A stretch of DNA of 64,000 bases, from contig JAMCXS010000022.1 of assembly GCA_023474345.1 (NCBI GenBank), forward strand, positions 62,001 to 126,000, in the 5' to 3' direction. Numbering within the stretch: the stretch's first letter is position 1; each line of letters opens with the position of its first letter. Under the pieces are notes generated by a model. The model ran no database searches, was not told the DNA's origin, and saw only the letters and a list, made by a program, of their open reading frames with translations. The stretch comes from Acidobacteriota bacterium (GTDB lineage: Bacteria; Acidobacteriota; Terriglobia; UBA7540). Below are positions 1-64,000 of this stretch, piece by piece. A program made the position numbers and the translations under genes.

Positions 1-1
1 T

Positions 2-2047
2 CCAAACCTGCTGCTTGCGGATGAAGCCGAGGCGGCTTCCCCTCGGGCCTGGTTAAAGAACTCGCCCTTCATAGCCGTGGGCAGTTGGGACGACATGCCG
101 ATTTTCCAGCGGCGGACTGGCGGAGCGCCTACGTGGCAGGAGGCCGATTATCGCCGGGAGCACAGCGAAGAAACGGTGAGCAAGCTCAAGGACGTGGGTG
201 TCACCATTGCGATTATCGATTTTTTCAAAGGCTTTGGGTTGCAGGCGGAAAAGGAACATATCGATCTTGCGCGGAAACTGGCGGCCCTTTGCCACAAGTA
301 CGACATCAGGGTGGGGCTGTACGTGGGCAGTACAATCGCCTATGAAACCTTCCTACTGGAAGAGCCGGACGCGGAGGAATGGTTTGTTCCTGATTATTTT
401 GGAAGGCCGGTGATTTACGACCATCAGACCTTCCGCAAGCGCGTCTACTTTATGCATCCCGGCTATGTGGAATACATCAAGCGCGTAGTGCGTCTCGGCG
501 TCGAAGACTTAAAAGCCGACATGATTCACTTCGACAACACCAGCATGCAGGCACGGCCGGCGATTTTACAGCATCCGCTGGCGATCCAGGACTTCCGTGA
601 GTACCTGCAAAACACGCATTCGCCGGAGGAACTGAAGAAGCGGCTGGGCTTCTCGAATGTGAAATACGTGCTGCCGCCCAAGTTTGACTGGCCGCTCCGG
701 GTTATTGACGATCCCCTGTTCCAGCTATGGACGGACTTTCGCTGTCATCAATTGAACCGTTACTACGGGATAATGAAGCAACTGATTCGAGGGCTAAACC
801 CGGCGGTGGTTATCGACAATAATCCCAGTTCCGGCATGTCGGGTACGAACACCATCTGGGACCAGGGAGTGAACTACGCGGGGCTTTACCCTCAGCTTGA
901 CATCAGTTGGACCGAGGAAGGTGATGACGCCACCGTCACTCCGGAAGGCATCCTTGTCTCAAAAATCCGCACCTACAAGGTGGGGAGCATCCTGGGCACG
1001 CAAATCCTGACGTACACGGCAAGCAGCGGGCATTACGGCGCGGGAGAAGGCGGCAGGCTGGCGATGGCGGAGTCCATGGTATTCAACCGCCAAAGCCTGG
1101 GAATGGTGGGCGGACTGTTGGATGCAATAGACTTGCCCGCGGAGGAACGGGATTACATAAACTTTTACCACCAGAACTTCGAAAACTACCGGGATGTTGA
1201 GAACCTCGCCGACGTCGCCGTGCTGTACTCGTATGCAACGATGGGGTTCAACAATGATCGTCCGGCAGTGAGCTTCATGCTGGCGACACAGGCGCTTATT
1301 CAGGCCAGAGTCCCCTTCGATATTATTTTCGACGAGAACCTGAAAGACCTCTCCAAGTATCGCGTGCTGCTGCTGGCCGACCAGGAGTGTCTGGATGACG
1401 AACAGATGGGATTGATCCGGAAGTACGTCGAACAGGGCGGCGGGCTGGTGGCAACTGAGCAGACCTCGTTGTACACCACGTGGCGGCAGCGGCGGCCGGA
1501 TTTCGGGTTGAAAGATCTGCTTCAGGTGAAGGCGCCCGCGTGGCGAGGGGCGGGAAGGCCGGAAGAAGATTTGAAAATCGCTCCGGTAAGGAACCACGTA
1601 GGGCGAGGTCGCGTAAGCTACCTCGCCGCGATCAAGCCCGCGATTGAGAAGCCGCCCACAGTGCGTATGGACAGCCGCTATTGGAAACTGCCGCTCAACT
1701 GGAGAGAGCTGATTGCGGCGGTGCGCTGGGCGGCCGGGGACAGCCTCTCGCTGGAAGTCAAGACGCCCCAGACGCTGAACGTCGTGGTGGAGCTGATGGA
1801 ACAGAAAGGGAAAAACCGGCGGCTGGTCCATTTGCTGAACTATGCGTCCCGGCAGGGATCAACCGTAAGTAATATCGACGTCGACGTGGAGTTGCCACAG
1901 GGCAAACAAATCCGGCAGGTCACGTTGCTGACGCCGGACGGGGGCAAGCGGGAAACGGTGACGCCTAAAGTGGAGAGCGGTCGAGTCAGATTCACCGTAC
2001 CGCAACTCCAAACCTATACCTGTGCTGTCCTGGAATTAGAGTCATGA
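2..2047 (+). CDS. GH42-like glycoside hydrolase (TIM barrel plus beta-galactosidase trimerisation-like domain), 5' end outside the window
   Basis: Frame stays open from base 2 (PNLLLADEAEAASPRAWLKNSPFIAVGSWDD...) to the stop at 2047; FDNTSMQ barrel segment and C-terminal VLLLADQECLDDEQMGLIRKYVEQGGGLVATEQTSLY typical of GH42 middle domains. Confidence 0.7.
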   Translation, partial: PNLLLADEAEAASPRAWLKNSPFIAVGSWDDMPIFQRRTGGAPTWQEADYRREHSEETVSKLKDVGVTIAIIDFFKGFGLQAEKEHIDLARKLAALCHKYDIRVGLYVGSTIAYETFLLEEPDAEEWFVPDYFGRPVIYDHQTFRKRVYFMHPGYVEYIKRVVRLGVEDLKADMIHFDNTSMQARPAILQHPLAIQDFREYLQNTHSPEELKKRLGFSNVKYVLPPKFDWPLRVIDDPLFQLWTDFRCHQLNRYYGIMKQLIRGLNPAVVIDNNPSSGMSGTNTIWDQGVNYAGLYPQLDISWTEEGDDATVTPEGILVSKIRTYKVGSILGTQILTYTASSGHYGAGEGGRLAMAESMVFNRQSLGMVGGLLDAIDLPAEERDYINFYHQNFENYRDVENLADVAVLYSYATMGFNNDRPAVSFMLATQALIQARVPFDIIFDENLKDLSKYRVLLLADQECLDDEQMGLIRKYVEQGGGLVATEQTSLYTTWRQRRPDFGLKDLLQVKAPAWRGAGRPEEDLKIAPVRNHVGRGRVSYLAAIKPAIEKPPTVRMDSRYWKLPLNWRELIAAVRWAAGDSLSLEVKTPQTLNVVVELMEQKGKNRRLVHLLNYASRQGSTVSNIDVDVELPQGKQIRQVTLLTPDGGKRETVTPKVESGRVRFTVPQLQTYTCAVLELES

Positions 2048-2222
2048 AGTCTCTGGTCAGCTTGGTTTGCGGGTACGGCGGAAGCCGGCGCAGCCTGACT
2101 CTTACTTCTATGTCGCACCCCCGCGCACCATGGTTCTGTAAGCCTGATGCGGCTCTTCATCTCCTTGCTGTGTTCCCGGCCCCTCGCGATGGCGGAGTTT
2201 ACCTAAGCGCAGCCTAAGGGCG

Positions 2223-5168
2223 TCAGGGGGCCGCGTGTTGCGCCGCTTGCGTCGCCAGGGGTAGCCTGACCTTATTGGCGTTCCAGGCCGCGGCGGTCAG
2301 CGATGCGTTGGCGCGAGTCGCAGGGTCGTGCCACAAGATCTCGAACTCTAGAGACCGCTCCTCGCCGCTGGCGAGCCAGAACCAGTTGTCCGCTCCAAGG
2401 AATGCACGTTGGGTCCCTTCGACGCCCAGTTGGGTGAGGAAGGCAGGGTGGGAACCCGAGTTGCGCACTCGAAGGCCGATGTGGCTATGGTTCCGGCTCT
2501 GATCCCGAATCGAAATCAGATCCAGCCTTAACGCCGTTCGGGCGGGGCTCGTGGTGATTTCCTTCTTGAGCCACGGTCCCCGGTCAAACACCAGCGAAGG
2601 CTGAGGCCCGGAGCGGTATTTGGCGCGGAAAGCGGGATCTGCCATCTTCTTCAGGCATCGGGGCCAATAGTTGGACCGTGAAACGATCTCTCCCGTGCCG
2701 CGCTTCAACTCCGCCACAACAATGAAGAACTTATCCTCGAGACGGGCGGGAAGGGTGAAGCTTCCAAGGTCAAAATCGGTGACCGGCACGCCGCGCTTCA
2801 GCTCGACCGAGCGCTCCTGGCTCCAGAGCGCGCGAAAGTCCGTGTCGAAAGCCGTCACTGAAAGCTTGAGCCCGCCCATGGCTGTCTCAGGACCGTTCAG
2901 GACCGTGGCGGTGGCGGGAAACCTCTCTCCCGGGGCCCAAAGCAGATGCGGGAGGCGCAGCATCACATGCACCGGCTCGTAGGTTCGCTTCAGGAAATAG
3001 TAGGCTGGCGTGGGCTGATCCAGGCCGTCAATGAACATATGGTAGACAAGCGGCCAGGGGACCGTGAGCGACCAGGGCATGAGCCCGGTGGTCAAGGGAT
3101 AGTTGGCCTGGAGTTGCTCGGAGTAAATTTTGGTAAACTCGGCGCAGGCAACCTGCAGTGCCTCGCAGAACGTGTCGAGGCTGGGCGCCGCGAGGTCATC
3201 AATCTGCGTACCGCGTTCCCACACGGCGCGCGCGCCGCCCGGTTCCTGGAAGTGATGGTAAAACTCCGGATGAGCGAGCCAGAACTTGTGGCTGAAAATG
3301 TCGCTGATGGGCCCTTGCAGTTCCCGCGCGTCGACCACCGCCCGGATCGACTGCGCCTCCGGAATATTGTGCATGCTTGTTTCGCTGACGAACGGGACCC
3401 AGTGGTATAAGTGGGCATACCAGGTTGGGTCCATGTCCTCATAAATGTGCACGTCGCCGGGGTCCGGCGTGGTCCGGGTGAAGAAACGCGTGCCGTCGAA
3501 GTCGCGCACGGTGCGTTCCGTAACGCCCGTCACCGCGGTGTTGCTCGGGTCGTAAGGGTTGAATTCATTTCCGCCGCACCACACGGCGAGGGATTGGTGG
3601 TTCCGCACCCTGAAGAGCGTGTGGAAGACCTGCGCTTCCCAGACGTCCAGGGGATAGAGCGCCGCCTCCTGGTTGGCGAGCGGGAAATCCTCCCAGACCA
3701 TGATTCCCATTTCGTCACACAGCTCGTAGAAGTCCTCGGTTTCCGGATTGCCGCCTCCCCAGACGCGGATCATCTGAACGCCCGCGGCGTGCGCCGCCTT
3801 CAACATCCAGCGGTAGCGCCAGTGCGGCAGATAATAAAGGACGTCCAGCGGCCACGCCCAGTTCATCCCCTTCAGGAAGAACTTGCGGCCGTTGACGACA
3901 AATTGCCAGTTGGCCCAGCGGTCTTCCATGCGCGGTCCGGCGCTCGGTTCGTGGAGGATGACCCGAATGCCATAGTCGAACTCCAGGTGGTCCATCGAAG
4001 CGCCGCCCACCGCGAGCTCCACTTTCACGCGGTACAGGTTCGGCTCGCCCAGGCCATTCGGCCACCAGAGCCGGGGTGACGCAACCCTCAGGTCTTGCTC
4101 GACGAAGTTCCGGCCTTCAAAAAGCTGCAAGGGGAAGGATTGACGCAGGGCGGGCCGGGTGGACCCCTTCTCGGAAATTTCCACGTTCAAGGTCACGGGC
4201 GTTTCGACGCGCCTGGAGGTCCAGGAGTTTCGGAAGTGGATGCCCAGGTGCCGGTTCCAGGCATGGAGTTGGAAGTCGAGGGACTGCGTGTTTACAAAAA
4301 CTTCGGCCTTTAGTTTCAGGCGGGCTTCCCGGTCGCCGGCAGCCTCAGTGACCAGGAACGGCCGCTCCAGGTGGATTTGGGGGACGAACTCCAGCCGCAC
4401 GCTCCGCCAGATTCCGAAAGGCTCGAATTCTTTGAAACTAATCCCCTCAGGTGTCACAGGCTTGGGCCCGCCCGCGACTCCCCATGGCAGGACCACTTTG
4501 CCGGTGTTCCACGCGTCCCAGTTCTTGACGCCGTAACTGCCTGCCTTGACTTCCACCAGGATTTCATTCGAACCGGGACGCAAGTATTTACGGACCTCGA
4601 TTTCCGGGCCGCCGAACATCCCTTCGTTGCGGCCTAACAACGTGCCGTTCAGCCAAACCCGGAGATAATAACCGGCGGCATCAAAGCAAAGGAAAACGTA
4701 ACCGGTCTCCGGCAAAGCGGGGACCTGAAACTGGCGGCGATAGTACCAGACTTTTTCCGGAACCCAGGCATACAAACGCGAATTGAGGTGCAGATAGGGA
4801 TGCGGCAGTTCGCCGCTTTCATAGAGCGCCCACTGGACCGAGTTGGGAACCTGCACGCGAATCCACTTCGACTGTGGCTGGAGGTCTTGAGGACTTACAA
4901 TGGGCGTATCCAGATAACCCATTTCCCAATCGCCGTCGAGCAACTGGTGTTGCTCTCCGGTACGAGGCCAAATGTAATAAGGCTGCCAGAGAGTCTCTTC
5001 TTTCTCCTGCGGGCGCACAGCCTCGGGCCGCGCCAGCAGCGAGCTGACTTGGCAATTCTCCTCACTCCTCAAATCTTGACCCGTCTCATCCCCTGCCTGG
5101 GCGGCTGATGGAAGGGCAGCGGCGGCAAAACCGAGCGATGCGCCTTTCAGGAACTCACGCCGTTTCAT
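2223..5168 (-). CDS. Glycoside hydrolase family 2 protein (beta-mannosidase/exo-glucosaminidase-like), Tat signal
   Basis: ORF 2223..5183; likely start MKRREFLKGASLGFAAAALPSAAQA at 5168 with GGAGG upstream; GH2 hallmarks (VPNSVQWALYESGE, FFLKGMNWAWP, MIRVWGGGNPETEDFYELCDEMGIMVWEDFP, VWCGGNEF). Confidence 0.85.
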   Translation of the reverse strand: MKRREFLKGASLGFAAAALPSAAQAGDETGQDLRSEENCQVSSLLARPEAVRPQEKEETLWQPYYIWPRTGEQHQLLDGDWEMGYLDTPIVSPQDLQPQSKWIRVQVPNSVQWALYESGELPHPYLHLNSRLYAWVPEKVWYYRRQFQVPALPETGYVFLCFDAAGYYLRVWLNGTLLGRNEGMFGGPEIEVRKYLRPGSNEILVEVKAGSYGVKNWDAWNTGKVVLPWGVAGGPKPVTPEGISFKEFEPFGIWRSVRLEFVPQIHLERPFLVTEAAGDREARLKLKAEVFVNTQSLDFQLHAWNRHLGIHFRNSWTSRRVETPVTLNVEISEKGSTRPALRQSFPLQLFEGRNFVEQDLRVASPRLWWPNGLGEPNLYRVKVELAVGGASMDHLEFDYGIRVILHEPSAGPRMEDRWANWQFVVNGRKFFLKGMNWAWPLDVLYYLPHWRYRWMLKAAHAAGVQMIRVWGGGNPETEDFYELCDEMGIMVWEDFPLANQEAALYPLDVWEAQVFHTLFRVRNHQSLAVWCGGNEFNPYDPSNTAVTGVTERTVRDFDGTRFFTRTTPDPGDVHIYEDMDPTWYAHLYHWVPFVSETSMHNIPEAQSIRAVVDARELQGPISDIFSHKFWLAHPEFYHHFQEPGGARAVWERGTQIDDLAAPSLDTFCEALQVACAEFTKIYSEQLQANYPLTTGLMPWSLTVPWPLVYHMFIDGLDQPTPAYYFLKRTYEPVHVMLRLPHLLWAPGERFPATATVLNGPETAMGGLKLSVTAFDTDFRALWSQERSVELKRGVPVTDFDLGSFTLPARLEDKFFIVVAELKRGTGEIVSRSNYWPRCLKKMADPAFRAKYRSGPQPSLVFDRGPWLKKEITTSPARTALRLDLISIRDQSRNHSHIGLRVRNSGSHPAFLTQLGVEGTQRAFLGADNWFWLASGEERSLEFEILWHDPATRANASLTAAAWNANKVRLPLATQAAQHAAP

Positions 5169-5746
5169 AAGCCGCCTCCTCAATCAGACGAGATTCACGC
5201 GAAATTATTTTCAGCACCTTCCGCCGCCTGATTTTACCCGGGATTACCGTTTTGGCCTTCCGAAAATTGAAAATATACATCCCCTTGGGCGCAGGCAGCA
5301 CATTTTTCCTTCAGGCGGTCACACCCGCTGCCACCAATACCTCCGCCGGGATTGGCGAATTTTTGCAGGGCAAAATCCCGCAACAAATTATGTTAGAATT
5401 GCATCCCATCACTTATCGGCTGCCGCTCGAAGCTGGTTCCGGGTTGTGGTAACATCCCCATGAGAAGTAAACCGGGGGCTGGCACATAGAGGCAACGGTT
5501 ATCTAAGCAAGAGGGTGACTACCTTTCCGAAGGCGTAGATGTGGTTTAAGGAAATTCCAAGACCTGATTTTTAACAGCATATGTTCTGAATTTGTGACAA
5601 ATTAGATATACACTGGCTTGGACAGCCTGTCTGATTTAATTAGATTAGAATAGAGGCTGAGTCTGGGACCGAAAGTGCTTGCATGCCGGTCCTGACTGAA
5701 GCAATTTTTCTTTTTCCTTGTAACAGGCAATAAAAAAGGAGGCTCG

Positions 5747-7051
5747 ATGGGAGACGCCGAAAAATCCGTTCAGACCAGCACGACCGCACCTCAATTTCGA
5801 GTAGATGTTCACCTGCAAGACTTGGTGATGAAACCGGCAAAAACGTCAGCCGCCCCGCCCGCCCTTCAGCCTCGATCTTCCCCATCCGAGGCTGCTCAGG
5901 GCCTGACTTTGCCGGACCCTGTTTACCCCCAACATTCGCTTCCCGAGGGCCAGGATTACACCGAAAAGCAATATCAGAAAATCAATACGATGCGGGCCTT
6001 CCGGTGCTGGGCGCTGCCTTTCGTCAAGTCCAGGATTCATCCCTCTCAAATGCGCCCGATCATTTCCTATCTGTTTACCGAATTTAAATGTAATGTTGAC
6101 TGTCATTACTGCTGGTCGTTTAACAATAACGTCAAAGGCATGAATGAAGACGTCGCCCGGCGCTCGATTGACTGGCTGCACTCGATTGATTGCCGGGTCC
6201 TGGCGCTGATGGGTGGAGAACCCCTGTTGCGCCCGGGGTTTGTACATAAGGTTGTTTACTATGCCGCGAAGAAAGGCTTCTATGTCTACCTGCCGACCAA
6301 TGGCCGGCTGATGCGGCCGGAAGTGATCGACCGCATGGGGGATGCCGGTGTCGGGATTGTCAACCTCGCCATCGATTGCGTGGAGGAAAAGCCCGGACTG
6401 CCCAAAGCGCTCAACCGCATCCGGCCCTATTTCGATTATCTCGTTAAGAGGCAGCGGCATTACGGGTACACGGTGATGATGAACATCAACATCACCCACA
6501 TCAATCAGGACGATGTGAAGGAGTTGACGGAGATCGCGCGCGAAAACGGCTTGGCAACCGACTATCACATCAACGAAGCGCCAATGCTCGAGCAAAGCCA
6601 CTTCAAGCACATGGATGAGAACACTACCTATCTGATGCCTGAGGATTTCCCCAAGGTTGACGCGCTGCTCGATTACCTGATCGACAAGAGCCGCCAGGGG
6701 TATAAGATGGCCAATCCCCAACAGCATATGCTCGGCATGAAAAAACTAATGCACGGACAGGTGAAGCCTTGGCCATGCCGCGCCGGGCAGAATAACCTGA
6801 TCATCCGTCCGGACGGCACGCTGGCGCCGTGCTTCCCCATGTATTCGGCCACTTACGACTGGGGCTCGGTGGGCGACCACAAGTTTGACGTGAAGCAGCT
6901 CGACGAGATGAAAAAGACCTGCTCCACGCATTGCTTGTCAACGTGCAACTACATTCTTTCCCACTGCTATAACGGCTCTCGCGTAATCCGCTGGGGCCTC
7001 AAGCAGGCGTTTCGAGGATTCCACGGGGTCAGCGGCCACTTTGACGATTAA
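5747..7051 (+). CDS. Radical SAM protein with SPASM-like C-terminal cysteines
   Basis: CNVDCHYC (CX3CX2C), MGGEPLLRP, C-terminal Cys cluster CRAGQNN...CFPM...CSTHCLSTCNYILSHC; SD AAGGAGG upstream. Confidence 0.85.
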   Translation: MGDAEKSVQTSTTAPQFRVDVHLQDLVMKPAKTSAAPPALQPRSSPSEAAQGLTLPDPVYPQHSLPEGQDYTEKQYQKINTMRAFRCWALPFVKSRIHPSQMRPIISYLFTEFKCNVDCHYCWSFNNNVKGMNEDVARRSIDWLHSIDCRVLALMGGEPLLRPGFVHKVVYYAAKKGFYVYLPTNGRLMRPEVIDRMGDAGVGIVNLAIDCVEEKPGLPKALNRIRPYFDYLVKRQRHYGYTVMMNINITHINQDDVKELTEIARENGLATDYHINEAPMLEQSHFKHMDENTTYLMPEDFPKVDALLDYLIDKSRQGYKMANPQQHMLGMKKLMHGQVKPWPCRAGQNNLIIRPDGTLAPCFPMYSATYDWGSVGDHKFDVKQLDEMKKTCSTHCLSTCNYILSHCYNGSRVIRWGLKQAFRGFHGVSGHFDD

Positions 7052-7670
7052 GGCTGCGGATGGCACCAGAGTCCGCCCCTTCTTTCTGAGGCTTCGCGAG
7101 GCGGAGAGGAGCCCAGGGACCGGCCGCGCCGACGCTTATCACGGATCATAAACGTTGCCGATCCAGTAATGCGTAATCTTCTGCTCGTGCCGCCGGTGGG
7201 CGCAGATGGGCTTCTGAGAGTCTGCTAGGCTAGAATTAGGGCCTTATGAGGCCCCTTGCAACCCCCCAAATGAGACAAATGGGATTTTCCAGGGTGAAAA
7301 TCACCATTTTATTAACGTATTGATAATAAGCGACTTATATAAATTTTGAATTGCCGCAACTGGCCGTATCGTGCGATTGCTGTTCCGTTTATGCACAGCG
7401 GGTAGAAATTACCAGTCGGGAAATTCATAACAGGCTTCAGGTCGCGTCCGACAAGCGTGCAGGCTAGACGTCAAGCCGCACCGGCCGAGGTTTGAGCGGT
7501 TCCCGGCGGATCGTCGCGACCTGGCTTCCGCGGAGTTCCCAATCTCCATGCCTTCTGGCCTATATTCCCCGTTGCATCCAGCCTTCAAAATCACGAGAAT
7601 AAAGTGGCAATGGCATCATCACGAATAGCGTTCCTATGCGGGCGCATGGAGTCTTGGCTGAAACTCAGGA

Positions 7671-8633
7671 ATGAAGATGTTTGAGAAGATCATAGTCGAG
7701 GACGATCAGATCCGCCCCTTCTTCCGTTTCCTCCTCTCAGTTGTAGGCATTATGACGATGATTACGGCGGTGGGCTTCGTCGTCGTGAAAATGCCTTCCA
7801 TCAAAAATGTGGATCCGGAAATCACCCAGTTGTTCTGGTACAACGTGCTGCTGCTGCCGTTGTTGCTGGGCCTTTACACGGTCTTGACTCAGCTTCTGGA
7901 ACACCGGCCATTGGGCTCCGTGGGCCTGGCGTTTTACGGACGGTGGAAAAATGACCTCGGCATTGGTCTGGTTGCCGGCGGCGGCATGATCGTAGCCGTT
8001 GGGTGCCTGGAGCGTCTGCTGGGTGTTGCAAGGTTTTCTCTATCGCCGGTGTCCCCTGAAAAGATAGCATTCGGAGGAGTGTTTCTAATCGTCCTTCTGG
8101 CCGTGGCGGCGGTTGGCGAGGAACTGGTTTTCCGGGGCTATCCGTTTCAGCGCTTGGTTGATTCCGGCGGACCCATCGCGGCGGTAGTCGCCATGTCCGT
8201 GCTGTTCGGCGTAACTCACTTGGCAAATCCCTTCCACACCTGGATCTCAATGGCCAATACCATCTTGGTAGGAGTGCTCCTGGCGGTTTGCTATCTGCGC
8301 ACGCGGGCGCTCTGGCTGCCGATCGGTATCCATTTTGCCTGGAACTATCTCCAGGGATACGTGCTGGGGTTTCCGGTAAGTGGCTTGCTTTTGCCGGAAC
8401 CCATTCTTGTGACCACCGTTCACGGGCCGGTCTGGCTAACGGGTGGCGCGTACGGGCCGGAAGGTAGTATCCTGACCTTAGGGATTATTTTAGCGGGAAC
8501 CATCTACTTCCTTTTGACACGCCGCATCTATGTTACGAAGGAGATGCGGGAGCTAGTCCTCGGTCCCAGAACCGGCGGAAGTGGTGGAATCACCATCACG
8601 GGCCGCAGTATTGTTCCGACCGAGAAACATTAA
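7671..8633 (+). CDS. CPBP family intramembrane glutamic endopeptidase
   Basis: EELVFRGYPFQRL and FGVTHLANP and GIHFAWNYLQGY motifs with multiple TM segments. Confidence 0.85.
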   Translation: MKMFEKIIVEDDQIRPFFRFLLSVVGIMTMITAVGFVVVKMPSIKNVDPEITQLFWYNVLLLPLLLGLYTVLTQLLEHRPLGSVGLAFYGRWKNDLGIGLVAGGGMIVAVGCLERLLGVARFSLSPVSPEKIAFGGVFLIVLLAVAAVGEELVFRGYPFQRLVDSGGPIAAVVAMSVLFGVTHLANPFHTWISMANTILVGVLLAVCYLRTRALWLPIGIHFAWNYLQGYVLGFPVSGLLLPEPILVTTVHGPVWLTGGAYGPEGSILTLGIILAGTIYFLLTRRIYVTKEMRELVLGPRTGGSGGITITGRSIVPTEKH

Positions 8634-8651
8634 GGAACGGTACCAAGTAGG

Positions 8652-9539
8652 GTGCCAAAGGTGGGTGGCGCCATGAAGCAGAAAAGTTGCCCCCGGTCGA
8701 TTACAAGTTTACAGACTTTCCGGGAGAGCTTAGGGGCAAACACTTCCCGGCAGAACTTCCGGAGAACGAACCGCAGGCGGCATTACGCGTTGCTGGCGGC
8801 TGTTGCAGCAGCCTTTCTTGTCAGCATAAGTGCGGCTGCGCACGGAACAAAAGAAACTCTTAATCAGCTCGGCCGCATCGATTTGATTCGCGGTCTCGAC
8901 CGGGAAATCGCCGTGGCCAAGATCGCCCTGCCGCGGGGCAAACACGGGGTGTTTGTCAATGACAAAGGGCAACTCGATCAGGAACGTGCCCAGGAGGAAT
9001 TAAGGACGAACGGCACGGCGGTCCGCCCGGGCATGCCCGTTGAAATTACCAAGATAAAGTTTAAGTCTCATCGAATCATTTTTGAAATCAACAATGGCGC
9101 GAAGGGGAAGAAGTGGTATCAGCACATCCAAGTCGGCATGGGTGGGATGGCGCAACCGGTCGTACAAGGAAATGAAAACCAGGGCCTGGCTTACGGTTCC
9201 TCGATCACGCTGACATTTGAAGGCGAGAAGGTTCCTAATCTCAGCGTTGAGCAAGCCAAGCAACTCCTCCACGAAGTGTTAGACTTCCATCGCCAGTTGC
9301 CCACAGAGCTCTATTCCCCTTCGATTCCGGAGAAGTTCAAAGAAGCCATCAAGAATCATCAGGTTCTGGTGGGAATGAACCGCGATGCGGTGCTTTCCTC
9401 CAAGGGACCGCCGTTCCGCAAAATCCGTCAAACCAAGCCCAATGGTGATGAGACGGAGGACTGGCTTTACGGCCTTCCGCCCCACGTGCTTTTTGTCACC
9501 TTCGAAGGTGATTCCGTCGTCGCCGTTCGCCAATATTAA
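8652..9539 (+). CDS. Hypothetical secreted protein with SmpA/BamE-like C-terminal segment
   Basis: N-terminal hydrophobic segment (LLAAVAAAFLVSISAAAHG); C-term VLVGMNRDAVLSSKGPPFRKIRQT...DWLYG resembles BamE-like repeats. Confidence 0.55.
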   Translation: MPKVGGAMKQKSCPRSITSLQTFRESLGANTSRQNFRRTNRRRHYALLAAVAAAFLVSISAAAHGTKETLNQLGRIDLIRGLDREIAVAKIALPRGKHGVFVNDKGQLDQERAQEELRTNGTAVRPGMPVEITKIKFKSHRIIFEINNGAKGKKWYQHIQVGMGGMAQPVVQGNENQGLAYGSSITLTFEGEKVPNLSVEQAKQLLHEVLDFHRQLPTELYSPSIPEKFKEAIKNHQVLVGMNRDAVLSSKGPPFRKIRQTKPNGDETEDWLYGLPPHVLFVTFEGDSVVAVRQY

Positions 9540-9672
9540 CAGCCTTCCTCCAAGCATACTTTCCTTTCACTGAATTATGGCTGGCGGGCACACTGCATCC
9601 CTCTGCTCGAATGCCCATAGTGATCGAGCAAGTAAGAGATCGGGCAGGCAGTGGCGGAGTATGCGCGGGATT

Positions 9673-10407
9673 CTATCCCTCGTCTCCTTCGGCAAACAAG
9701 CGATAGCCGGCATTCGGCGGAAACATTTCCGCCATCAAGATCATACGCTTGCGCAAAGCAGGAACGGGCAAATGTTCCGGCCCAACTCGAATCTGGACGT
9801 CATGCCACAGGCCATGCATATATTCAGCGCAAGTGCTCGTAAATGAGATGTCCCGGTACTTGCTGAAGGCTGCGCCAGCGCGTGACCGGCGGCCGCGAAG
9901 TGGCTGTTTCGCTTCATAGGCGTCTTGATCAATTTCGCCGCCGACGCCTCCGTCGAACTCTTCATTGAGAAGATTCGTATACCGTTCCAGCTCGCTCGGT
10001 GTGAGCCGCGAACGGAGCAGTTCGGCGACGCTTGCCAGAAGCTCAAATCCTGTGTCATGAGCATCGAAGTCCCGGCAAGCAACTACCAAATCAATCCTAG
10101 TCTGGTTTTCAAGCCATACCGCAGAGTGTTTTTCCCCACCTGGGTCGGAAAAGGCAACCACGTCGCCTGTCGGGAAGCACCCGATAAAAGGAACGAGCAA
10201 GACCCTCAACATGCCAAGCCGGTGGGCGATTGATTCCGGCACGGCCTCGACCGGCTCCCGAGCCATAGTGCGCTCTTCGGCAGGAGTAAGGCGGACCGCC
10301 GAATGCATTTCCCATCCATGCGCGAGGTGAGAAAGAGGTACGAAGGCCCGGCGAATGTACTCCTTGACCGGAATGTTTTCGCGGAGGGAAGCTTGTGAAG
10401 CGTTCAA
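9673..10407 (-). CDS. Hypothetical protein
   Basis: Long ORF with coherent protein-like composition; no recognised family. Confidence 0.5.
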   Translation of the reverse strand: MNASQASLRENIPVKEYIRRAFVPLSHLAHGWEMHSAVRLTPAEERTMAREPVEAVPESIAHRLGMLRVLLVPFIGCFPTGDVVAFSDPGGEKHSAVWLENQTRIDLVVACRDFDAHDTGFELLASVAELLRSRLTPSELERYTNLLNEEFDGGVGGEIDQDAYEAKQPLRGRRSRAGAAFSKYRDISFTSTCAEYMHGLWHDVQIRVGPEHLPVPALRKRMILMAEMFPPNAGYRLFAEGDEG

Positions 10408-10659
10408 GGCAAGCTACCTCGGGTCCAGGTTAAGATGCCACCCTATTTTCACGGATAACATCCTTGCGTGTCCAGCACTCCGTATGAAATCGCACGTCAC
10501 ACAGAGATCGGCCTGAATTGCGTTTCCAATGAGAAAAATCAGCACTGCGATGTCGGTCCTGTAAAGGAAACCATAGAATGGTTCCTGTGCGTGCTGCGTG
10601 GCCGCCCAACAGATCACAATCACGCGGCTGATAAATGTGCCGCAACATGCCCAAATCGG

Positions 10660-12036
10660 TCACACATCCGGATACCCGACAAGCTGGTCGCCGTAAACGC
10701 GTCCCACGCGCACGTTAAGGAGGGTATTCGCTGGTGTTGCCGCGCCGGGCAGATAAACCTTCAAGTAATTGGAGGATAAGGCAGAGCGCATTCCCTGCTC
10801 AGCCTGATGAAGCGTCAGCACGCTCAGCGTTTGACCAACCTGAGCCTCGAGAAATTTTTGGCGTTTGGCGGTGATCAGAGATCGGATCTCGCAACTTCGC
10901 TCGCGAATCCGGCGGCCGTCCACCAGGTTCGGCTGGTTCGCCGCCGGAGTTCCCGGCCGCGCCGAATAAGGGAAAATATGCAGATAGCTATAAGGCAAAG
11001 ATTCAATAAACCGCAGGCTTTCATTGTGGTCTGTCTCCGTTTCGCCAGGAAACCCTACCATCACATCTGCGCCGATACCACAATTGGGGATCCGCTCGCG
11101 AATCGTCAGAATGCGCTCGGCGTATTGGGTTGTCCAGTAACGCCGGTTCATAAGCCGAAGGATTCTGTTACTGCCGCTTTGGATCGGAACGTGAAAGTGT
11201 TGCGCCAGGCGCGATTCTTGTGCCACGAGCTGGATGAATTCACGGCTGACATCCATAGGTTCAATCGAGCTGATGCGCAGCCGCGGAACTTTTGTTTCAG
11301 CAAGGATTCGCTCCACCAATCCGAGGAAGTTTAGTCGACGGTCCAGATCTCGGCCGTAGCTTCCGACGTTGATACCAGAGAGCACAATTTCCTGGTACCC
11401 ATCCTGCTCGAGCGCCCGGACTTGGTCGATCACCTTTTCAGGCTCCATGCTTCGACTTTCGCCCCGCACGCGCGGAATGACGCAAAAAGAGCATCGCGCG
11501 TTGCAGCCGTCCTGAACTTTAAGCGTGGGCCGCGTGTGATCGTCGGCAAAGACGGGAGCAAAATGGAAAGCGTCCCCTATTTCACCCACCAGTACTGTTG
11601 CTGACGTTTTGGGCGAGCTGGATGCAGAAAGCATCGCCTCATTGCTCGTCGGACGTTTTGCCTGAGCACGCAGCTCCTTTGCGGAGTCGGACCGCTTGAA
11701 CTCGCTCAGTAAAATTTGCGCCACCGTGTGTTTATGAGAGTTTCCTACCACCCATGCCACGCCGGGCAGCTTGGCAATTTCCTCGAAGGCTCGCTGAGCA
11801 TAGCAACCGGTTACCAGAATCCGGCAATTGGGATTGTGGCGGTGAAGTCGGCGAATCATCTGACGGGCTTCAGCGTCGGCAGCCGCCGTCACGGTACAGG
11901 TGTTCACGACGGCAACCTGGCTGTCTTCCGGACTGGCCTCCTTGAGTCCTCCCAGGATGAGTTGTTTCTTGATTGCGGCGCCGTCCGCCTGGCTTGCCCG
12001 GCACCCGAAATTGATAAGGTGGAATGTACTCATCAA
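10660..12036 (-). CDS. mtaB: tRNA (N6-L-threonylcarbamoyladenosine(37)-C(2))-methylthiotransferase MtaB
   Basis: FHLINFGCRASQADG, VAVVNTCTVTAAADAEARQMIRR, radical SAM CNARCSFCVIPRVRG, VMVGFPGETE. Confidence 0.9.
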   Translation of the reverse strand: MMSTFHLINFGCRASQADGAAIKKQLILGGLKEASPEDSQVAVVNTCTVTAAADAEARQMIRRLHRHNPNCRILVTGCYAQRAFEEIAKLPGVAWVVGNSHKHTVAQILLSEFKRSDSAKELRAQAKRPTSNEAMLSASSSPKTSATVLVGEIGDAFHFAPVFADDHTRPTLKVQDGCNARCSFCVIPRVRGESRSMEPEKVIDQVRALEQDGYQEIVLSGINVGSYGRDLDRRLNFLGLVERILAETKVPRLRISSIEPMDVSREFIQLVAQESRLAQHFHVPIQSGSNRILRLMNRRYWTTQYAERILTIRERIPNCGIGADVMVGFPGETETDHNESLRFIESLPYSYLHIFPYSARPGTPAANQPNLVDGRRIRERSCEIRSLITAKRQKFLEAQVGQTLSVLTLHQAEQGMRSALSSNYLKVYLPGAATPANTLLNVRVGRVYGDQLVGYPDV

Positions 12037-12213
12037 GACTTCATGTTAGCTGAAGTTGATGCTGTTGCGCCACGGGTGGGCTTTTGCGGCTGAAGACGGG
12101 GAAAATAGTCCTCCAACCGGCGTTTCCGCAGCATCGTTGTGAGGAGCCGTGGGTTCAGAAGATCAGGCGGCTGCTGCCTTGAAGCGGCTAAACGCGGATC
12201 AACTCCGGGCTCA

Positions 12214-12231
12214 GCGCCACTTCGGTGGCGC
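12214..12231. terminator. Hairpin with cUUCGg tetraloop (GCGCCAC-TTCG-GTGGCGC)
   Basis: Perfect 7-bp inverted repeat read directly; lies between the zinc-ribbon gene and mtaB. Confidence 0.4.
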
Positions 12232-12285
12232 CGAACTCAGAAATTTAGTCTCCCTTCGGGCAAAAATAGGGAGGGAACGTTGAAG

Positions 12286-12597
12286 CTAAACTAAGCCGGT
12301 AGCCGGTGAACCCGCGGTTCGCCGCTGCTCAAAGCATTCCCGGCAATAAACGGGGCGACCTTGTGTCGGCTTGAAGGGTACGGTGGTTTCCTTCCCACAT
12401 TGCGAGCAAACTGTGGTAGTTTCCACGCGCCGATACCCCTGACCGCTGAGTAATTGGCTTCGCTTTGCCTTACAAGTCTTGCACCGCTTGGGCTCGTTCT
12501 TAAACCCCTTGTCTGCGAAGAAAAGTTGTTCTCCCGCTGTGAAAACAAACTCTGCTCCGCAGTCGATGCACTTGAGGACCCGATCCCTGTATTCCAT
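12286..12597 (-). CDS. Double zinc-ribbon protein
   Basis: Likely start MEYRDRVLKCIDCGAEFVFTAGEQLFFADKGF; four CXXC knuckles (CIDC, CKTC, CSQC, CREC). Confidence 0.75.
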   Translation of the reverse strand: MEYRDRVLKCIDCGAEFVFTAGEQLFFADKGFKNEPKRCKTCKAKRSQLLSGQGYRRVETTTVCSQCGKETTVPFKPTQGRPVYCRECFEQRRTAGSPATGLV

Positions 12598-12660
12598 GGT
12601 TAGCCCCCTAACCGACCAAGGCCCCGCCTCGTGGCAAATAACCACCGTGCGCCAAAAGGA

Positions 12661-12858
12661 TCAGTCTTGGTCGTGCCTAGCCTTTTTGCGGGCTCGTTTC
12701 CGCGCCAAGGCTGCCTTGACCCTCTTTCGCTCTCCTGGTTTGAGATAAAAAGAATGCTTCTTTATTTCCTTGATGATGTCCTCTTGTTGCACCTTACGCT
12801 TAAAGCGGCGGAGGGCACTTTCTAGAGACTCGCCCTCTTGCAGTCGAATTTCGGCCAA
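12661..12858 (-). CDS. rpsU: 30S ribosomal protein S21 (TTG start)
   Basis: From TTG at 12858: (M)AEIRLQEGESLESALRRFKRKVQQEDIIKEIKKHSFYLKPGERKRVKAALARKRARKKARHDQD, 65 aa; the track ORF start at 12996 is over-extended. Confidence 0.88.
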   Translation of the reverse strand: MAEIRLQEGESLESALRRFKRKVQQEDIIKEIKKHSFYLKPGERKRVKAALARKRARKKARHDQD

Positions 12859-13147
12859 ACGCTCAACACCCCCGTTTCCACAGGAAAATGTGTGACTACA
12901 CCTTTCCTCTTGATTAAACAGATTCTCACCTATCCTGTTCCCGGAAGTCAAGCCTAATTTTGGAAATAAAGAAAACTTCTCGATTCTCAAACGCATTCTT
13001 AAACCATGTCTTAGACCTCACATTTGAACCGCACCGCACCGCCCGACGTAGCGGCGATGGCGCTGACGCAAGCAGTCTTCTTGACCCACTAAGTGGGGTA
13101 TGTTACGGTCATGGTCATTCGTGAATGCATCTACCGGTGATGGACGC

Positions 13148-13777
13148 ATGGCAGAGATTTTGAAAGTCAGCAGTTCGCAGATGGAATATGTGCTGGAATA
13201 CTCCACCCGGATGATTTTATCGGGGAAGGTTATTGCTTTCCCGACCGACACTTTTTACGGTCTTGGCGCCGACCCCTTTAATCTCGCCGCCGTCACTGAG
13301 ATCTTCCGCATCAAGCAAAGATCTTCCGACCGCCCCATTCCTCTGCTGGTAGCGTCTCTAGATCAAGCGTCGGACCTGGTTGCCGATCCGCCGCAGCTTT
13401 TCTTTACCCTGGCGAAAAAGTTTTGGCCGGGTCCGCTGACGTTGGTTGTCCCTGCTTCTCGCCTGATTCCTTTAAAGATCACGGCCAATACCGGATGGGT
13501 TGGCCTTCGCTGGCCACGCTCTCCGCTGGCGGAAGCTTTGATTACCGCCCTGGGTCGGCCCTTGACCGGAACCAGTGCCAACTTGTCCGAACGCCCGGCG
13601 TGCGCGACGGCCGGCGAGGTCGAGGAACAGATTGGCGCCTGCTTGCCGCTTATTCTTGACGGCGGCAGCACAGCGGGTCAACGCCCTTCAACAGTATTAG
13701 AGCTCCGGGGTGACCGCGCGCGCATTCTGCGACCCGGCGGCATTACGGAGTCTGAACTGGAAGATTACCTGGCCTGA
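13148..13777 (+). CDS. tsaC: L-threonylcarbamoyladenylate synthase (Sua5/YrdC/TsaC family)
   Basis: VIAFPTDTFYGLGADPFN, KQRSSDRPIPLLV, FWPGPLTLVV, TGTSANLSE. Confidence 0.9.
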   Translation: MAEILKVSSSQMEYVLEYSTRMILSGKVIAFPTDTFYGLGADPFNLAAVTEIFRIKQRSSDRPIPLLVASLDQASDLVADPPQLFFTLAKKFWPGPLTLVVPASRLIPLKITANTGWVGLRWPRSPLAEALITALGRPLTGTSANLSERPACATAGEVEEQIGACLPLILDGGSTAGQRPSTVLELRGDRARILRPGGITESELEDYLA

Positions 13778-13785
13778 GCTTCCCC

Positions 13786-14385
13786 GTGCGTTTACGTTAT
13801 TGGATAATTCTCAGTCTGGTTGCCGCAACCGCCGCATTGATTTTGTGCGAAGTGTCAATTTACAAGGCCATCCGGCGTCAGGCAGCCCATGATGAGGCGC
13901 AACCTGCGGGGGCCATTGTGGTTTTTGGAGCGGCCGAATATAATGGCCGCCCTTCACCCGTTTACAAAGCGCGGTTGGACCACGCCTTCGATTTGGAAGA
14001 GCAGCACTTCGCCCCGCTGGTCATCACCACGGGAGGGAGCGGCGGAGATCCGCACTATACGGAAGGCGGCGTGGGGGCTGATTATTTAATTCAACAAGGT
14101 GTTGCGGCCCGCAAGATTCTGACGGAAACTCACGCCGACACTACTTATCAAAGCGTCAGCGCGGTAGTCCGCATGCTGAGAAAACGCGGAATAAGAACGT
14201 GTATTGCAGTGAGTGACGGGTTTCACCTTTATCGGATCAAATTGATGTTTTCATCCTTCGGCATAAATGCCTTCGGTTCTCCAGCCCCCGCCAGTCCCAT
14301 TGAAGCGGATCCCTTCGCGCGCAATCTGTTTTCGGTGCGGGAAATGCTGATTATCACCTTGTGGCATCTCGGTTTGCACGTGTAA
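13786..14385 (+). CDS. YdcF/DUF218 family protein (single TM)
   Basis: AIVVFGAAEYNGRPSPVYKARLDHA, VITTGGSGGDPHYTEG, FHLYRIKLMF. Confidence 0.8.
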   Translation: MRLRYWIILSLVAATAALILCEVSIYKAIRRQAAHDEAQPAGAIVVFGAAEYNGRPSPVYKARLDHAFDLEEQHFAPLVITTGGSGGDPHYTEGGVGADYLIQQGVAARKILTETHADTTYQSVSAVVRMLRKRGIRTCIAVSDGFHLYRIKLMFSSFGINAFGSPAPASPIEADPFARNLFSVREMLIITLWHLGLHV

Positions 14386-14540
14386 CAGTCATGTCAGAAA
14401 CGTTTTGGCGCTTCATCGTCAGCCCCTTTGCTTTGCTACGTGCTTCTTTGCTTGGCATACCGCGCGAAACGAACGGTCTCACAATTTCCGCTCGGCGTAA
14501 GCTCCGTGAAAAATCCCTCCATTGAAGATCAAGCAAATGC

Positions 14541-14576
14541 CGAGATCCTTCGTTGCCTTCGGCTCCGCAGGATGAT
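14541..14576. repeat. Candidate dispersed 'ATCCTTCG...CAGGAT' repeat copy
   Basis: GAGATCCTTCGTTGCCTTCGGCTCCGCAGGATGA; ATCCT/AGGAT outer and GCC/GGC inner pairing; resembles a high-copy repeat type I recall from Acidobacteriota and other genomes. Confidence 0.4.
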
Positions 14577-14616
14577 ACGCGCGCCGGCTTTTTCGACAAA
14601 CCGTCAGCAGCCGGCT

Positions 14617-15888
14617 TCACCGTGGATGAATGCTTCCCAGCACCGCTGCTCGGCGCGCGCCGGTTACGGCGGGAAGATTTCCGGGCAAACCTTGCAGGGT
14701 TCGGTCGGCGAGGATGGCGAAGGCTATGGCTTCCTTGGCATCGACGGGAATACCGAATGCGTCGGAAAGGTCTACGTCGAGTTCTGGCATTAGTTCGCTG
14801 ATTTTCTTGAGCAGCAAACGGTTATGAGCGCCCCCGCCCGAAACAATCAAACGTCCGATACTTGCCCTTGGCCAGACGAAATTCCGCAGCGCTTCGGCGA
14901 CGGTCCTCGCGGTGAGTTCGTTCGCGGTCCGGAGCAGATCTTGGGCGCTCTCACGCTTCCGCCCGGAAAAGAAGTAGCGCTTAATAAATTCGTCTCCAAA
15001 CTGTTCGCGGCCGGCACTCTTGGGAGGCGCTTCGCGAAAAAAGGGAAAGCGCAAGGCGTCGCTTAAGCGTTCCTCAAGAACCTTGCCCTGCGCGGCCAGG
15101 CGACCGCCGGAATCATAATCCTTGCGACCGTGCGTGAAACGACGCGCCAAGGCGTCCATGACCATGTTTCCAGGGCCTGTATCGAAGCCAAGAACCTCTT
15201 CTGGCCCGGCTCCGGCCGGGATGACGGTGACATTGGCAATTCCGCCAAGATTGAGTGTGACGGTCCCTTTGCTTCGATCTTTGAACAGAAGGTAATCGAC
15301 CAAAGGCACCAGCGGCGCTCCCTGGCCGCCCGATGCAATGTCCCGGGTCCGAAAATTTGCCACCACCGGCGCGCGAATTCTTTCAGCAATCACCGCGGGT
15401 TCAGCAATCTGCAAAGTCGAGCTGATTTTCCGGCCTGCTTCCAGCGTAGCGAATCCCTGGTGGAAAACCGTCTGGCCATGCGAGCCGATAACGCTGAGGC
15501 GATGAGGAGAAATTCTCGCCTTGCGGCAGACGCGGAGCGCCGCCTCCGCAAAAAGTTCTCCGAGCAGAAAATTGAGCTGGCTGATTTCGCGGGCCGGAAT
15601 TGCTTCGCCCGACGCCACATGGAGAATCCGTTTCCGCACGCCAAGCGAGTAACGAACCGAAGTAAAAGCCACCAGCCGAACCCGCGGCTTATCGCTCGAT
15701 CCCGCCAGCCGCACGAGAGCCGCGTCCACGGCGTCGAGAGAGGTGCCGGACATCAAACCGACGGCCAAGCGAGAACGCGCAAATTCCTCTGCCAATCCCA
15801 GCCTCCAGGTTGCCGAAGGATTCAGCGCGACGGAAAGCCTCAAACCATACGGCACGATTGCTTGCACCGGACTACGACGAGTTGTCAC
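14617..15888 (-). CDS. anmK: Anhydro-N-acetylmuramic acid kinase
   Basis: VGLMSGTSLDAVDAALV, IGSHGQTVFH, LNLGGIANVTV, GFDTGPGNMVMDA, SGGGAHN. Confidence 0.92.
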   Translation of the reverse strand: MTTRRSPVQAIVPYGLRLSVALNPSATWRLGLAEEFARSRLAVGLMSGTSLDAVDAALVRLAGSSDKPRVRLVAFTSVRYSLGVRKRILHVASGEAIPAREISQLNFLLGELFAEAALRVCRKARISPHRLSVIGSHGQTVFHQGFATLEAGRKISSTLQIAEPAVIAERIRAPVVANFRTRDIASGGQGAPLVPLVDYLLFKDRSKGTVTLNLGGIANVTVIPAGAGPEEVLGFDTGPGNMVMDALARRFTHGRKDYDSGGRLAAQGKVLEERLSDALRFPFFREAPPKSAGREQFGDEFIKRYFFSGRKRESAQDLLRTANELTARTVAEALRNFVWPRASIGRLIVSGGGAHNRLLLKKISELMPELDVDLSDAFGIPVDAKEAIAFAILADRTLQGLPGNLPAVTGARRAAVLGSIHPR

Positions 15889-15909
15889 GTCCCGATGCGG
15901 AATCGAGAC

Positions 15910-18519
15910 TCATGACTGAACTTGTTTCTTCAGCTCGGCTAATAGATTTAAGGCTTCGAGCGGCTTCAAATTATCGAGGTCCACCTTTTCGATGGCCTGA
16001 ACCACCTCAGCATTTAGAGGCGTGAAGATGGTTAACTGTAAATCTCTCGGTACCTGCTTTTTCTCGGCCAGACCCCCGCTCACGGTATGCTCGCTCTGCT
16101 CATGGCGTCTTAAAACTTCGCGGGCACGGTCGACGACCGTTGCCGGAAGCCCGGCCAGGCGCGCGACTTCAATTCCATAGCTTTTGTCCGCGCTGCCCGG
16201 TTCAACCTTCCGCAGAAAGATGATGTTCGAGCCCGATTCCTTGACGGAAACGTGATAGTTGCGAACGCCGGGGATGAGTTCCTCCAACTCCGTCAGTTCG
16301 TGATAGTGGGTGGCAAAAAGCGTCCGGGCCCGGGTGTGCATCAGCAGATGCTCCACGACGGCCCAGGCGATTGCCAATCCGTCAAAAGTTGCTGTCCCGC
16401 GCCCGATTTCATCGAGCAGGACAAGGCTGCGCGGCGTCGCCGTGTTCAAAATGGTCGCCGTTTCCGTCATCTCCACCATGAACGTGGAGCGCCCCCGCGC
16501 CAGGTTGTCGGAGGCTCCAATGCGGGTAAAAATGCGGTCGAAAATAGGCAGCTTGGCGCTATCCGCGGGCACAAAACTGCCCATTTGCGCCATCAAGGCA
16601 ACGAGCGCCGTCTGCCGCAAGTAGGTAGACTTGCCTCCCATGTTGGGTCCGGTGACGATCAGCAGGATGTCGGAGGTTGGATTCAGGTAAAGATCGTTCG
16701 GGATGAAATGGCCGCCTTCCTCCCGTGGCGCAAGATGTTCAATCACGGGATGGCGCCCCTGGAAGATGACAAGCTCGCCGTTGTCGGAAAATTCCGGACG
16801 GTGGTAATTCCGCTCCGCTGCAAGGTGCGCAAAGCAAGCCAGGACGTCAAGCTCGGCCAGGCTGTTGGCGGTCTGCCGGATGCGCCGCGCCTCCGTTCCC
16901 ACGCTGCGGCGGATCTCCGTAAACAACTGGCGCTCGAGGCTCTGGCTTCGTTCTTCGGCGTCCAGAATTTTAGCCTCAAGCTCCTTCAGTTCCGGCGTCA
17001 TAAACCGCTCGGCGTTCACTAGAGTCTGCTTACGATCGTAGTCGGAGGGCACAAGATGCAAATTGGGCTTGGTGACTTCGATGTAGTAACCAAAAACATT
17101 GTTGAATCGCACCTTGAGCGACGCGATGCCGGTGCGCTCGCGCTCCCGCGTTTCAATACCCGCAATCAGTTGCTTGCTGTTCAGGCTGATTTCCCGCAAA
17201 GAATCGAGTTCAGCGTGATAGCCCGGCCGGATCAGGTTACCCTCGGTCAACAGTACTGGCGGGTCGGGGTGAATCGACCGCTCCAGACGGCCGTGAACGT
17301 CCTGAAGTTCGTCCAGACGGCCGTGAAGCTCCCGGAGCCTTGAAGCGTGAAAACTGCCGAGATAAGTGTGGACGAGCGGCAACTGCTCGAGTGAGGCTTT
17401 AAGCGCCAGCAGGTCACGGGCGTTGGCCGTTTCAAGAATCACCCTGCTGAGGATGCGCTCCAGATCCTGGATGCTGTTCAAGACGCGGCGCACTTCTTCG
17501 CGCGCGATCGTGTTTTTCGCAAGTTCCTCAACGGCATCCAGACGCCCCTCGATTTCGCTGCGCTCGGTGGAAGGACGCAAAAGCCAGGTTTTCAGCTTCC
17601 GGGCTCCCAGCGTCGTCACGCATTGATCCAGCACCGCCAACAAAGTGGCGTCTCGCGGGCCGCCCGCCAGGGGCTCGATCAATTCCAAATTCCGCAGGGT
17701 TGCAGAGTCCAGAACCAGGGAATCGTTTTCCTGATAGAAACGAATCCCGTTGAAATGGGATAAGCCGCCTCTCTGAGTCTCCCGAACGTAATGAAAAATG
17801 GCGCCTGCCGCGCCGGTAGCATAAGCACGTCCGTCGAGTCCATATCCGGCCAGCGAGACCACGCCGAAATGTTCTTTAAGGAGCCTTTCGCCATATTCTC
17901 CGCCGAAGACCCATTCTTCCAGGTGAGTCTCTGTGATCCGGGTCTGAGCGTCTGGGGACAATTGCAGAGAGCGCGTGGAGGACGGAACCAGCAGCTCGCT
18001 GGGGCGCATTCGCTCCAGTTCCTCAAAGAGCCGCTCGCGCCTGTTTTCTCCCGCCATTTCCGTGACGCGAAAGTCTCCGGTTGAAAGGTCTGCAAAGGCC
18101 AGCCCGATGGTTCCATCCGCTTCGACCACCGCCCCCAGGTAGTTGTGGTCCCTGGGCTCAAGAATCTGGGCGTCTGTCGCGGTGCCCGGCGTGACCACGC
18201 GCGTGACTTCCCGCTTTACAAGTTTTTTGGCCTGGCGTGGGTCTTCGACCTGATCGCAAATGGCCACCCGGTATCCCCGGCGGATCAGCTTGGAGATGTA
18301 TCCTTCGGCGGCATGATAGGGAACGCCACACATGGGCACCGCTACGCCCTTTTCTTTGTTGCGGGAAGTCAGCGTGATCTGCAGCTCCTTGGAGGCCACC
18401 AGGGCATCTTCGAAGAAGAGTTCGTAAAAATCGCCCAGACGGAACAATAGCAACGCGTTCGGGTGCCGTTCTTTGATTGCGCTGTATTGGCGCATTAGGG
18501 GGGTTGAAAATTCACTCAT
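15910..18519 (-). CDS. mutS: DNA mismatch repair protein MutS
   Basis: MRQYSAIKERHPNALLLFRLGDFYELFFEDA, TGPNMGGKSTYLRQ, LLDEIGRGTATFDGLAIAWA. Confidence 0.95.
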   Translation of the reverse strand: MSEFSTPLMRQYSAIKERHPNALLLFRLGDFYELFFEDALVASKELQITLTSRNKEKGVAVPMCGVPYHAAEGYISKLIRRGYRVAICDQVEDPRQAKKLVKREVTRVVTPGTATDAQILEPRDHNYLGAVVEADGTIGLAFADLSTGDFRVTEMAGENRRERLFEELERMRPSELLVPSSTRSLQLSPDAQTRITETHLEEWVFGGEYGERLLKEHFGVVSLAGYGLDGRAYATGAAGAIFHYVRETQRGGLSHFNGIRFYQENDSLVLDSATLRNLELIEPLAGGPRDATLLAVLDQCVTTLGARKLKTWLLRPSTERSEIEGRLDAVEELAKNTIAREEVRRVLNSIQDLERILSRVILETANARDLLALKASLEQLPLVHTYLGSFHASRLRELHGRLDELQDVHGRLERSIHPDPPVLLTEGNLIRPGYHAELDSLREISLNSKQLIAGIETRERERTGIASLKVRFNNVFGYYIEVTKPNLHLVPSDYDRKQTLVNAERFMTPELKELEAKILDAEERSQSLERQLFTEIRRSVGTEARRIRQTANSLAELDVLACFAHLAAERNYHRPEFSDNGELVIFQGRHPVIEHLAPREEGGHFIPNDLYLNPTSDILLIVTGPNMGGKSTYLRQTALVALMAQMGSFVPADSAKLPIFDRIFTRIGASDNLARGRSTFMVEMTETATILNTATPRSLVLLDEIGRGTATFDGLAIAWAVVEHLLMHTRARTLFATHYHELTELEELIPGVRNYHVSVKESGSNIIFLRKVEPGSADKSYGIEVARLAGLPATVVDRAREVLRRHEQSEHTVSGGLAEKKQVPRDLQLTIFTPLNAEVVQAIEKVDLDNLKPLEALNLLAELKKQVQS

Positions 18520-18600
18520 GCGTTTGATTGGCGGGAGATATTATATCGTGTCGAAGGCCCGAACGGGCAAAGGAGTTTTTTTCTTGCAAAGCAGGACGGG

Positions 18601-19149
18601 TTACACAGAACTTCGCGAGCGCAAAACGCAGACATCAGGGAGCTGCCGGTACTGCTGATTGAAGTCTAGACCATAGCCCACCACAAAGACGTCCGGGATT
18701 TCAAAGCCTACATAATCGGCACGGACGGGCACTACGCGGCGGGACGCCTTGTCCAGCAACGCGACCAGTCTTAGACTACGCGGCTGATGAACTGAAAGAA
18801 CCTCCTGGAGGAACTTAAAGGTGTGGCCGGTATCCAGGATGTCTTCCACAATCAAAACGTCGCGCCCTTCGATGCTGACGTCAAGATCTTTGGTGATTTT
18901 GACCTCACCAGAAGATTGCACTCCCGCCCCATAGCTCGTAATTCCCAGAAAATCGACCGTCACGTCTATGTCGATCTGGCGGATTAAATCCGCCATAAAA
19001 ACCCAGGCCCCCTTCAGGATGCCCACCAGGTGCGGGGTGCGGCCGCGATAATCCTTGGCGATTTCAAGGCCAAGCTCGCTGACACGCCGGCTTATTTGTT
19101 CTCGCGACAGCAGGACTTTCATAGCTTGATCGGTGATCCTCTCGGTCAT
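18601..19149 (-). CDS. hpt: Hypoxanthine phosphoribosyltransferase
   Basis: LVGILKGAWVFMADLIRQI, VLIVEDILDTGHT, VGFEIPDVFVVGYGLDFNQQYRQLPDV. Confidence 0.92.
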   Translation of the reverse strand: MTERITDQAMKVLLSREQISRRVSELGLEIAKDYRGRTPHLVGILKGAWVFMADLIRQIDIDVTVDFLGITSYGAGVQSSGEVKITKDLDVSIEGRDVLIVEDILDTGHTFKFLQEVLSVHQPRSLRLVALLDKASRRVVPVRADYVGFEIPDVFVVGYGLDFNQQYRQLPDVCVLRSRSSV

Positions 19150-19165
19150 TTCGTCTTTCCTGCCG

Positions 19166-19194
19166 TTGACGCCTTGGCAAGGGTTTGTTAGATT
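19166..19194 (+). promoter_or_regulatory. Sigma-70-type promoter for rpsT
   Basis: TTGACG-17 nt-TAGATT upstream of the rpsT start with SD AAGGAG. Confidence 0.5.
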
Positions 19195-19226
19195 ATAAAA
19201 TCTAGCACTTTTGTAAAGGAGAATTT

Positions 19227-19490
19227 GTGGCTAATCATAAATCCGCTCTAAAGCGTCTTGCTCAGACGCGCGCGCAAACCGAGCGTAACCGCGGGCATCG
19301 CACCCGGCTGCGGCATCAGATCCGTGAGCTTCGGCAAGCTCTCGACGCGAAAGACAAGGCAAAAGCGGAAGCCCTGTTCAAACCGACCCTTTCCATGCTT
19401 GACCGCATGATCCAGAAGGGCATTTTGCATCGGAATACGGCCGCGCGTTATAAGTCAAGACTGAGCGCGCGGTTGAATGCGCTCTCCTAA
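19227..19490 (+). CDS. rpsT: 30S ribosomal protein S20 (GTG start)
   Basis: ANHKSALKRLAQTRAQTERNRGHRTRLRHQIREL...KGILHRNTAARYKSRLSARLNAL. Confidence 0.93.
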   Translation: MANHKSALKRLAQTRAQTERNRGHRTRLRHQIRELRQALDAKDKAKAEALFKPTLSMLDRMIQKGILHRNTAARYKSRLSARLNALS

Positions 19491-19550
19491 AGCCATTAGA
19501 AGCTGCCATCCTGAGTTGGCCAAAGGTTCCGCATTTCAGCATCGTTCATC

Positions 19551-20603
19551 TTAGAACGACACGTGCTCGGGCACTTTTTCGGGTGCAACCGTAACCCGCC
19601 AAACCAAAAGTTCCAGCAACAGCCTGGAATCTTTCCATGCGGATTTGATCCCCATGTCGGCCTCGTGAACCTGTGTGATGGCACGCATCAATTCCTCTTG
19701 CGTATAGTGGCGGCGAGCGAGCGGGGCAATCTCCCAGGTTGAGTAAGGGTTCGAACGGCGTCCCCAGCCGGCTGTCTGCCCGGCGGTTTTCAAGGCTTGC
19801 CGGAAAAGATCGCCGATCGACCATAGCAGCAGCGTTTCCGCCACCTTGCTGGCCACAAGCCGATGCAGGAACTCCAGCGCCTTCTCGCATTGACGCTCAG
19901 CGATAGCCCGCAGTAGCTTGCCGATTTCATGTTCCTCCCGGAAAGAAGCCATCAGCTCGAGGTCGCTCGGCTCCAGGCGCTTCTTGTCCCCCATGGCCGT
20001 CAGCAGCTTTTCGAGTTCGGTGCGCATCCAGAGCAAATTTACTCCTTCAGGGCCCTCGCGTCGGAATGAGTCGCCGCCCGCTTCGAATTTCGCAGCCATT
20101 TCTTCCGCCAAGCCCTCTTCTACTTCCACCCCCGAACGATTCAAAAATTCCCTGGCCCACGCCGCCGCCTGCCGGACGGAGAGCGGACGCATGTCCACTA
20201 CCGTCATTTTCTTCTCAAGAAGCTGCGTGAAGCGCCGCCGGCGGTCAGGTTCCGCAGCGGAAAAGACCAGAGTGGAAAAAGGAGACGGACGCTCCAGGTA
20301 GAGGCGAAGCGCTTCCGTATCTTCATCTTGCGCGTGCTTGAAGTCGCCAGGATCGGAGAACAAAAAGAAACAGTGCCCGCCCAGCATGGGCATTTGCCGG
20401 GCAGCCTGCAACTCACGTTCGAGCAGCCCGGGTTCATATTCGACTTCTGTTAGACACCATGACCGCGCTTCCTCAGGAATGCAAGCGTGCACGGCTTCGC
20501 GGCACTCCTGGTGGAGAAACTGGTCGGGACCGCGAAAGAAATATGCGGCCTCAAGACTTCCCTTGCGAAGCGCCGTAATGAATTCTGCAGGACCCATCAG
20601 CAA
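19551..20603 (-). CDS. holA: DNA polymerase III subunit delta
   Basis: AAYFFRGPDQFLHQECREAV, ARQMPMLGGHCFFLFSDPG, LLAAIAERQ-like core (LLRAIAERQCEKALEFLHRLV). Confidence 0.8.
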   Translation of the reverse strand: MLMGPAEFITALRKGSLEAAYFFRGPDQFLHQECREAVHACIPEEARSWCLTEVEYEPGLLERELQAARQMPMLGGHCFFLFSDPGDFKHAQDEDTEALRLYLERPSPFSTLVFSAAEPDRRRRFTQLLEKKMTVVDMRPLSVRQAAAWAREFLNRSGVEVEEGLAEEMAAKFEAGGDSFRREGPEGVNLLWMRTELEKLLTAMGDKKRLEPSDLELMASFREEHEIGKLLRAIAERQCEKALEFLHRLVASKVAETLLLWSIGDLFRQALKTAGQTAGWGRRSNPYSTWEIAPLARRHYTQEELMRAITQVHEADMGIKSAWKDSRLLLELLVWRVTVAPEKVPEHVSF

Positions 20604-20871
20604 TCGCTAAACCTCCTCGCAGAAAGTTTACTTTGATTTTGGAAGGAATGTAACAGGGAAGATTGTCTTGCGTTGGCTGCCGATGTAGGAGTCCTGACCT
20701 CAGCGCCCGCATCCGTCGCGAGCTTCATTGTAGGCGCGGCGTCCCGACCACGCATGTTTCTTTGGGGAAAAGCCAAGCCGTGGGGACAGCACACCTCAAG
20801 CCTCTGATCGCCGACGCCGCTTCGCTGCTACAACTGGAGGCACTCAACGACGAGCGGCCGCGCCGCATACG

Positions 20872-21483
20872 TTACTTTAAATCCTGCGGCGGGTTCGTCT
20901 GGTCCCGGTGCTGCAACTGGGGTTTGGAACTGCCGGGATGGCCCCCAAGCCCCCCGAGTTCTCCAATGTTGATTGGCCCAACGATGTTGACAATGCTAAC
21001 TTCCTTCGGCGCCACCTTTACGACCGCCATCCCTACGGTTTCTCCCCCTTTATTCATCAGATAGACGCCTTTGATTTCACCGGTTTTCTTGTTCTCCTTC
21101 CTTACCATCGATGTCCACCCGCCCGACCTAAGCTGTTTCATCAAGCTATCGAGATCCTCCTGGGGGTATTCGCCGGGTTTATCGAACTCATACTTCCTCA
21201 CGTATATCCCATGGAGTCGGCTCGCCATATCTTTAAATTCGCCGGCTGGTCCAGCAAGATTTAGCTGAGAGCTTCCTATCTGCTTGAGCATGGCACCATC
21301 CAAGTTGACGTCCTTTATGCTAGAAGCCTTGCTGGCCAGCTTGTCAAGCTGGCTCAGATCGAGCTTGGCATTCTGAGCGTAAGCTGCCGGGCCGCCGAAC
21401 ACCAGCAGGCCACCGAACAGCACTGCCGATAGGAGCCTGCTGTGGTACTTTCGCGTTCCGGTATATTTGTTCAGCGTTTTCAT
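20872..21483 (-). CDS. DUF4252-like secreted protein
   Basis: Signal peptide, then LDLSQLDKLASKASSIKDVNLDGAMLKQIG...SIVNIVGPINIGELGGLGG. Confidence 0.7.
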   Translation of the reverse strand: MKTLNKYTGTRKYHSRLLSAVLFGGLLVFGGPAAYAQNAKLDLSQLDKLASKASSIKDVNLDGAMLKQIGSSQLNLAGPAGEFKDMASRLHGIYVRKYEFDKPGEYPQEDLDSLMKQLRSGGWTSMVRKENKKTGEIKGVYLMNKGGETVGMAVVKVAPKEVSIVNIVGPINIGELGGLGGHPGSSKPQLQHRDQTNPPQDLK

Positions 21484-21486
21484 AAT

Positions 21487-21861
21487 TCACTCCATTCGCG
21501 TCTTTGTTTCTCGGGGAGCAGCGAGCGCTTGCACCGTAATGCGTTGGGCCTGCTCCAAAGCTGAGTTGAGTTCCGCGCGGGCGATTTCAAGCGCCTGAAT
21601 CGCCTGGCGACCGGCTTGGTCGGCCTGGGCGTGCACGCGCCGCTGATGCTCGTATCGTACCGCGCCAGCCACTGCCACCAGGCACGCCGCTGCCACCGCA
21701 ACCCAGCGCAGCACGGGCCACCGCCATAGATGGATGGTGCGCCGGATCAGGTTCCGCTTTGGAAACGCAGTTTCCAGGCGAACCAGCACCCGTTCCGCAA
21801 AACCTTCTGGAGGTTCTTTGCGCTTGAGTACGCTCTGAAGTTGCTCGTCAAGCGGTTTCAT
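21487..21861 (-). CDS. Putative anti-sigma/sigma-associated single-TM protein
   Basis: One central TM; overlaps the upstream ECF sigma factor stop codon (21858-21861). Confidence 0.55.
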   Translation of the reverse strand: MKPLDEQLQSVLKRKEPPEGFAERVLVRLETAFPKRNLIRRTIHLWRWPVLRWVAVAAACLVAVAGAVRYEHQRRVHAQADQAGRQAIQALEIARAELNSALEQAQRITVQALAAPRETKTRME

Positions 21862-22412
21862 ACCTTGACTCCTCCCATCGTGCGAGCTAGCTTCTCGCGC
21901 AAAATCTTGAGCGCCCGTTCAAGCTGGCTTTTCACCGTGTTCTGCGGCGTCTCCATCACCTCGGCAATTTCCGCAACGGTCAGATCCTCTTGGTAACGGA
22001 GAAGCAGCGCCATCCGAGGTTTGTCCGGCAAGCTGCCAACCAGCCGCCAAAGCCGTTCTTCAAGCAGCGGGTCATCCGCTGGCGCCATCGTGGTCGGCTC
22101 CGGCGCCTGCTCCAGGCTCAACATGCCATCCGACCGCTTCCGCCGGGCGCGATCGAGGGAGCGGTGGCAGGCGACTTTGCGCAGCCACAACCGCAGGTGG
22201 GTGGCAGACTTGATCCTCGCTAGGTTCCGGTAAAGCTCCAGAAAGACCTCCTGCGCGACGTCTTCGGCCAGTTGCGTGTCCCTCAGAAAGTGGAGCGCCA
22301 GGCTATAAACCATCGCCTGATGGGCCCGCACAACTTCGGCGAACGCCGAGGTGTCGCCGCGCAGAGACTTTGCAAGGGCTTCTTCCAAAACGTTTTCCGT
22401 CGGCTCTGCCAA
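21858..22412 (-). CDS. RNA polymerase ECF sigma factor
   Basis: MVYSLALHFLRDTQLAEDVAQEVFLELYRNLARI and region 4 MALLLRYQEDLTVAEIAEVMETPQNTVKSQLERALKILRE. Confidence 0.92.
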   Translation of the reverse strand: MAEPTENVLEEALAKSLRGDTSAFAEVVRAHQAMVYSLALHFLRDTQLAEDVAQEVFLELYRNLARIKSATHLRLWLRKVACHRSLDRARRKRSDGMLSLEQAPEPTTMAPADDPLLEERLWRLVGSLPDKPRMALLLRYQEDLTVAEIAEVMETPQNTVKSQLERALKILREKLARTMGGVKV

Positions 22413-22622
22413 ATACTGTTCCCTCTATCTTCCATTACGTAAACGGCCGCACGAACGGGTGCATTTTTTTTGAAGAAAATGAGACGGGCCTGAGGTCAGA
22501 AACCATCAAGCGAGTGCAGGCTTCTGTTCACCAGAACTCGCAGAGGATTCTGGTTATTCGGCGCGTACCGTTTCGCCCGTGTTTATTCACCCTGGCACCT
22601 TGTGCCGCTCAAACGGGGCTAG

Positions 22623-22934
22623 CTACAGTTTCACTTCGCTGATCTGCAGCGCCGGCCGGGTGTTCGTGTAGTTGGAAACGTCGTCATCAATGGCTTGCGC
22701 GTGCGGGTCGAAAGCAGTCTCGAAAGCTTCCACCGACTCAAAAAGAAGATGTGCCATCGCCAGATAAGGCGCGGGCGTCGCCGGTTCTTCGCCGCTGATT
22801 CCCTGATCGACCATCACTCCCTTGAGTGCCGCCCCCAGTTTCTGCCGAACCATCGGAATGTGGGATTCCAGGTAGTAAACCATGTCAAACGTGCTCCCCG
22901 GGGTGTTGGGGTACATCACGCTAACTTTGATCAT
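22623..22934 (-). CDS. EthD family reductase
   Basis: MIKVSVMYPNTPGSTFDMVYYLESHIPMVRQKLG; alpha/beta-barrel dimer EthD signature. Confidence 0.82.
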   Translation of the reverse strand: MIKVSVMYPNTPGSTFDMVYYLESHIPMVRQKLGAALKGVMVDQGISGEEPATPAPYLAMAHLLFESVEAFETAFDPHAQAIDDDVSNYTNTRPALQISEVKL

Positions 22935-23267
22935 TTGTTTTTCTCCTGTTTGATACCCGCACGCACTTTAAGCGCGATCAGTGACACTTCCGAGGTACAT
23001 GTAGCCCCCGGCGTGCCGTCGCGCACGATGGCATTGAAGTGATCGACCGGAAAGTTGACAGGGGAAAGCCTTTGCGTGGCTGCTTCCTTCAATTCAAGAT
23101 TAACCACGCTCGATGAGCGGCTCCTGTCAGCAAATACCTGTCAGAATATCTGGCGATTTAACTGGGATGCCTCGCCGCGAAGCACATCACAAAGTGCTCA
23201 AGCGTGTTGCCGAAAGCGTACGCTGCCGTCTGGGCGGCGCGGAACCACGCGTCCATGCTCAGGGCAA

Positions 23268-23753
23268 TTAGGGCTTCATAGCTTTGCTGCAGATCTGTAC
23301 ATCGAAGCCGTTCGGATCCTTCACGTGGAAGCTGTTTTTGCTGTCTGGCACCGGGTTGAGTCCGCGACGTTTCAGCTCCGCTTCCACCCGGTCTCTATTC
23401 CAGTGGTCGATCGTGTACCCGATGTGATCGACGCGGGGCGTGTCAGACGGCCAGTTGCGCGGAATCAAAACCGTATCGTTGGCCCCGAACACCAGAGAAC
23501 ATTCTTTTCCATCGTCGTGCATGACCTTCATCCCGAGCAGATCCACATAAAAGTCACGGGTCTTGGCGTAGTCGGCTACGCGGTACGAAATATGATTGAC
23601 GCGGATTGCTTTGAACGCTGATTCGCCGGCTGCCTGTGCCGTGCCGGCAGCCGTGGCCGCTGTGAACGCTACCGCCAGGCCCTGAATCAGTTGCCGGCGG
23701 GTTATCCCACCACGCTCAAAATCCTGAACCAGCTTCTCAATGACATGCTCCAT
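23268..23753 (-). CDS. VOC/glyoxalase family protein with Tat-like leader
   Basis: GGITRRQLIQGLAVAFTAATAAGTAQA leader; INHISYRVADYAKTRDFYVDLLGMKVMHDDG; FHVKDPNGFDVQI. Confidence 0.82.
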   Translation of the reverse strand: MEHVIEKLVQDFERGGITRRQLIQGLAVAFTAATAAGTAQAAGESAFKAIRVNHISYRVADYAKTRDFYVDLLGMKVMHDDGKECSLVFGANDTVLIPRNWPSDTPRVDHIGYTIDHWNRDRVEAELKRRGLNPVPDSKNSFHVKDPNGFDVQICSKAMKP

Positions 23754-23942
23754 TATTGCTTCCTCCCGAAGGCGCTATTTGCTGATCCCATAAGATCTAG
23801 GGACAGTCTATATTAACCTATCACCAGAAGGGACGCCTTACAGTAGATAGACACGCAGCGGGTTGGCACATTTCGCAAGCGGGAGGCGTGGCCGGGATTG
23901 CCTCGGCGCCACAACCGGCTTGCCGGCGCAATTGAAAGTTCA

Positions 23943-25661
23943 TCAAAATACTTGCAGTTGAGCCTGTTCGCGCGTGCTGCCCGATACTTCAGGAATCATG
24001 GGCCGCAGCCGGTACTCAGGAATAGGTACATGGTCCGGAGCTTGCCAGCGGGGTTGCATCCGGCCGCTGAAGTCCAGGTAAAGCCTGCGGCGCAAGAACC
24101 ATTCCGGGAAATGGGCTAGACGGAAGAGCGGGTACTTTAGCTTACTGCCGAAGATTTTTTGGCCCATCAGGTAGTAATAGATCGGGATGCCGATATTGAA
24201 TTTCCATTGCGTTGCGCGCTCCCGACGCCAAAAGTCCAAGTTGTAGCGCCAGCAGGTAAAGAAAAATTCCCATTGCAGGTCGGTCAGGCTATAGATCGTG
24301 GCGCTCTCCTTGACGCCCAGTCGCGTGTCTTCGAGCGGCACGAACAACGTTGGCACCACCACCCATTTGGAGTCTTTCAGAGCGAACAGCAGGTCGAGTG
24401 ACTGTTTGGTGTCTTCCTCTGTCTCGCCGGGCAAGCCCAGGATAAATGTGCAGATCGGGAACCAATTGTACTTGTTCTGCAATTCCATGCCCTTTAATAC
24501 GACGTCGGGCCACTGCTCCGGCCGGAAAGGGTAGGCCTTTCCCTTCATATATTGGTTAAACAGCCTTGGCGAAACTGTTTCAAGACCAATAAACATGATG
24601 GCGTAGCGCTTGTCCGGGTGCGTCGATTCCTCGTGCTGGCTCGAGCTCTTGCCGACCACAAGCTCTGAGAGTTCGTCGAGCAGTTCAGGATTGGCGAGGA
24701 AGGGAGCCATGGTGCCGTGGGTCAGATTAATGTGCTTCACGCCAGGAACCGCGGCGACGGATTCAAAAAGTCGCTTCAATGCCGGAACATTCGTCCGGAA
24801 CTTCGGTCCCTGCTCGTAAAGGAACAGGTCTTCGGTGGTCAGCAGAATGGTATCGGTGCCCTCGGCCACCTGTGCGCGGACGTTGTGCAAGATTTGCGGA
24901 AGTGGAATGCTTTTGCCGCCGCGCAGCGCCACGGAACAGAACTGGCATCCTCGGCCACAGCCCCGCGTGATTTCCACCACGCCGTACGTCGAGCGGTGAT
25001 GAATGGGCGGAATACGGTCGAGGCTGGGGCTTTTGCCTTCCACTTTGCGGGGAAGCGGTTCGCCGCGCACCGCCCCTTCAAAAAGCGGCAGCACCACGTC
25101 TTCCCCTTCTCCATCCACCAGACAATCAACTTCCCATTCATCCAGCAGATTCTTCCGCTCCAATTGCCAGGAGCCCGGCCCGCCCACGATCAGCTTCAAA
25201 TGCGGCTTGTGACGGCGCAGTGCGGGGTGCCGAATGACTTTTCGAAACTCGGCCGCATTGATCGGTTCGACATCTTTACCGTAGAAATAGGGGTAGACGT
25301 CCGTAGCAAAAGTGATGCCCAGCGGGTTGTGCGCGTGGATGCCGACCACGCGCGTTTCGTCTCCTATAAACCGGTCAAGTTGCTCCGGGTAGCAGACGGC
25401 AATGTCGTCGGCGGAAAATTTCTGAAGCAACAGCGATTCGACGATCCGCAGGCCGTGCGGAACATATTTTGCCTGGCCGTCCGGTCCCACCTCATTGGGG
25501 CGGGGCCAGTTTACGTTGAAGGTTTTGGTATAGCGCGCCGGAAGGGTGGCCAGGAGCATTTGGCTCCATGCCTTCTGTTCGTACTCGCTGGACTCCGAAT
25601 TGCTCGCTGCCAGCACAATCTTTTTTCCGCGTAACCCCATCCTGCTTTTCCTCCTTCTCAA
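23943..25661 (-). CDS. B12-binding-type radical SAM protein
   Basis: Cobalamin-fold-like N-terminus, then ITRGCGRGCQFCSVA (CX3CX2C), FILGLPGETEEDTKQSL. Confidence 0.85.
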   Translation of the reverse strand: MRRRKSRMGLRGKKIVLAASNSESSEYEQKAWSQMLLATLPARYTKTFNVNWPRPNEVGPDGQAKYVPHGLRIVESLLLQKFSADDIAVCYPEQLDRFIGDETRVVGIHAHNPLGITFATDVYPYFYGKDVEPINAAEFRKVIRHPALRRHKPHLKLIVGGPGSWQLERKNLLDEWEVDCLVDGEGEDVVLPLFEGAVRGEPLPRKVEGKSPSLDRIPPIHHRSTYGVVEITRGCGRGCQFCSVALRGGKSIPLPQILHNVRAQVAEGTDTILLTTEDLFLYEQGPKFRTNVPALKRLFESVAAVPGVKHINLTHGTMAPFLANPELLDELSELVVGKSSSQHEESTHPDKRYAIMFIGLETVSPRLFNQYMKGKAYPFRPEQWPDVVLKGMELQNKYNWFPICTFILGLPGETEEDTKQSLDLLFALKDSKWVVVPTLFVPLEDTRLGVKESATIYSLTDLQWEFFFTCWRYNLDFWRRERATQWKFNIGIPIYYYLMGQKIFGSKLKYPLFRLAHFPEWFLRRRLYLDFSGRMQPRWQAPDHVPIPEYRLRPMIPEVSGSTREQAQLQVF

Positions 25662-25730
25662 CTGAACCCCAGCTCCGAGTTCAGCAGAAAACCGAAGAAA
25701 ACTACCCTCTCCAAGTTAGCTATTAATGAA

Positions 25731-25750
25731 CGTCATACGATTGTATGACG
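25731..25750. promoter_or_regulatory. 20-bp palindromic operator candidate CGTCATACGATTGTATGACG
   Basis: Perfect 8-bp inverted repeat with GATT spacer, 70 bp upstream of the radical SAM gene start (25661). Confidence 0.5.
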
Positions 25751-26003
25751 CAGCAGACCGTTGCAATGTTACCTGCGGATCTATCGTCTTAAGCTCGCAC
25801 GTCCGCGAGCAATTCGGAACGAACCCAAGCGCCGCAACAACAAGCACCTCTTCCCATAGGCCAAAGTATAACTCACTGATTCGCCAACGTCACGCTCACC
25901 CGTTCAAATCTCAATTATTCCCGGAGTGGGCAGAGTTCACTGCTTCCTTTCGACGCTCCCTCGAGTACACTTGAGCCTGTTGACGGCCCTATTGTTGGGG
26001 TTT

Positions 26004-26492
26004 TCACCGAAACTTTTGAGGAGAAGGCGACTGTTTTGGGTGAGAGTCTGCAGGCTCTGGTGACGATGACCCCTTGAGCCACCAGTGCCCCTGGTTGCGG
26101 CCGCTTTGCCACCAGCCGGAGACTTCATGGCGCAAAGTCCGTTCCAACATGTCGCGGAAAGTCTTGCTCTCCCACTCCTCGAGGTAGGCGCCCCACGTTC
26201 CGGCCAAAGCCCGGCCATCCATCGTGCGGCCCGTCCAACTGCCTTCCCATCTCCGAGGGGTTTTCTCCGCCCGCCACGTTCCCGCCAGAACCACGCGCCC
26301 CGCATTGACGAGCGTCCAGGAACCCTCGCCAACATCCGGGCGGTTGGGCAAGGCGTGGCCCATCCAGGTGCCGTGTAGAACCTCTCTTGGGCCCACTGTC
26401 GCCGTCCACGTTCCATGGAGGACGGGCAGCGGTTGTCCCCCGAACGTGCTAGCGCAAACCAGAAGTGCCAGAACTAGGCTGCCGATTCTCAC
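26004..26492 (-). CDS. Secreted protein with internal G[TS]W repeats
   Basis: GTG start at 26492 with AAAGGA SD; signal peptide (RIGSLVLALLVCASTFG); repeats LHGTWTA, LHGTWMG, GEGSWTL, LAGTWRA, WEGSWTG, LAGTWGA. Confidence 0.6.
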   Translation of the reverse strand: MRIGSLVLALLVCASTFGGQPLPVLHGTWTATVGPREVLHGTWMGHALPNRPDVGEGSWTLVNAGRVVLAGTWRAEKTPRRWEGSWTGRTMDGRALAGTWGAYLEEWESKTFRDMLERTLRHEVSGWWQSGRNQGHWWLKGSSSPEPADSHPKQSPSPQKFR

Positions 26493-26643
26493 CCGGATTT
26501 CCTTTCTCAGCGACCCTAGCCGCTGTATACACCCGCGCGGCGTCGAAGGCAAGGGCCTTGAAGGGCACCACAATTTTGCACGAAACAGCCCTGCAAGGCA
26601 GCAGACTTGTTCCTCAAGGCCGCGGTTCTAAACGGGCGGGGGG

Positions 26644-27588
26644 TCAGCTTGCGATGCGGGCGCGGGTAGGTTTGTCGCGAGAGCGGAGTTCGCCCGAAGC
26701 CTTTTCAAATTCCGAGTCCATTTCCGCGCCCACCAGCAGGATGAAGTTGGTGATCCAGATCCAGAACATCAGAACAAAGAATGTCCCGAGCGCTCCGTAG
26801 GCGCTTTCCGAAGACCCGAAGTGGCTGACGAAGGCATTAAAAGCCATGGTGGCAGGGAACCAGACGATCACGACAAACACGCTTCCCGGCGTATACCATC
26901 GCCAGGGGCGCCGCACATTCGGCAGAACGTGATTCGCAAACTCTACCGCAAAGTTCAGGAGGACGAGGGAAATTGTCCAGCGAAACAAATGCCACACCAT
27001 GATGAAGGTGGTCCCTAAACTGGTGCGGGCGGCAAGCCAGTGACCGAGCCGGTCTCCATAGGTAAGTAGCCCAAAGGCCGTCAAAAACGCGAAGGCGAAA
27101 ACCAGCATGACGCCGCAGGAAAGCACGCGGCGCTTCCAGAACTTGCGAGTTTCCGGCACACCATAGGCATGGTTCAAGGCATCCATCAAACTGACCACGC
27201 CGCGCGTGGCGATCCAGATGGAAGTGGCGAGGCCAAAGGAAAGCAATCCGATGCGGTTTCGGGTGAGGCTCGAAACCGTTTTAAAGATGTGCGGTCGGAT
27301 GCTCTCGGGGAAATACTCGGTGATCCAGGTGAGGACGTGCGCCCAGAGCACGGTAAATGGCAGGTAGGCTACAATGGCGGCGAGCACGATAAAAAAAGGA
27401 AACAAGGCCATCAGAAAGAAATAAGACAACTGGGCGGCAAGATCGTCACAACCGTCAGCATGCGCGGATTTCCAAACCCGTTTAAGCCACTCGCCAAACG
27501 GCAAGTCGCTGCGGGATCCGAAAAACCGGCTCCAGCGAAGCGGCGTTCTTCGAGGAGAGCTAGCCGCCTTTTTACGCAGGTGAGACAA
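26644..27588 (-). CDS. YihY/virulence factor BrkB family membrane protein
   Basis: DLAAQLSYFFLMALFPFFIVLAAI; TTFIMVWHLFRW; YGALGTFFVLMFWIWITNFILLVGAEMDSEFE. Confidence 0.9.
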   Translation of the reverse strand: MSHLRKKAASSPRRTPLRWSRFFGSRSDLPFGEWLKRVWKSAHADGCDDLAAQLSYFFLMALFPFFIVLAAIVAYLPFTVLWAHVLTWITEYFPESIRPHIFKTVSSLTRNRIGLLSFGLATSIWIATRGVVSLMDALNHAYGVPETRKFWKRRVLSCGVMLVFAFAFLTAFGLLTYGDRLGHWLAARTSLGTTFIMVWHLFRWTISLVLLNFAVEFANHVLPNVRRPWRWYTPGSVFVVIVWFPATMAFNAFVSHFGSSESAYGALGTFFVLMFWIWITNFILLVGAEMDSEFEKASGELRSRDKPTRARIAS

Positions 27589-27670
27589 GCTATTCCTTCA
27601 TTAAAGGCTTCTAAGGCCTTTTTACCACTTCGTGCCGGGGGTTTTCAAGGCCGGGCGACAGGCTTGCTAT

Positions 27671-27722
27671 ATGTGGCGCCGCCCTTGCGGGCGGCATGCC
27701 AGGCTAAAACCCGGCGCTACAT
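27671..27722. repeat. REP-like nested inverted repeat
   Basis: ATGTGGCGCCG...CCCGGCGCTACAT outer arms and GCCGCCC-TTGC-GGGCGGC inner hairpin. Confidence 0.55.
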
Positions 27723-27741
27723 GATTGCCGGAACCTCTTCG

Positions 27742-29112
27742 TTAATTCACTCCCGTCAGTCTAAAGACGAATGCGGCCTGCAAAGGCGACGCTTCGGGGC
27801 TGAAGGCGGGCAATTCTATGTGGAGCTTGCCGCCAGCTTCGCGCCACTTGAGCGGCGTGTCTGGTCCCAGCAAGGTGACGGCGGTATTCCGCGTGGGTTT
27901 CGGCGCCGTGAGCACCAGTTCGCGGCCCGGCCAGCTCTCCGCGATGGCGTAAACCGCGCCGTCCCGGGTGGTGTAACGAACGTCGCCTTCGGCTGATTGG
28001 CGCCACGGCCGGGTGCTATAAATAGCCTCGCCGTTCACTTTAAGCCACTGGCCGATCTGGAGCAGGCGTTCCTGCATGATCACTGGAATGCGGCCGTCGG
28101 CGGTGGGGCCGATATCAAGCAGAAAGTCGCCGCCCTTGCTGACGGTGTCAACCAGCAGATGGATCAATTGCGTGGCGGATTTGTAATCGGTAGCCGTCTC
28201 CATACGGTTGTAGCCGAAGGATCTCCCAATGCCCTGATCTTCTTCCCACTTGTGGACGCCGGAGTAGTCAGACAGATTCTTCCCGTTCACTTTGCCGTAT
28301 TCCGAAGTATAAAATCCGCCGTCGTGGCCGCGCGTTTCGCTGCCCCAGCGGTCGTTGACGACAATCTCATCCTTGACGGGCGAGTCGTTATAGAGCCAGG
28401 CGAGGAACTGGGTGGATTTCCAGAATGAGCTTGGATGCTCCCACTCGCCGTCAGTCCAGAGGATGGAAGGATGATAGCGATCGACCAAATCTTTCATCTG
28501 CGGCAGCATGTGCTCGGTGACGTAGCGGCGGGGGTGATGGAGGTAGAGCGGATCGTACCATTCGTAGAGGGAATAATAGAAGCCCATTTTCAGGCCGCGC
28601 GCCACCACGGCCTTGCTCAACTCTCCCGCCAGGTCCTGGTGAGGGCCAACGTCCACGCTGTTCCAATTCCAACTGGCGGGACAAGGCCAAAGGCAGAATC
28701 CTTCATGGTGCTTGGCAGTGAGGACGACGTAGCGGGCTCCCGAGCGGACAAACAGGTCAGCCCACTGGGCGGGATCAAAAAGTTTGGCGGTGAACTGGCT
28801 TACAAAATCCTGGTAATGAAAATCCGCTCCGTAGGTCCGCGCGTGAAACGCCCAGGTGGGCCCGTTCTTGTTGTGCATGTGATACCAATACCACTCCGCG
28901 TATGCCTCGCCGTCCGGAGCATGCGGGTCCGCGAAGGCAGGCACGGAATAAACTCCCCAGTGAATGAAAATGCCGAACTTGGCTTGATCGTACCATTGGG
29001 GAACAGGACGCTGGTTGAGCGAGGCCCAACTGGGTTGGTAAGGTCGGGTTTGACACCATGCAGTAAGCGGGAAGGCGCAAAAGAAAACGATTCCCAGGAG
29101 CTTGGTTTTCAT
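27742..29112 (-). CDS. Alpha-L-fucosidase (GH29)
   Basis: KFGIFIHWGVYSVPAF, EWYWYHM, VLTAKHHEGFCLWPCP, ILWTDGEW, FLLDIGPTADGRIP; likely start MKTKLLGIVFFCAFPLTAWCQ. Confidence 0.9.
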   Translation of the reverse strand: MKTKLLGIVFFCAFPLTAWCQTRPYQPSWASLNQRPVPQWYDQAKFGIFIHWGVYSVPAFADPHAPDGEAYAEWYWYHMHNKNGPTWAFHARTYGADFHYQDFVSQFTAKLFDPAQWADLFVRSGARYVVLTAKHHEGFCLWPCPASWNWNSVDVGPHQDLAGELSKAVVARGLKMGFYYSLYEWYDPLYLHHPRRYVTEHMLPQMKDLVDRYHPSILWTDGEWEHPSSFWKSTQFLAWLYNDSPVKDEIVVNDRWGSETRGHDGGFYTSEYGKVNGKNLSDYSGVHKWEEDQGIGRSFGYNRMETATDYKSATQLIHLLVDTVSKGGDFLLDIGPTADGRIPVIMQERLLQIGQWLKVNGEAIYSTRPWRQSAEGDVRYTTRDGAVYAIAESWPGRELVLTAPKPTRNTAVTLLGPDTPLKWREAGGKLHIELPAFSPEASPLQAAFVFRLTGVN

Positions 29113-29205
29113 AGGGCCGATTCTACTACATCCGAATTGCCGCCCATTGGCTTTTTCGGCGCGAATCTGCATCTGCTGTGCGGGATGAAGCAAAAGCGCC
29201 GTAGG

Positions 29206-30384
29206 TCAAAATTGCAGCGCCTGGTCGAGATCCGCGATCAGGTCATCAACGGCTTCGATGCCCACCGACAAGCGGACTAGGCCGTCCGAGATGCCAATTG
29301 CGCGGCGATCCTCCGGCGGAACGGCGCGGTGGCTGGTAGATGCCGGGTGCACAATCAGCGAGCGCGTATCGCCCAGGCTGGCTGCGCGCGCAAACAACTT
29401 GACGCCATCCATGACGCGCTTTCCACCCTCGTAGCCTCCCTTAGCTTCAAAACTGATCATCGCGCCGAAAGCGCTCATCTGCTTCTTGGCGATCAAGTGG
29501 CCGGGATGGTGCGCCAGGCCCGGATAGTTCACGCGCTCAACCGTCGGATGCCCGGCGAGGAATTCGGCAATCCTGTGGGCATTCGAGCAATGGGCGGGCA
29601 TGCGCAGGTGCAAGGTGCGAATCCCGCGCAGAATCAGCCAGGCGTTGAAAGGACTGATCACGCCGCCGAAATCTCGGATGATTTCATGCAGCAGCAGAGA
29701 GATATATTCCCGCGAACCGATGATCGCGCCGCCCATGGCGTCGCCGTGGCCGCAAAGATATTTGGTGGCCGAATGCACCACCGCCGTGATTCCGAGCTCG
29801 AGGGGCCGCTGCAGAGCCGGAGACGCGAAGGTGTTATCCACAATCGTCGGAATGCCGCGCGAGCGCGCCAGGCGCACGACGGCCGCAATGTCGATGACTT
29901 CAAGCACCGGATTGCTGGGCGTTTCAAAATAAATCAAACGGGTATTTGGCCTGAGAGCCTTTTCAAAGGCTTCCACATTGGGAGAAGAGACAAACGTCGC
30001 CGACGCGCCCATGCGCGGCAATTTCTTATTGAAAAAATTGTAAGTGGCCCCGTAGATCGACTGCGCGGCGACCACATGGTCACCGGATTTGACGTAACCG
30101 AGAATGGCAGAGGAAACCGCCGCCATGCCGGAAGCGGTGGCAAGCGCGGATTCTCCGCCTTCGAGCGCCGCCAGTTTTGCTTCGAGCGCCCGGGTTGTAG
30201 GGTTGCCGTAACGCGTGTACATGAAGCCAATCTTCTCTTCACCGTACACGGCGGCCATCTCATCAGCATTCGCGGAAACAAACGTAGTAGATTGATAGAT
30301 GGGCGTGTCGAGAGCGCCGGTGGCGGGACACGGAGATTCTCCGGCATGCACGGCCAGCGTGGCAAACTCTAATTCTTTCGTCAT
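29206..30384 (-). CDS. Trans-sulfuration PLP enzyme (O-succinyl/acetylhomoserine sulfhydrylase or cystathionine gamma-synthase family)
   Basis: ESPCPATGALDTPIYQSTTFV, YTRYGNPTTRALE, SATKYLCGHGDAMGG (PLP Lys), RIHPGL-like SLIVHPASTSH. Confidence 0.9.
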   Translation of the reverse strand: MTKELEFATLAVHAGESPCPATGALDTPIYQSTTFVSANADEMAAVYGEEKIGFMYTRYGNPTTRALEAKLAALEGGESALATASGMAAVSSAILGYVKSGDHVVAAQSIYGATYNFFNKKLPRMGASATFVSSPNVEAFEKALRPNTRLIYFETPSNPVLEVIDIAAVVRLARSRGIPTIVDNTFASPALQRPLELGITAVVHSATKYLCGHGDAMGGAIIGSREYISLLLHEIIRDFGGVISPFNAWLILRGIRTLHLRMPAHCSNAHRIAEFLAGHPTVERVNYPGLAHHPGHLIAKKQMSAFGAMISFEAKGGYEGGKRVMDGVKLFARAASLGDTRSLIVHPASTSHRAVPPEDRRAIGISDGLVRLSVGIEAVDDLIADLDQALQF

Positions 30385-30549
30385 CGATCACCTCATGAGA
30401 TCATAGTTATGAGCCGTAGTCGTCACCCAGAGTGGCGGGGTTTGTGGCGGGCACCAAGAAACTTCCCCTGCCTTTCGGTGGACTGGACACGGCCCGCGGA
30501 AACGACTAGACTTTTTCTTATTGAGTATAAATCACGATGGGGGTGAGCG

Positions 30550-30729
30550 ATGCCGACCTGTCCGGAATGTGATGTCGCGATCGACATCGAAGAGGAAGAC
30601 TTGGAAGAAGGGCAGATTGTCGAATGCCCGGAGTGCGGTGCCGAACTCGAAGTGGTGAGTACGAACCCGTTGGAATTCGACCTTGTGAAAGATGAAGAGG
30701 AAAAGGATGACGAAGAAGAGGCTTGGTGA
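30550..30729 (+). CDS. LysW-like amino-group carrier/zinc-ribbon small protein (59 aa, absent from supplied ORF track)
   Basis: Translated by hand: MPTCPECDVAIDIEEEDLEEGQIVECPECGAELEVVSTNPLEFDLVKDEEEKDDEEEAW*; two CPEC knuckles, GAELEVV segment and acidic tail with Trp as in LysW. Confidence 0.75.
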   Translation: MPTCPECDVAIDIEEEDLEEGQIVECPECGAELEVVSTNPLEFDLVKDEEEKDDEEEAW

Positions 30730-31165
30730 CTGCACACAGCAATGTCTTCCTTTTCTGAAGGCTCTCATTTCGCACAGGTGTCGGGAACTTTCGGAGGTGT
30801 TGGGGCGGGTGTGCGTCGTGACTTTGGCCGTGGCGTTTTTAGGGGCGACTTGGGGCGCGCCCTCGTTGATGGCCAAAAAAAAGAAGCCGCCGACAACCAA
30901 GACGGTTCGAGGCCAGGTCCTTGACGCCTCGGACGACGGCATTGCCGGTGCCGCAGTGGAAATGACCAACCTGACGACGGGGAAAAAAACGGCCATCTAT
31001 ACAGGATCGGGCGGGCACTTCACGTTTACCGGACTCAAAACGTTTGATGATTACCAGTTCCGTGCCACCTACAAGGGACAAGTGTCGGAAACCCGGAAAG
31101 TCAGCTCTTGGGATACCCGCATGCGGATGGTCGTGAATCTTCACATCCCGCCTCCTAAAGATTAA
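30692..31165 (+). CDS. Secreted carboxypeptidase-regulatory-like domain protein
   Basis: Hydrophobic leader then VRGQVLDASDDGIAGAAVEMTNLTTGKKTAIYTGSGGHFTFTGL; 5' end overlaps the LysW-like ORF. Confidence 0.7.
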   Translation: MKRKRMTKKRLGDCTQQCLPFLKALISHRCRELSEVLGRVCVVTLAVAFLGATWGAPSLMAKKKKPPTTKTVRGQVLDASDDGIAGAAVEMTNLTTGKKTAIYTGSGGHFTFTGLKTFDDYQFRATYKGQVSETRKVSSWDTRMRMVVNLHIPPPKD

Positions 31166-31240
31166 GCGGGGCTCACCGCACCGAAAGCGAGGCTGCGTCA
31201 TGGCCTCCGCCTGCATTCGCTTTTCGCACCCCTCTTTTTG

Positions 31241-32485
31241 TCATGAGAATGTGACCTTGAGCAGGCGGCGGCCGACGCGGAAGGTCACAGAACCGTGGTC
31301 CCGGTATTTCGCCGGGTCGAACTCCCAGGCAGGATCAGAGATGCGCTCCCAGGAAGGCATCTCCGCGTCTCCGACGGCGATTGAAACGGCGCCCTCCTTG
31401 ATTTTCCGCGTAGCCTCAGCTCTAGACGTCACCAATTGGTTCCTATCGAGGAAAGCCGTGAGTTTGATGGGCACAAAGTATGTTAGATGCTCGGTGCGTA
31501 TTTCCGCCGGAATGCCCTTTTTCTGAAATTGCGATTCCCAGTCGCGCTGCGCCTGTGCGGCAGCGTCCTGGCCGTGGAAATCCGCGATAATGCGAGCGGC
31601 CAGTGACTTTTTGACGTCCAACGGATGGGCTGTGCCGGCTGTAACGCCTTTTTTCAAATCTGCGACTTCTCTGAACGATAAGTCGGTCAGCAAGTCGTAG
31701 TAACGCCACATCATCTCGTCGGAAATGGACATCAGCTTGCCGAACATCTCGCCGGGCGGCTCATTGAGGCCCACGTAATTACCCAGCGACTTCGACATCT
31801 TCTGCACACCGTCGAGCCCTTCCAGAATGGGCATCATCATGATCACCTGGGGCTCCTGGCCGTACTCCTGCTGGAGCGTGCGTCCCACGAGCAAGTTGAA
31901 TTTCTGGTCGGTTCCTCCCAATTCGACGTCGGCCTCGAGCGCCACGGAGTCGTAACCTTGCGCCAGCGGATAAAGCAGTTCGTGGATAGCGATTGGGCGC
32001 TGCTCTTTCATCCGCTTTGAGAAGTCGTCGCGCTCGAGCATCCGCGCCACCGTGTATTTCGAGCAGAGCGTGATCCAGTCGCTTCCCGCGAGCTTGCCCA
32101 GCCAGCGGCTGTTGAAGTCAACCACGGTTTTTTCGGGATCGAGAATCTTATAAACCTGTTTTTTGTAAGTCTCGGCATTGGCCGCGACTTCCTCCGGGGT
32201 CATGGGCTTGCGAGTGACATTCTGGCCCGAAGGATCGCCGATCAGCCCCGTAAAATCCCCGATCAGGAAAATGACCGTATGGCCCAGGTCCTGAAAGTGC
32301 TTGAGCTTGCGGATCAGGACCGTGTGCCCCAAGTGGATGTCCGGAGCAGTGGGATCAAAGCCGGCCTTCACGCGAAGCGGCTTGCCCGTCTTCGCCGCGC
32401 GTTGGAGCTTGGCGCGCAGGTCTTCAACGCGTATCGTTTCCTCTGCTCCTTTGATGAGATAAGTAAGTTGTTCATCAAGCGTCAT
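31241..32485 (-). CDS. tyrS: Tyrosine--tRNA ligase
   Basis: [44 protein letters not shown]. Confidence 0.93.
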
Positions 32486-32547
32486 GAGTTTCTCGTTAAG
32501 TGCAAATTTGTATGGGCGAACGTGGACATGGAGTTACCGGCACGCTT

Positions 32548-32752
32548 TCATGCAACAAGCTCAAACAGACCCCCGACCACCTGCTCCATCTCCTCCGCGC
32601 TCGCGCGGCCCAGACGCTTTCTCAAACGCGTGTTAGGAAGAGGCGAACCTGTGAGATCTTTATCCGCGACGGCTTCGGGAGTCGCCCACCACGCGATCAA
32701 CCTCCCGCAGAGCCCGAGTTTCCAGGCTCACGGGGACCTGTGCCGTTGCCAT
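32548..32752 (-). pseudogene. Remnant of MazEF-like toxin-antitoxin locus
   Basis: Minus strand: MATAQVPVSLETRALREVDRVVGDSRSRRG* (RHH antitoxin N-terminus, 32752..32660), then in another frame ...LTGSPLPNTRLRKRLGRASAEEMEQVVGGLFELVA* (MazF-like C-terminus, stop at 32548). Confidence 0.5.
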
Positions 32753-32932
32753 CAGCATGGTAATTTATCATACTAACGTCGAAGCTTTCACCTTTGCACC
32801 CGCCTCTATTCAGCGATTTCGTAAAGCATAGCCCGGAAGGGGTCTAATCCCCTCATTCCAACCGAGCCCTCTGTTTTTTTCTATCAACGGTCATTTTTGC
32901 AAATTTCAAAAGGGGCTTGCCAACCTCCCTGA

Positions 32933-32954
32933 CTGACATTATATATGATGTCAG
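32933..32954. promoter_or_regulatory. 22-bp near-palindrome CTGACATTATATATGATGTCAG
   Basis: 10 of 11 half-site positions pair; immediately upstream of the DUF6788-like ORF. Confidence 0.45.
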
Positions 32955-32969
32955 CTAGAGGAGGTCCTA

Positions 32970-33286
32970 TGCCCAGCGATCCTGTACTCCGTCTGCGCGG
33001 CCGCTTTGTGCGCGAGATGCTGCCCGGCTCGTTCGTCGAGCGCCAGCGCCAGTGCGGCAAGCCGACCTGCCGCTGCCAAGACGGCCGCCATTTGCACACG
33101 CAATATCAGCTTTCGGTCCTGTCCGAGGGCCAACGTAAGACTTACAACGTCCCCGCCGACCAGGCCGAGGAGGTTCGGCGTCGGGTCGAACTCCACCGGC
33201 GCTTCCAGCGCGTGGCCACGAGGATCGCCAACCTGAATCTCGGTCGCTGGTTGCGCGAGAAGCAGCCGGCCGGGAAGCGGTCCTAG
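32970..33286 (+). CDS. DUF6788-type transposase-associated protein
   Basis: MPSDPVLRLRGRFVREMLPGSFVERQRQCGKPTCRCQDGRHLHTQYQLSVLSEGQRKTYNVP; SD AGGAGG before ATG at 32970. Confidence 0.65.
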
Positions 33287-33289
33287 GAG

Positions 33290-34130
33290 GGACACGCCGC
33301 CTCTGCGCCGACGCCAGTTCGAGGCCTATCTGGAGAAGGTCTTCGCTTGGTCAGACCGCCTCGCCACGCTTGGCGAAGGGCGGCAGTGGCCGCGGCATCC
33401 GTGGCGGAAGGTGTGGGATGCAGTGTTTCTGGGGGCGGCGGCACAGATGTCCAGCCTGCATCGGCTGGAGGGCGAATGCCGGCAGGGGGCCGACGCCATC
33501 TACCTGCAACAAGGCTTTGTGAAGGAAGCGGAAAGCTTCGGTTGGGATTGGGTGATTTCGCTGAAGGAGAACCAGCCGGAATTGCTCGCCGAAGCTCAGC
33601 GGCTCACCAGCGGCGTGCCGGACACGGTCGAGTCGACCGGCCAGCAGGAGCATCAACTCTGGCACGCGCCGGAGGTCTACTGGGCGGTGGCCAACCGCTC
33701 GGTGTGGGTCGTGAAAGCCATACGGCGACAGAAGCACCGCCGCGTTCGAGTCGGCGCGGCGGGCTCAGGCGAGAAGCGAACCAAGAGCCGAGAAGAGGTC
33801 ACACAGGAAAGCACGAACTACTCCGCCAGCAACCTGGAACTGGGTTCGATCCCTCCCCGCTTCGTTTACGAACTCGGGCGGAGTCGCTGGCGGATCGATA
33901 CCGAAGTCTTCCAGACGCTCACCCCCCCCAGCCCACCTCAAGCGGCCTTCAGTGCATCGCCCGTGCGCGCTGATCGTGCTGACCATGATTCGCGTGCTGG
34001 CCTACACACTGAGCTTGGTCTTTTACCATCGCCAAGTCGCCAGCCATGTTCGGCGTGGCGTGCCCGCGTTCAGTGAGACGGCGCGGGCTCTGGCCGCTGC
34101 CTTCTCGCCGCCTGCCCTGGACTCCAGTTG
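33290..34130 (+). pseudogene. Degraded DDE-type transposase (internal deletion plus 3' frameshift)
   Basis: Frame of 33411..34076 gives FLGAAAQMSSLHRLEGECRQG|ADAIYLQQGF...WDWVISLKENQPELL...LGRSRWRIDTEVFQTLT; homologous-looking end continues in another frame (HRPCALIVLTMIRVLAYTLSLVFYHRQV) after the C-run at ~33920. Confidence 0.7.
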
Positions 34131-34324
34131 GAACGATGCCTCAACTGAAGCCTTCGCGCTTTCCCCGGAGCGCACGGACCCGTGTCGGCCACTTCGCAAA
34201 ATCTCACTCGCCCAGCCCCCCGCCGCGCTCTCAAATCTTCTGACTGATCGCTAGGACCGCAATCGCCTTATCCATAAGCCGGATACGAACCTGCAACCAT
34301 CGCTTTGCGAAATCGTTGGGGATT

Positions 34325-34350
34325 AATCACGGTTGATTGACACCGTGATT
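34325..34350. terminator. 9-bp perfect inverted repeat AATCACGGT-N8-ACCGTGATT
   Basis: Read directly; between transposase remnant and prfA. Confidence 0.35.
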
Positions 34351-34525
34351 CCCGGCGGGCTATTCTCATATTTAGCCGTGGATTGGGCATCAATTCCGGG
34401 GGCCGCTCCGACGAAACCGCGAAAGATGAGAGTGGTCTGGAGTTCGATGAACTCTTGCGCGGCGGGCTTGTGCCGGGTTGGAGCAGCGATTCGAGCGGCC
34501 ATTTTGGGGAACCGGGATTTCTGAG

Positions 34526-35611
34526 ATGCACTTTCTTCCGAAGCTTGAAGAAATCGAAAGACGGTATGAAAGTCTGACCGCCGACCTGGGCAACCCGCAG
34601 GTTCTGGGTGATCCTTCTGCCTACCAGAAAACGGCCAAAGCTCACTCCGACTTGCAGGAAATCGTGGATCGTTACCGGGAGTGGAAGGAAATCCAAAAAG
34701 CGCTGGTGGAGACCAAGACACTGCTGGAAGAGTCTTCCTCGGATTCTGAAATGCGGGCTCTCGCGCAGGAGGAACTGGCGGAACTGGAAAAGCGGCAAGA
34801 GGCTATCGAAGGCCAATTGAAGCTGTTGCTGCTGCCCAAAGATCCGAATGATGAGAAGAACTGCGTGCTGGAAATCCGTGCGGGCACGGGAGGGGATGAG
34901 GCTACGCTGTTCGCCCAGGAAATTTTCCGCATGTACGGCCGCTATGCCGAAGAACAGCGTTGGAAGATGGAAATCCTCTCTTCTTCGCTTTCCGGCATCG
35001 GCGGGTTGAAGGAAGTGATCGCGCTCGTGGAAGGAAAGAAGGTCTACAGCCGTTTGAAGTACGAAAGCGGCGTCCATCGCGTGCAACGCGTTCCGGAAAC
35101 CGAACAACAGGGCAGGGTTCACACCTCGGCCATCACCGTGGCGGTTTTGCCCGAGGCTGACGAGGTTGATATTGAAATTGATCCCAAGGAAATCCGCATT
35201 GATACCTTCTGTTCCTCGGGGCCCGGTGGGCAGTCGGTGAACACCACTTATTCAGCGGTGCGGATCACTCACCTTCCCACGGGGATGGTGGTTTCCTGCC
35301 AGGACGAGAAGTCGCAAATCAAGAACCGCGCCAAGGCCATGCGGGTGCTGCGTTCGCGGCTTTATGACATGAAGCTTGAGGAGCAGCAGAAACAGATCTC
35401 CGAGGAGCGCCGCGCCATGGTCGGCACCGGGGACCGGAGCGAAAAAATCCGGACCTACAACTTTCCTCAAAACCGCGTCACCGACCACCGGATTGGCCTC
35501 ACCCTGTACCAGCTTGACCGCATCATCGACGGCAAGCTCGACGAAATTATCGATGCGCTGATTACGCACTACCAGACCGAAAAGCTCAAGCAGGCGACCG
35601 TGGCGGCGTGA
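34526..35611 (+). CDS. prfA: Peptide chain release factor 1
   Basis: [67 protein letters not shown] (GGQ motif). Confidence 0.95.
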
Positions 35612-35642
35612 AGGCCACGGGACGTCGCACTTGGGTTCCCCG

Positions 35643-36515
35643 ATGCAACTTCGTGTCGCGCTCCGGACGGGATTGAAAAACCTCGTGGAGCATCATGTGC
35701 CTTCAGCCGACCTGGCCGCTGAACTGCTCCTCATGTACCTGCTCAACCGGGAGCGGGCCTTCCTGTACACCCACCCTGACCTGGACCTGTCGGATGAGGA
35801 AGTCCATTCTTATTTCCAATTAATTGCGGAGCGCGCCTCGGGACGGCCCACTCAATACATCACGGGCCATCAGGAATTCTGGGGCTTGGATTTTGAAGTG
35901 AATCCTGCCGTGCTGATCCCACGTCCGGAAACCGAACACGTTGTGGAAACGGTGCTCGAGCTGATTTCCGAACAGCGTTTGGCGAGAAACGGCAGTTACC
36001 GGATTGTTGATGTGGGGACGGGGTCCGGGTGTATTGCTCTCGCCTTGGCATCCGAATTGCCGCAGGCAAGCCTTTTCGCGACCGATATCTCCGCCGCGGC
36101 GCTGGAGGTTGCCGCTCGAAACGCTGCACGACTCGGGATGGATAAGCGCGTCGAGTTTATCGAGGGAGACCTGCTCGCCCCGGTTCTTAATCCCGAATTC
36201 CTCGGCAGGTTCGACTTCGTGGTTTCGAATCCGCCTTACGTTGCGCGCGCCGAACTTGAATATGTTCAGCGCGAGGTCCGCGATTTTGAGCCGCGCATTG
36301 CGTGGGGCGATCTTGCCCAAGGCGAGGAAATCTATGGCCGGCTGTTTCCGCAAGCTCTTCAAGTGTTGAAACCCGGCGGGCATGCGGTGGTGGAGATTGG
36401 CTACAATAAGAAGGAGGCGGTTTTGCGGCTTTTGAATGAAGGATGGACCGAGACGCAGGTTCGTCCCGATCTGGCCGGAATTCCGCGGGTGGTTACGGCG
36501 CGGAAAAACGGCTGA
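35643..36515 (+). CDS. prmC: Peptide chain release factor N(5)-glutamine methyltransferase
   Basis: GHQEFWGLDFEVNPAVLIPRPETEHVVE, VDVGTGSGCIALALA, VSNPPYV. Confidence 0.93.
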   Translation: MQLRVALRTGLKNLVEHHVPSADLAAELLLMYLLNRERAFLYTHPDLDLSDEEVHSYFQLIAERASGRPTQYITGHQEFWGLDFEVNPAVLIPRPETEHVVETVLELISEQRLARNGSYRIVDVGTGSGCIALALASELPQASLFATDISAAALEVAARNAARLGMDKRVEFIEGDLLAPVLNPEFLGRFDFVVSNPPYVARAELEYVQREVRDFEPRIAWGDLAQGEEIYGRLFPQALQVLKPGGHAVVEIGYNKKEAVLRLLNEGWTETQVRPDLAGIPRVVTARKNG

Positions 36516-36521
36516 CATGCC

Positions 36522-37691
36522 ATGCTTCGCCAAATTCTACACGTCGACATGGATGCTTTCTTTGTCTCCGTGGAGGAGTTGGCCGATCCCTCCCTGAAGG
36601 GCAAGGCAGTCGTGGTCGGCGCCGACCCGGAGGGCCGGGGCGTGGTGGCTGCCGCAAGCTACGAAGCGCGGAAGTTCGGAGTGCACTCCGCCATGCCCAT
36701 CGGCACCGCAAAAAAGCTCTGTTCTCATGCGATCTTCCTTCGCGGCCATCATGCCAAATACCAGCAATATTCGGAAAAAATTTACAAAATCTTCCAGGAA
36801 TTTAGTCCCGCGATCGAGATGGTTTCTATCGACGAGGCGTATCTTGACTTGACGGGTTCCGAGCGCCTGCACGGGGGAATCCTGCGCGCAGCCGACCGCC
36901 TGATTGGCGCGGTCCAAGAGCGGACGGGGTTGAATTGTTCAGTGGGCGCCTCGACGTCGCATGTGGTGTCGAAAATCGCCTCCGATCAGGCCAAGCCGCA
37001 CGGCCTGCTCTACGTGCTGCCAGGGTGCGAGGCGCGATTCCTGGCGCCTTTGCCGATTCGCCGCATGCCTGGGATCGGGAAGGTCTCCGAGCCGGAACTT
37101 CGCTCGCTCGGCATCGCCACGATTGGCGACCTGCAAACGTACGGGCTGGATCGCCTGAAAGCGAAATTTGGGAAGTATGGTGAATGGCTTTACACCAAAT
37201 CACTAGGCCAGGATATTGAAGCGTACGCCTACGAGGAAGAGCCGAAATCGATCAGCCACGAGACGACTTTCGACCAGGACACCACAGACGTTGAAGAGTT
37301 GGAGCGAACCCTGAGCTATCTTTGCCAGCGTGTGGCGGCACGCCTTAGAGAACACCGGCTGTTTGCGCGAACCGTAGGCTTGAAGCTCCGCAACCAGCGG
37401 TTTCAGACCATCACACGCGATTTGACGATCGAGGAGCCGACTCACCTCGATTCCGTGATCTTTGAAAACGTCTTGCGGCTGTTCGAGGCGGCTTGGAACC
37501 GCAAGGAAAAGATCCGGCTGATCGGGGTGCGCGCATCGAATTTGGAATCCTCATCCGTTCAGCTCGGCTTATTCGACTCCGCCAAACGCGAGAAGCTCGA
37601 CCGGATCCTCGAGGCGGCCGATAAGGTCCGGAAACGTTACGGGTTTGAGTCCGTGCAACTGGCCCGGTCTCTCGATCATGACCAGAAGTGA
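36522..37691 (+). CDS. dinB: DNA polymerase IV
   Basis: ILHVDMDAFFVSVEELADPSLKGKAVVVG, VSIDEAYLDLTGSERL, VGASTSHVVSKIASDQAKP. Confidence 0.93.
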   Translation: MLRQILHVDMDAFFVSVEELADPSLKGKAVVVGADPEGRGVVAAASYEARKFGVHSAMPIGTAKKLCSHAIFLRGHHAKYQQYSEKIYKIFQEFSPAIEMVSIDEAYLDLTGSERLHGGILRAADRLIGAVQERTGLNCSVGASTSHVVSKIASDQAKPHGLLYVLPGCEARFLAPLPIRRMPGIGKVSEPELRSLGIATIGDLQTYGLDRLKAKFGKYGEWLYTKSLGQDIEAYAYEEEPKSISHETTFDQDTTDVEELERTLSYLCQRVAARLREHRLFARTVGLKLRNQRFQTITRDLTIEEPTHLDSVIFENVLRLFEAAWNRKEKIRLIGVRASNLESSSVQLGLFDSAKREKLDRILEAADKVRKRYGFESVQLARSLDHDQK

Positions 37692-37733
37692 TTTCATGAT
37701 AGGCTATTGTGGTATAACAAAACTTTGTTCACG

Positions 37734-37758
37734 ATGTAGCGCCGAGCTCCAGCTCGGC
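37734..37758. repeat. REP-like hairpin ATGTAGCGCCGAGCTCCAGCTCGGC
   Basis: GCCGAGCT-CC-AGCTCGGC perfect 8-bp arms preceded by ATGTAGC. Confidence 0.5.
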
Positions 37759-37778
37759 CTGCTCTTGGGAGCCTGTTT

Positions 37779-39125
37779 GTGACGAAGTCATCTGAAAGGT
37801 ATCCGGCGGATGCGCGGCGCCAAGCAGCGACAAACATCGTCCGGCGCTTACGGAAGGCGGGGTTTGCCGCCTACCTCGTCGGCGGATGTGTGCGTGACAT
37901 CTTGATGGGACGCGAGCCGAACGATTACGATGTCGCCACGGATGCAACGCCGGCGGATGTTGTTAAGCTGTTTCCGGCCAGCCTGACGGTGGGAGCGCAA
38001 TTCGGAGTCGTCATTGTTCCGCGGGAAGAAGGAAACGTGGAGGTGGCGACGTTCCGAAGCGACGGCCGGTATACGGATGGGCGGCATCCGGTCGAGGTTC
38101 GGTACTCAAAGTCAGCGGAAGAGGACGTGCGCCGTCGTGATTTCACGATCAACGGCCTGCTTTACGATCCCCTCAGTGATCAGGTGCTTGATTACGTTGG
38201 TGGCCAGGCGGACATCCATGGCCGTAAGATTCGCACGATTGGCGATCCTTACCAGCGTTTCAGTGAGGACCGCCTGCGTATGCTTCGCGCCGTCCGTTTT
38301 GCGGCCCGGTTTGACTTTGCCCTGGACCCCGTTAGTATTGAGGCAATTCGGATGTTTGCTGGCGAAATTCGTCTGGTCAGCGCGGAACGCATTCGGGATG
38401 AAATTTTGAAAATCCTTACGGAAGGCCGTGCCCGGCAGGGATTTGAGTTGCTGGATACGACTGGCTTGCTTCGGGAGGTGTTACCCGAAGTCAAGGCCAT
38501 GCAAGGTATCGAACAGCCGCCGGAGTTTCATCCGGAAGGTGACGTCTGGACCCACACTCTTATGATGCTGGAGGGATTACATTCGCCGACGCCCGCGCTG
38601 GCGCTCGGGGTCCTGCTCCATGACGTTGGCAAGCCGCCCACGTTCAGGGTCACCGAGCGAATCCGCTTTGACAATCACGTCGAGGTGGGCGCGAAGATGG
38701 CAGAGGAAATCTGCACCCGGTTTCGTCTTTCATCCCGTGACACGGAGCGGGTTGCGGAACTGGTGCGCCATCACCTGCGCTTCAAGGATTTCCCTCGGAT
38801 GCGGCGGTCAACCCAGATCCGTTTTTTGCGGATGCAGGGTTTCGAAGAGCATCTGGAATTGCACCGACTGGATTGCTTGGCGAGTCATGGGATGCTGGAC
38901 AACTATTACATGGCTAGAAGGATGCTGGAGGAAATGCCTCCGCAGGAAATCAAACCCCCGCGCCTTCTTACCGGACATGATCTCGTCCGCGCGGGTTACC
39001 GGCCTGGACCTGAATTTAAAACAATTCTACAGGCTGTGGAAGACGCACAGCTTGAAGGGCAGATCCGCACTAAAGAGGACGCACTTCACCTCGTGCGGGG
39101 AAACTTTCCGCTGGTTGACACCTGA
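37779..39125 (+). CDS. CCA tRNA nucleotidyltransferase / poly(A) polymerase family protein with HD domain
   Basis: GFAAYLVGGCVRDILMGREPNDYDVATDATP, RRRDFTINGLLYDP, RMLRAVRFAARFDF, LLHDVGKP. Confidence 0.9.
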   Translation: MTKSSERYPADARRQAATNIVRRLRKAGFAAYLVGGCVRDILMGREPNDYDVATDATPADVVKLFPASLTVGAQFGVVIVPREEGNVEVATFRSDGRYTDGRHPVEVRYSKSAEEDVRRRDFTINGLLYDPLSDQVLDYVGGQADIHGRKIRTIGDPYQRFSEDRLRMLRAVRFAARFDFALDPVSIEAIRMFAGEIRLVSAERIRDEILKILTEGRARQGFELLDTTGLLREVLPEVKAMQGIEQPPEFHPEGDVWTHTLMMLEGLHSPTPALALGVLLHDVGKPPTFRVTERIRFDNHVEVGAKMAEEICTRFRLSSRDTERVAELVRHHLRFKDFPRMRRSTQIRFLRMQGFEEHLELHRLDCLASHGMLDNYYMARRMLEEMPPQEIKPPRLLTGHDLVRAGYRPGPEFKTILQAVEDAQLEGQIRTKEDALHLVRGNFPLVDT

Positions 39126-39266
39126 CTACTTTCCCCACGGCACGAAAGCAAAGAAATAAACAACCCCACCGAGTATGGCTAGCCCCACGATAAAAATCCC
39201 CGCCTTGACCCATAACATTTTCCGGTCTTCTGCGGTGGGCTTTTCATCATCGATCATCTGAAACAT
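39126..39266 (-). CDS. Small single-TM protein (46 aa)
   Basis: MFQMIDDEKPTAEDRKMLWVKAGIFIVGLAILGGVVYFFAFVPWGK with GGAGGG SD; track ORF start over-extended. Confidence 0.55.
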   Translation of the reverse strand: MFQMIDDEKPTAEDRKMLWVKAGIFIVGLAILGGVVYFFAFVPWGK

Positions 39267-39649
39267 GGGACCCTCCTCTTTTCGCCGATTTAAGATGGAC
39301 GAAGAGGTAAAGCACGAGAGTTTTTCTTGGCCCTCGAGTTCGGTCCATATGGGCAAGCAGCGTGAACTTTTGTTGCGCTGCGCGATTCTGAGCTCCGAAC
39401 CGGTAATCGATAAATCTTCCCCTACTCTGTACTCCCGGATTCTAATCTACCCCTTCCAGTACAAAAGTCAAGCGCAATGCGCACGCCAAATTTCCTTTAT
39501 TTTTCTCTATTGAGTGGAACGAAAATTCTGATTAATGGGCAGCCGCAAACCAAATTTCTTCTCCCTTTCTTCCCCGACCCGATGGATAATGGACGATTCA
39601 GCAAAGTTCTGCCTGGCTGGACCCGCAAATTCTTTGAAGGGGGTTATAA

Positions 39650-40690
39650 ATGGCACATAGCAAGAGAGTTGGCTACGCCGTCGTAGGTTTGGGGAGAATT
39701 TCCCAGGGAGCGGTTCTTCCAGCTTTCCGGAACAGTAAGAAGTCGAAGCTTGTTGCGGTTGTCAGCGGGGATATGAAGAAAGCCAGGCGACTGGCCGCAA
39801 AGTTTGGCGCGGCCGCCAGCTATACCTACGACGACTATGCCCAGTGCCTCGAAAACCCGGAAGTGGAAGCCGTTTTTGTCGCTACGAGCAATGGTACGCA
39901 TGCAGAGTACGCGGTGCGTGCCGCGCAGGCAGGCCGGCACGTGCTGTGCGAGAAACCCATGGCGGCTACAGTGGAACAGTGTTTGGACATGAACAGGGCT
40001 TGCCGCGAGAACAAAGTCCGGCTCATGATCGCCTACCGCAAGTATTTTGAACCTGCCAGCCTCGCATTGAAAAAGCTCCTGGGCAGTGGCAAGCTAGGCA
40101 AGGTGAAAATCATCCACACGGCATTTACGATTCTCATTCCTCCTTCCAAAAAGGCGCCGGCCTGGCATTTTGACCTCGAAGCAGCGGGCGGAGGATCCCT
40201 GGTGGATCTTGGCGTGTACTGTGTGAATACCGTTCGCTGGCTTACAGGCCAGGAGCCGCTGCAAGCGAGTGGATATGCCTGGGCGACGGATCCAGCCCGT
40301 TACGACCGCGTAGAGGAGAGTATTTCTTTTCAACTGAAGTTTCCTGGCGCGCTTTTAATGCAAGGCACTTCAAGCTTCGGCGCTGCGCAAGCCAACTTCC
40401 TGAAGCTATTCGGTGAAAAGGGCTGGGCGGCGCTTGACCCCGCATTCTCTTACAATGAGGAACGGCGGCTGTTTGGAAAAATTGAGGGGCGCTGGTTCGA
40501 AAAGCGCTTTGAGATTGTTGACGAATTTGCGTTGGAGTTGGACGCATTTGCCGACAGCCTGCGGCTGCGCCGTGAGCCGGAACCCAACGGGCTGGATGGG
40601 CTGCGCGATGTGGTCATCATGCAAGCTATCTATCGTGCTGCCCGCGAAGGCAAGTGGGTCAAAATTGATTTCCCTTCAGAACTCGCTTGA
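39650..40690 (+). CDS. Gfo/Idh/MocA family oxidoreductase
   Basis: VGYAVVGLGRISQGAVLPAF, VFVATSNGTHAEYAVRAAQAGRHVLCEKPMA. Confidence 0.9.
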   Translation: MAHSKRVGYAVVGLGRISQGAVLPAFRNSKKSKLVAVVSGDMKKARRLAAKFGAAASYTYDDYAQCLENPEVEAVFVATSNGTHAEYAVRAAQAGRHVLCEKPMAATVEQCLDMNRACRENKVRLMIAYRKYFEPASLALKKLLGSGKLGKVKIIHTAFTILIPPSKKAPAWHFDLEAAGGGSLVDLGVYCVNTVRWLTGQEPLQASGYAWATDPARYDRVEESISFQLKFPGALLMQGTSSFGAAQANFLKLFGEKGWAALDPAFSYNEERRLFGKIEGRWFEKRFEIVDEFALELDAFADSLRLRREPEPNGLDGLRDVVIMQAIYRAAREGKWVKIDFPSELA

Positions 40691-40774
40691 AAAAGTCACC
40701 GTAGTCGGGCCACAGGCAGGCATAAAGCAAGGATTGTGAGAGCGGAGTGTTTCCATGCGTTTTGGGGGCACGAG

Positions 40775-40790
40775 TGTAGAAATTTTTACA
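40775..40790. promoter_or_regulatory. Candidate enhancer-type palindrome TGTAGAAATTTTTACA
   Basis: 14/16 palindromic; 96 bp upstream of the sigma-54 -24 element. Confidence 0.4.
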
Positions 40791-40885
40791 TTAGCCGGGA
40801 ATCTGTTCTTAATCCCTTCCTGACCTGTGCGTTGGGCCATCCTCATAACATATTGAACCCAGAATAGATACTAAATAAACGCGTC

Positions 40886-40901
40886 TGGCACGTCGTTTGC
40901 T
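40886..40901 (+). promoter_or_regulatory. Sigma-54 (RpoN) promoter TGGCACGTCGTTTGCT
   Basis: Exact match to TGGCACG-N4-TTGCW. Confidence 0.75.
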
Positions 40902-40964
40902 ACGCGGTTGGCGGAGCTCCCAGCGACGGAAGCCCCCCAACTCTTTCTAATTGAGAGACCTCAC

Positions 40965-41930
40965 ATGAGTGAAAATAACTTTGAAAATGAGCATGAGCCG
41001 GAGATCGAGAATGCGCCGATCGACTCCCTCCGGTCCACACGACCGCTGTGGGTCGCTGCGGTTGTAGTGCTATGCCTTGCGGCAGTGGCCGTAGGGTTCA
41101 TTGTGGATCAGCACAAAATCGCTAGTCGGTTATCCGCGCGAAACCAGGAATTGACGACATCGCTGACCCAAACGCAGGGACAACTGAATGCCCTCGGCAC
41201 AGAACTGAACACCATGAAGACCGAGGAGGCGGCAAGAGAACAGGCGGCAAAAGAGAAAGCGGCAAGAGAAGAAGCGGCAAGAGAGAGAGCCGCCTTAGCC
41301 GCGCGGCGTGCGGCTGCGATTGAGCATGCACGATACCGAAGACTTCATTCAGCCGTCAAAAAGGACGACCCGCGATGGAAACAAGTGGAGGCGGAACTGG
41401 CCGCGCACCAAAAGGCCATCGATTCTACTCAGCAGGACATCCAAAAGACACAATCTGAGTTCCAAAGTAGTCTCTCTTCTACTCGGGACGAATTGAGCGG
41501 GTCAATTGCAAAGACTCACGCCGAACTTGTAGAGCTTGAGAAAAGGGGCGAACGGAATTACTACGAATTTGACCTCTACAAAACGAAGCGGTTCCAGCGT
41601 GTCGGCCCCATCGGCGTCTCGTTGCGAAAGACCAACAAAAAGCATCAATTCTGCAACCTTCACCTGCTTGTTGACGATCGAGAGCTGACTAAGAAGCACG
41701 TGAATCTTTACGAACCAGTTATGTTCTATACGGACCAAAGCGGCCAGCCGCTGGAAATTGTGATCAACCGAATTAGCAAGAACCATATGCACGGATACGT
41801 GAGCGTGCCGAAATACGGGACTGGGCAAACGTCCGCTGCAAATGCAAGTTCCTCTTCCAACCAGGTGGCGAGCGCAACTCCGGCCACCGCTACTGACAGC
41901 TTGGAACACAGGCCGTCCGCCGTGCCCTAA
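40965..41930 (+). CDS. Single-TM coiled-coil protein, unknown function
   Basis: Start MSENNFENEHEP; TM LWVAAVVVLCLAAVAVGFIV followed by coiled-coil and a globular C-terminal region. Confidence 0.7.
   Translation: MSENNFENEHEPEIENAPIDSLRSTRPLWVAAVVVLCLAAVAVGFIVDQHKIASRLSARNQELTTSLTQTQGQLNALGTELNTMKTEEAAREQAAKEKAAREEAARERAALAARRAAAIEHARYRRLHSAVKKDDPRWKQVEAELAAHQKAIDSTQQDIQKTQSEFQSSLSSTRDELSGSIAKTHAELVELEKRGERNYYEFDLYKTKRFQRVGPIGVSLRKTNKKHQFCNLHLLVDDRELTKKHVNLYEPVMFYTDQSGQPLEIVINRISKNHMHGYVSVPKYGTGQTSAANASSSSNQVASATPATATDSLEHRPSAVP
41229..41288 (+). repeat. In-frame 15-bp tandem repeat (4 units, AA[RK]E[QKER])
   Basis: GCGGCAAGAGAACAG / GCGGCAAAAGAGAAA / GCGGCAAGAGAAGAA / GCGGCAAGAGAGAGA. Confidence 0.85.
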
Positions 41931-42095
41931 AGGGAAACAGCTTGCTTTTCGTTGCAGAACTATGCGATTATTGACTGGTCAGTAAATACTTGGAACGATC
42001 ACCCAAATGGCAAATGAGGCCCGCGCCGATCTTGACGGAGGACCGCTGTGGATGTCAGGGCAAAGCTTACGAGCCAGCAAGTTGAAGGTGGGAGA

Positions 42096-42116
42096 GCCTT
42101 CTGTGGAGGAGAAGGC
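42096..42116. terminator. Hairpin GCCTTCT-gtggagg-AGAAGGC
   Basis: 7-bp perfect stem ~165 bp downstream of the coiled-coil gene. Confidence 0.3.
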
Positions 42117-42399
42117 AACTATTACCGCCGTTTTGATATCATAAGGGGTGCAGTTTCTGCTAACCTCAGTTGTTAGTATCTCCATGAGTAGTATGGCGGT
42201 TCGGGGCGGAGTCAGCCAGGTGTGTGAGCGTGCGTGGGGTGCGTTTGCGGAGCACCATGCATTTCCCTTGCGGGTACCTTATCAAAGGGCCATGCCCCAA
42301 CGCCATGTCATTAAGCCAGAAAATTACTGTTTCTTGAGTTTGGGCAACCCCGTTCTCGATTCAAGTTCAAGATCACATTGATTGCGGAGGATATCTGAA

Positions 42400-43902
42400 A
42401 TGCACAACAGTCGAATTCCAGTTTTCAGGTTGTTGTTATTTTCGTTAGTTTTGGCGGCGGGGGTTGCTGCCTTAGTCAGTTGCGGCGGCAGCAGCCAGCC
42501 TACGACTGCAACGGGCGGCACGGTAGGTACTTTCCTTAGCGATCCCCCGACATGTTCGGAGGAATTTCCCGATGTCTATGTAACCATTACGAAAGTGGAA
42601 GCAAACCTTAACGCCAACGCCGGACCCACCGATAGCGGTTGGCAAACGCTGGTCGACCTGTCATCTGCTCCCAAGCAGGTTGATCTGATGAAGCTAAATC
42701 CGAGCGCGGACGCTGCGTTTTGCGGCACGTTGTTCAGTTTAGGCCAAAAAGTGCTCCCGCCGGGCAAATATCAACAGATCCGACTTTACTTGCTGAGCAA
42801 TACTCCTGCCTCGGGCACGGCAACCCCATCTTCGAATGCCTGTGGAAGCTCCGCGGGTTGGAACTGCGTTGTCACAAGCGACGGCACTAAAGAGCTCCAG
42901 CTTCCCAGCGAAGTGCAGACCGGCATCAAGATTCCATCATCGCAGATTACGAACGGCGGGCTTACGGTGACGGCCGGGCAGAGTGTTGACCTGAACATTG
43001 AGTTTAAAAGCTGTGAGTCCGTTGTCCAGGAAGGCAACGGCCAATATCGGCTGAAGCCCGTGCTGCATGCGGGTGAAGTTACCCTCAATACCAATACCAT
43101 CAGCGGAAAGGTTGTTGAAGGTTCGAACGCGCCGAATCCCGGTGCTGCTGTTCCCGATGCCGTCGTTTTGCTTGAACAGGCAGATTCTAACGGGGTCGAC
43201 CGGGTGGTCATGTCAGGGACGACCCAGAGCGACGGCACGTTTGCCTTCTGTCCTGTTGCCTCGGATCTAACGGGCAATTTCGATGTTGTAGTCGGAGGTT
43301 CGCAAGGTTCGAGCCCCTCGTACAATCCCAGTGTGGTGTTTGGTGTGCCGATAGGGGGCGGCACCGGTAATATTCCTTTGTACGCTGAGACCAGCACTGT
43401 ACCCCCAGCCGGGCCGGCCACAGTGTCCGGCCAAATCCAATCGGACGCTGCTGGAGAGGTTATGCTTTCGGCGTTGCAATCGGTGACAAATCCAAGTGAC
43501 AGTTCTACGGTCAACGTGACGGTTCCGGTCTTGGGGGCTGAGTCAATACCTTCTGACAATGTGACCAACTCGCAGCCCCCTATCTATACAACACTTGCTG
43601 CTGCGTCGGTGACTGGTGGGTGCGGTTCCGGTTCGGATTGCGTTAATTACACTCTGACGGTTCCCGCAAGCACCGCCGCAGTTGGGGTATACAACAGTTC
43701 CTCGGGCAACAACGTCACCGAACCAAGCTCAACGAACTCGGCCAGTTACACGGTCAACGCGCTTGCGAACGGAGACCCGCTCCTGACTTGCTCGCCAACC
43801 TTTATTACCAGCAACTCATTTACGGTCACTACGGACACCCCAGGAAACATCAAAACCGGTGTGGACCTTGCCTTAACGAGTTGTACGGCGCCAGCGCCGT
43901 AA
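42400..43902 (+). CDS. DUF4382-type lipoprotein
   Basis: Lipobox-like ALVSCGGSS; GTVGTFLSDPPTCSEEFPDVYVTITKVEANLN; SD GGAGG. Confidence 0.75.
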   Translation: MHNSRIPVFRLLLFSLVLAAGVAALVSCGGSSQPTTATGGTVGTFLSDPPTCSEEFPDVYVTITKVEANLNANAGPTDSGWQTLVDLSSAPKQVDLMKLNPSADAAFCGTLFSLGQKVLPPGKYQQIRLYLLSNTPASGTATPSSNACGSSAGWNCVVTSDGTKELQLPSEVQTGIKIPSSQITNGGLTVTAGQSVDLNIEFKSCESVVQEGNGQYRLKPVLHAGEVTLNTNTISGKVVEGSNAPNPGAAVPDAVVLLEQADSNGVDRVVMSGTTQSDGTFAFCPVASDLTGNFDVVVGGSQGSSPSYNPSVVFGVPIGGGTGNIPLYAETSTVPPAGPATVSGQIQSDAAGEVMLSALQSVTNPSDSSTVNVTVPVLGAESIPSDNVTNSQPPIYTTLAAASVTGGCGSGSDCVNYTLTVPASTAAVGVYNSSSGNNVTEPSSTNSASYTVNALANGDPLLTCSPTFITSNSFTVTTDTPGNIKTGVDLALTSCTAPAP

Positions 43903-44073
43903 AGACGGTTGGTCAAGCCGATCTCTTCGGCACCGGTCGCCGAAAGGGATCGGCCAGTGGCTCGGAAGTTTTCGAGAATTCACAACTGGGCGTTTGAAAA
44001 CAACTCGGCGTGGGGTTGCAAACAGCGCGGACCCTACGCCGAATTTGTTTGCTAAGAGGCTGCTTTTTATTTA

Positions 44074-44204
44074 ACAGGTTGCTGAGAAAGCCTTGGGAAC
44101 AGCTCGATGAGTGCTTTCCATGTCGCTAAGTTATTGATTCTCAGTCAGGGCTAGCGATGAATTTGGCAACGAATGGCCCTCGAAAAGGGTTTTTCAGCAC
44201 CTGT
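44074..44204. mobile_element. MITE-like element (~131 bp) with imperfect terminal inverted repeats and TA flanks
   Basis: ACAGGTTGCTGAGAAAGCC at left vs inverted GGGTTTTTCAGCACCTGT at right; TA at 44072-44073 and 44205-44206; no ORF inside. Confidence 0.55.
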
Positions 44205-44323
44205 TAGAGGAATTTTAAGCTCGGCCGTGCGGTTTCCCGCTGGGCTTGCGCGGCGCGTTCAGGCTGTTCGGCTAGCGGCAATCACTCGAGGTCCCTTAAA
44301 ATCTTGACTCACCCTCAGGCAGA

Positions 44324-45256
44324 CTAGTTGAGTTTCCGGTGACGGTTCTTCATCATCCATTCCACGCCGGAGCGCCACCAGGCTGCAAGCGGGCCATGGA
44401 GCGAATTCAATGGCCACTCCGATCTCTTGGGCTTGATGGTGAGCGTTGAAATCAAGACATCTTCTCCAAAGATCGACGCTTCTTCGATGATGTTTCCGTC
44501 ACTCGAAATGATGCGGCTCTGGCCGTGCGAGCCCGTAAGGTCCGGATTAGCAGGGGCGTTGGCTGCCACCACGAATACCCCATTTTCCACCGCCCTGGCC
44601 ATCATCTGCGCGCGATACGGAATCATCTTGGAGGGTTCTTTTAGGCCGGACTCCGAGCTGATGTAGTAGACAATCCGCGCACCTGCAATGGCGGGCAGCC
44701 GGACCAGTTCTGGATAGCGTTCGTCGTGGCAGACGATGACAGTGGAAGGGACTCCCGCGAGATCAAAATAGCCAATGTGGTTGCCGGGCACATCCCATTT
44801 TTCCGCCAGGTAGATTTTCCCGTAGCGTTCAACGAGTTTTCCGCGCGAGTTGAAGACAACGGCGGTGTCGTATGTGTGGCCGTTAACCTTGTAAGCGCTT
44901 CCGAAGACCGCAGCAATCTTATGAGCGCGGCAGATTTCGCGCAACCGCTCTTCGGCGGCTGCAATCTCCTTTTCAGGGACCGGGAATGTCGGGGTCAGGT
45001 AATAGCCGGTAAGTGCGCACTCAGGGAAGACGGCCACCTGAACGCCCTCCTTGGCAAGCCAGCCCAGGAATTCGCTCATCCTTTTGCAGTTGTCGTTAAT
45101 GTCAAACGAAGAGCGAAATTGAACCGCCGCGACTTTCAGCTTTGTTGCCGGGGCTTGTCCCTGGGCAGACAAAACACCCAGGAATCCAGCGGCGATCAAT
45201 GCGAACGTCCTGCGTGTCCATAGGTGAACCCCCAACGCACCCATCAGAGAAATCAT
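44324..45256 (-). CDS. Carbon-nitrogen hydrolase (nitrilase superfamily), secreted/anchored
   Basis: KVAAVQFRSSFDINDNCKRMSEFL, VAVFPECALTGYYL, YGKIYLAEKW, VIVCHDERYPELVRLPA. Confidence 0.85.
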   Translation of the reverse strand: MISLMGALGVHLWTRRTFALIAAGFLGVLSAQGQAPATKLKVAAVQFRSSFDINDNCKRMSEFLGWLAKEGVQVAVFPECALTGYYLTPTFPVPEKEIAAAEERLREICRAHKIAAVFGSAYKVNGHTYDTAVVFNSRGKLVERYGKIYLAEKWDVPGNHIGYFDLAGVPSTVIVCHDERYPELVRLPAIAGARIVYYISSESGLKEPSKMIPYRAQMMARAVENGVFVVAANAPANPDLTGSHGQSRIISSDGNIIEEASIFGEDVLISTLTIKPKRSEWPLNSLHGPLAAWWRSGVEWMMKNRHRKLN

Positions 45257-45967
45257 CTTTGCCGCTCCTTTGCTTTGCGAGTCAGACTTGCTTTTTGTAA
45301 CGGCGTCGCCAAGAAGAATGTTCGAATGCGGGCCGAATGCCGCAGTCGGTCCGAACGACGATCGGGGAGATAAGAAACATGATGCCGAAAAGGAGGCCCC
45401 ACCGAGGGATACTCCACTCTTTTTTCGATTTTTATGGTAAAACCTAAGCTATTGAAACACAAGATAAAGCAGCACGCGTTTATTCGGCAACGATCGTTTT
45501 CAGATTAATGGAAATTTTGGGTGCCGACCGCGCTGAAAAATAGCAGGAGGGAAATGGCGCCGAAAAGGCCGATTAAAATGCTGTGCATGGAAACCTTACT
45601 GCCTTGTTGCTTCACATGACACGCCGACGTGTAGTCCCTTAACCATCGGATGTTCCAGTTGATGGTGACGGCAAAGTGAGCACGGGCTGCAGACGTTCTT
45701 GGCCAGAGGAATTCCGCGAGGTCGCACGTGACGAAGGACGGCCGTCGCACGAAAGTTGTCATGCCAGGTTTCCCGGTATACAGTGTGATCAAGCTTGAAA
45801 AGTGACTGCGGATTCGAACAGATTACTGAAAACTCGCGGCGCCTGTTATTCCAGCGCACCGCAAAGGACAAGCACCTTCGTGCTGTTTGATCCGCTGAAT
45901 GGGGTGCAAATACAATGCGATTTGTAGATGCGTTTTCAACCTTTAGCGAACTGATAAAGCCCAGCCC

Positions 45968-47113
45968 ATGATTGACATCGAACGCCTTGCCATCGAATGC
46001 GGTCCGGTTCGTCTAAAAACCATTTCGATTGTGCGCGTGCATATCCCATTGGTTGAACCTTTTCGGATCAGCTCAGGCGCGGTAGACGTAAAAGACGCCT
46101 TGCTGGTGCGCGTCTCCGAGGGTGACGCCTTCGGATGGGGGGAAGCATCCGCAATGCCGGGTAGCTTCTATTCGGCGGAAACACCTGAAAGCTGCCAACA
46201 GGAACTCATCGATCACCTGGTTCCACACCTGTTAGGAAAAGAATTCGATTCCATCGTTGGTTTAAACGCCTGCCTGGATCAGCTTTCGTCTAATCGTTTT
46301 GCCCGAACAGCGATCGAAACGGCCTGCTGGGAACTGCTTGCGCGTCGGCAAGGCGTTTCGCTGCGAGAGTTATTTCGATTCCCCAATCGTCCAATTGCGT
46401 CCGGCCTTGCGGTGGGTCTCTATGCGACCGAAGCAGAATTGATTTCTGCCATTCATCGTTACTGGGCCGACGGGTACCAGCGGTTGAAGATCAAGATTAA
46501 GCGAGGGCAGGATATCTCACTGGTGCAAGCCGTGCGACACGAGTTTGGCGACATCCCTTTGTTTGTGGATGCCAACGCGGACTATAGCCGCGACGACTTC
46601 AAGGTCTTTCAAGCGCTCGACGACTACGGCCTGACCATGTTTGAGCAACCGCTGGCCAGGGAAGACTTGGATGGCGCTGCGCTACTTCAAAAACAAGTGC
46701 GAACACCGATCTGCCTGGATGAAGGGATTGAGACAGCAGACGACGCTCGGCGTGCGATCGCTTTAGGTAGTTGCCGCATTGTGAACATCAAACTTCAGCG
46801 AGTCGGCGGATTCCTGGAGGCCTTACGTATTAGCAGGGTTTGCGAGGACAAAGGCATTGGGCTCTGGGTCGGAACTATGCCGGAATTAGGCGTGGGTTCG
46901 GCGGCGGCGCTGGTTCTCGCTTGCCATCCGGGTTTTACCTTCCCTACCGACGTTGAGCCGAGCCGTCGGTGGTATGTTGACGACGTCATTGCACCGGAAA
47001 TTACCGTTTCGGGCGGCTGGATTTCTCTTCCAAAGGGGCCCGGGCTGGGTTACGAAGTTGACTCCAAAAAGCTCGCACGGTACGGCGTCCGGCGGTGGGA
47101 ATTCACAGCGTAA
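45968..47113 (+). CDS. Enolase-superfamily enzyme, OSBS/N-succinylamino acid racemase-like (MLE subgroup)
   Basis: KIKIKRG (KxK), VDANADYS, MFEQPL, CLDEGIE, NIKLQRVGG catalytic motifs. Confidence 0.85.
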   Translation: MIDIERLAIECGPVRLKTISIVRVHIPLVEPFRISSGAVDVKDALLVRVSEGDAFGWGEASAMPGSFYSAETPESCQQELIDHLVPHLLGKEFDSIVGLNACLDQLSSNRFARTAIETACWELLARRQGVSLRELFRFPNRPIASGLAVGLYATEAELISAIHRYWADGYQRLKIKIKRGQDISLVQAVRHEFGDIPLFVDANADYSRDDFKVFQALDDYGLTMFEQPLAREDLDGAALLQKQVRTPICLDEGIETADDARRAIALGSCRIVNIKLQRVGGFLEALRISRVCEDKGIGLWVGTMPELGVGSAAALVLACHPGFTFPTDVEPSRRWYVDDVIAPEITVSGGWISLPKGPGLGYEVDSKKLARYGVRRWEFTA

Positions 47114-47140
47114 GCTTCAAGTCCGGCGCCCGGGAATCTG

Positions 47141-48874
47141 TTGAAAGAATTGGAAATGACCAACGTACATCTAACCCTTCCCGACTACCTTGTTGTGGGC
47201 GGCTACTTTGTCATCGTGCTGTGGGTGGGCTTTTACTTCCGCAAGATGCTGGTCGGCGCGAAGGATTATTTTGCGGGCTCGCATCAGGTTCCTTGGTGGC
47301 TTGCTGGCATATCCCACTACATGTCGAGCTTTAGTGCTTTTTCTTTTATCGCTTATGCCCAGATGGGTTACATGTACGGATGGGTTGCGGTCACACTTTT
47401 CTGGGTAACTGTCCCCGCATGTATTCTAGGAGGTGCCGTTTTTGCGCAGCGTTGGCGGCGCGCGCGGATTATCACGCCCGTTCAGTTCCTTGAATCGCGT
47501 TTCAGTCCCTTCATTCGGCAACTCTTCGCTTGGGCGGGAATTCCGGTCAAGATTTTCGACGATGCCTTGAAGATTTTTGCCACAGGGCTTTTCTTGGCAC
47601 TGAGCGTTGGAATTAGTCTCCCCTGGGCCATAGGTTTTTGCGGGATCGTCATGGTCGCTTATACCTATCTCGGGGGATTGTGGGCGCTGATCGTGACCGA
47701 TTTTGTTCAGTTTTTGATGAAGGTCCTCGCAATGGTGCTGTTGCTTCCCCTTACCTTGTGGGCATTTGGGAGCTGGAGATCGGTCGTGCACGGCTATCCC
47801 GAGCATTTCTTCCGGCCCAGCGGCGGTCCCTACGGCTGGGTTTACATTATAGGCTTTGCGGTCCTGATCGCGATCAGTTATAACAGCACCTGGGCGTTGG
47901 CACAAAAATACTACTCTGTGCGGACTGAACGTGACGCCTCAAAAGCCGCTTATTGCGCGGCGGCACTTAATTTTCTGGGTGCCCCCCTGATGATCCTGCC
48001 GGCTCTGTTCGGCCGCAAGCTGCTTCCAAACCTGATAGCCCAGCATCAGACGGCAGACACCTACGTCTTGCTCGTCCTCAAATTTCTGCCGGTAGGCATG
48101 GTAGGGATTATCGTTGCGGCAATGTTCTCCGCAACCATGGCCACCGTCAGCGCGGATTTCAACGCGATCGCGAGCGTTTTAACCCAGGACGTGTACCATC
48201 GCCTCATCAACCCGGTTGCGAAGGAACGAGCCTTGGTGGCAATTGGCAGATTAAACACTCTGATTCTCGGGGTGCTCACCGTGGGTTTGAGCTTGTGGGT
48301 CGCCTTCAGCCATCAGCAATCACTGTTTCATCTGATGGTCACCGTTTTCGGACTCTTTATCGCTCCAACCTTCCTGCCGCTGCTGGCGGGTTTGACCATC
48401 AGGAGAATTACCTGGAAAGGCGCTCTTGCCGGATTCGTTGCCGGATTGTTTACCGGCATTTTCACACTGGCGCTCAAGACGTGGTACCTGCCGCACGTTT
48501 CAGGGATATCTCCCGAATGGACCAATTACACCTTTGAAGGTATTTCCATCCTGATCAACACAGCGGTCACTATTCTGGCAATGTGGGGTGGCAGCGTTTG
48601 GTTGCCTGCCAGCACTCAGGAGCGTGCCCAGATTGAGGATTTCTTCCAAGATCTGGGGAGGCCGATTACTTCCGAGGATGTTCCGGAAAAGCGAACGATT
48701 TCCGCCGGCCCAGCGATCGCCTGGTCCACGATCGGAGTTGCCGTACTGTTAATCGTAGCCGGGATCTGGTCGGATTTAGTGGTTGCCCGTTCGATCGACC
48801 TGGCTGTAGGCGTTATCTTGGGGACGATTGGCATTGTGATGCAAAGGAAGTCCAGAGCAAGCAGAAGTGATTAA
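47141..48874 (+). CDS. Sodium:solute symporter family transporter
   Basis: FAGSHQVPWWLAGISHYMSSFSAFSFIAYA; ~13 TM; AAMFSATMATVSADFNAIASVLTQDVY. Confidence 0.9.
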   Translation: MKELEMTNVHLTLPDYLVVGGYFVIVLWVGFYFRKMLVGAKDYFAGSHQVPWWLAGISHYMSSFSAFSFIAYAQMGYMYGWVAVTLFWVTVPACILGGAVFAQRWRRARIITPVQFLESRFSPFIRQLFAWAGIPVKIFDDALKIFATGLFLALSVGISLPWAIGFCGIVMVAYTYLGGLWALIVTDFVQFLMKVLAMVLLLPLTLWAFGSWRSVVHGYPEHFFRPSGGPYGWVYIIGFAVLIAISYNSTWALAQKYYSVRTERDASKAAYCAAALNFLGAPLMILPALFGRKLLPNLIAQHQTADTYVLLVLKFLPVGMVGIIVAAMFSATMATVSADFNAIASVLTQDVYHRLINPVAKERALVAIGRLNTLILGVLTVGLSLWVAFSHQQSLFHLMVTVFGLFIAPTFLPLLAGLTIRRITWKGALAGFVAGLFTGIFTLALKTWYLPHVSGISPEWTNYTFEGISILINTAVTILAMWGGSVWLPASTQERAQIEDFFQDLGRPITSEDVPEKRTISAGPAIAWSTIGVAVLLIVAGIWSDLVVARSIDLAVGVILGTIGIVMQRKSRASRSD

Positions 48875-48971
48875 TAATGTGCCGAATGGGCGCTGGGATG
48901 TTGAGGTACGCTGCCGTTTGGCGATAAAATCCAGCGAAAAAACACTACACGGCCAGCAGAAGGAGCCATTG

Positions 48972-50252
48972 ATGGTGCGAAGAATATCTTATTTGGTGGT
49001 TCTGCTGCTTGTTCAAGCCTCGCTATGCAGCGCGGCGCCGCCAGCGGATCATTGGGTATTGCCCAATTTCGCGCAACGGCTCTTCCTAACGGTCACCAAC
49101 CCGGGTAGCACACCGGTGGACGCGTTAGTGACTCTTCCTGTTGCTGCTGTCCAGCACGTTGCGTTGGGATTTCCCGGAAACCTCGCCATCGTGGTGGTGA
49201 AGAATCCACCGGGCAGCAAGTATTCGGTGACGGTTGTTCCCTCCCAGGCGGACGACCTCGACGGGGATGGCATGAAGGATGAGTTTGAGTTTCCAGTATC
49301 GCTCAACCCCCATGAAAGCAAGCAGGTGGATATTTATTTCTCAATGACGTTGCGCGGCAAAATTATCTACCCCCGAGCTGTCGCTGCTTCCCATAATTAT
49401 GGATACAATCACCAGACGGCAGCTCTGGAATCTGAGTTGATCGGCTATAGAACTTACGGCGGCTTTTCCCTCGATGTTGAGGGGCGTGTTGCCGGCCACC
49501 CGGGGCTCTATAACGATCTTAACGGTTACCTGGCGGCACACGGCAATTTTGCGGTGGGCAAAGATATCCTCCATGTCGGAGATACTCTGGGGCTAGGGGG
49601 TCTTTTCCTTGAACGTGATGGCACAATATATCGTCCGCCCATGAACGTTCCTGATTATGCGCACAAGCCCTCGCCTGTGAACGTTCCTCACTACCGGGTG
49701 CTGGCGGATGGGCCACTCCGCGCGACGATCGAGGCCACCCTTGACCACTGGCAAGTTGGCGAGGATGAAGTAGCACTTCGCGCGTGGTATAGCATCGATG
49801 CGGGTGAAGGATTCGTGCGTTGCCGGGTCCAGATCAGCCCCACAAAAATGCATGAAGGGCATGTATACCGCGTGGGGGTGGGCATACGCGGGTTGCCCTC
49901 AGAAAAATCAGGCAAGGAGTCCGGCCTGGTGATGCTGAGCGGTGAACAACAGCCGCAAACAGGCCGGCTGGCATCGGCACTATATTTCAATCCTGAGAGA
50001 GCTGCGCTTTCTCCCCCAATTGCAACTCCGGACGGCAACAACCAGGCTGCGCTTTTCGATAGGACGCTCAGCTGCGGCCGCGCCACCACTGAAGATTACG
50101 CTGTGGCGGCGGCCTGGCAGAAGAGCGGTATCCCGGACTTGCTTCACTACCTGGCGGGCATGAAAGGCCAGGTAAATTCCAAGGTTGTGGTGAGTAACGA
50201 GCGGCTGGAGAAAACCCCGCAGCCGGAACGGATCGAAGGAGAAGCATACTGA
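48972..50252 (+). CDS. Secreted DUF4861-like protein
   Basis: Start ATGGTGCGAAGAATA with AAGGAG SD; signal peptide; ALESELIGYRTYGGFSLDVEGR; EF-hand-like DLDGDGMKDEFEF. Confidence 0.65.
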   Translation: MVRRISYLVVLLLVQASLCSAAPPADHWVLPNFAQRLFLTVTNPGSTPVDALVTLPVAAVQHVALGFPGNLAIVVVKNPPGSKYSVTVVPSQADDLDGDGMKDEFEFPVSLNPHESKQVDIYFSMTLRGKIIYPRAVAASHNYGYNHQTAALESELIGYRTYGGFSLDVEGRVAGHPGLYNDLNGYLAAHGNFAVGKDILHVGDTLGLGGLFLERDGTIYRPPMNVPDYAHKPSPVNVPHYRVLADGPLRATIEATLDHWQVGEDEVALRAWYSIDAGEGFVRCRVQISPTKMHEGHVYRVGVGIRGLPSEKSGKESGLVMLSGEQQPQTGRLASALYFNPERAALSPPIATPDGNNQAALFDRTLSCGRATTEDYAVAAAWQKSGIPDLLHYLAGMKGQVNSKVVVSNERLEKTPQPERIEGEAY

Positions 50253-50289
50253 GCAGCCAGCCCGCTGACCGCTTGTTGCTTGAATAGTT

Positions 50290-51027
50290 ATGATAATTGA
50301 TGCACACGTTCACATTGGGAAATCGGCCCGCCTCCAGATCAGCGCCGATGGCGAATTTCTCGTACGCGTCGCAGACGACTTAGGCTTCGACAAGATCTGT
50401 TGCACCGATTTGACCGCGCTCTTCTACGACATGCACGAAGGAAACCGGTTGTTGTATGAGGAAATGCGGCGCTATCCCGATCGCATTGTCGGGTATGCGA
50501 GCCTGCATTCCACACGCTTCGAATCAGAGGCTCTGGAGAACCTGACCCGATGCTATGAGGTCTATGGCATGAAAGGCCTCAAAATTTACTCCACGCCCGA
50601 AGCGAGTATCGCGGAGCCGTGGACGATCCCTATCCTGGAAAAGTGCGTTGAATTTGACATGCCTGTTTTGGCCCATACGACTCCAGCCGAATGCGAATAC
50701 TTGATGACGCGCGTGCCGCAGTGCAAGGTTATGATGGCTCACGCCGGAGGACAACCTTTTGCTTTTGGTGACTGGAACCGGGCCATTATGATGGCGCAGC
50801 GGTTCGAGAATCTTTACCTGGACACCACCAGTTCGACTCTCGACGCGGGATTTGTTGAAAAGGCCGTTGCTGTCCTGGGGGCCGACAAAATCGTTTTTGG
50901 AACTGACACGCCGCTGCTGGATCCTTATATGCAGCGCACCAAGATTGCTGAAACACGAATCAGCAAAGAGGAGCGGGAGCTTATTATGGGTGGAAATATC
51001 CGGCGTCTGATGGGGATTGCGGCATGA
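50290..51027 (+). CDS. Amidohydrolase family (amidohydrolase_2-like) metal-dependent hydrolase
   Basis: MIIDAHVHIG, PVLAHTTP, MMAHAGGQ, IVFGTDTPL. Confidence 0.88.
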   Translation: MIIDAHVHIGKSARLQISADGEFLVRVADDLGFDKICCTDLTALFYDMHEGNRLLYEEMRRYPDRIVGYASLHSTRFESEALENLTRCYEVYGMKGLKIYSTPEASIAEPWTIPILEKCVEFDMPVLAHTTPAECEYLMTRVPQCKVMMAHAGGQPFAFGDWNRAIMMAQRFENLYLDTTSSTLDAGFVEKAVAVLGADKIVFGTDTPLLDPYMQRTKIAETRISKEERELIMGGNIRRLMGIAA

Positions 51028-51800
51028 TCGTGGACATTTGTGCCTATTTCGGCAAGTGGCCTTATTGGCCGATCGATGCTTGCACACCAGCGGCAGTGGT
51101 AGAAGAACTGGGCCATTGCGGTATTGATCGCGCGGCGGTTTTGTCGACGCGCGGGCTTTTTGTCGGTTGGGAAGAGGGCAACCTGGAAACCGAGGAGGCG
51201 GTTCGAGGTTTTCCGGGACGACTGGTGAGCTTTGCGTGCTTGGGTCCGCTGGAGCTGAGCCATACGCTTCAGGGACATATTTTTGATTTCGACAAGCTTT
51301 GCGCACGTGGTTTCCTGGGGGTGCGCCTTTACCCTCAGTACCATACTTACCACCCGCTCTATGAGCCGTTTGTCGACCAAATTTTGGAAGAGGCCGAAAT
51401 GCGTCAATGGCCGGTCCTGCTGCCGCTGCGAGTGATTATGAACTGGGGAATGCCGTCGCTCAGCTTGGATTGGATGGTGGCGATTGTCGAACGGCACCCT
51501 CGCACCCCTTGGATTTTGAGCGGCATCAATTATTTTCATGAATTGCGGGCTGCGGTTTCCCTGATGCGACGGTTTTCTACTGTGCACCTGGAAACTTCCT
51601 GCGTGCAGGGTTTCAATGCTATTGCGAAGCTGGTAGAGCAGTGCGGCAGCGATAATTTGCTTCTCGGTACTGGCCTGCCGCTACAGAACGGCAGCGCCAA
51701 TCTTCAGAAGATCCTGCGAGCGAATATTCCGGAACCCGCTCGTGAGAAAATTCTGGGTGGCAATGCCTGCCGGCTGTTGCGGCTCGAAGGAAGCCAGTAG
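51024..51800 (+). CDS. Amidohydrolase-fold protein with degenerate metal site
   Basis: Aligns to the upstream gene: MIVDICAYFG for MIIDAHVHIG, LLLGTGLPL for IVFGTDTPL; start overlaps upstream stop (ATGA). Confidence 0.75.
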   Translation: MIVDICAYFGKWPYWPIDACTPAAVVEELGHCGIDRAAVLSTRGLFVGWEEGNLETEEAVRGFPGRLVSFACLGPLELSHTLQGHIFDFDKLCARGFLGVRLYPQYHTYHPLYEPFVDQILEEAEMRQWPVLLPLRVIMNWGMPSLSLDWMVAIVERHPRTPWILSGINYFHELRAAVSLMRRFSTVHLETSCVQGFNAIAKLVEQCGSDNLLLGTGLPLQNGSANLQKILRANIPEPAREKILGGNACRLLRLEGSQ

Positions 51801-51817
51801 AACTTGAAGGAGGTTGA

Positions 51818-52756
51818 TTGCGTTTTCTGCGTTTCTTCACAGATGCGAATGAGGCCCATCTCGGGCTCAGATACCACGGGCGACTCATGGACGTGACGCT
51901 GGCGGCCCAGCGCCTGTGGGGGGAGGGGATTGTCAGTCCGGTAGCATTCATGACAGGCGAGCGAAAGGGTCCGGCTCAACTGGCCGCCTTGGTTGAAAGC
52001 GTTGCCGGTTCCGAAACGCTTCAAGTGGAGGTGTTGCGAGATGCGGATCACCTGCGCCTTGATGCGCCTTTGCGCGACATCCGGAAGCTCCTGGCCCTGG
52101 CGGGGAATTATAGCCAGCATATTGTTGAAAGCGGGTTTGAAGACGTCACCGAAGCAGCCCGGATCACACCACAGGTTTTTATGAAACCACCTTCCACGTG
52201 CATTACCGCTCCCGGGAAGCCAATCTATATCCGCACGTCAAATGTCTTTGTGGATTGGGAAATTGAGCTGGCGGTGATTATAGGCCGGAGAGGAAGAGAT
52301 ATCCCTTGTGAAAAGGCGATGGAATACGTTTTTGGTTATACGATTCTGAACGACATCAGCGAGCGCGATTTCAACAGCAGGATGGTTAATCGAAAGGTAC
52401 GCGAATTTGATCCCTTTTTTGACTGGTTGATGGGGAAGTGGTTCGACGGTTTCTGCCCGCTCGGCCCCGAAATTGTTTTCGCCGACGAGATTCAAGACCC
52501 GCATCGGCTTATCATAAGGCTTTGGGTGAACAATCAGTTGATGCAGGATGCAAACACCGCGCAAATGATTTTGGGTATCCCAGAAACAATCAACTATATT
52601 TCACAAGTGCTGACGCTCGAACCCGGTGACATCATCGCTATGGGAACGCCTGCCGGCGTAGGCAAGGGGCGCGGTATCCATTTGAAGCCGGGCGATATGA
52701 TGAAAGGGGAAATAGAGGGCATTGGCGTTCTTGAAACCCCTGTGGCTCTCGGCTAA
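51818..52756 (+). CDS. Fumarylacetoacetate hydrolase family protein
   Basis: LALAGNYSQH, VFMKPPSTCITAPGKPI, DWEIELAVIIGRRGRDI, GYTILNDISERDF, GDIIAMGTPAGVG. Confidence 0.92.
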   Translation: MRFLRFFTDANEAHLGLRYHGRLMDVTLAAQRLWGEGIVSPVAFMTGERKGPAQLAALVESVAGSETLQVEVLRDADHLRLDAPLRDIRKLLALAGNYSQHIVESGFEDVTEAARITPQVFMKPPSTCITAPGKPIYIRTSNVFVDWEIELAVIIGRRGRDIPCEKAMEYVFGYTILNDISERDFNSRMVNRKVREFDPFFDWLMGKWFDGFCPLGPEIVFADEIQDPHRLIIRLWVNNQLMQDANTAQMILGIPETINYISQVLTLEPGDIIAMGTPAGVGKGRGIHLKPGDMMKGEIEGIGVLETPVALG

Positions 52757-52846
52757 GGTCTGAAAGGAAGTTGATGCGAAGGGCTGAGTGGGCTGACTGA
52801 ATTTGCTTTCCCGGCTTGCTGGATCTCTCACACCAAGCGGAAGGAA

Positions 52847-53884
52847 GTGGTGATGGATAAGGTTAGGGTCGGAATCATCGGGGCTGGTTTTATGGGCAGG
52901 ACGAACGCTGAGACCGCGACCCGGTATCTCGACGGCGCCGAACTGGTGGCGATTGCAGGAGGAACACGCGCTCCGCAGCTTGCTCGTGAATACTGCGTGG
53001 CACATGATCCCACGGTGGCACACCTGCTGGAGCGCTCGGATATCGACGCAGTCCTTATCAGCACGCCGCATTCCGAACACGCTTCGCAGGCGATCCTGGC
53101 GGCCGAACATGGCAAACACATTCTTCTAGACAAGCCCATGGCCACCACACTGGGGGATTGCGATCAGATTCTCGCGGCGGTTGATCGTGCCGGTGTGAAC
53201 CTGATGATCATGTTTGGCCAGCGCTTTCGGATTTGTAACCGCGAGGCTCACCGCTTGATTCAGGAAGGCGCGATTGGCCGGGTGCGGATGATCCGGGAAC
53301 TGATTCTAAATTGTGGCGGTTTGGGGTCGCTCCCATCCTGGCAACGCCAGCCTGCCAATTCAGGGACGCTTCTCGCACACGGCGTTCACAACATTGACCG
53401 TATTCGTTGGTTTAGCGGGCAAGAAATATCGAGTGTGGCTGCGCAGGTGCAGTACGATGCCGCGAGTGGAAATGAGGTATCGGCGATGGCGGTCTTCGGT
53501 TTGAGTGATGGCGCTATGGCGACGCTTTGGGAGTCCTGGGCAATTCCCGAACCGGGTTTTCCTTACACTGCGTCCTCGTCGTGGGTTGTGGGTGAATCCG
53601 GCATTTTGGATGTTGACGCGTATGGAGAATTACGACTGGGCCGTGAGGGGAGATGGACCGTTGTTGCCAGACAGGACCCGATCGACTGGAAGGGAAAAGG
53701 AATGCTGGATCCCGTTCGTTTGGAAGCATATCGCTTGCAGCATCAGGAATTCATCAACAGCATTCGCGAAGGGCGCGAGCCCGCTGTATCCGGCAAGGAC
53801 GGCAGAGCTGCGGTCGAGGTTGCGCTGGCTGCTTACCGTTCTGCCGCCGACAGAGTGACCGTCAGGCTTCCCATGGGAGGATAG
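52847..53884 (+). CDS. Gfo/Idh/MocA family oxidoreductase
   Basis: VRVGIIGAGFMGRTNAETATR, VLISTPHSEHASQAILAAEHGKHILLDKPMATT. Confidence 0.92.
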   Translation: MVMDKVRVGIIGAGFMGRTNAETATRYLDGAELVAIAGGTRAPQLAREYCVAHDPTVAHLLERSDIDAVLISTPHSEHASQAILAAEHGKHILLDKPMATTLGDCDQILAAVDRAGVNLMIMFGQRFRICNREAHRLIQEGAIGRVRMIRELILNCGGLGSLPSWQRQPANSGTLLAHGVHNIDRIRWFSGQEISSVAAQVQYDAASGNEVSAMAVFGLSDGAMATLWESWAIPEPGFPYTASSSWVVGESGILDVDAYGELRLGREGRWTVVARQDPIDWKGKGMLDPVRLEAYRLQHQEFINSIREGREPAVSGKDGRAAVEVALAAYRSAADRVTVRLPMGG

Positions 53885-53889
53885 AGCAC

Positions 53890-55164
53890 GTGAGTGATCA
53901 ACTGGCATTACTGGGAGGGCCGAAAGCGATTCGGGAACCTCTGCCGACATTTCTGGAATACGCCGGACGGACGTTCGGGCGTGAAGAGGAGGAACTTGTT
54001 TTGCGGGCTCTGAGGTCTGGGTGCCTCAGTCGAAACGGGGGTGTAATGGTCGCGGCACTCGAGCGGGAATTTGCCGCCCGATTGGGCGCCGCCAGAGCGG
54101 TGGCGTGCTCAAGCGGTACTGCGGCTGTGCACTTGGCTGTCGCGGCACTCAATCCGGAGCCCGGAGATGAGTTTATCGTCCCTCCAATCACAGATATGGG
54201 CACGATCCTGCCGGTCCTCTGGCAGAATTGCGTCCCTGTCTTCGCTGATGTCGATCCGGAGACGCTCACAATCGACCCTGACGATGTTGAACGAAACATT
54301 ACTGATCGCACGCGGGCGATTATTGCCGTTCACCTGGCCGGACAGCCGTGTCAAATGGCGCAACTTCGAACTTTGGCTGACCGCTACCACATTACCCTCA
54401 TTGAAGATTGCGCTCAGGCCTATTGGGCGAAGTGCGACGGAAAACTTGTCGGCACGCTGGGGGATGCAGCATGCTTCAGCCTGCAACAGAGCAAGCACAT
54501 CACGTGCGGGGAAGGTGGGCTGATGGTGACGTCGCGGCCTGAACTTGCCGATCGCGCTGGGCTGTTTGCGGATAAAGCCTGGCCACGTGACAGCAAGGAT
54601 TTGGGAGGTGCCCGATTCCTGTTTCTGGCTCAGAACTACCGGATGAGCGAACTTCAGGGGGCAGTGGCTCTGGCTCAGCTCCCGAAAGTTGCAGAAGTGG
54701 CGCAGCGCCGCCGTCAAAGAGCTTTGCTTTTGACTGAGATGCTTGCGAATGTACCCGGCGTTCGTCCGCCGACGGTGCCGGTAAACACGGATCCCTCCTA
54801 CTGGCTCTACATGTTGCACATCGACGAAGGAGCGGCGGCAGTTTCGACGGCGCAGTTCGGAGAAGCCTTGCTTGCCGAGGGTGTCCCGGCGTGGGTGCAG
54901 TACATCGTGAAACCGCTCTATCTAGCTAGCCTGATTACCGAGCTGCGGACTTATGGTAATTCGCAATATCCTTTTCATCCGTACGGCCGGCAAGAATACA
55001 AGGCCGGGCTGTGTCCCCAAGCCGAAAGGGCCCTGAACCACGTGATTGCAATTCACTGGAACGAGAACTATAGCGAAAGCCAGGTTGAGCAAATTCGCAC
55101 GGCCATTGTGAAGGTGGCTCGTCATTTTGCGTCCTCCGCGACTGCACGAAGACCTGCCAAATAA
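53890..55164 (+). CDS. DegT/DnrJ/EryC1/StrS family aminotransferase
   Basis: GTG start at 53890; AVACSSGTAAVHLAVAAL, IIAVHLAGQPCQM, LIEDCAQAYWAK, FSLQQSKHITCGEGGLMVT (PLP Lys). Confidence 0.9.
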   Translation: MSDQLALLGGPKAIREPLPTFLEYAGRTFGREEEELVLRALRSGCLSRNGGVMVAALEREFAARLGAARAVACSSGTAAVHLAVAALNPEPGDEFIVPPITDMGTILPVLWQNCVPVFADVDPETLTIDPDDVERNITDRTRAIIAVHLAGQPCQMAQLRTLADRYHITLIEDCAQAYWAKCDGKLVGTLGDAACFSLQQSKHITCGEGGLMVTSRPELADRAGLFADKAWPRDSKDLGGARFLFLAQNYRMSELQGAVALAQLPKVAEVAQRRRQRALLLTEMLANVPGVRPPTVPVNTDPSYWLYMLHIDEGAAAVSTAQFGEALLAEGVPAWVQYIVKPLYLASLITELRTYGNSQYPFHPYGRQEYKAGLCPQAERALNHVIAIHWNENYSESQVEQIRTAIVKVARHFASSATARRPAK

Positions 55165-55179
55165 GAGCGGGAGATTTCC

Positions 55180-56994
55180 ATGGACCGAATCAGGGCTTCG
55201 GTATGTTTTTGTGTATTGATCGTGATTCCTGCGGTCGCCGCTCCGCCCCGGGCGCGCCTTCCGTGGTACATGCGCGCAACCGCTATGACACCGGATGGGC
55301 GGCTGACCTTTCTCGATAAGCCGTGGTGGCCGAGAGCCAAAGCCCTTGCCGAGGGGCAGAGCTTCACGCTCGATCTGAATCATGACGGCCGTCCCGACAC
55401 CGTGGTCGAACGTAAGGATGACAATATCATTGAGGCAATCGACGACAGCGGAAGGGCTAAGAATATCCTTAACAAGGTTGATACCGCGTATCTGGTGAGC
55501 TATCACCGGACCGGCCTGGTCGACCGCATGGTTGCTTATATTGACAACAATCACGACGGCAAAGCTGACGAGATGGAGATCCGGTATTACAAAGACGGAT
55601 ATCTCCGTTTTGGATGGTTTGGCGAGAACTACGATAACGACGGTGCGCAAATCTTTTCTTTGAAGAACTGGCAGTATGATGGCAATGGCTTTGCCAGTAA
55701 GTTTCGCGGTAACACCATAATCTATCTCAATAAATACAATTTTGAGACCCACAAATGGGAACCCCTTTCTGAGTGCCCTTTTGTTTTTTTCAACCCGAGC
55801 CACGACGGTTTTGGGGAGATCGTTGCCCGGTTTGCCGTCGCGCCTTTAAGCAGTAACACCGGAAGCGATCTCGATTACGCGAACAACTACAAGTACATGT
55901 GGTCGGCGAAGGCGACGCCTCTCGACAAGCTCGGTACCGTCAATGTCCGACTCAGCTACAGCATCGATCCACCGCCGCGCAAGCAAGCCTTTAGCAGGCC
56001 TCATTACAACTTTGGCTTCACGATGGTCGGGTCCCAACCGTACAACTACCCGCGCATGTCTTACACCAATCCTCGTCGCCGGCCGCCTCAAACCGTAATC
56101 CGCATTCCGTGGAACGATGCCCTGCAAGTGGCCTTGGATTATCCGGCCGCAAAGACAGGCTTTACCTGGGACGAAGGGCGCAGTGTTCACCGATGGGAAG
56201 GTCAATTCTGGATTTACGAACGGCGGCTGTTATATAACACCGGTGGTCCCACCTACCGCTGGAATATGCGGCGCGAGTACTCTTCCAATCCAGCGACCCG
56301 TCGGCAGCTTTACTACTCGGCGGTGGACAAGCGTTACCATCTGTTTGGCGCAAAGGAAGGCTGGCTGGAGGTAGGGCATCTGGTCGATGACAAGAAGGAT
56401 ATGGAGATTCGTTACTTTGACACCAACGGCGATGGTTACTTCGACAAGTGGGAGGTCTTCCTGGGCGGCGATCCGGTGCCTGTGCAAATCACGCGCGTAT
56501 CGGATCCAAGAACACGGATGGTTCCTCTCAAGCGCAGTTTCCTGATAAAAGATTATAACCGGCGAGTTTTGCCCAAGGCCATCGCTGAGGACAAAAAATT
56601 GATTGCTGAGATGCGGAAATTCGTCAGTATTTCATTGGTGTCGAAGTATGAAGCAGCCGCGCAAAGTGCCACGATGGCGGAGCGCCGGCGCTATTGCCTT
56701 GACGTCGCTCGCGAGTTGTACTTTATCGGCGTGCGGGACCTACTCTACCGGCGTGACGCTTCCAGTGACTATCCGGCCCTGGCTCAAGCCGCACCGCGGC
56801 CCCTGCTCGAGCGCGGCCCCATTGGGGGCCGCTATACGCTGGGTGACACGCTTGCCTACTGGAAACTCGCCCGTGAGATTGAGGCTTTTGTGAATGATTA
56901 CGGTTCTGGACATCTCCGTCACGCGTATCTCGATCTCAGAAAGATTTCCTTACCAGATCACCCTGTTACGCTCAAATCGAGTGCGCTCCACTGA
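55180..56994 (+). CDS. Large secreted protein of unknown function with EF-hand-like Ca-binding loops
   Basis: Signal peptide; DLNHDGRPDTVVE, DNNHDGKADEMEI, DTNGDGYFDKWEV. Confidence 0.75.
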   Translation: MDRIRASVCFCVLIVIPAVAAPPRARLPWYMRATAMTPDGRLTFLDKPWWPRAKALAEGQSFTLDLNHDGRPDTVVERKDDNIIEAIDDSGRAKNILNKVDTAYLVSYHRTGLVDRMVAYIDNNHDGKADEMEIRYYKDGYLRFGWFGENYDNDGAQIFSLKNWQYDGNGFASKFRGNTIIYLNKYNFETHKWEPLSECPFVFFNPSHDGFGEIVARFAVAPLSSNTGSDLDYANNYKYMWSAKATPLDKLGTVNVRLSYSIDPPPRKQAFSRPHYNFGFTMVGSQPYNYPRMSYTNPRRRPPQTVIRIPWNDALQVALDYPAAKTGFTWDEGRSVHRWEGQFWIYERRLLYNTGGPTYRWNMRREYSSNPATRRQLYYSAVDKRYHLFGAKEGWLEVGHLVDDKKDMEIRYFDTNGDGYFDKWEVFLGGDPVPVQITRVSDPRTRMVPLKRSFLIKDYNRRVLPKAIAEDKKLIAEMRKFVSISLVSKYEAAAQSATMAERRRYCLDVARELYFIGVRDLLYRRDASSDYPALAQAAPRPLLERGPIGGRYTLGDTLAYWKLAREIEAFVNDYGSGHLRHAYLDLRKISLPDHPVTLKSSALH

Positions 56995-57093
56995 GGTCCA
57001 TTCTCTTTATCTGAGAGGCGCCGGGAAGTTATGCGGTGATTTGCCGCACAGAACTGCAAAATTGATTTGGACGAGCCTGTTTCTGACCGGATT

Positions 57094-58149
57094 CTATTGC
57101 TTAAGCCAGCGGTCAAGAAACTCGTACGCTTGCTCACGGGCGGCAGGGGGAAAGCTGTGCGAGGCATCCGGAAAAACCGCGACGAGGTTATTCTGAGCGT
57201 GAAAGAGGCTGTAAATATGGCGCGCGGAATTCAGGCAATCTCTAACGCCTGAGACGTCAAAAATAAAGTCATGAAGCGGCGCGTTGACGAACAGGGGTCT
57301 GGGAGCCAGGGCCGCCAGAACATCTGAGAAATCGAAAGGCATACGGGCAGGATCATTCCCGAACATCGTGGCAATGCGCGGCATATAGACCTTCTGGCTC
57401 CAGGGAGCAAGTTGGCCCCCGTTCTCCTCGGCATACTTCGACGCCGCATACTTCGCAAAGCTCGTGAAACCACAACTGCTTACCAACGCTCGAACCCGCT
57501 GGTCGAACACTCCAAGAAAAAGGGTATTGTGTCCGCCGAGCGAGTGTCCGATGCATCCGATGCGATCTCTTGCGACTTCCGGCAGCGATTCGAGGAGATC
57601 AATAGCCCGCATGTTGTTGTAGATCCCTAACATCGTGTCGCTGGCATATCCGTGAGTGTAAGGGTCAAACTTGTAGCCGCCAAAATCATAACGCCCGCAA
57701 CCGGGGTAATCAGGAGCCAGCGTGACGTAACCACGTTTTGCTAATTCAAGCGCGTAATGGAGGTTGGGATTGCCTCTGATGCCCGCTGGCTCAGCAGCAC
57801 CGAAGGGAGTGGTCTGATGGAGGCAGAGGACCGCAGCCACGCGCCCGCTCGCACTTTTCGGAATAAGAAGGTAGGCGGGCACGTGATCGCCCTTTTCACT
57901 TCGATAGGTGAGTTTGGTACGAGTAACCGCACCGAGATCAGATTCTTCCAATTTTCGGATATCCAGAGTGACATGCGGTCTTCGAGGCAGCGGCCCCATC
58001 ACCTCTTCCATGTTCCGAAGGATTTCCCGGCGGTATCGAGCCCATTGTTGGAGGCTCTTGACGCTGCGAAGTGACTCCCTTCTTCCGTTATGCAAGAGCA
58101 GAGAAGCAAGCGCCAATCCGAGAAACTCTCGACGGTTGACGTTGTTCAT
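57094..58149 (-). CDS. Alpha/beta hydrolase (acetyl xylan esterase/dienelactone hydrolase-like), secreted
   Basis: VPAYLLIPKSASGRVAAVLCLHQT, DYPGCGRYDFGG, IGCIGHSLGGHNTLFLG nucleophile elbow. Confidence 0.82.
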   Translation of the reverse strand: MNNVNRREFLGLALASLLLHNGRRESLRSVKSLQQWARYRREILRNMEEVMGPLPRRPHVTLDIRKLEESDLGAVTRTKLTYRSEKGDHVPAYLLIPKSASGRVAAVLCLHQTTPFGAAEPAGIRGNPNLHYALELAKRGYVTLAPDYPGCGRYDFGGYKFDPYTHGYASDTMLGIYNNMRAIDLLESLPEVARDRIGCIGHSLGGHNTLFLGVFDQRVRALVSSCGFTSFAKYAASKYAEENGGQLAPWSQKVYMPRIATMFGNDPARMPFDFSDVLAALAPRPLFVNAPLHDFIFDVSGVRDCLNSARHIYSLFHAQNNLVAVFPDASHSFPPAAREQAYEFLDRWLKQ

Positions 58150-58199
58150 GCCGATGCTCCATTTCCAGAATATTCAGGCCCTGGCTGGCATTACCACGT

Positions 58200-60248
58200 T
58201 CACTCTCCAAAACTAACGGGCGGGCTGGGAAACTTCGGATGGTAAGCCCACACGTGTGTGTGGCTACCGAAATAGATTGTTCCATCGGCCGCGATGGTGA
58301 GCCCGCAGGTTGCTTTGTCAGCCGTCTCCGGGAAGAAATGGACCGTTCGGCGCGCCGGCAAAATATGCGCCAACTCGCCATTGAGAATCCCCCACAGGCT
58401 GCCATCCTTAGCTGCCCGCAGGCTTTCCAGGGGTACGGATTGCCGGCGGTCAAAATGATAGATTGCTGTAAGCGTTCGGGCCTGTGAATCATAATCCATC
58501 AACTCATCGCCGGCCACAAAATAGGCGTGTCCATTAACGGCTGCAATTCCTCCCAGGCCATGTGCAATTGTGAGCACGTGGTCAAAAACAATTTTGTGAG
58601 TGCTCGGATCCCAAACAAAAAAATGGCTGTTTGTAGCGACCGGTTTGCTGCCTCCGCCGCCGCTCGGGTCAGCGCCGCAATAAACATATTTTGCATCAGT
58701 ACCCACGGCACTGATTTCCTCATCAGGAACGATATTCCGGTAAACCTGCAGTGTCTCCGTGACCGGGTCGAACACCGATAGGGCCCCACCAATCAATCCA
58801 TAATCGGGTTGAGTGCCAATGTACATTTTATTGTTGGGACCCAGGTGGATTCCGCCCACCGGGCGATACTGGTCTTCGGGGATATGAAGGATTGTGCGAG
58901 GGTTGGAATCAGGACTCTCGCCCTGATTCCACGGCCGTGAGGGATCAAACACCACCAGGGTGGCCTCGACGTAAGATATCGTATACAGCTTTCCTTCATA
59001 AGGGATGCCGTAATAGATCTCTCCACCTTCGTTCATCACCTGGTCGTATGAGATGAGCTGGTGACTTTGAGGATTATAAGAAAACAGTGTCTGGCCCAAG
59101 CTCGGCCCCCCATAGATGAGGCCGTTGGGAAAGGAGCGCACCCATAGGACTTCCTGCCCGAGACCGTCGACGGGAATACGGCGGCGCACCGTTGTGTGGT
59201 CTTTCAAGTTGACGTAAATATAGGATTGAACGCGCATGCCGAGCAGGTTCCCGCCGCGAGTAAGATACCAACGGCCATTGGCGACGGCGCCCGGCGACTT
59301 GCAATAAATGGACTGCTTCCCGTTGCGCAGATCAAGCTTTTCAATATTTCCGCGATATACCTGGTAGATCAGGTGATCGGCATCCAGCAAATTAATGCCC
59401 GAAGCGCCGGGAAGTTTCTCAGTACGAAGAAGCTTAAGATTTTTTGTCTGGAAGATCAGGATTGTATCCCCTGCCAGTTCGACCACATAGTGAGGGCTGA
59501 CGAGCGGCTTCGCGGTCACACCGGGAAGCCGATATCGCTCGGGAGTTAGTGTGCGAAACTCGTGGGTTGACGGGTTGTAAGCGATTATCCGCCCGGACCG
59601 GGTTCCGACCCCACATAGAACTGTTCCTTCAGGGGTAACCGCGATGTTGCGCAGATAGTTTTCATCGGCTATTTTGCCAAGGTCCGTGACTTTCCCGGTG
59701 TGGGGGTCGTAACAGACAAGATGACAACCAGGATATGTGCCGTAGTAAATATCGCCGTCCGGAGCCTGGGCAAGATCGCAAATGATGAATTCCTTTTTCC
59801 GGAATGCCGCGGAAGCCTGAGGCAACGGAATCCACTTTTCTGTACGAGGGTCGAAGCTGAGCAACTCACCGCCGTTGTATGACCCGAGATAGATATTCCC
59901 GTCTTGCCCCTGGATGATTCCCCAGGACCCGATGCCTACCGGAAGCGTCCATGATTTAGCGAGGTTGCCCCGGTAATCCAGCCGGATTAGCTGGCCACGG
60001 CTGGCGGAGTTGAACGACGTTATGTAAAACACGTCGGTCTTGAGCTTTGGGTCGTACACATTCAACGCGTTAAAGGTCCAGAGATTTGTCGCCACGGGCC
60101 CTATTTCAGTGAAGTCTGGGGCCGCAGCGCGCACCTGAAGCGTTTTCCTGCGGATGAAACTACTTTCCTGCGAATACATGGTGCTTGCAGCCGTCAGGAT
60201 AACAGTCAATAGGATTGTGACGACCAGACGCCAAGAGTGACTCCGCAT
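58200..60248 (-). CDS. Secreted beta-propeller protein (paralogue A)
   Basis: Repeated DGNIYLGSYNGGELLSFDPRTEKW, DGDIYYGTYPGCHLVCYDPHTGKVTDLG blades. Confidence 0.8.
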   Translation of the reverse strand: MRSHSWRLVVTILLTVILTAASTMYSQESSFIRRKTLQVRAAAPDFTEIGPVATNLWTFNALNVYDPKLKTDVFYITSFNSASRGQLIRLDYRGNLAKSWTLPVGIGSWGIIQGQDGNIYLGSYNGGELLSFDPRTEKWIPLPQASAAFRKKEFIICDLAQAPDGDIYYGTYPGCHLVCYDPHTGKVTDLGKIADENYLRNIAVTPEGTVLCGVGTRSGRIIAYNPSTHEFRTLTPERYRLPGVTAKPLVSPHYVVELAGDTILIFQTKNLKLLRTEKLPGASGINLLDADHLIYQVYRGNIEKLDLRNGKQSIYCKSPGAVANGRWYLTRGGNLLGMRVQSYIYVNLKDHTTVRRRIPVDGLGQEVLWVRSFPNGLIYGGPSLGQTLFSYNPQSHQLISYDQVMNEGGEIYYGIPYEGKLYTISYVEATLVVFDPSRPWNQGESPDSNPRTILHIPEDQYRPVGGIHLGPNNKMYIGTQPDYGLIGGALSVFDPVTETLQVYRNIVPDEEISAVGTDAKYVYCGADPSGGGGSKPVATNSHFFVWDPSTHKIVFDHVLTIAHGLGGIAAVNGHAYFVAGDELMDYDSQARTLTAIYHFDRRQSVPLESLRAAKDGSLWGILNGELAHILPARRTVHFFPETADKATCGLTIAADGTIYFGSHTHVWAYHPKFPSPPVSFGE

Positions 60249-60368
60249 GCTGATGTTCCTCCTAAGGCAGATGACGTATTTTTAAGAAACCTACATGACT
60301 TAGGAATATTCACTTCAAACGTTGCCAATCCCCAGAATCATTTAGCGTATCCGTGTGCAGCGGAAGTG

Positions 60369-62525
60369 CTACTGGCCGAAGGAGGCCGGCGGGCTGGGAG
60401 ACTTCGGGTGATGGATCCAAATGTCCGTGTCACTGCCGAAGTAAATCGTTCCATCTGCTCCGATGGCCAGTCCGCTGGTTGCTCCCCCCATCGTCTCAGG
60501 AAAGAACTTTACCTTTCGGGCAGAGGGATTGATGTGGGCCAACTCGTTTCCGAGAATCCCCCAAAGCGTCCCGTCCTTTGCTGCCTTGAGGCTTTCCAAA
60601 GGGACGTGACGTGGCCGGTCAAAATGGTTGATTGCTCTCAGGGTCCGTCGACTGGAATTGTAGTCCATCAAGCGGTTGCCGGTGACAAAATACGCATGTT
60701 TGTGAACGACTGCGATTGCTCCAAAGCCGGCAGAGGTCGCGAAGGCATGGTCAAAGACAATCTTTTGAGTTTGCGGATCCCACACGAAGAAGTGGGCTTG
60801 GCGCTCCACGCGTTTGCTGCCGCCACCCCCACCGGGATCAGCTCCGCAATAGGCGTATCGGTCCCCTGTTCCAACTGAGCTGATTTCTTCATTGGGAATA
60901 AGGTTGCGGTGTGCTACCAGCTTTTCCGTTTCAGGATCGAAAACCGACAGCGCTCCTCCGAGTAATCCATAACCGGGTTGCGTGCCGATGTACATTTTTC
61001 CGCTGGGGCCGAGATGAATGCCACCGACGGGCCGATACTGATCTTCAGGAATGTACAGAATAGCCCGGGGATTCGAGGACGAGGCGTCGCCGGCACTCCA
61101 CGGCCTTGAAGGATCGAAAGCCGCCAGGCCTGCTTCAGCGTACGACATGGTGTAAAGTTTCTGCCGGTAGGGGATCCCATAGTATATTTCGCCCGTGCGA
61201 TCGATCACCTGATCGTAAGAAGTAAGCACGTTCGTCTTGGGGTTGAAAGAGAAGAATGTCTGTCCCAATCCAGGCCCGCCATAAATTAACCCGTTCGGGA
61301 ACGAATTCAGCCACAGCACCTGCTCGCCCAGCCCCTCCACGGGAATCATGCGATGAGTGACTTCTTTCGTCTTAAGGTTCAGATAAACATACGATTGCAC
61401 GAGCAGCCCCAGAATATTGCCTGACTGATCAAAATACCATCGATTGTTTGCCGCAGTTCCAGGTGAGGCGAACAGAACTTTGCGGTTGCCGTTGGTCAAG
61501 TTAAGCGACATCAGTTTCAGTTCGTTATCCTGGTAGAGAACATGGTTGTCATCGATAAGAGTGAAAATCGACTGGTTGCCTGAACCGTTGTTCTTGGCTG
61601 GCACATCGTAAACGTGGAGAAGTCTTAGCGTTTTCGGATCGTACACTAGTACCCGGCTTCCCGGCCGCTGCTGCCCTTCAATCACATAACGGTCGCTGGC
61701 CAGAGGCTTGGGGAAAACGCCCGGGGTCTGGTATTTTGGGGGAGTCACGGTCCAGAAGCGGCGTGTCCGGGGATTATAAGCGATCATCTGCCCGAGGCTC
61801 GGACCGACGCCGCAAAGCACGATGCCTTCACGGGTGACTGCTACCCACCTTACATATTGTTCGTTGGCAACCTTGCCGAAATCCGTCACGGTCTTTGCAT
61901 GGGGATCATAGCGAACTAAGTGAGCACCCGGATACGTCCCGTAGTAAATGTCGCCATTGGGTGCTTGGACAAGGTCGCAGATGATATATTCGCGCTTGCG
62001 GAATGCTAAAGAGGCCTGCGGAACTTTGACCCACTGTTTGGTGCGCGGGTTAAAGCACATCAACTCACCTTGATTGTACGATCCCATATAGATGTTGCCG
62101 TCCTGCCCTTTGATGATGCCCCAGGAACCGATGCCTGCCGGCATCGGCCAAGCTTGTGCGCGGTCGTGAAGATAATCCAACTCGATCAACTGGCCTGTGC
62201 GCGCCGGCCTGCCCTCTGTGACGAAGAACTGGCCCCCGCCGGACTGGTTGAATGAAGTAACGTAAAACACTTGCGACTTAAGCTTAGGGTCGTACATGTT
62301 CAGCGCGTTGAACGTCCACAGATTGATGTTCATGGGACCGACACTCGTAAAGTTTGGGGCCGCGGACCGAGGCTGCAGGGTCTTGGTGCGCACGAAAGAC
62401 TCCTTCTTTGCTGCGGCAGCGGGAGAGGGCGCCTCAGACTGCTTTGAACATGCCGCGAAGGCTAATGAAAGCAGGAAAAAAGCAGCAAGGTAAAACCTGC
62501 TGCTTGAGAAATCCTTAGCTGTCAT
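60369..62525 (-). CDS. Beta-propeller lipoprotein (paralogue B)
   Basis: Start MTAKDFSSSRFYLAAFFLLSLAFAACSKQ at 62525 with GGAGGT SD; extensive similarity to 58200..60248. Confidence 0.82.
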   Translation of the reverse strand: MTAKDFSSSRFYLAAFFLLSLAFAACSKQSEAPSPAAAAKKESFVRTKTLQPRSAAPNFTSVGPMNINLWTFNALNMYDPKLKSQVFYVTSFNQSGGGQFFVTEGRPARTGQLIELDYLHDRAQAWPMPAGIGSWGIIKGQDGNIYMGSYNQGELMCFNPRTKQWVKVPQASLAFRKREYIICDLVQAPNGDIYYGTYPGAHLVRYDPHAKTVTDFGKVANEQYVRWVAVTREGIVLCGVGPSLGQMIAYNPRTRRFWTVTPPKYQTPGVFPKPLASDRYVIEGQQRPGSRVLVYDPKTLRLLHVYDVPAKNNGSGNQSIFTLIDDNHVLYQDNELKLMSLNLTNGNRKVLFASPGTAANNRWYFDQSGNILGLLVQSYVYLNLKTKEVTHRMIPVEGLGEQVLWLNSFPNGLIYGGPGLGQTFFSFNPKTNVLTSYDQVIDRTGEIYYGIPYRQKLYTMSYAEAGLAAFDPSRPWSAGDASSSNPRAILYIPEDQYRPVGGIHLGPSGKMYIGTQPGYGLLGGALSVFDPETEKLVAHRNLIPNEEISSVGTGDRYAYCGADPGGGGGSKRVERQAHFFVWDPQTQKIVFDHAFATSAGFGAIAVVHKHAYFVTGNRLMDYNSSRRTLRAINHFDRPRHVPLESLKAAKDGTLWGILGNELAHINPSARKVKFFPETMGGATSGLAIGADGTIYFGSDTDIWIHHPKSPSPPASFGQ

Positions 62526-62945
62526 GATGTTTACCTCCCACCTGTTTTCGCTTTGGCAAGCTGTCGTTCGTATATGGCAGCGTTTTGAGCCACCGATTAG
62601 GCGGCAACGGTTGTGGCGACCCTTCAACTTTTGTGCAACCAATTCATTCCATGAAATGAATTGCTTCCTTCCTGTAGGGCCCCCAGTATTTTCAACACCG
62701 ACCGAAATGTATTCCCCGTCTGAGTCGCGTACGTTCTTCGCTTCAGAACATTGCATGCCTGAATGTGCAATTTACTTCATGGCGTAACTTCATATACTGT
62801 TTTGGAAGGCATAGTCAAGACATACTTCACAAAATATGGAGAAGTTTTACTCCTTAGCAAGAGCGCATAAGATGGAACCCACGCCCAAAGAGGTGTGGCC
62901 GTCGCTTGTTGAATTGAGGAGTCTGTATCCGGGAGGGTTGTCTTT

Positions 62946-63938
62946 ATGGCAGATTGCGCTTATGGGACCGCTCCTTTGAAGTCTTCACGTTCGGCAGGGC
63001 TGTGTAGACGGCTAGCATTCTTGTCCCTAAGTGTCGTCGTACTGAGCACAGGCTTTGTCTATGCTGGGCAGCGTTCCAGGCAGAAAGCCGAAATAAATCG
63101 GCGCGCGCTGGGTTCTACCCCCTGCGCTTGGTCCCCGCCGCTGGTTAATGCGAACGGCGCCGTCGATCCGGAAGCCACGATTCGCATCCTGAAAGCCAAT
63201 GGTTTGGGCTGCTTCGGGGCGCTGATCTGGAGGCAACATAAAGGCGGAGCGCCGGTGTTCGCCTGGGCAAGTTTCACGGCGTTTGTGGCGGCAGCGCAGA
63301 CCGCGGGGATCGATGTTTGGGCGATTCTGATCCCGCCTAGCGAGGGTGGCAACTCTCCTCCTTTCAACCGGGACTACCTTCGCTGGATGCAGGAACTTGC
63401 GAAGCTTTCGCTGAAATACCCTCGTCTAAAGGGCGTAAACATCGATGATTTCTACTGGGACTACAAGTTCTTCACGCCGCAGTATACCTGCCAAATCTAT
63501 TCCGCAAAGCAGAAGATCAATCCACGACTGCAATTTGCACCCACGATTTACGGCCTCGACACCGATTTCGCCGACCGTTACGGAGGGTGCGTTGACGGCG
63601 TCTGGCTTTGGTGGAGGAATCTGGAAGGCAATGTTGGACTGGATGCCTGGCTAAAGAACAGCCGGCTGGCGGAAAAGGACCGCTTCCCGATATACGGAGG
63701 CGTTTATGCCGGAACTACGCATTGGCACAAAGGAGGACGGCCGGAGCCCCGCGTATTTCGCAGTGCGCTGGAAACGACGTGCCGATACGCCAATGGTGCG
63801 GTCATCTGGCAAATGGCTCTAACTCCCCCGAATCCCCTGCTTGACGTCGCGCGGTCTTTCGGGTTCAAAGGCTCTTCACCTCTGGCCGGGCGGTGCGGTA
63901 CTTTGGTCGATAAGTCCAGGCATTCAACGACGAACTGA
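62946..63938 (+). CDS. Secreted TIM-barrel-like putative glycoside hydrolase
   Basis: VDPEATIRILKANGLGCFGALIWR, LKGVNIDDFYWDY, CVDGVWLWWRNLEGN; no family assigned with certainty. Confidence 0.55.
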   Translation: MADCAYGTAPLKSSRSAGLCRRLAFLSLSVVVLSTGFVYAGQRSRQKAEINRRALGSTPCAWSPPLVNANGAVDPEATIRILKANGLGCFGALIWRQHKGGAPVFAWASFTAFVAAAQTAGIDVWAILIPPSEGGNSPPFNRDYLRWMQELAKLSLKYPRLKGVNIDDFYWDYKFFTPQYTCQIYSAKQKINPRLQFAPTIYGLDTDFADRYGGCVDGVWLWWRNLEGNVGLDAWLKNSRLAEKDRFPIYGGVYAGTTHWHKGGRPEPRVFRSALETTCRYANGAVIWQMALTPPNPLLDVARSFGFKGSSPLAGRCGTLVDKSRHSTTN

Positions 63939-64000
63939 TGCGGAACATAAATTCGGGGCAACCAACTGTGAAGATGCCCGAATTCGCTGGGGGCGACGGC

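Follow-up and report, generated by a model that had tools for sequence, protein, structure and literature searches.

Gene content and layout of the locus

The window, meaning the whole stretch of DNA analysed here (64,000 nucleotides), is part of contig 25 of an Acidobacteriota genome of 2.0 Mb that is 75% complete. A sequence-only reading had described nine co-directional, tightly packed plus-strand genes at positions 45968-56994, and this was confirmed: all nine ORFs were found at the positions given there, with intergenic distances running from overlap up to 90 bases. The genes are as follows.

45968..47113, plus strand: gene 1, enolase-superfamily protein, MLE subgroup, N-succinylamino-acid racemase/o-succinylbenzoate synthase (NSAR/OSBS) type by TIGR01928, PDB relatives and motifs
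47141..48874 (start probably 47156), plus strand: SSS-family Na+/solute symporter, predicted uptake (PF00474, 131 bits)
48867..50252 (start probably about 48972, with signal peptide), plus strand: gene 3, predicted exported DUF4861 protein (PF16153)
50290..51027, plus strand: AH1, Amidohydro_2 protein, predicted catalytic subunit (PF04909, full metal site)
51024..51800, plus strand: AH2, metal-free Amidohydro_2 paralogue, or pseudo-amidohydrolase (PF04909, no metal ligand)
51818..52756, plus strand: predicted FAH-family C-C hydrolase (PF01557, 210 bits)
52847..53884 (start probably 52853), plus strand: predicted Gfo/Idh/MocA NAD(P)-dependent dehydrogenase, Gfo (PF01408)
53890..55164, plus strand: DegT/DnrJ/EryC1/StrS PLP aminotransferase, DegT (PF01041, 291 bits; open frame 53653-55164, real start about 53890)
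55180..56994, plus strand: gene 9, exported protein without a family, with a signal-peptide-like start and no match in Pfam, NCBIfam or the PDB

The family names proposed in the sequence-only reading agreed with Pfam for eight genes (MR_MLE, SSF, DUF4861, Amidohydro_2 twice, FAA_hydrolase, GFO_IDH_MocA and DegT), the ninth matching none. Signal-peptide-like N-termini were recognised by sequence in genes 3 and 9. The mechanically called starts of the SSS, DUF4861 and Gfo genes look too early when compared with a syntenic operon of the same family (locus L174). The reading frames of AH1 and AH2 share a 4-base overlap, the AH2 start overlapping the AH1 stop. Promoter- and terminator-like matches in the operon showed no excess over shuffled sequence, so that spacing and synteny are what argue for a single transcript.

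Upstream of the operon lies a divergent carbon-nitrogen hydrolase gene (44324-45256) with a signal-peptide-like start, which is predicted to encode an exported amidase. Directly after the operon a minus-strand gene (57094-58149) encodes an alpha/beta hydrolase with weak glucuronyl-esterase similarity, and two further minus-strand genes (58200-60248 and 60369-62756) encode exported, propeller-like paralogous proteins.

Conservation in other genomes

A profile made from a four-sequence AH1 alignment was scanned over 84,980 species, and the nine window proteins were then mapped onto the loci. Co-occurrence in related genomes, which the sequence-only reading had put forward as a check, was found, with gene order shared by L174 and by four other Acidobacteriota loci (L088-L091). 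At L174 eight of the nine genes stand in the same order (SSS-DUF4861-AH1-AH2-FAH-Gfo-DegT-gene 9) at 72-88% identity. Downstream of that operon, too, lie homologs of the two minus-strand genes that follow the operon in the window, and the propeller-like paralogues may therefore belong to the same functional neighbourhood. Six to eight of the nine genes, at 47-73% identity, are present in the other four loci, arranged DUF4861-AH1-AH2-FAH-Gfo-DegT-IclR-enolase-SSS (L088), DUF4861-AH1-AH2-Gfo-DegT-gene 9 with FAH just upstream (L089), DUF4861-IclR-AH1-AH2-Gfo-DegT-gene 9-SSS (L090) and DUF4861-AH1-AH2-FAH-Gfo-DegT (L091); L087 holds DUF4861-AH1-AH2 only. The enolase gene is accessory to the operon, the FAH gene is frequent and the remaining genes are core. 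Since orthologous clusters occur in other genomes, the nine-gene arrangement is not a matter of chance, and the earlier view of a co-inherited, catabolic-looking operon with uptake and exported proteins is supported. Among relatives the operon is rare; an AH1 match at E<=1e-20 was obtained in 8 of 61, and identity of at least 73% in only two besides the window.

A related core of the operon was found in Phycisphaerae, where a class-III aminotransferase occupies the place of DegT (L093, L094, L096, L098 and L102). The order there is gene 9-SSS-Gfo-class III aminotransferase-[gene 9-like and DUF4861 fusion]-AH1-AH2, gene 9 and SSS not both being in view at every locus. Because an unrelated PLP enzyme stands in the DegT position, transamination is argued to be part of the operon's function; judged from these sequences, it seems to be the reaction rather than the fold that is conserved. 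SSS orthologs share 88% identity in L174, 61-66% in L088 and L090 and 39-45% in the Phycisphaerae operons. Gfo orthologs were found at 49-83% in ten related clusters, and those of gene 9 at 57-74% in L089, L090 and L174 and at 37-42% adjoining SSS in Phycisphaerae.

The amidohydrolase pair

All AH1 metal ligands (H6, H8, H129, H151 and D206) and K98 are present, and the ligands are invariant in 18 of 18 orthologs. The two genes had earlier been taken as two hydrolases, and it had been missed that the window copy of AH2 keeps none of the five ligands; they therefore form a catalytic/metal-free pair. A lactonase role for both was rejected. In the tandem-partner alignment one member has HxH, H, H and D and the other does not. 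Eight residues of AH2 (D4, W12, N53, R101, N169, Y170, E190 and K229) are invariant in 17 of 17 orthologs.

A profile scan was run over 99 loci, and of 90 selected loci 85 contain a complete-site amidohydrolase. An adjacent same-strand metal-free partner, keeping at most one of five ligands, was present in 70 of the 85, a proportion that is not an unbiased frequency because the loci were gathered with AH1-type queries. The unpaired complete-site loci are mostly the most distant matches, and at one of them (L075) the neighbour of the complete-site protein keeps three ligands. The metal-free gene comes first in 49 pairs and the catalytic gene in 21. By record title, the carriers are Acidobacteriota, Planctomycetota, Chloroflexota, Latescibacterota, Poribacteria, Gemmatimonadota, Aminicenantes, Hydrogenedentota, Firmicutes and one Bathyarchaeota archaeon. 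When the 70 pairs were placed in a tree, catalytic and metal-free types separated without error (support 0.956); after seven columns round each ligand were dropped as a control, 1 of 140 sequences was misplaced (support 0.912). Pairwise distances of the two types were correlated at r = 0.954 over the 70 pairs, a value uncorrected for species relatedness.

The simplest reading of these sequences would be one old duplication, loss of the metal site in one copy and then long co-inheritance, and we infer a physical AH1-AH2 complex. It is unlikely, though deserving of some weight, that AH2 instead acts on its own, through a novel activity that needs no metal, and is merely co-transcribed with AH1: the polar residues invariant in AH2 (R101, N169, Y170, E190 and K229) could make an active site, but neighbouring genes at 70 of 85 loci, occurrence in either order and divergence that is correlated are expected of an interacting pair, even if contact is not proven thereby. 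Dead subunits occur in pairs elsewhere among amidohydrolases too, an example from another branch being pseudo-dihydroorotase with ATCase.

An aminotransferase (DegT or class III) lies within 7 kb of only 21 of the 70 pairs, so the pair serves other pathways too. A limited search of open-access papers found no described amidohydrolase pair of this kind. AH1/AH2 may thus be a widespread, undescribed two-subunit amidohydrolase class with an ancient metal-free paralogue as obligate partner, the window operon being one of several undescribed transaminase-dependent catabolic routes around such pairs, a proposal that we hold at slightly less than even odds. If true, a lone Amidohydro_2 protein from this branch, assayed without its partner, would seem inactive or wrongly annotated.

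Enzymes of the operon

Gene 1 had been regarded as a sugar-acid dehydratase and core member, an assignment that was abandoned. Its TIGR01928 score is above the cutoff (260.3 against 200.65 bits), its closest solved structures are N-acylamino acid racemase/OSBS proteins, and the residues K-x-K, D, E, D and K, with a second-shell R (NIKLQRVGG), are present by sequence. On these grounds gene 1 is assigned to the NSAR/OSBS type. Within the operon the gene is found in the window and in L088 only (a 60% ortholog); the syntenic operon at L174, the nearest relative, lacks it, which marks it as accessory. The neighbourhood search suggested for the enolase in the sequence-only reading returned relatives, at about 40% identity in 165 of 297 genomes of the phylum, but no neighbours in common within the short loci.

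The FAH protein carries the ExE metal motif (E148, E150) and a His101/Glu104 pair as in acylpyruvate-type hydrolases, for which the His/Glu and ExE residues of C-C hydrolases were taken from PMC6336799. The H-x-x-E pair also occurs in L174, L088, L091 and L085, and the best NCBIfam model, NF053535 (2,4-didehydro-3-deoxy-L-rhamnonate hydrolase), scores below its cutoff. At family level, the protein is of a predicted 2,4-diketo-3-deoxy-acid-hydrolase type with the His/Glu pair.

The resemblance to a diketo-deoxyrhamnonate hydrolase, and the joint presence of a dehydrogenase, a possible lactonase, an enolase-superfamily member and FAH, would also suit an ordinary sugar acid degraded by the known non-phosphorylative route III (fuconate/rhamnonate type), with DegT as an unrelated passenger. 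This we consider quite improbable: the enolase belongs to the wrong subgroup and can be dispensed with, Pfam found no 2-keto-3-deoxy-acid 4-dehydrogenase (SDR or MDR) among the nine genes, and the aminotransferase is retained and even swapped for an unrelated fold, which is unlike a passenger.

The best NCBIfam model for Gfo is the IolG-like inositol 2-dehydrogenase TIGR04380, at 149.5 bits (below the cutoff of 355). By sequence, the Gfo clade has A or G at the position four residues ahead of the catalytic His, where, by comparison with IolG, Asp is usual, and an invariant His three residues ahead of it. DegT retains the PLP lysine K202 in the motif SKHITCGEGG, and its nearest named solved relatives are 3-, 4- and 8-aminotransferases of sugars and inososes.

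The inositol-dehydrogenase model, several DegT matches to 2-deoxy-scyllo-inosose or scyllo-inositol aminotransferases, and weak matches to LigY-kind C-C hydrolases, which Amidohydro_2 includes, could together point to aminocyclitol or inosose catabolism. Gfo would then be an inositol-like dehydrogenase, DegT would convert inosamine to inosose, and AH1/AH2 would cleave a ring C-C bond of the oxidised cyclitol. We regard this as improbable, as Gfo falls far under the IolG cutoff, Pfam scans of part of the neighbours gave no IolE, IolD or IolB partners, and the PIG-L, M20, KDPG-aldolase and heparinase-like neighbours described below suit amino sugars or uronates better.

Exported proteins

Searches of literature and structures found no paper and no solved structure for DUF4861. 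Its model (mean pLDDT 71) gave GH38 alpha-mannosidases as best Foldseek matches, with E 2e-7 and a low TM of 0.38, and its core is predicted to be a super-beta-sandwich reminiscent of carbohydrate-active enzymes or glycoside hydrolase accessory domains. Gene 9 has D-rich, calcium-loop-like motifs, a beta-rich core and a helical C-terminus; its model is confident (pLDDT 81), yet gave no convincing fold match in the PDB. The two exported families are linked by the fusion of DUF4861 to a gene-9-like domain in Phycisphaerae.

Neighbouring genes and substrate class

PIG-L deacetylase genes were found within 7 kb of 9 of the 70 AH pairs, two being checked with Pfam. One such locus (L119) reads Gfo-DegT-AH2-like-AH1-like-PIG-L, with glutamate dehydrogenase two genes on. 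A locus (L099) of the cultured bacterium Longilinea arvoryzae KOME-1 combines an M20 deacylase, a KDPG-type aldolase, a PfkB kinase, a class-III aminotransferase, an Opp-type importer, AH1, AH2, Gfo and an RraA-like aldolase, and an HpcH aldolase lies near the pair at L097. IclR regulators occur in L088, L089, L090, L067 and L085. Two paralogous operons, L179 and L085, encode heparinase II/III-like proteins; L179, from the same family, reads IclR-DegT-heparinase-like-AH2-like-AH1-like-Gfo-SSS.

At L085 (3920-12455), DegT, the AH pair and FAH were read from translations in line with succinate dehydrogenase and fumarase genes, which hints at a C4 dicarboxylate product in that version. Just right of the window on contig 25, a second set on the minus strand (L067, 172-4231) comprises DegT, a metal-free AH and a catalytic AH with Gfo- and IclR-like fragments; by sequence it is probably a degenerate paralogous operon.

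Taken as a whole, the neighbours described in this section speak for the degradation of an N-acylated amino sugar or amino-sugar acid rather than for cyclitols or synthesis. Of the substrate suggested in the sequence-only reading, an amino-substituted or oxidised cyclic polyol or sugar derivative, the amino-substituted, sugar-like part is thus probable from the neighbours in related loci and the cyclitol part is disfavoured.

Gfo/Idh and DegT enzymes form biosynthetic pairs, as in the NtdA/NtdC, PseC and ArnB families. Those DegT homologs whose function is known act in biosynthesis, and the operon could on that account supply a secreted product with an amino sugar or aminocyclitol, the exported proteins being part of an envelope structure. 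This is very improbable and was rejected, for Pfam identified no glycosyltransferase, NDP-sugar, phosphatase or cyclase gene among the nine, the SSS symporter, FAH and the IclR-type regulators are marks of catabolism, and the L119 and L099 contexts are catabolic.

Proposed pathway

The operon may serve to capture, import and degrade an amino sugar or amino-sugar acid, AH1 being catalytic, AH2 its partner and C-C cleavage the last step. A probability of about 0.45 is given to this tentative reading. We infer the substrate class and the chemistry of all steps, and the order in which they are set out is a guess. An external source would be bound or cut by the exported DUF4861 and gene-9 proteins and the product imported by the SSS symporter. 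A ring carbon would be oxidised by the Gfo/Idh/MocA enzyme, and the oxidised ring (a lactone or equivalent) hydrolysed by AH1/AH2, with AH1 catalytic and AH2 its metal-free partner subunit. The PLP aminotransferase (DegT or class III) would pass the amine on to an accepting 2-oxo acid and so leave a keto group exposed. FAH, or an aldolase in other lineages, would then cleave a 2,4-dioxo acid or 2-oxo-3-deoxy acid to pyruvate and a small acid. The enolase of the window and L088 may add an epimerisation or dehydration of an alpha-amino or acyl-amino acid intermediate.

Some points speak against breakdown. DegT enzymes are familiar mainly from biosynthetic pathways, and the reactions of a Gfo/DegT pair could proceed towards synthesis. 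The nine-gene window operon itself encodes no deacylase. The lack of the usual Asp in the Gfo clade also counts against the proposed reading, as does the small share of AH pairs with an aminotransferase nearby. FAH was not found in L090 or Phycisphaerae within the stretches seen, and as the enolase is also missing from most clusters, the lower pathway is not fixed.

The proposed route would, if true, be a transamination-based one for the use of amino-sugar carbon and nitrogen in soil and sediment. The locus offers a handle on 'unknown' genes of Acidobacteriota, Planctomycetota, Chloroflexota and Latescibacteria, namely DUF4861, the gene-9 family and a large PF04909 branch.

Comparison with known systems

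The sequence-only reading knew no named pathway with the full gene combination, and none was found described in a limited search of open-access literature. The enzyme families are known; their arrangement and the AH pairing appear to be new.

Gene 1 shares family score, catalytic lysines and metal ligands with the NSAR/OSBS family (TIGR01928; Amycolatopsis N-acylamino-acid racemase 1sja), but sits with a symporter, amidohydrolases and an aminotransferase, and no menaquinone gene is among the nine. The full HxH, H, H, D set of the PF04909 amidohydrolases (ACMSD, gamma-resorcylate decarboxylase, LigY) is present in AH1, but its similarity to them is remote (best PDB E 1.7e-7, over partial length), and unlike them it travels with a metal-free paralogue. 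Adjacent Gfo/Idh and DegT genes recall the NtdC/NtdA and scyllo-inosose aminotransferase modules, whereas the uptake, FAH, amidohydrolase and IclR context of the window operon points to breakdown, not synthesis.

With non-phosphorylative route III (L-fuconate/L-rhamnonate; PMC6336799, PMC13406643) the operon shares a dehydrogenase, a predicted ring-opening hydrolase, an enolase-superfamily protein and FAH with the His/Glu pair; by Pfam family, Gfo/Idh and AH1 would be candidates for the aldose 1-dehydrogenase and lactonase. It differs in having a PLP aminotransferase instead of the 4-dehydrogenase, a dispensable, NSAR/OSBS-like enolase, and a catalytic/metal-free amidohydrolase pair.
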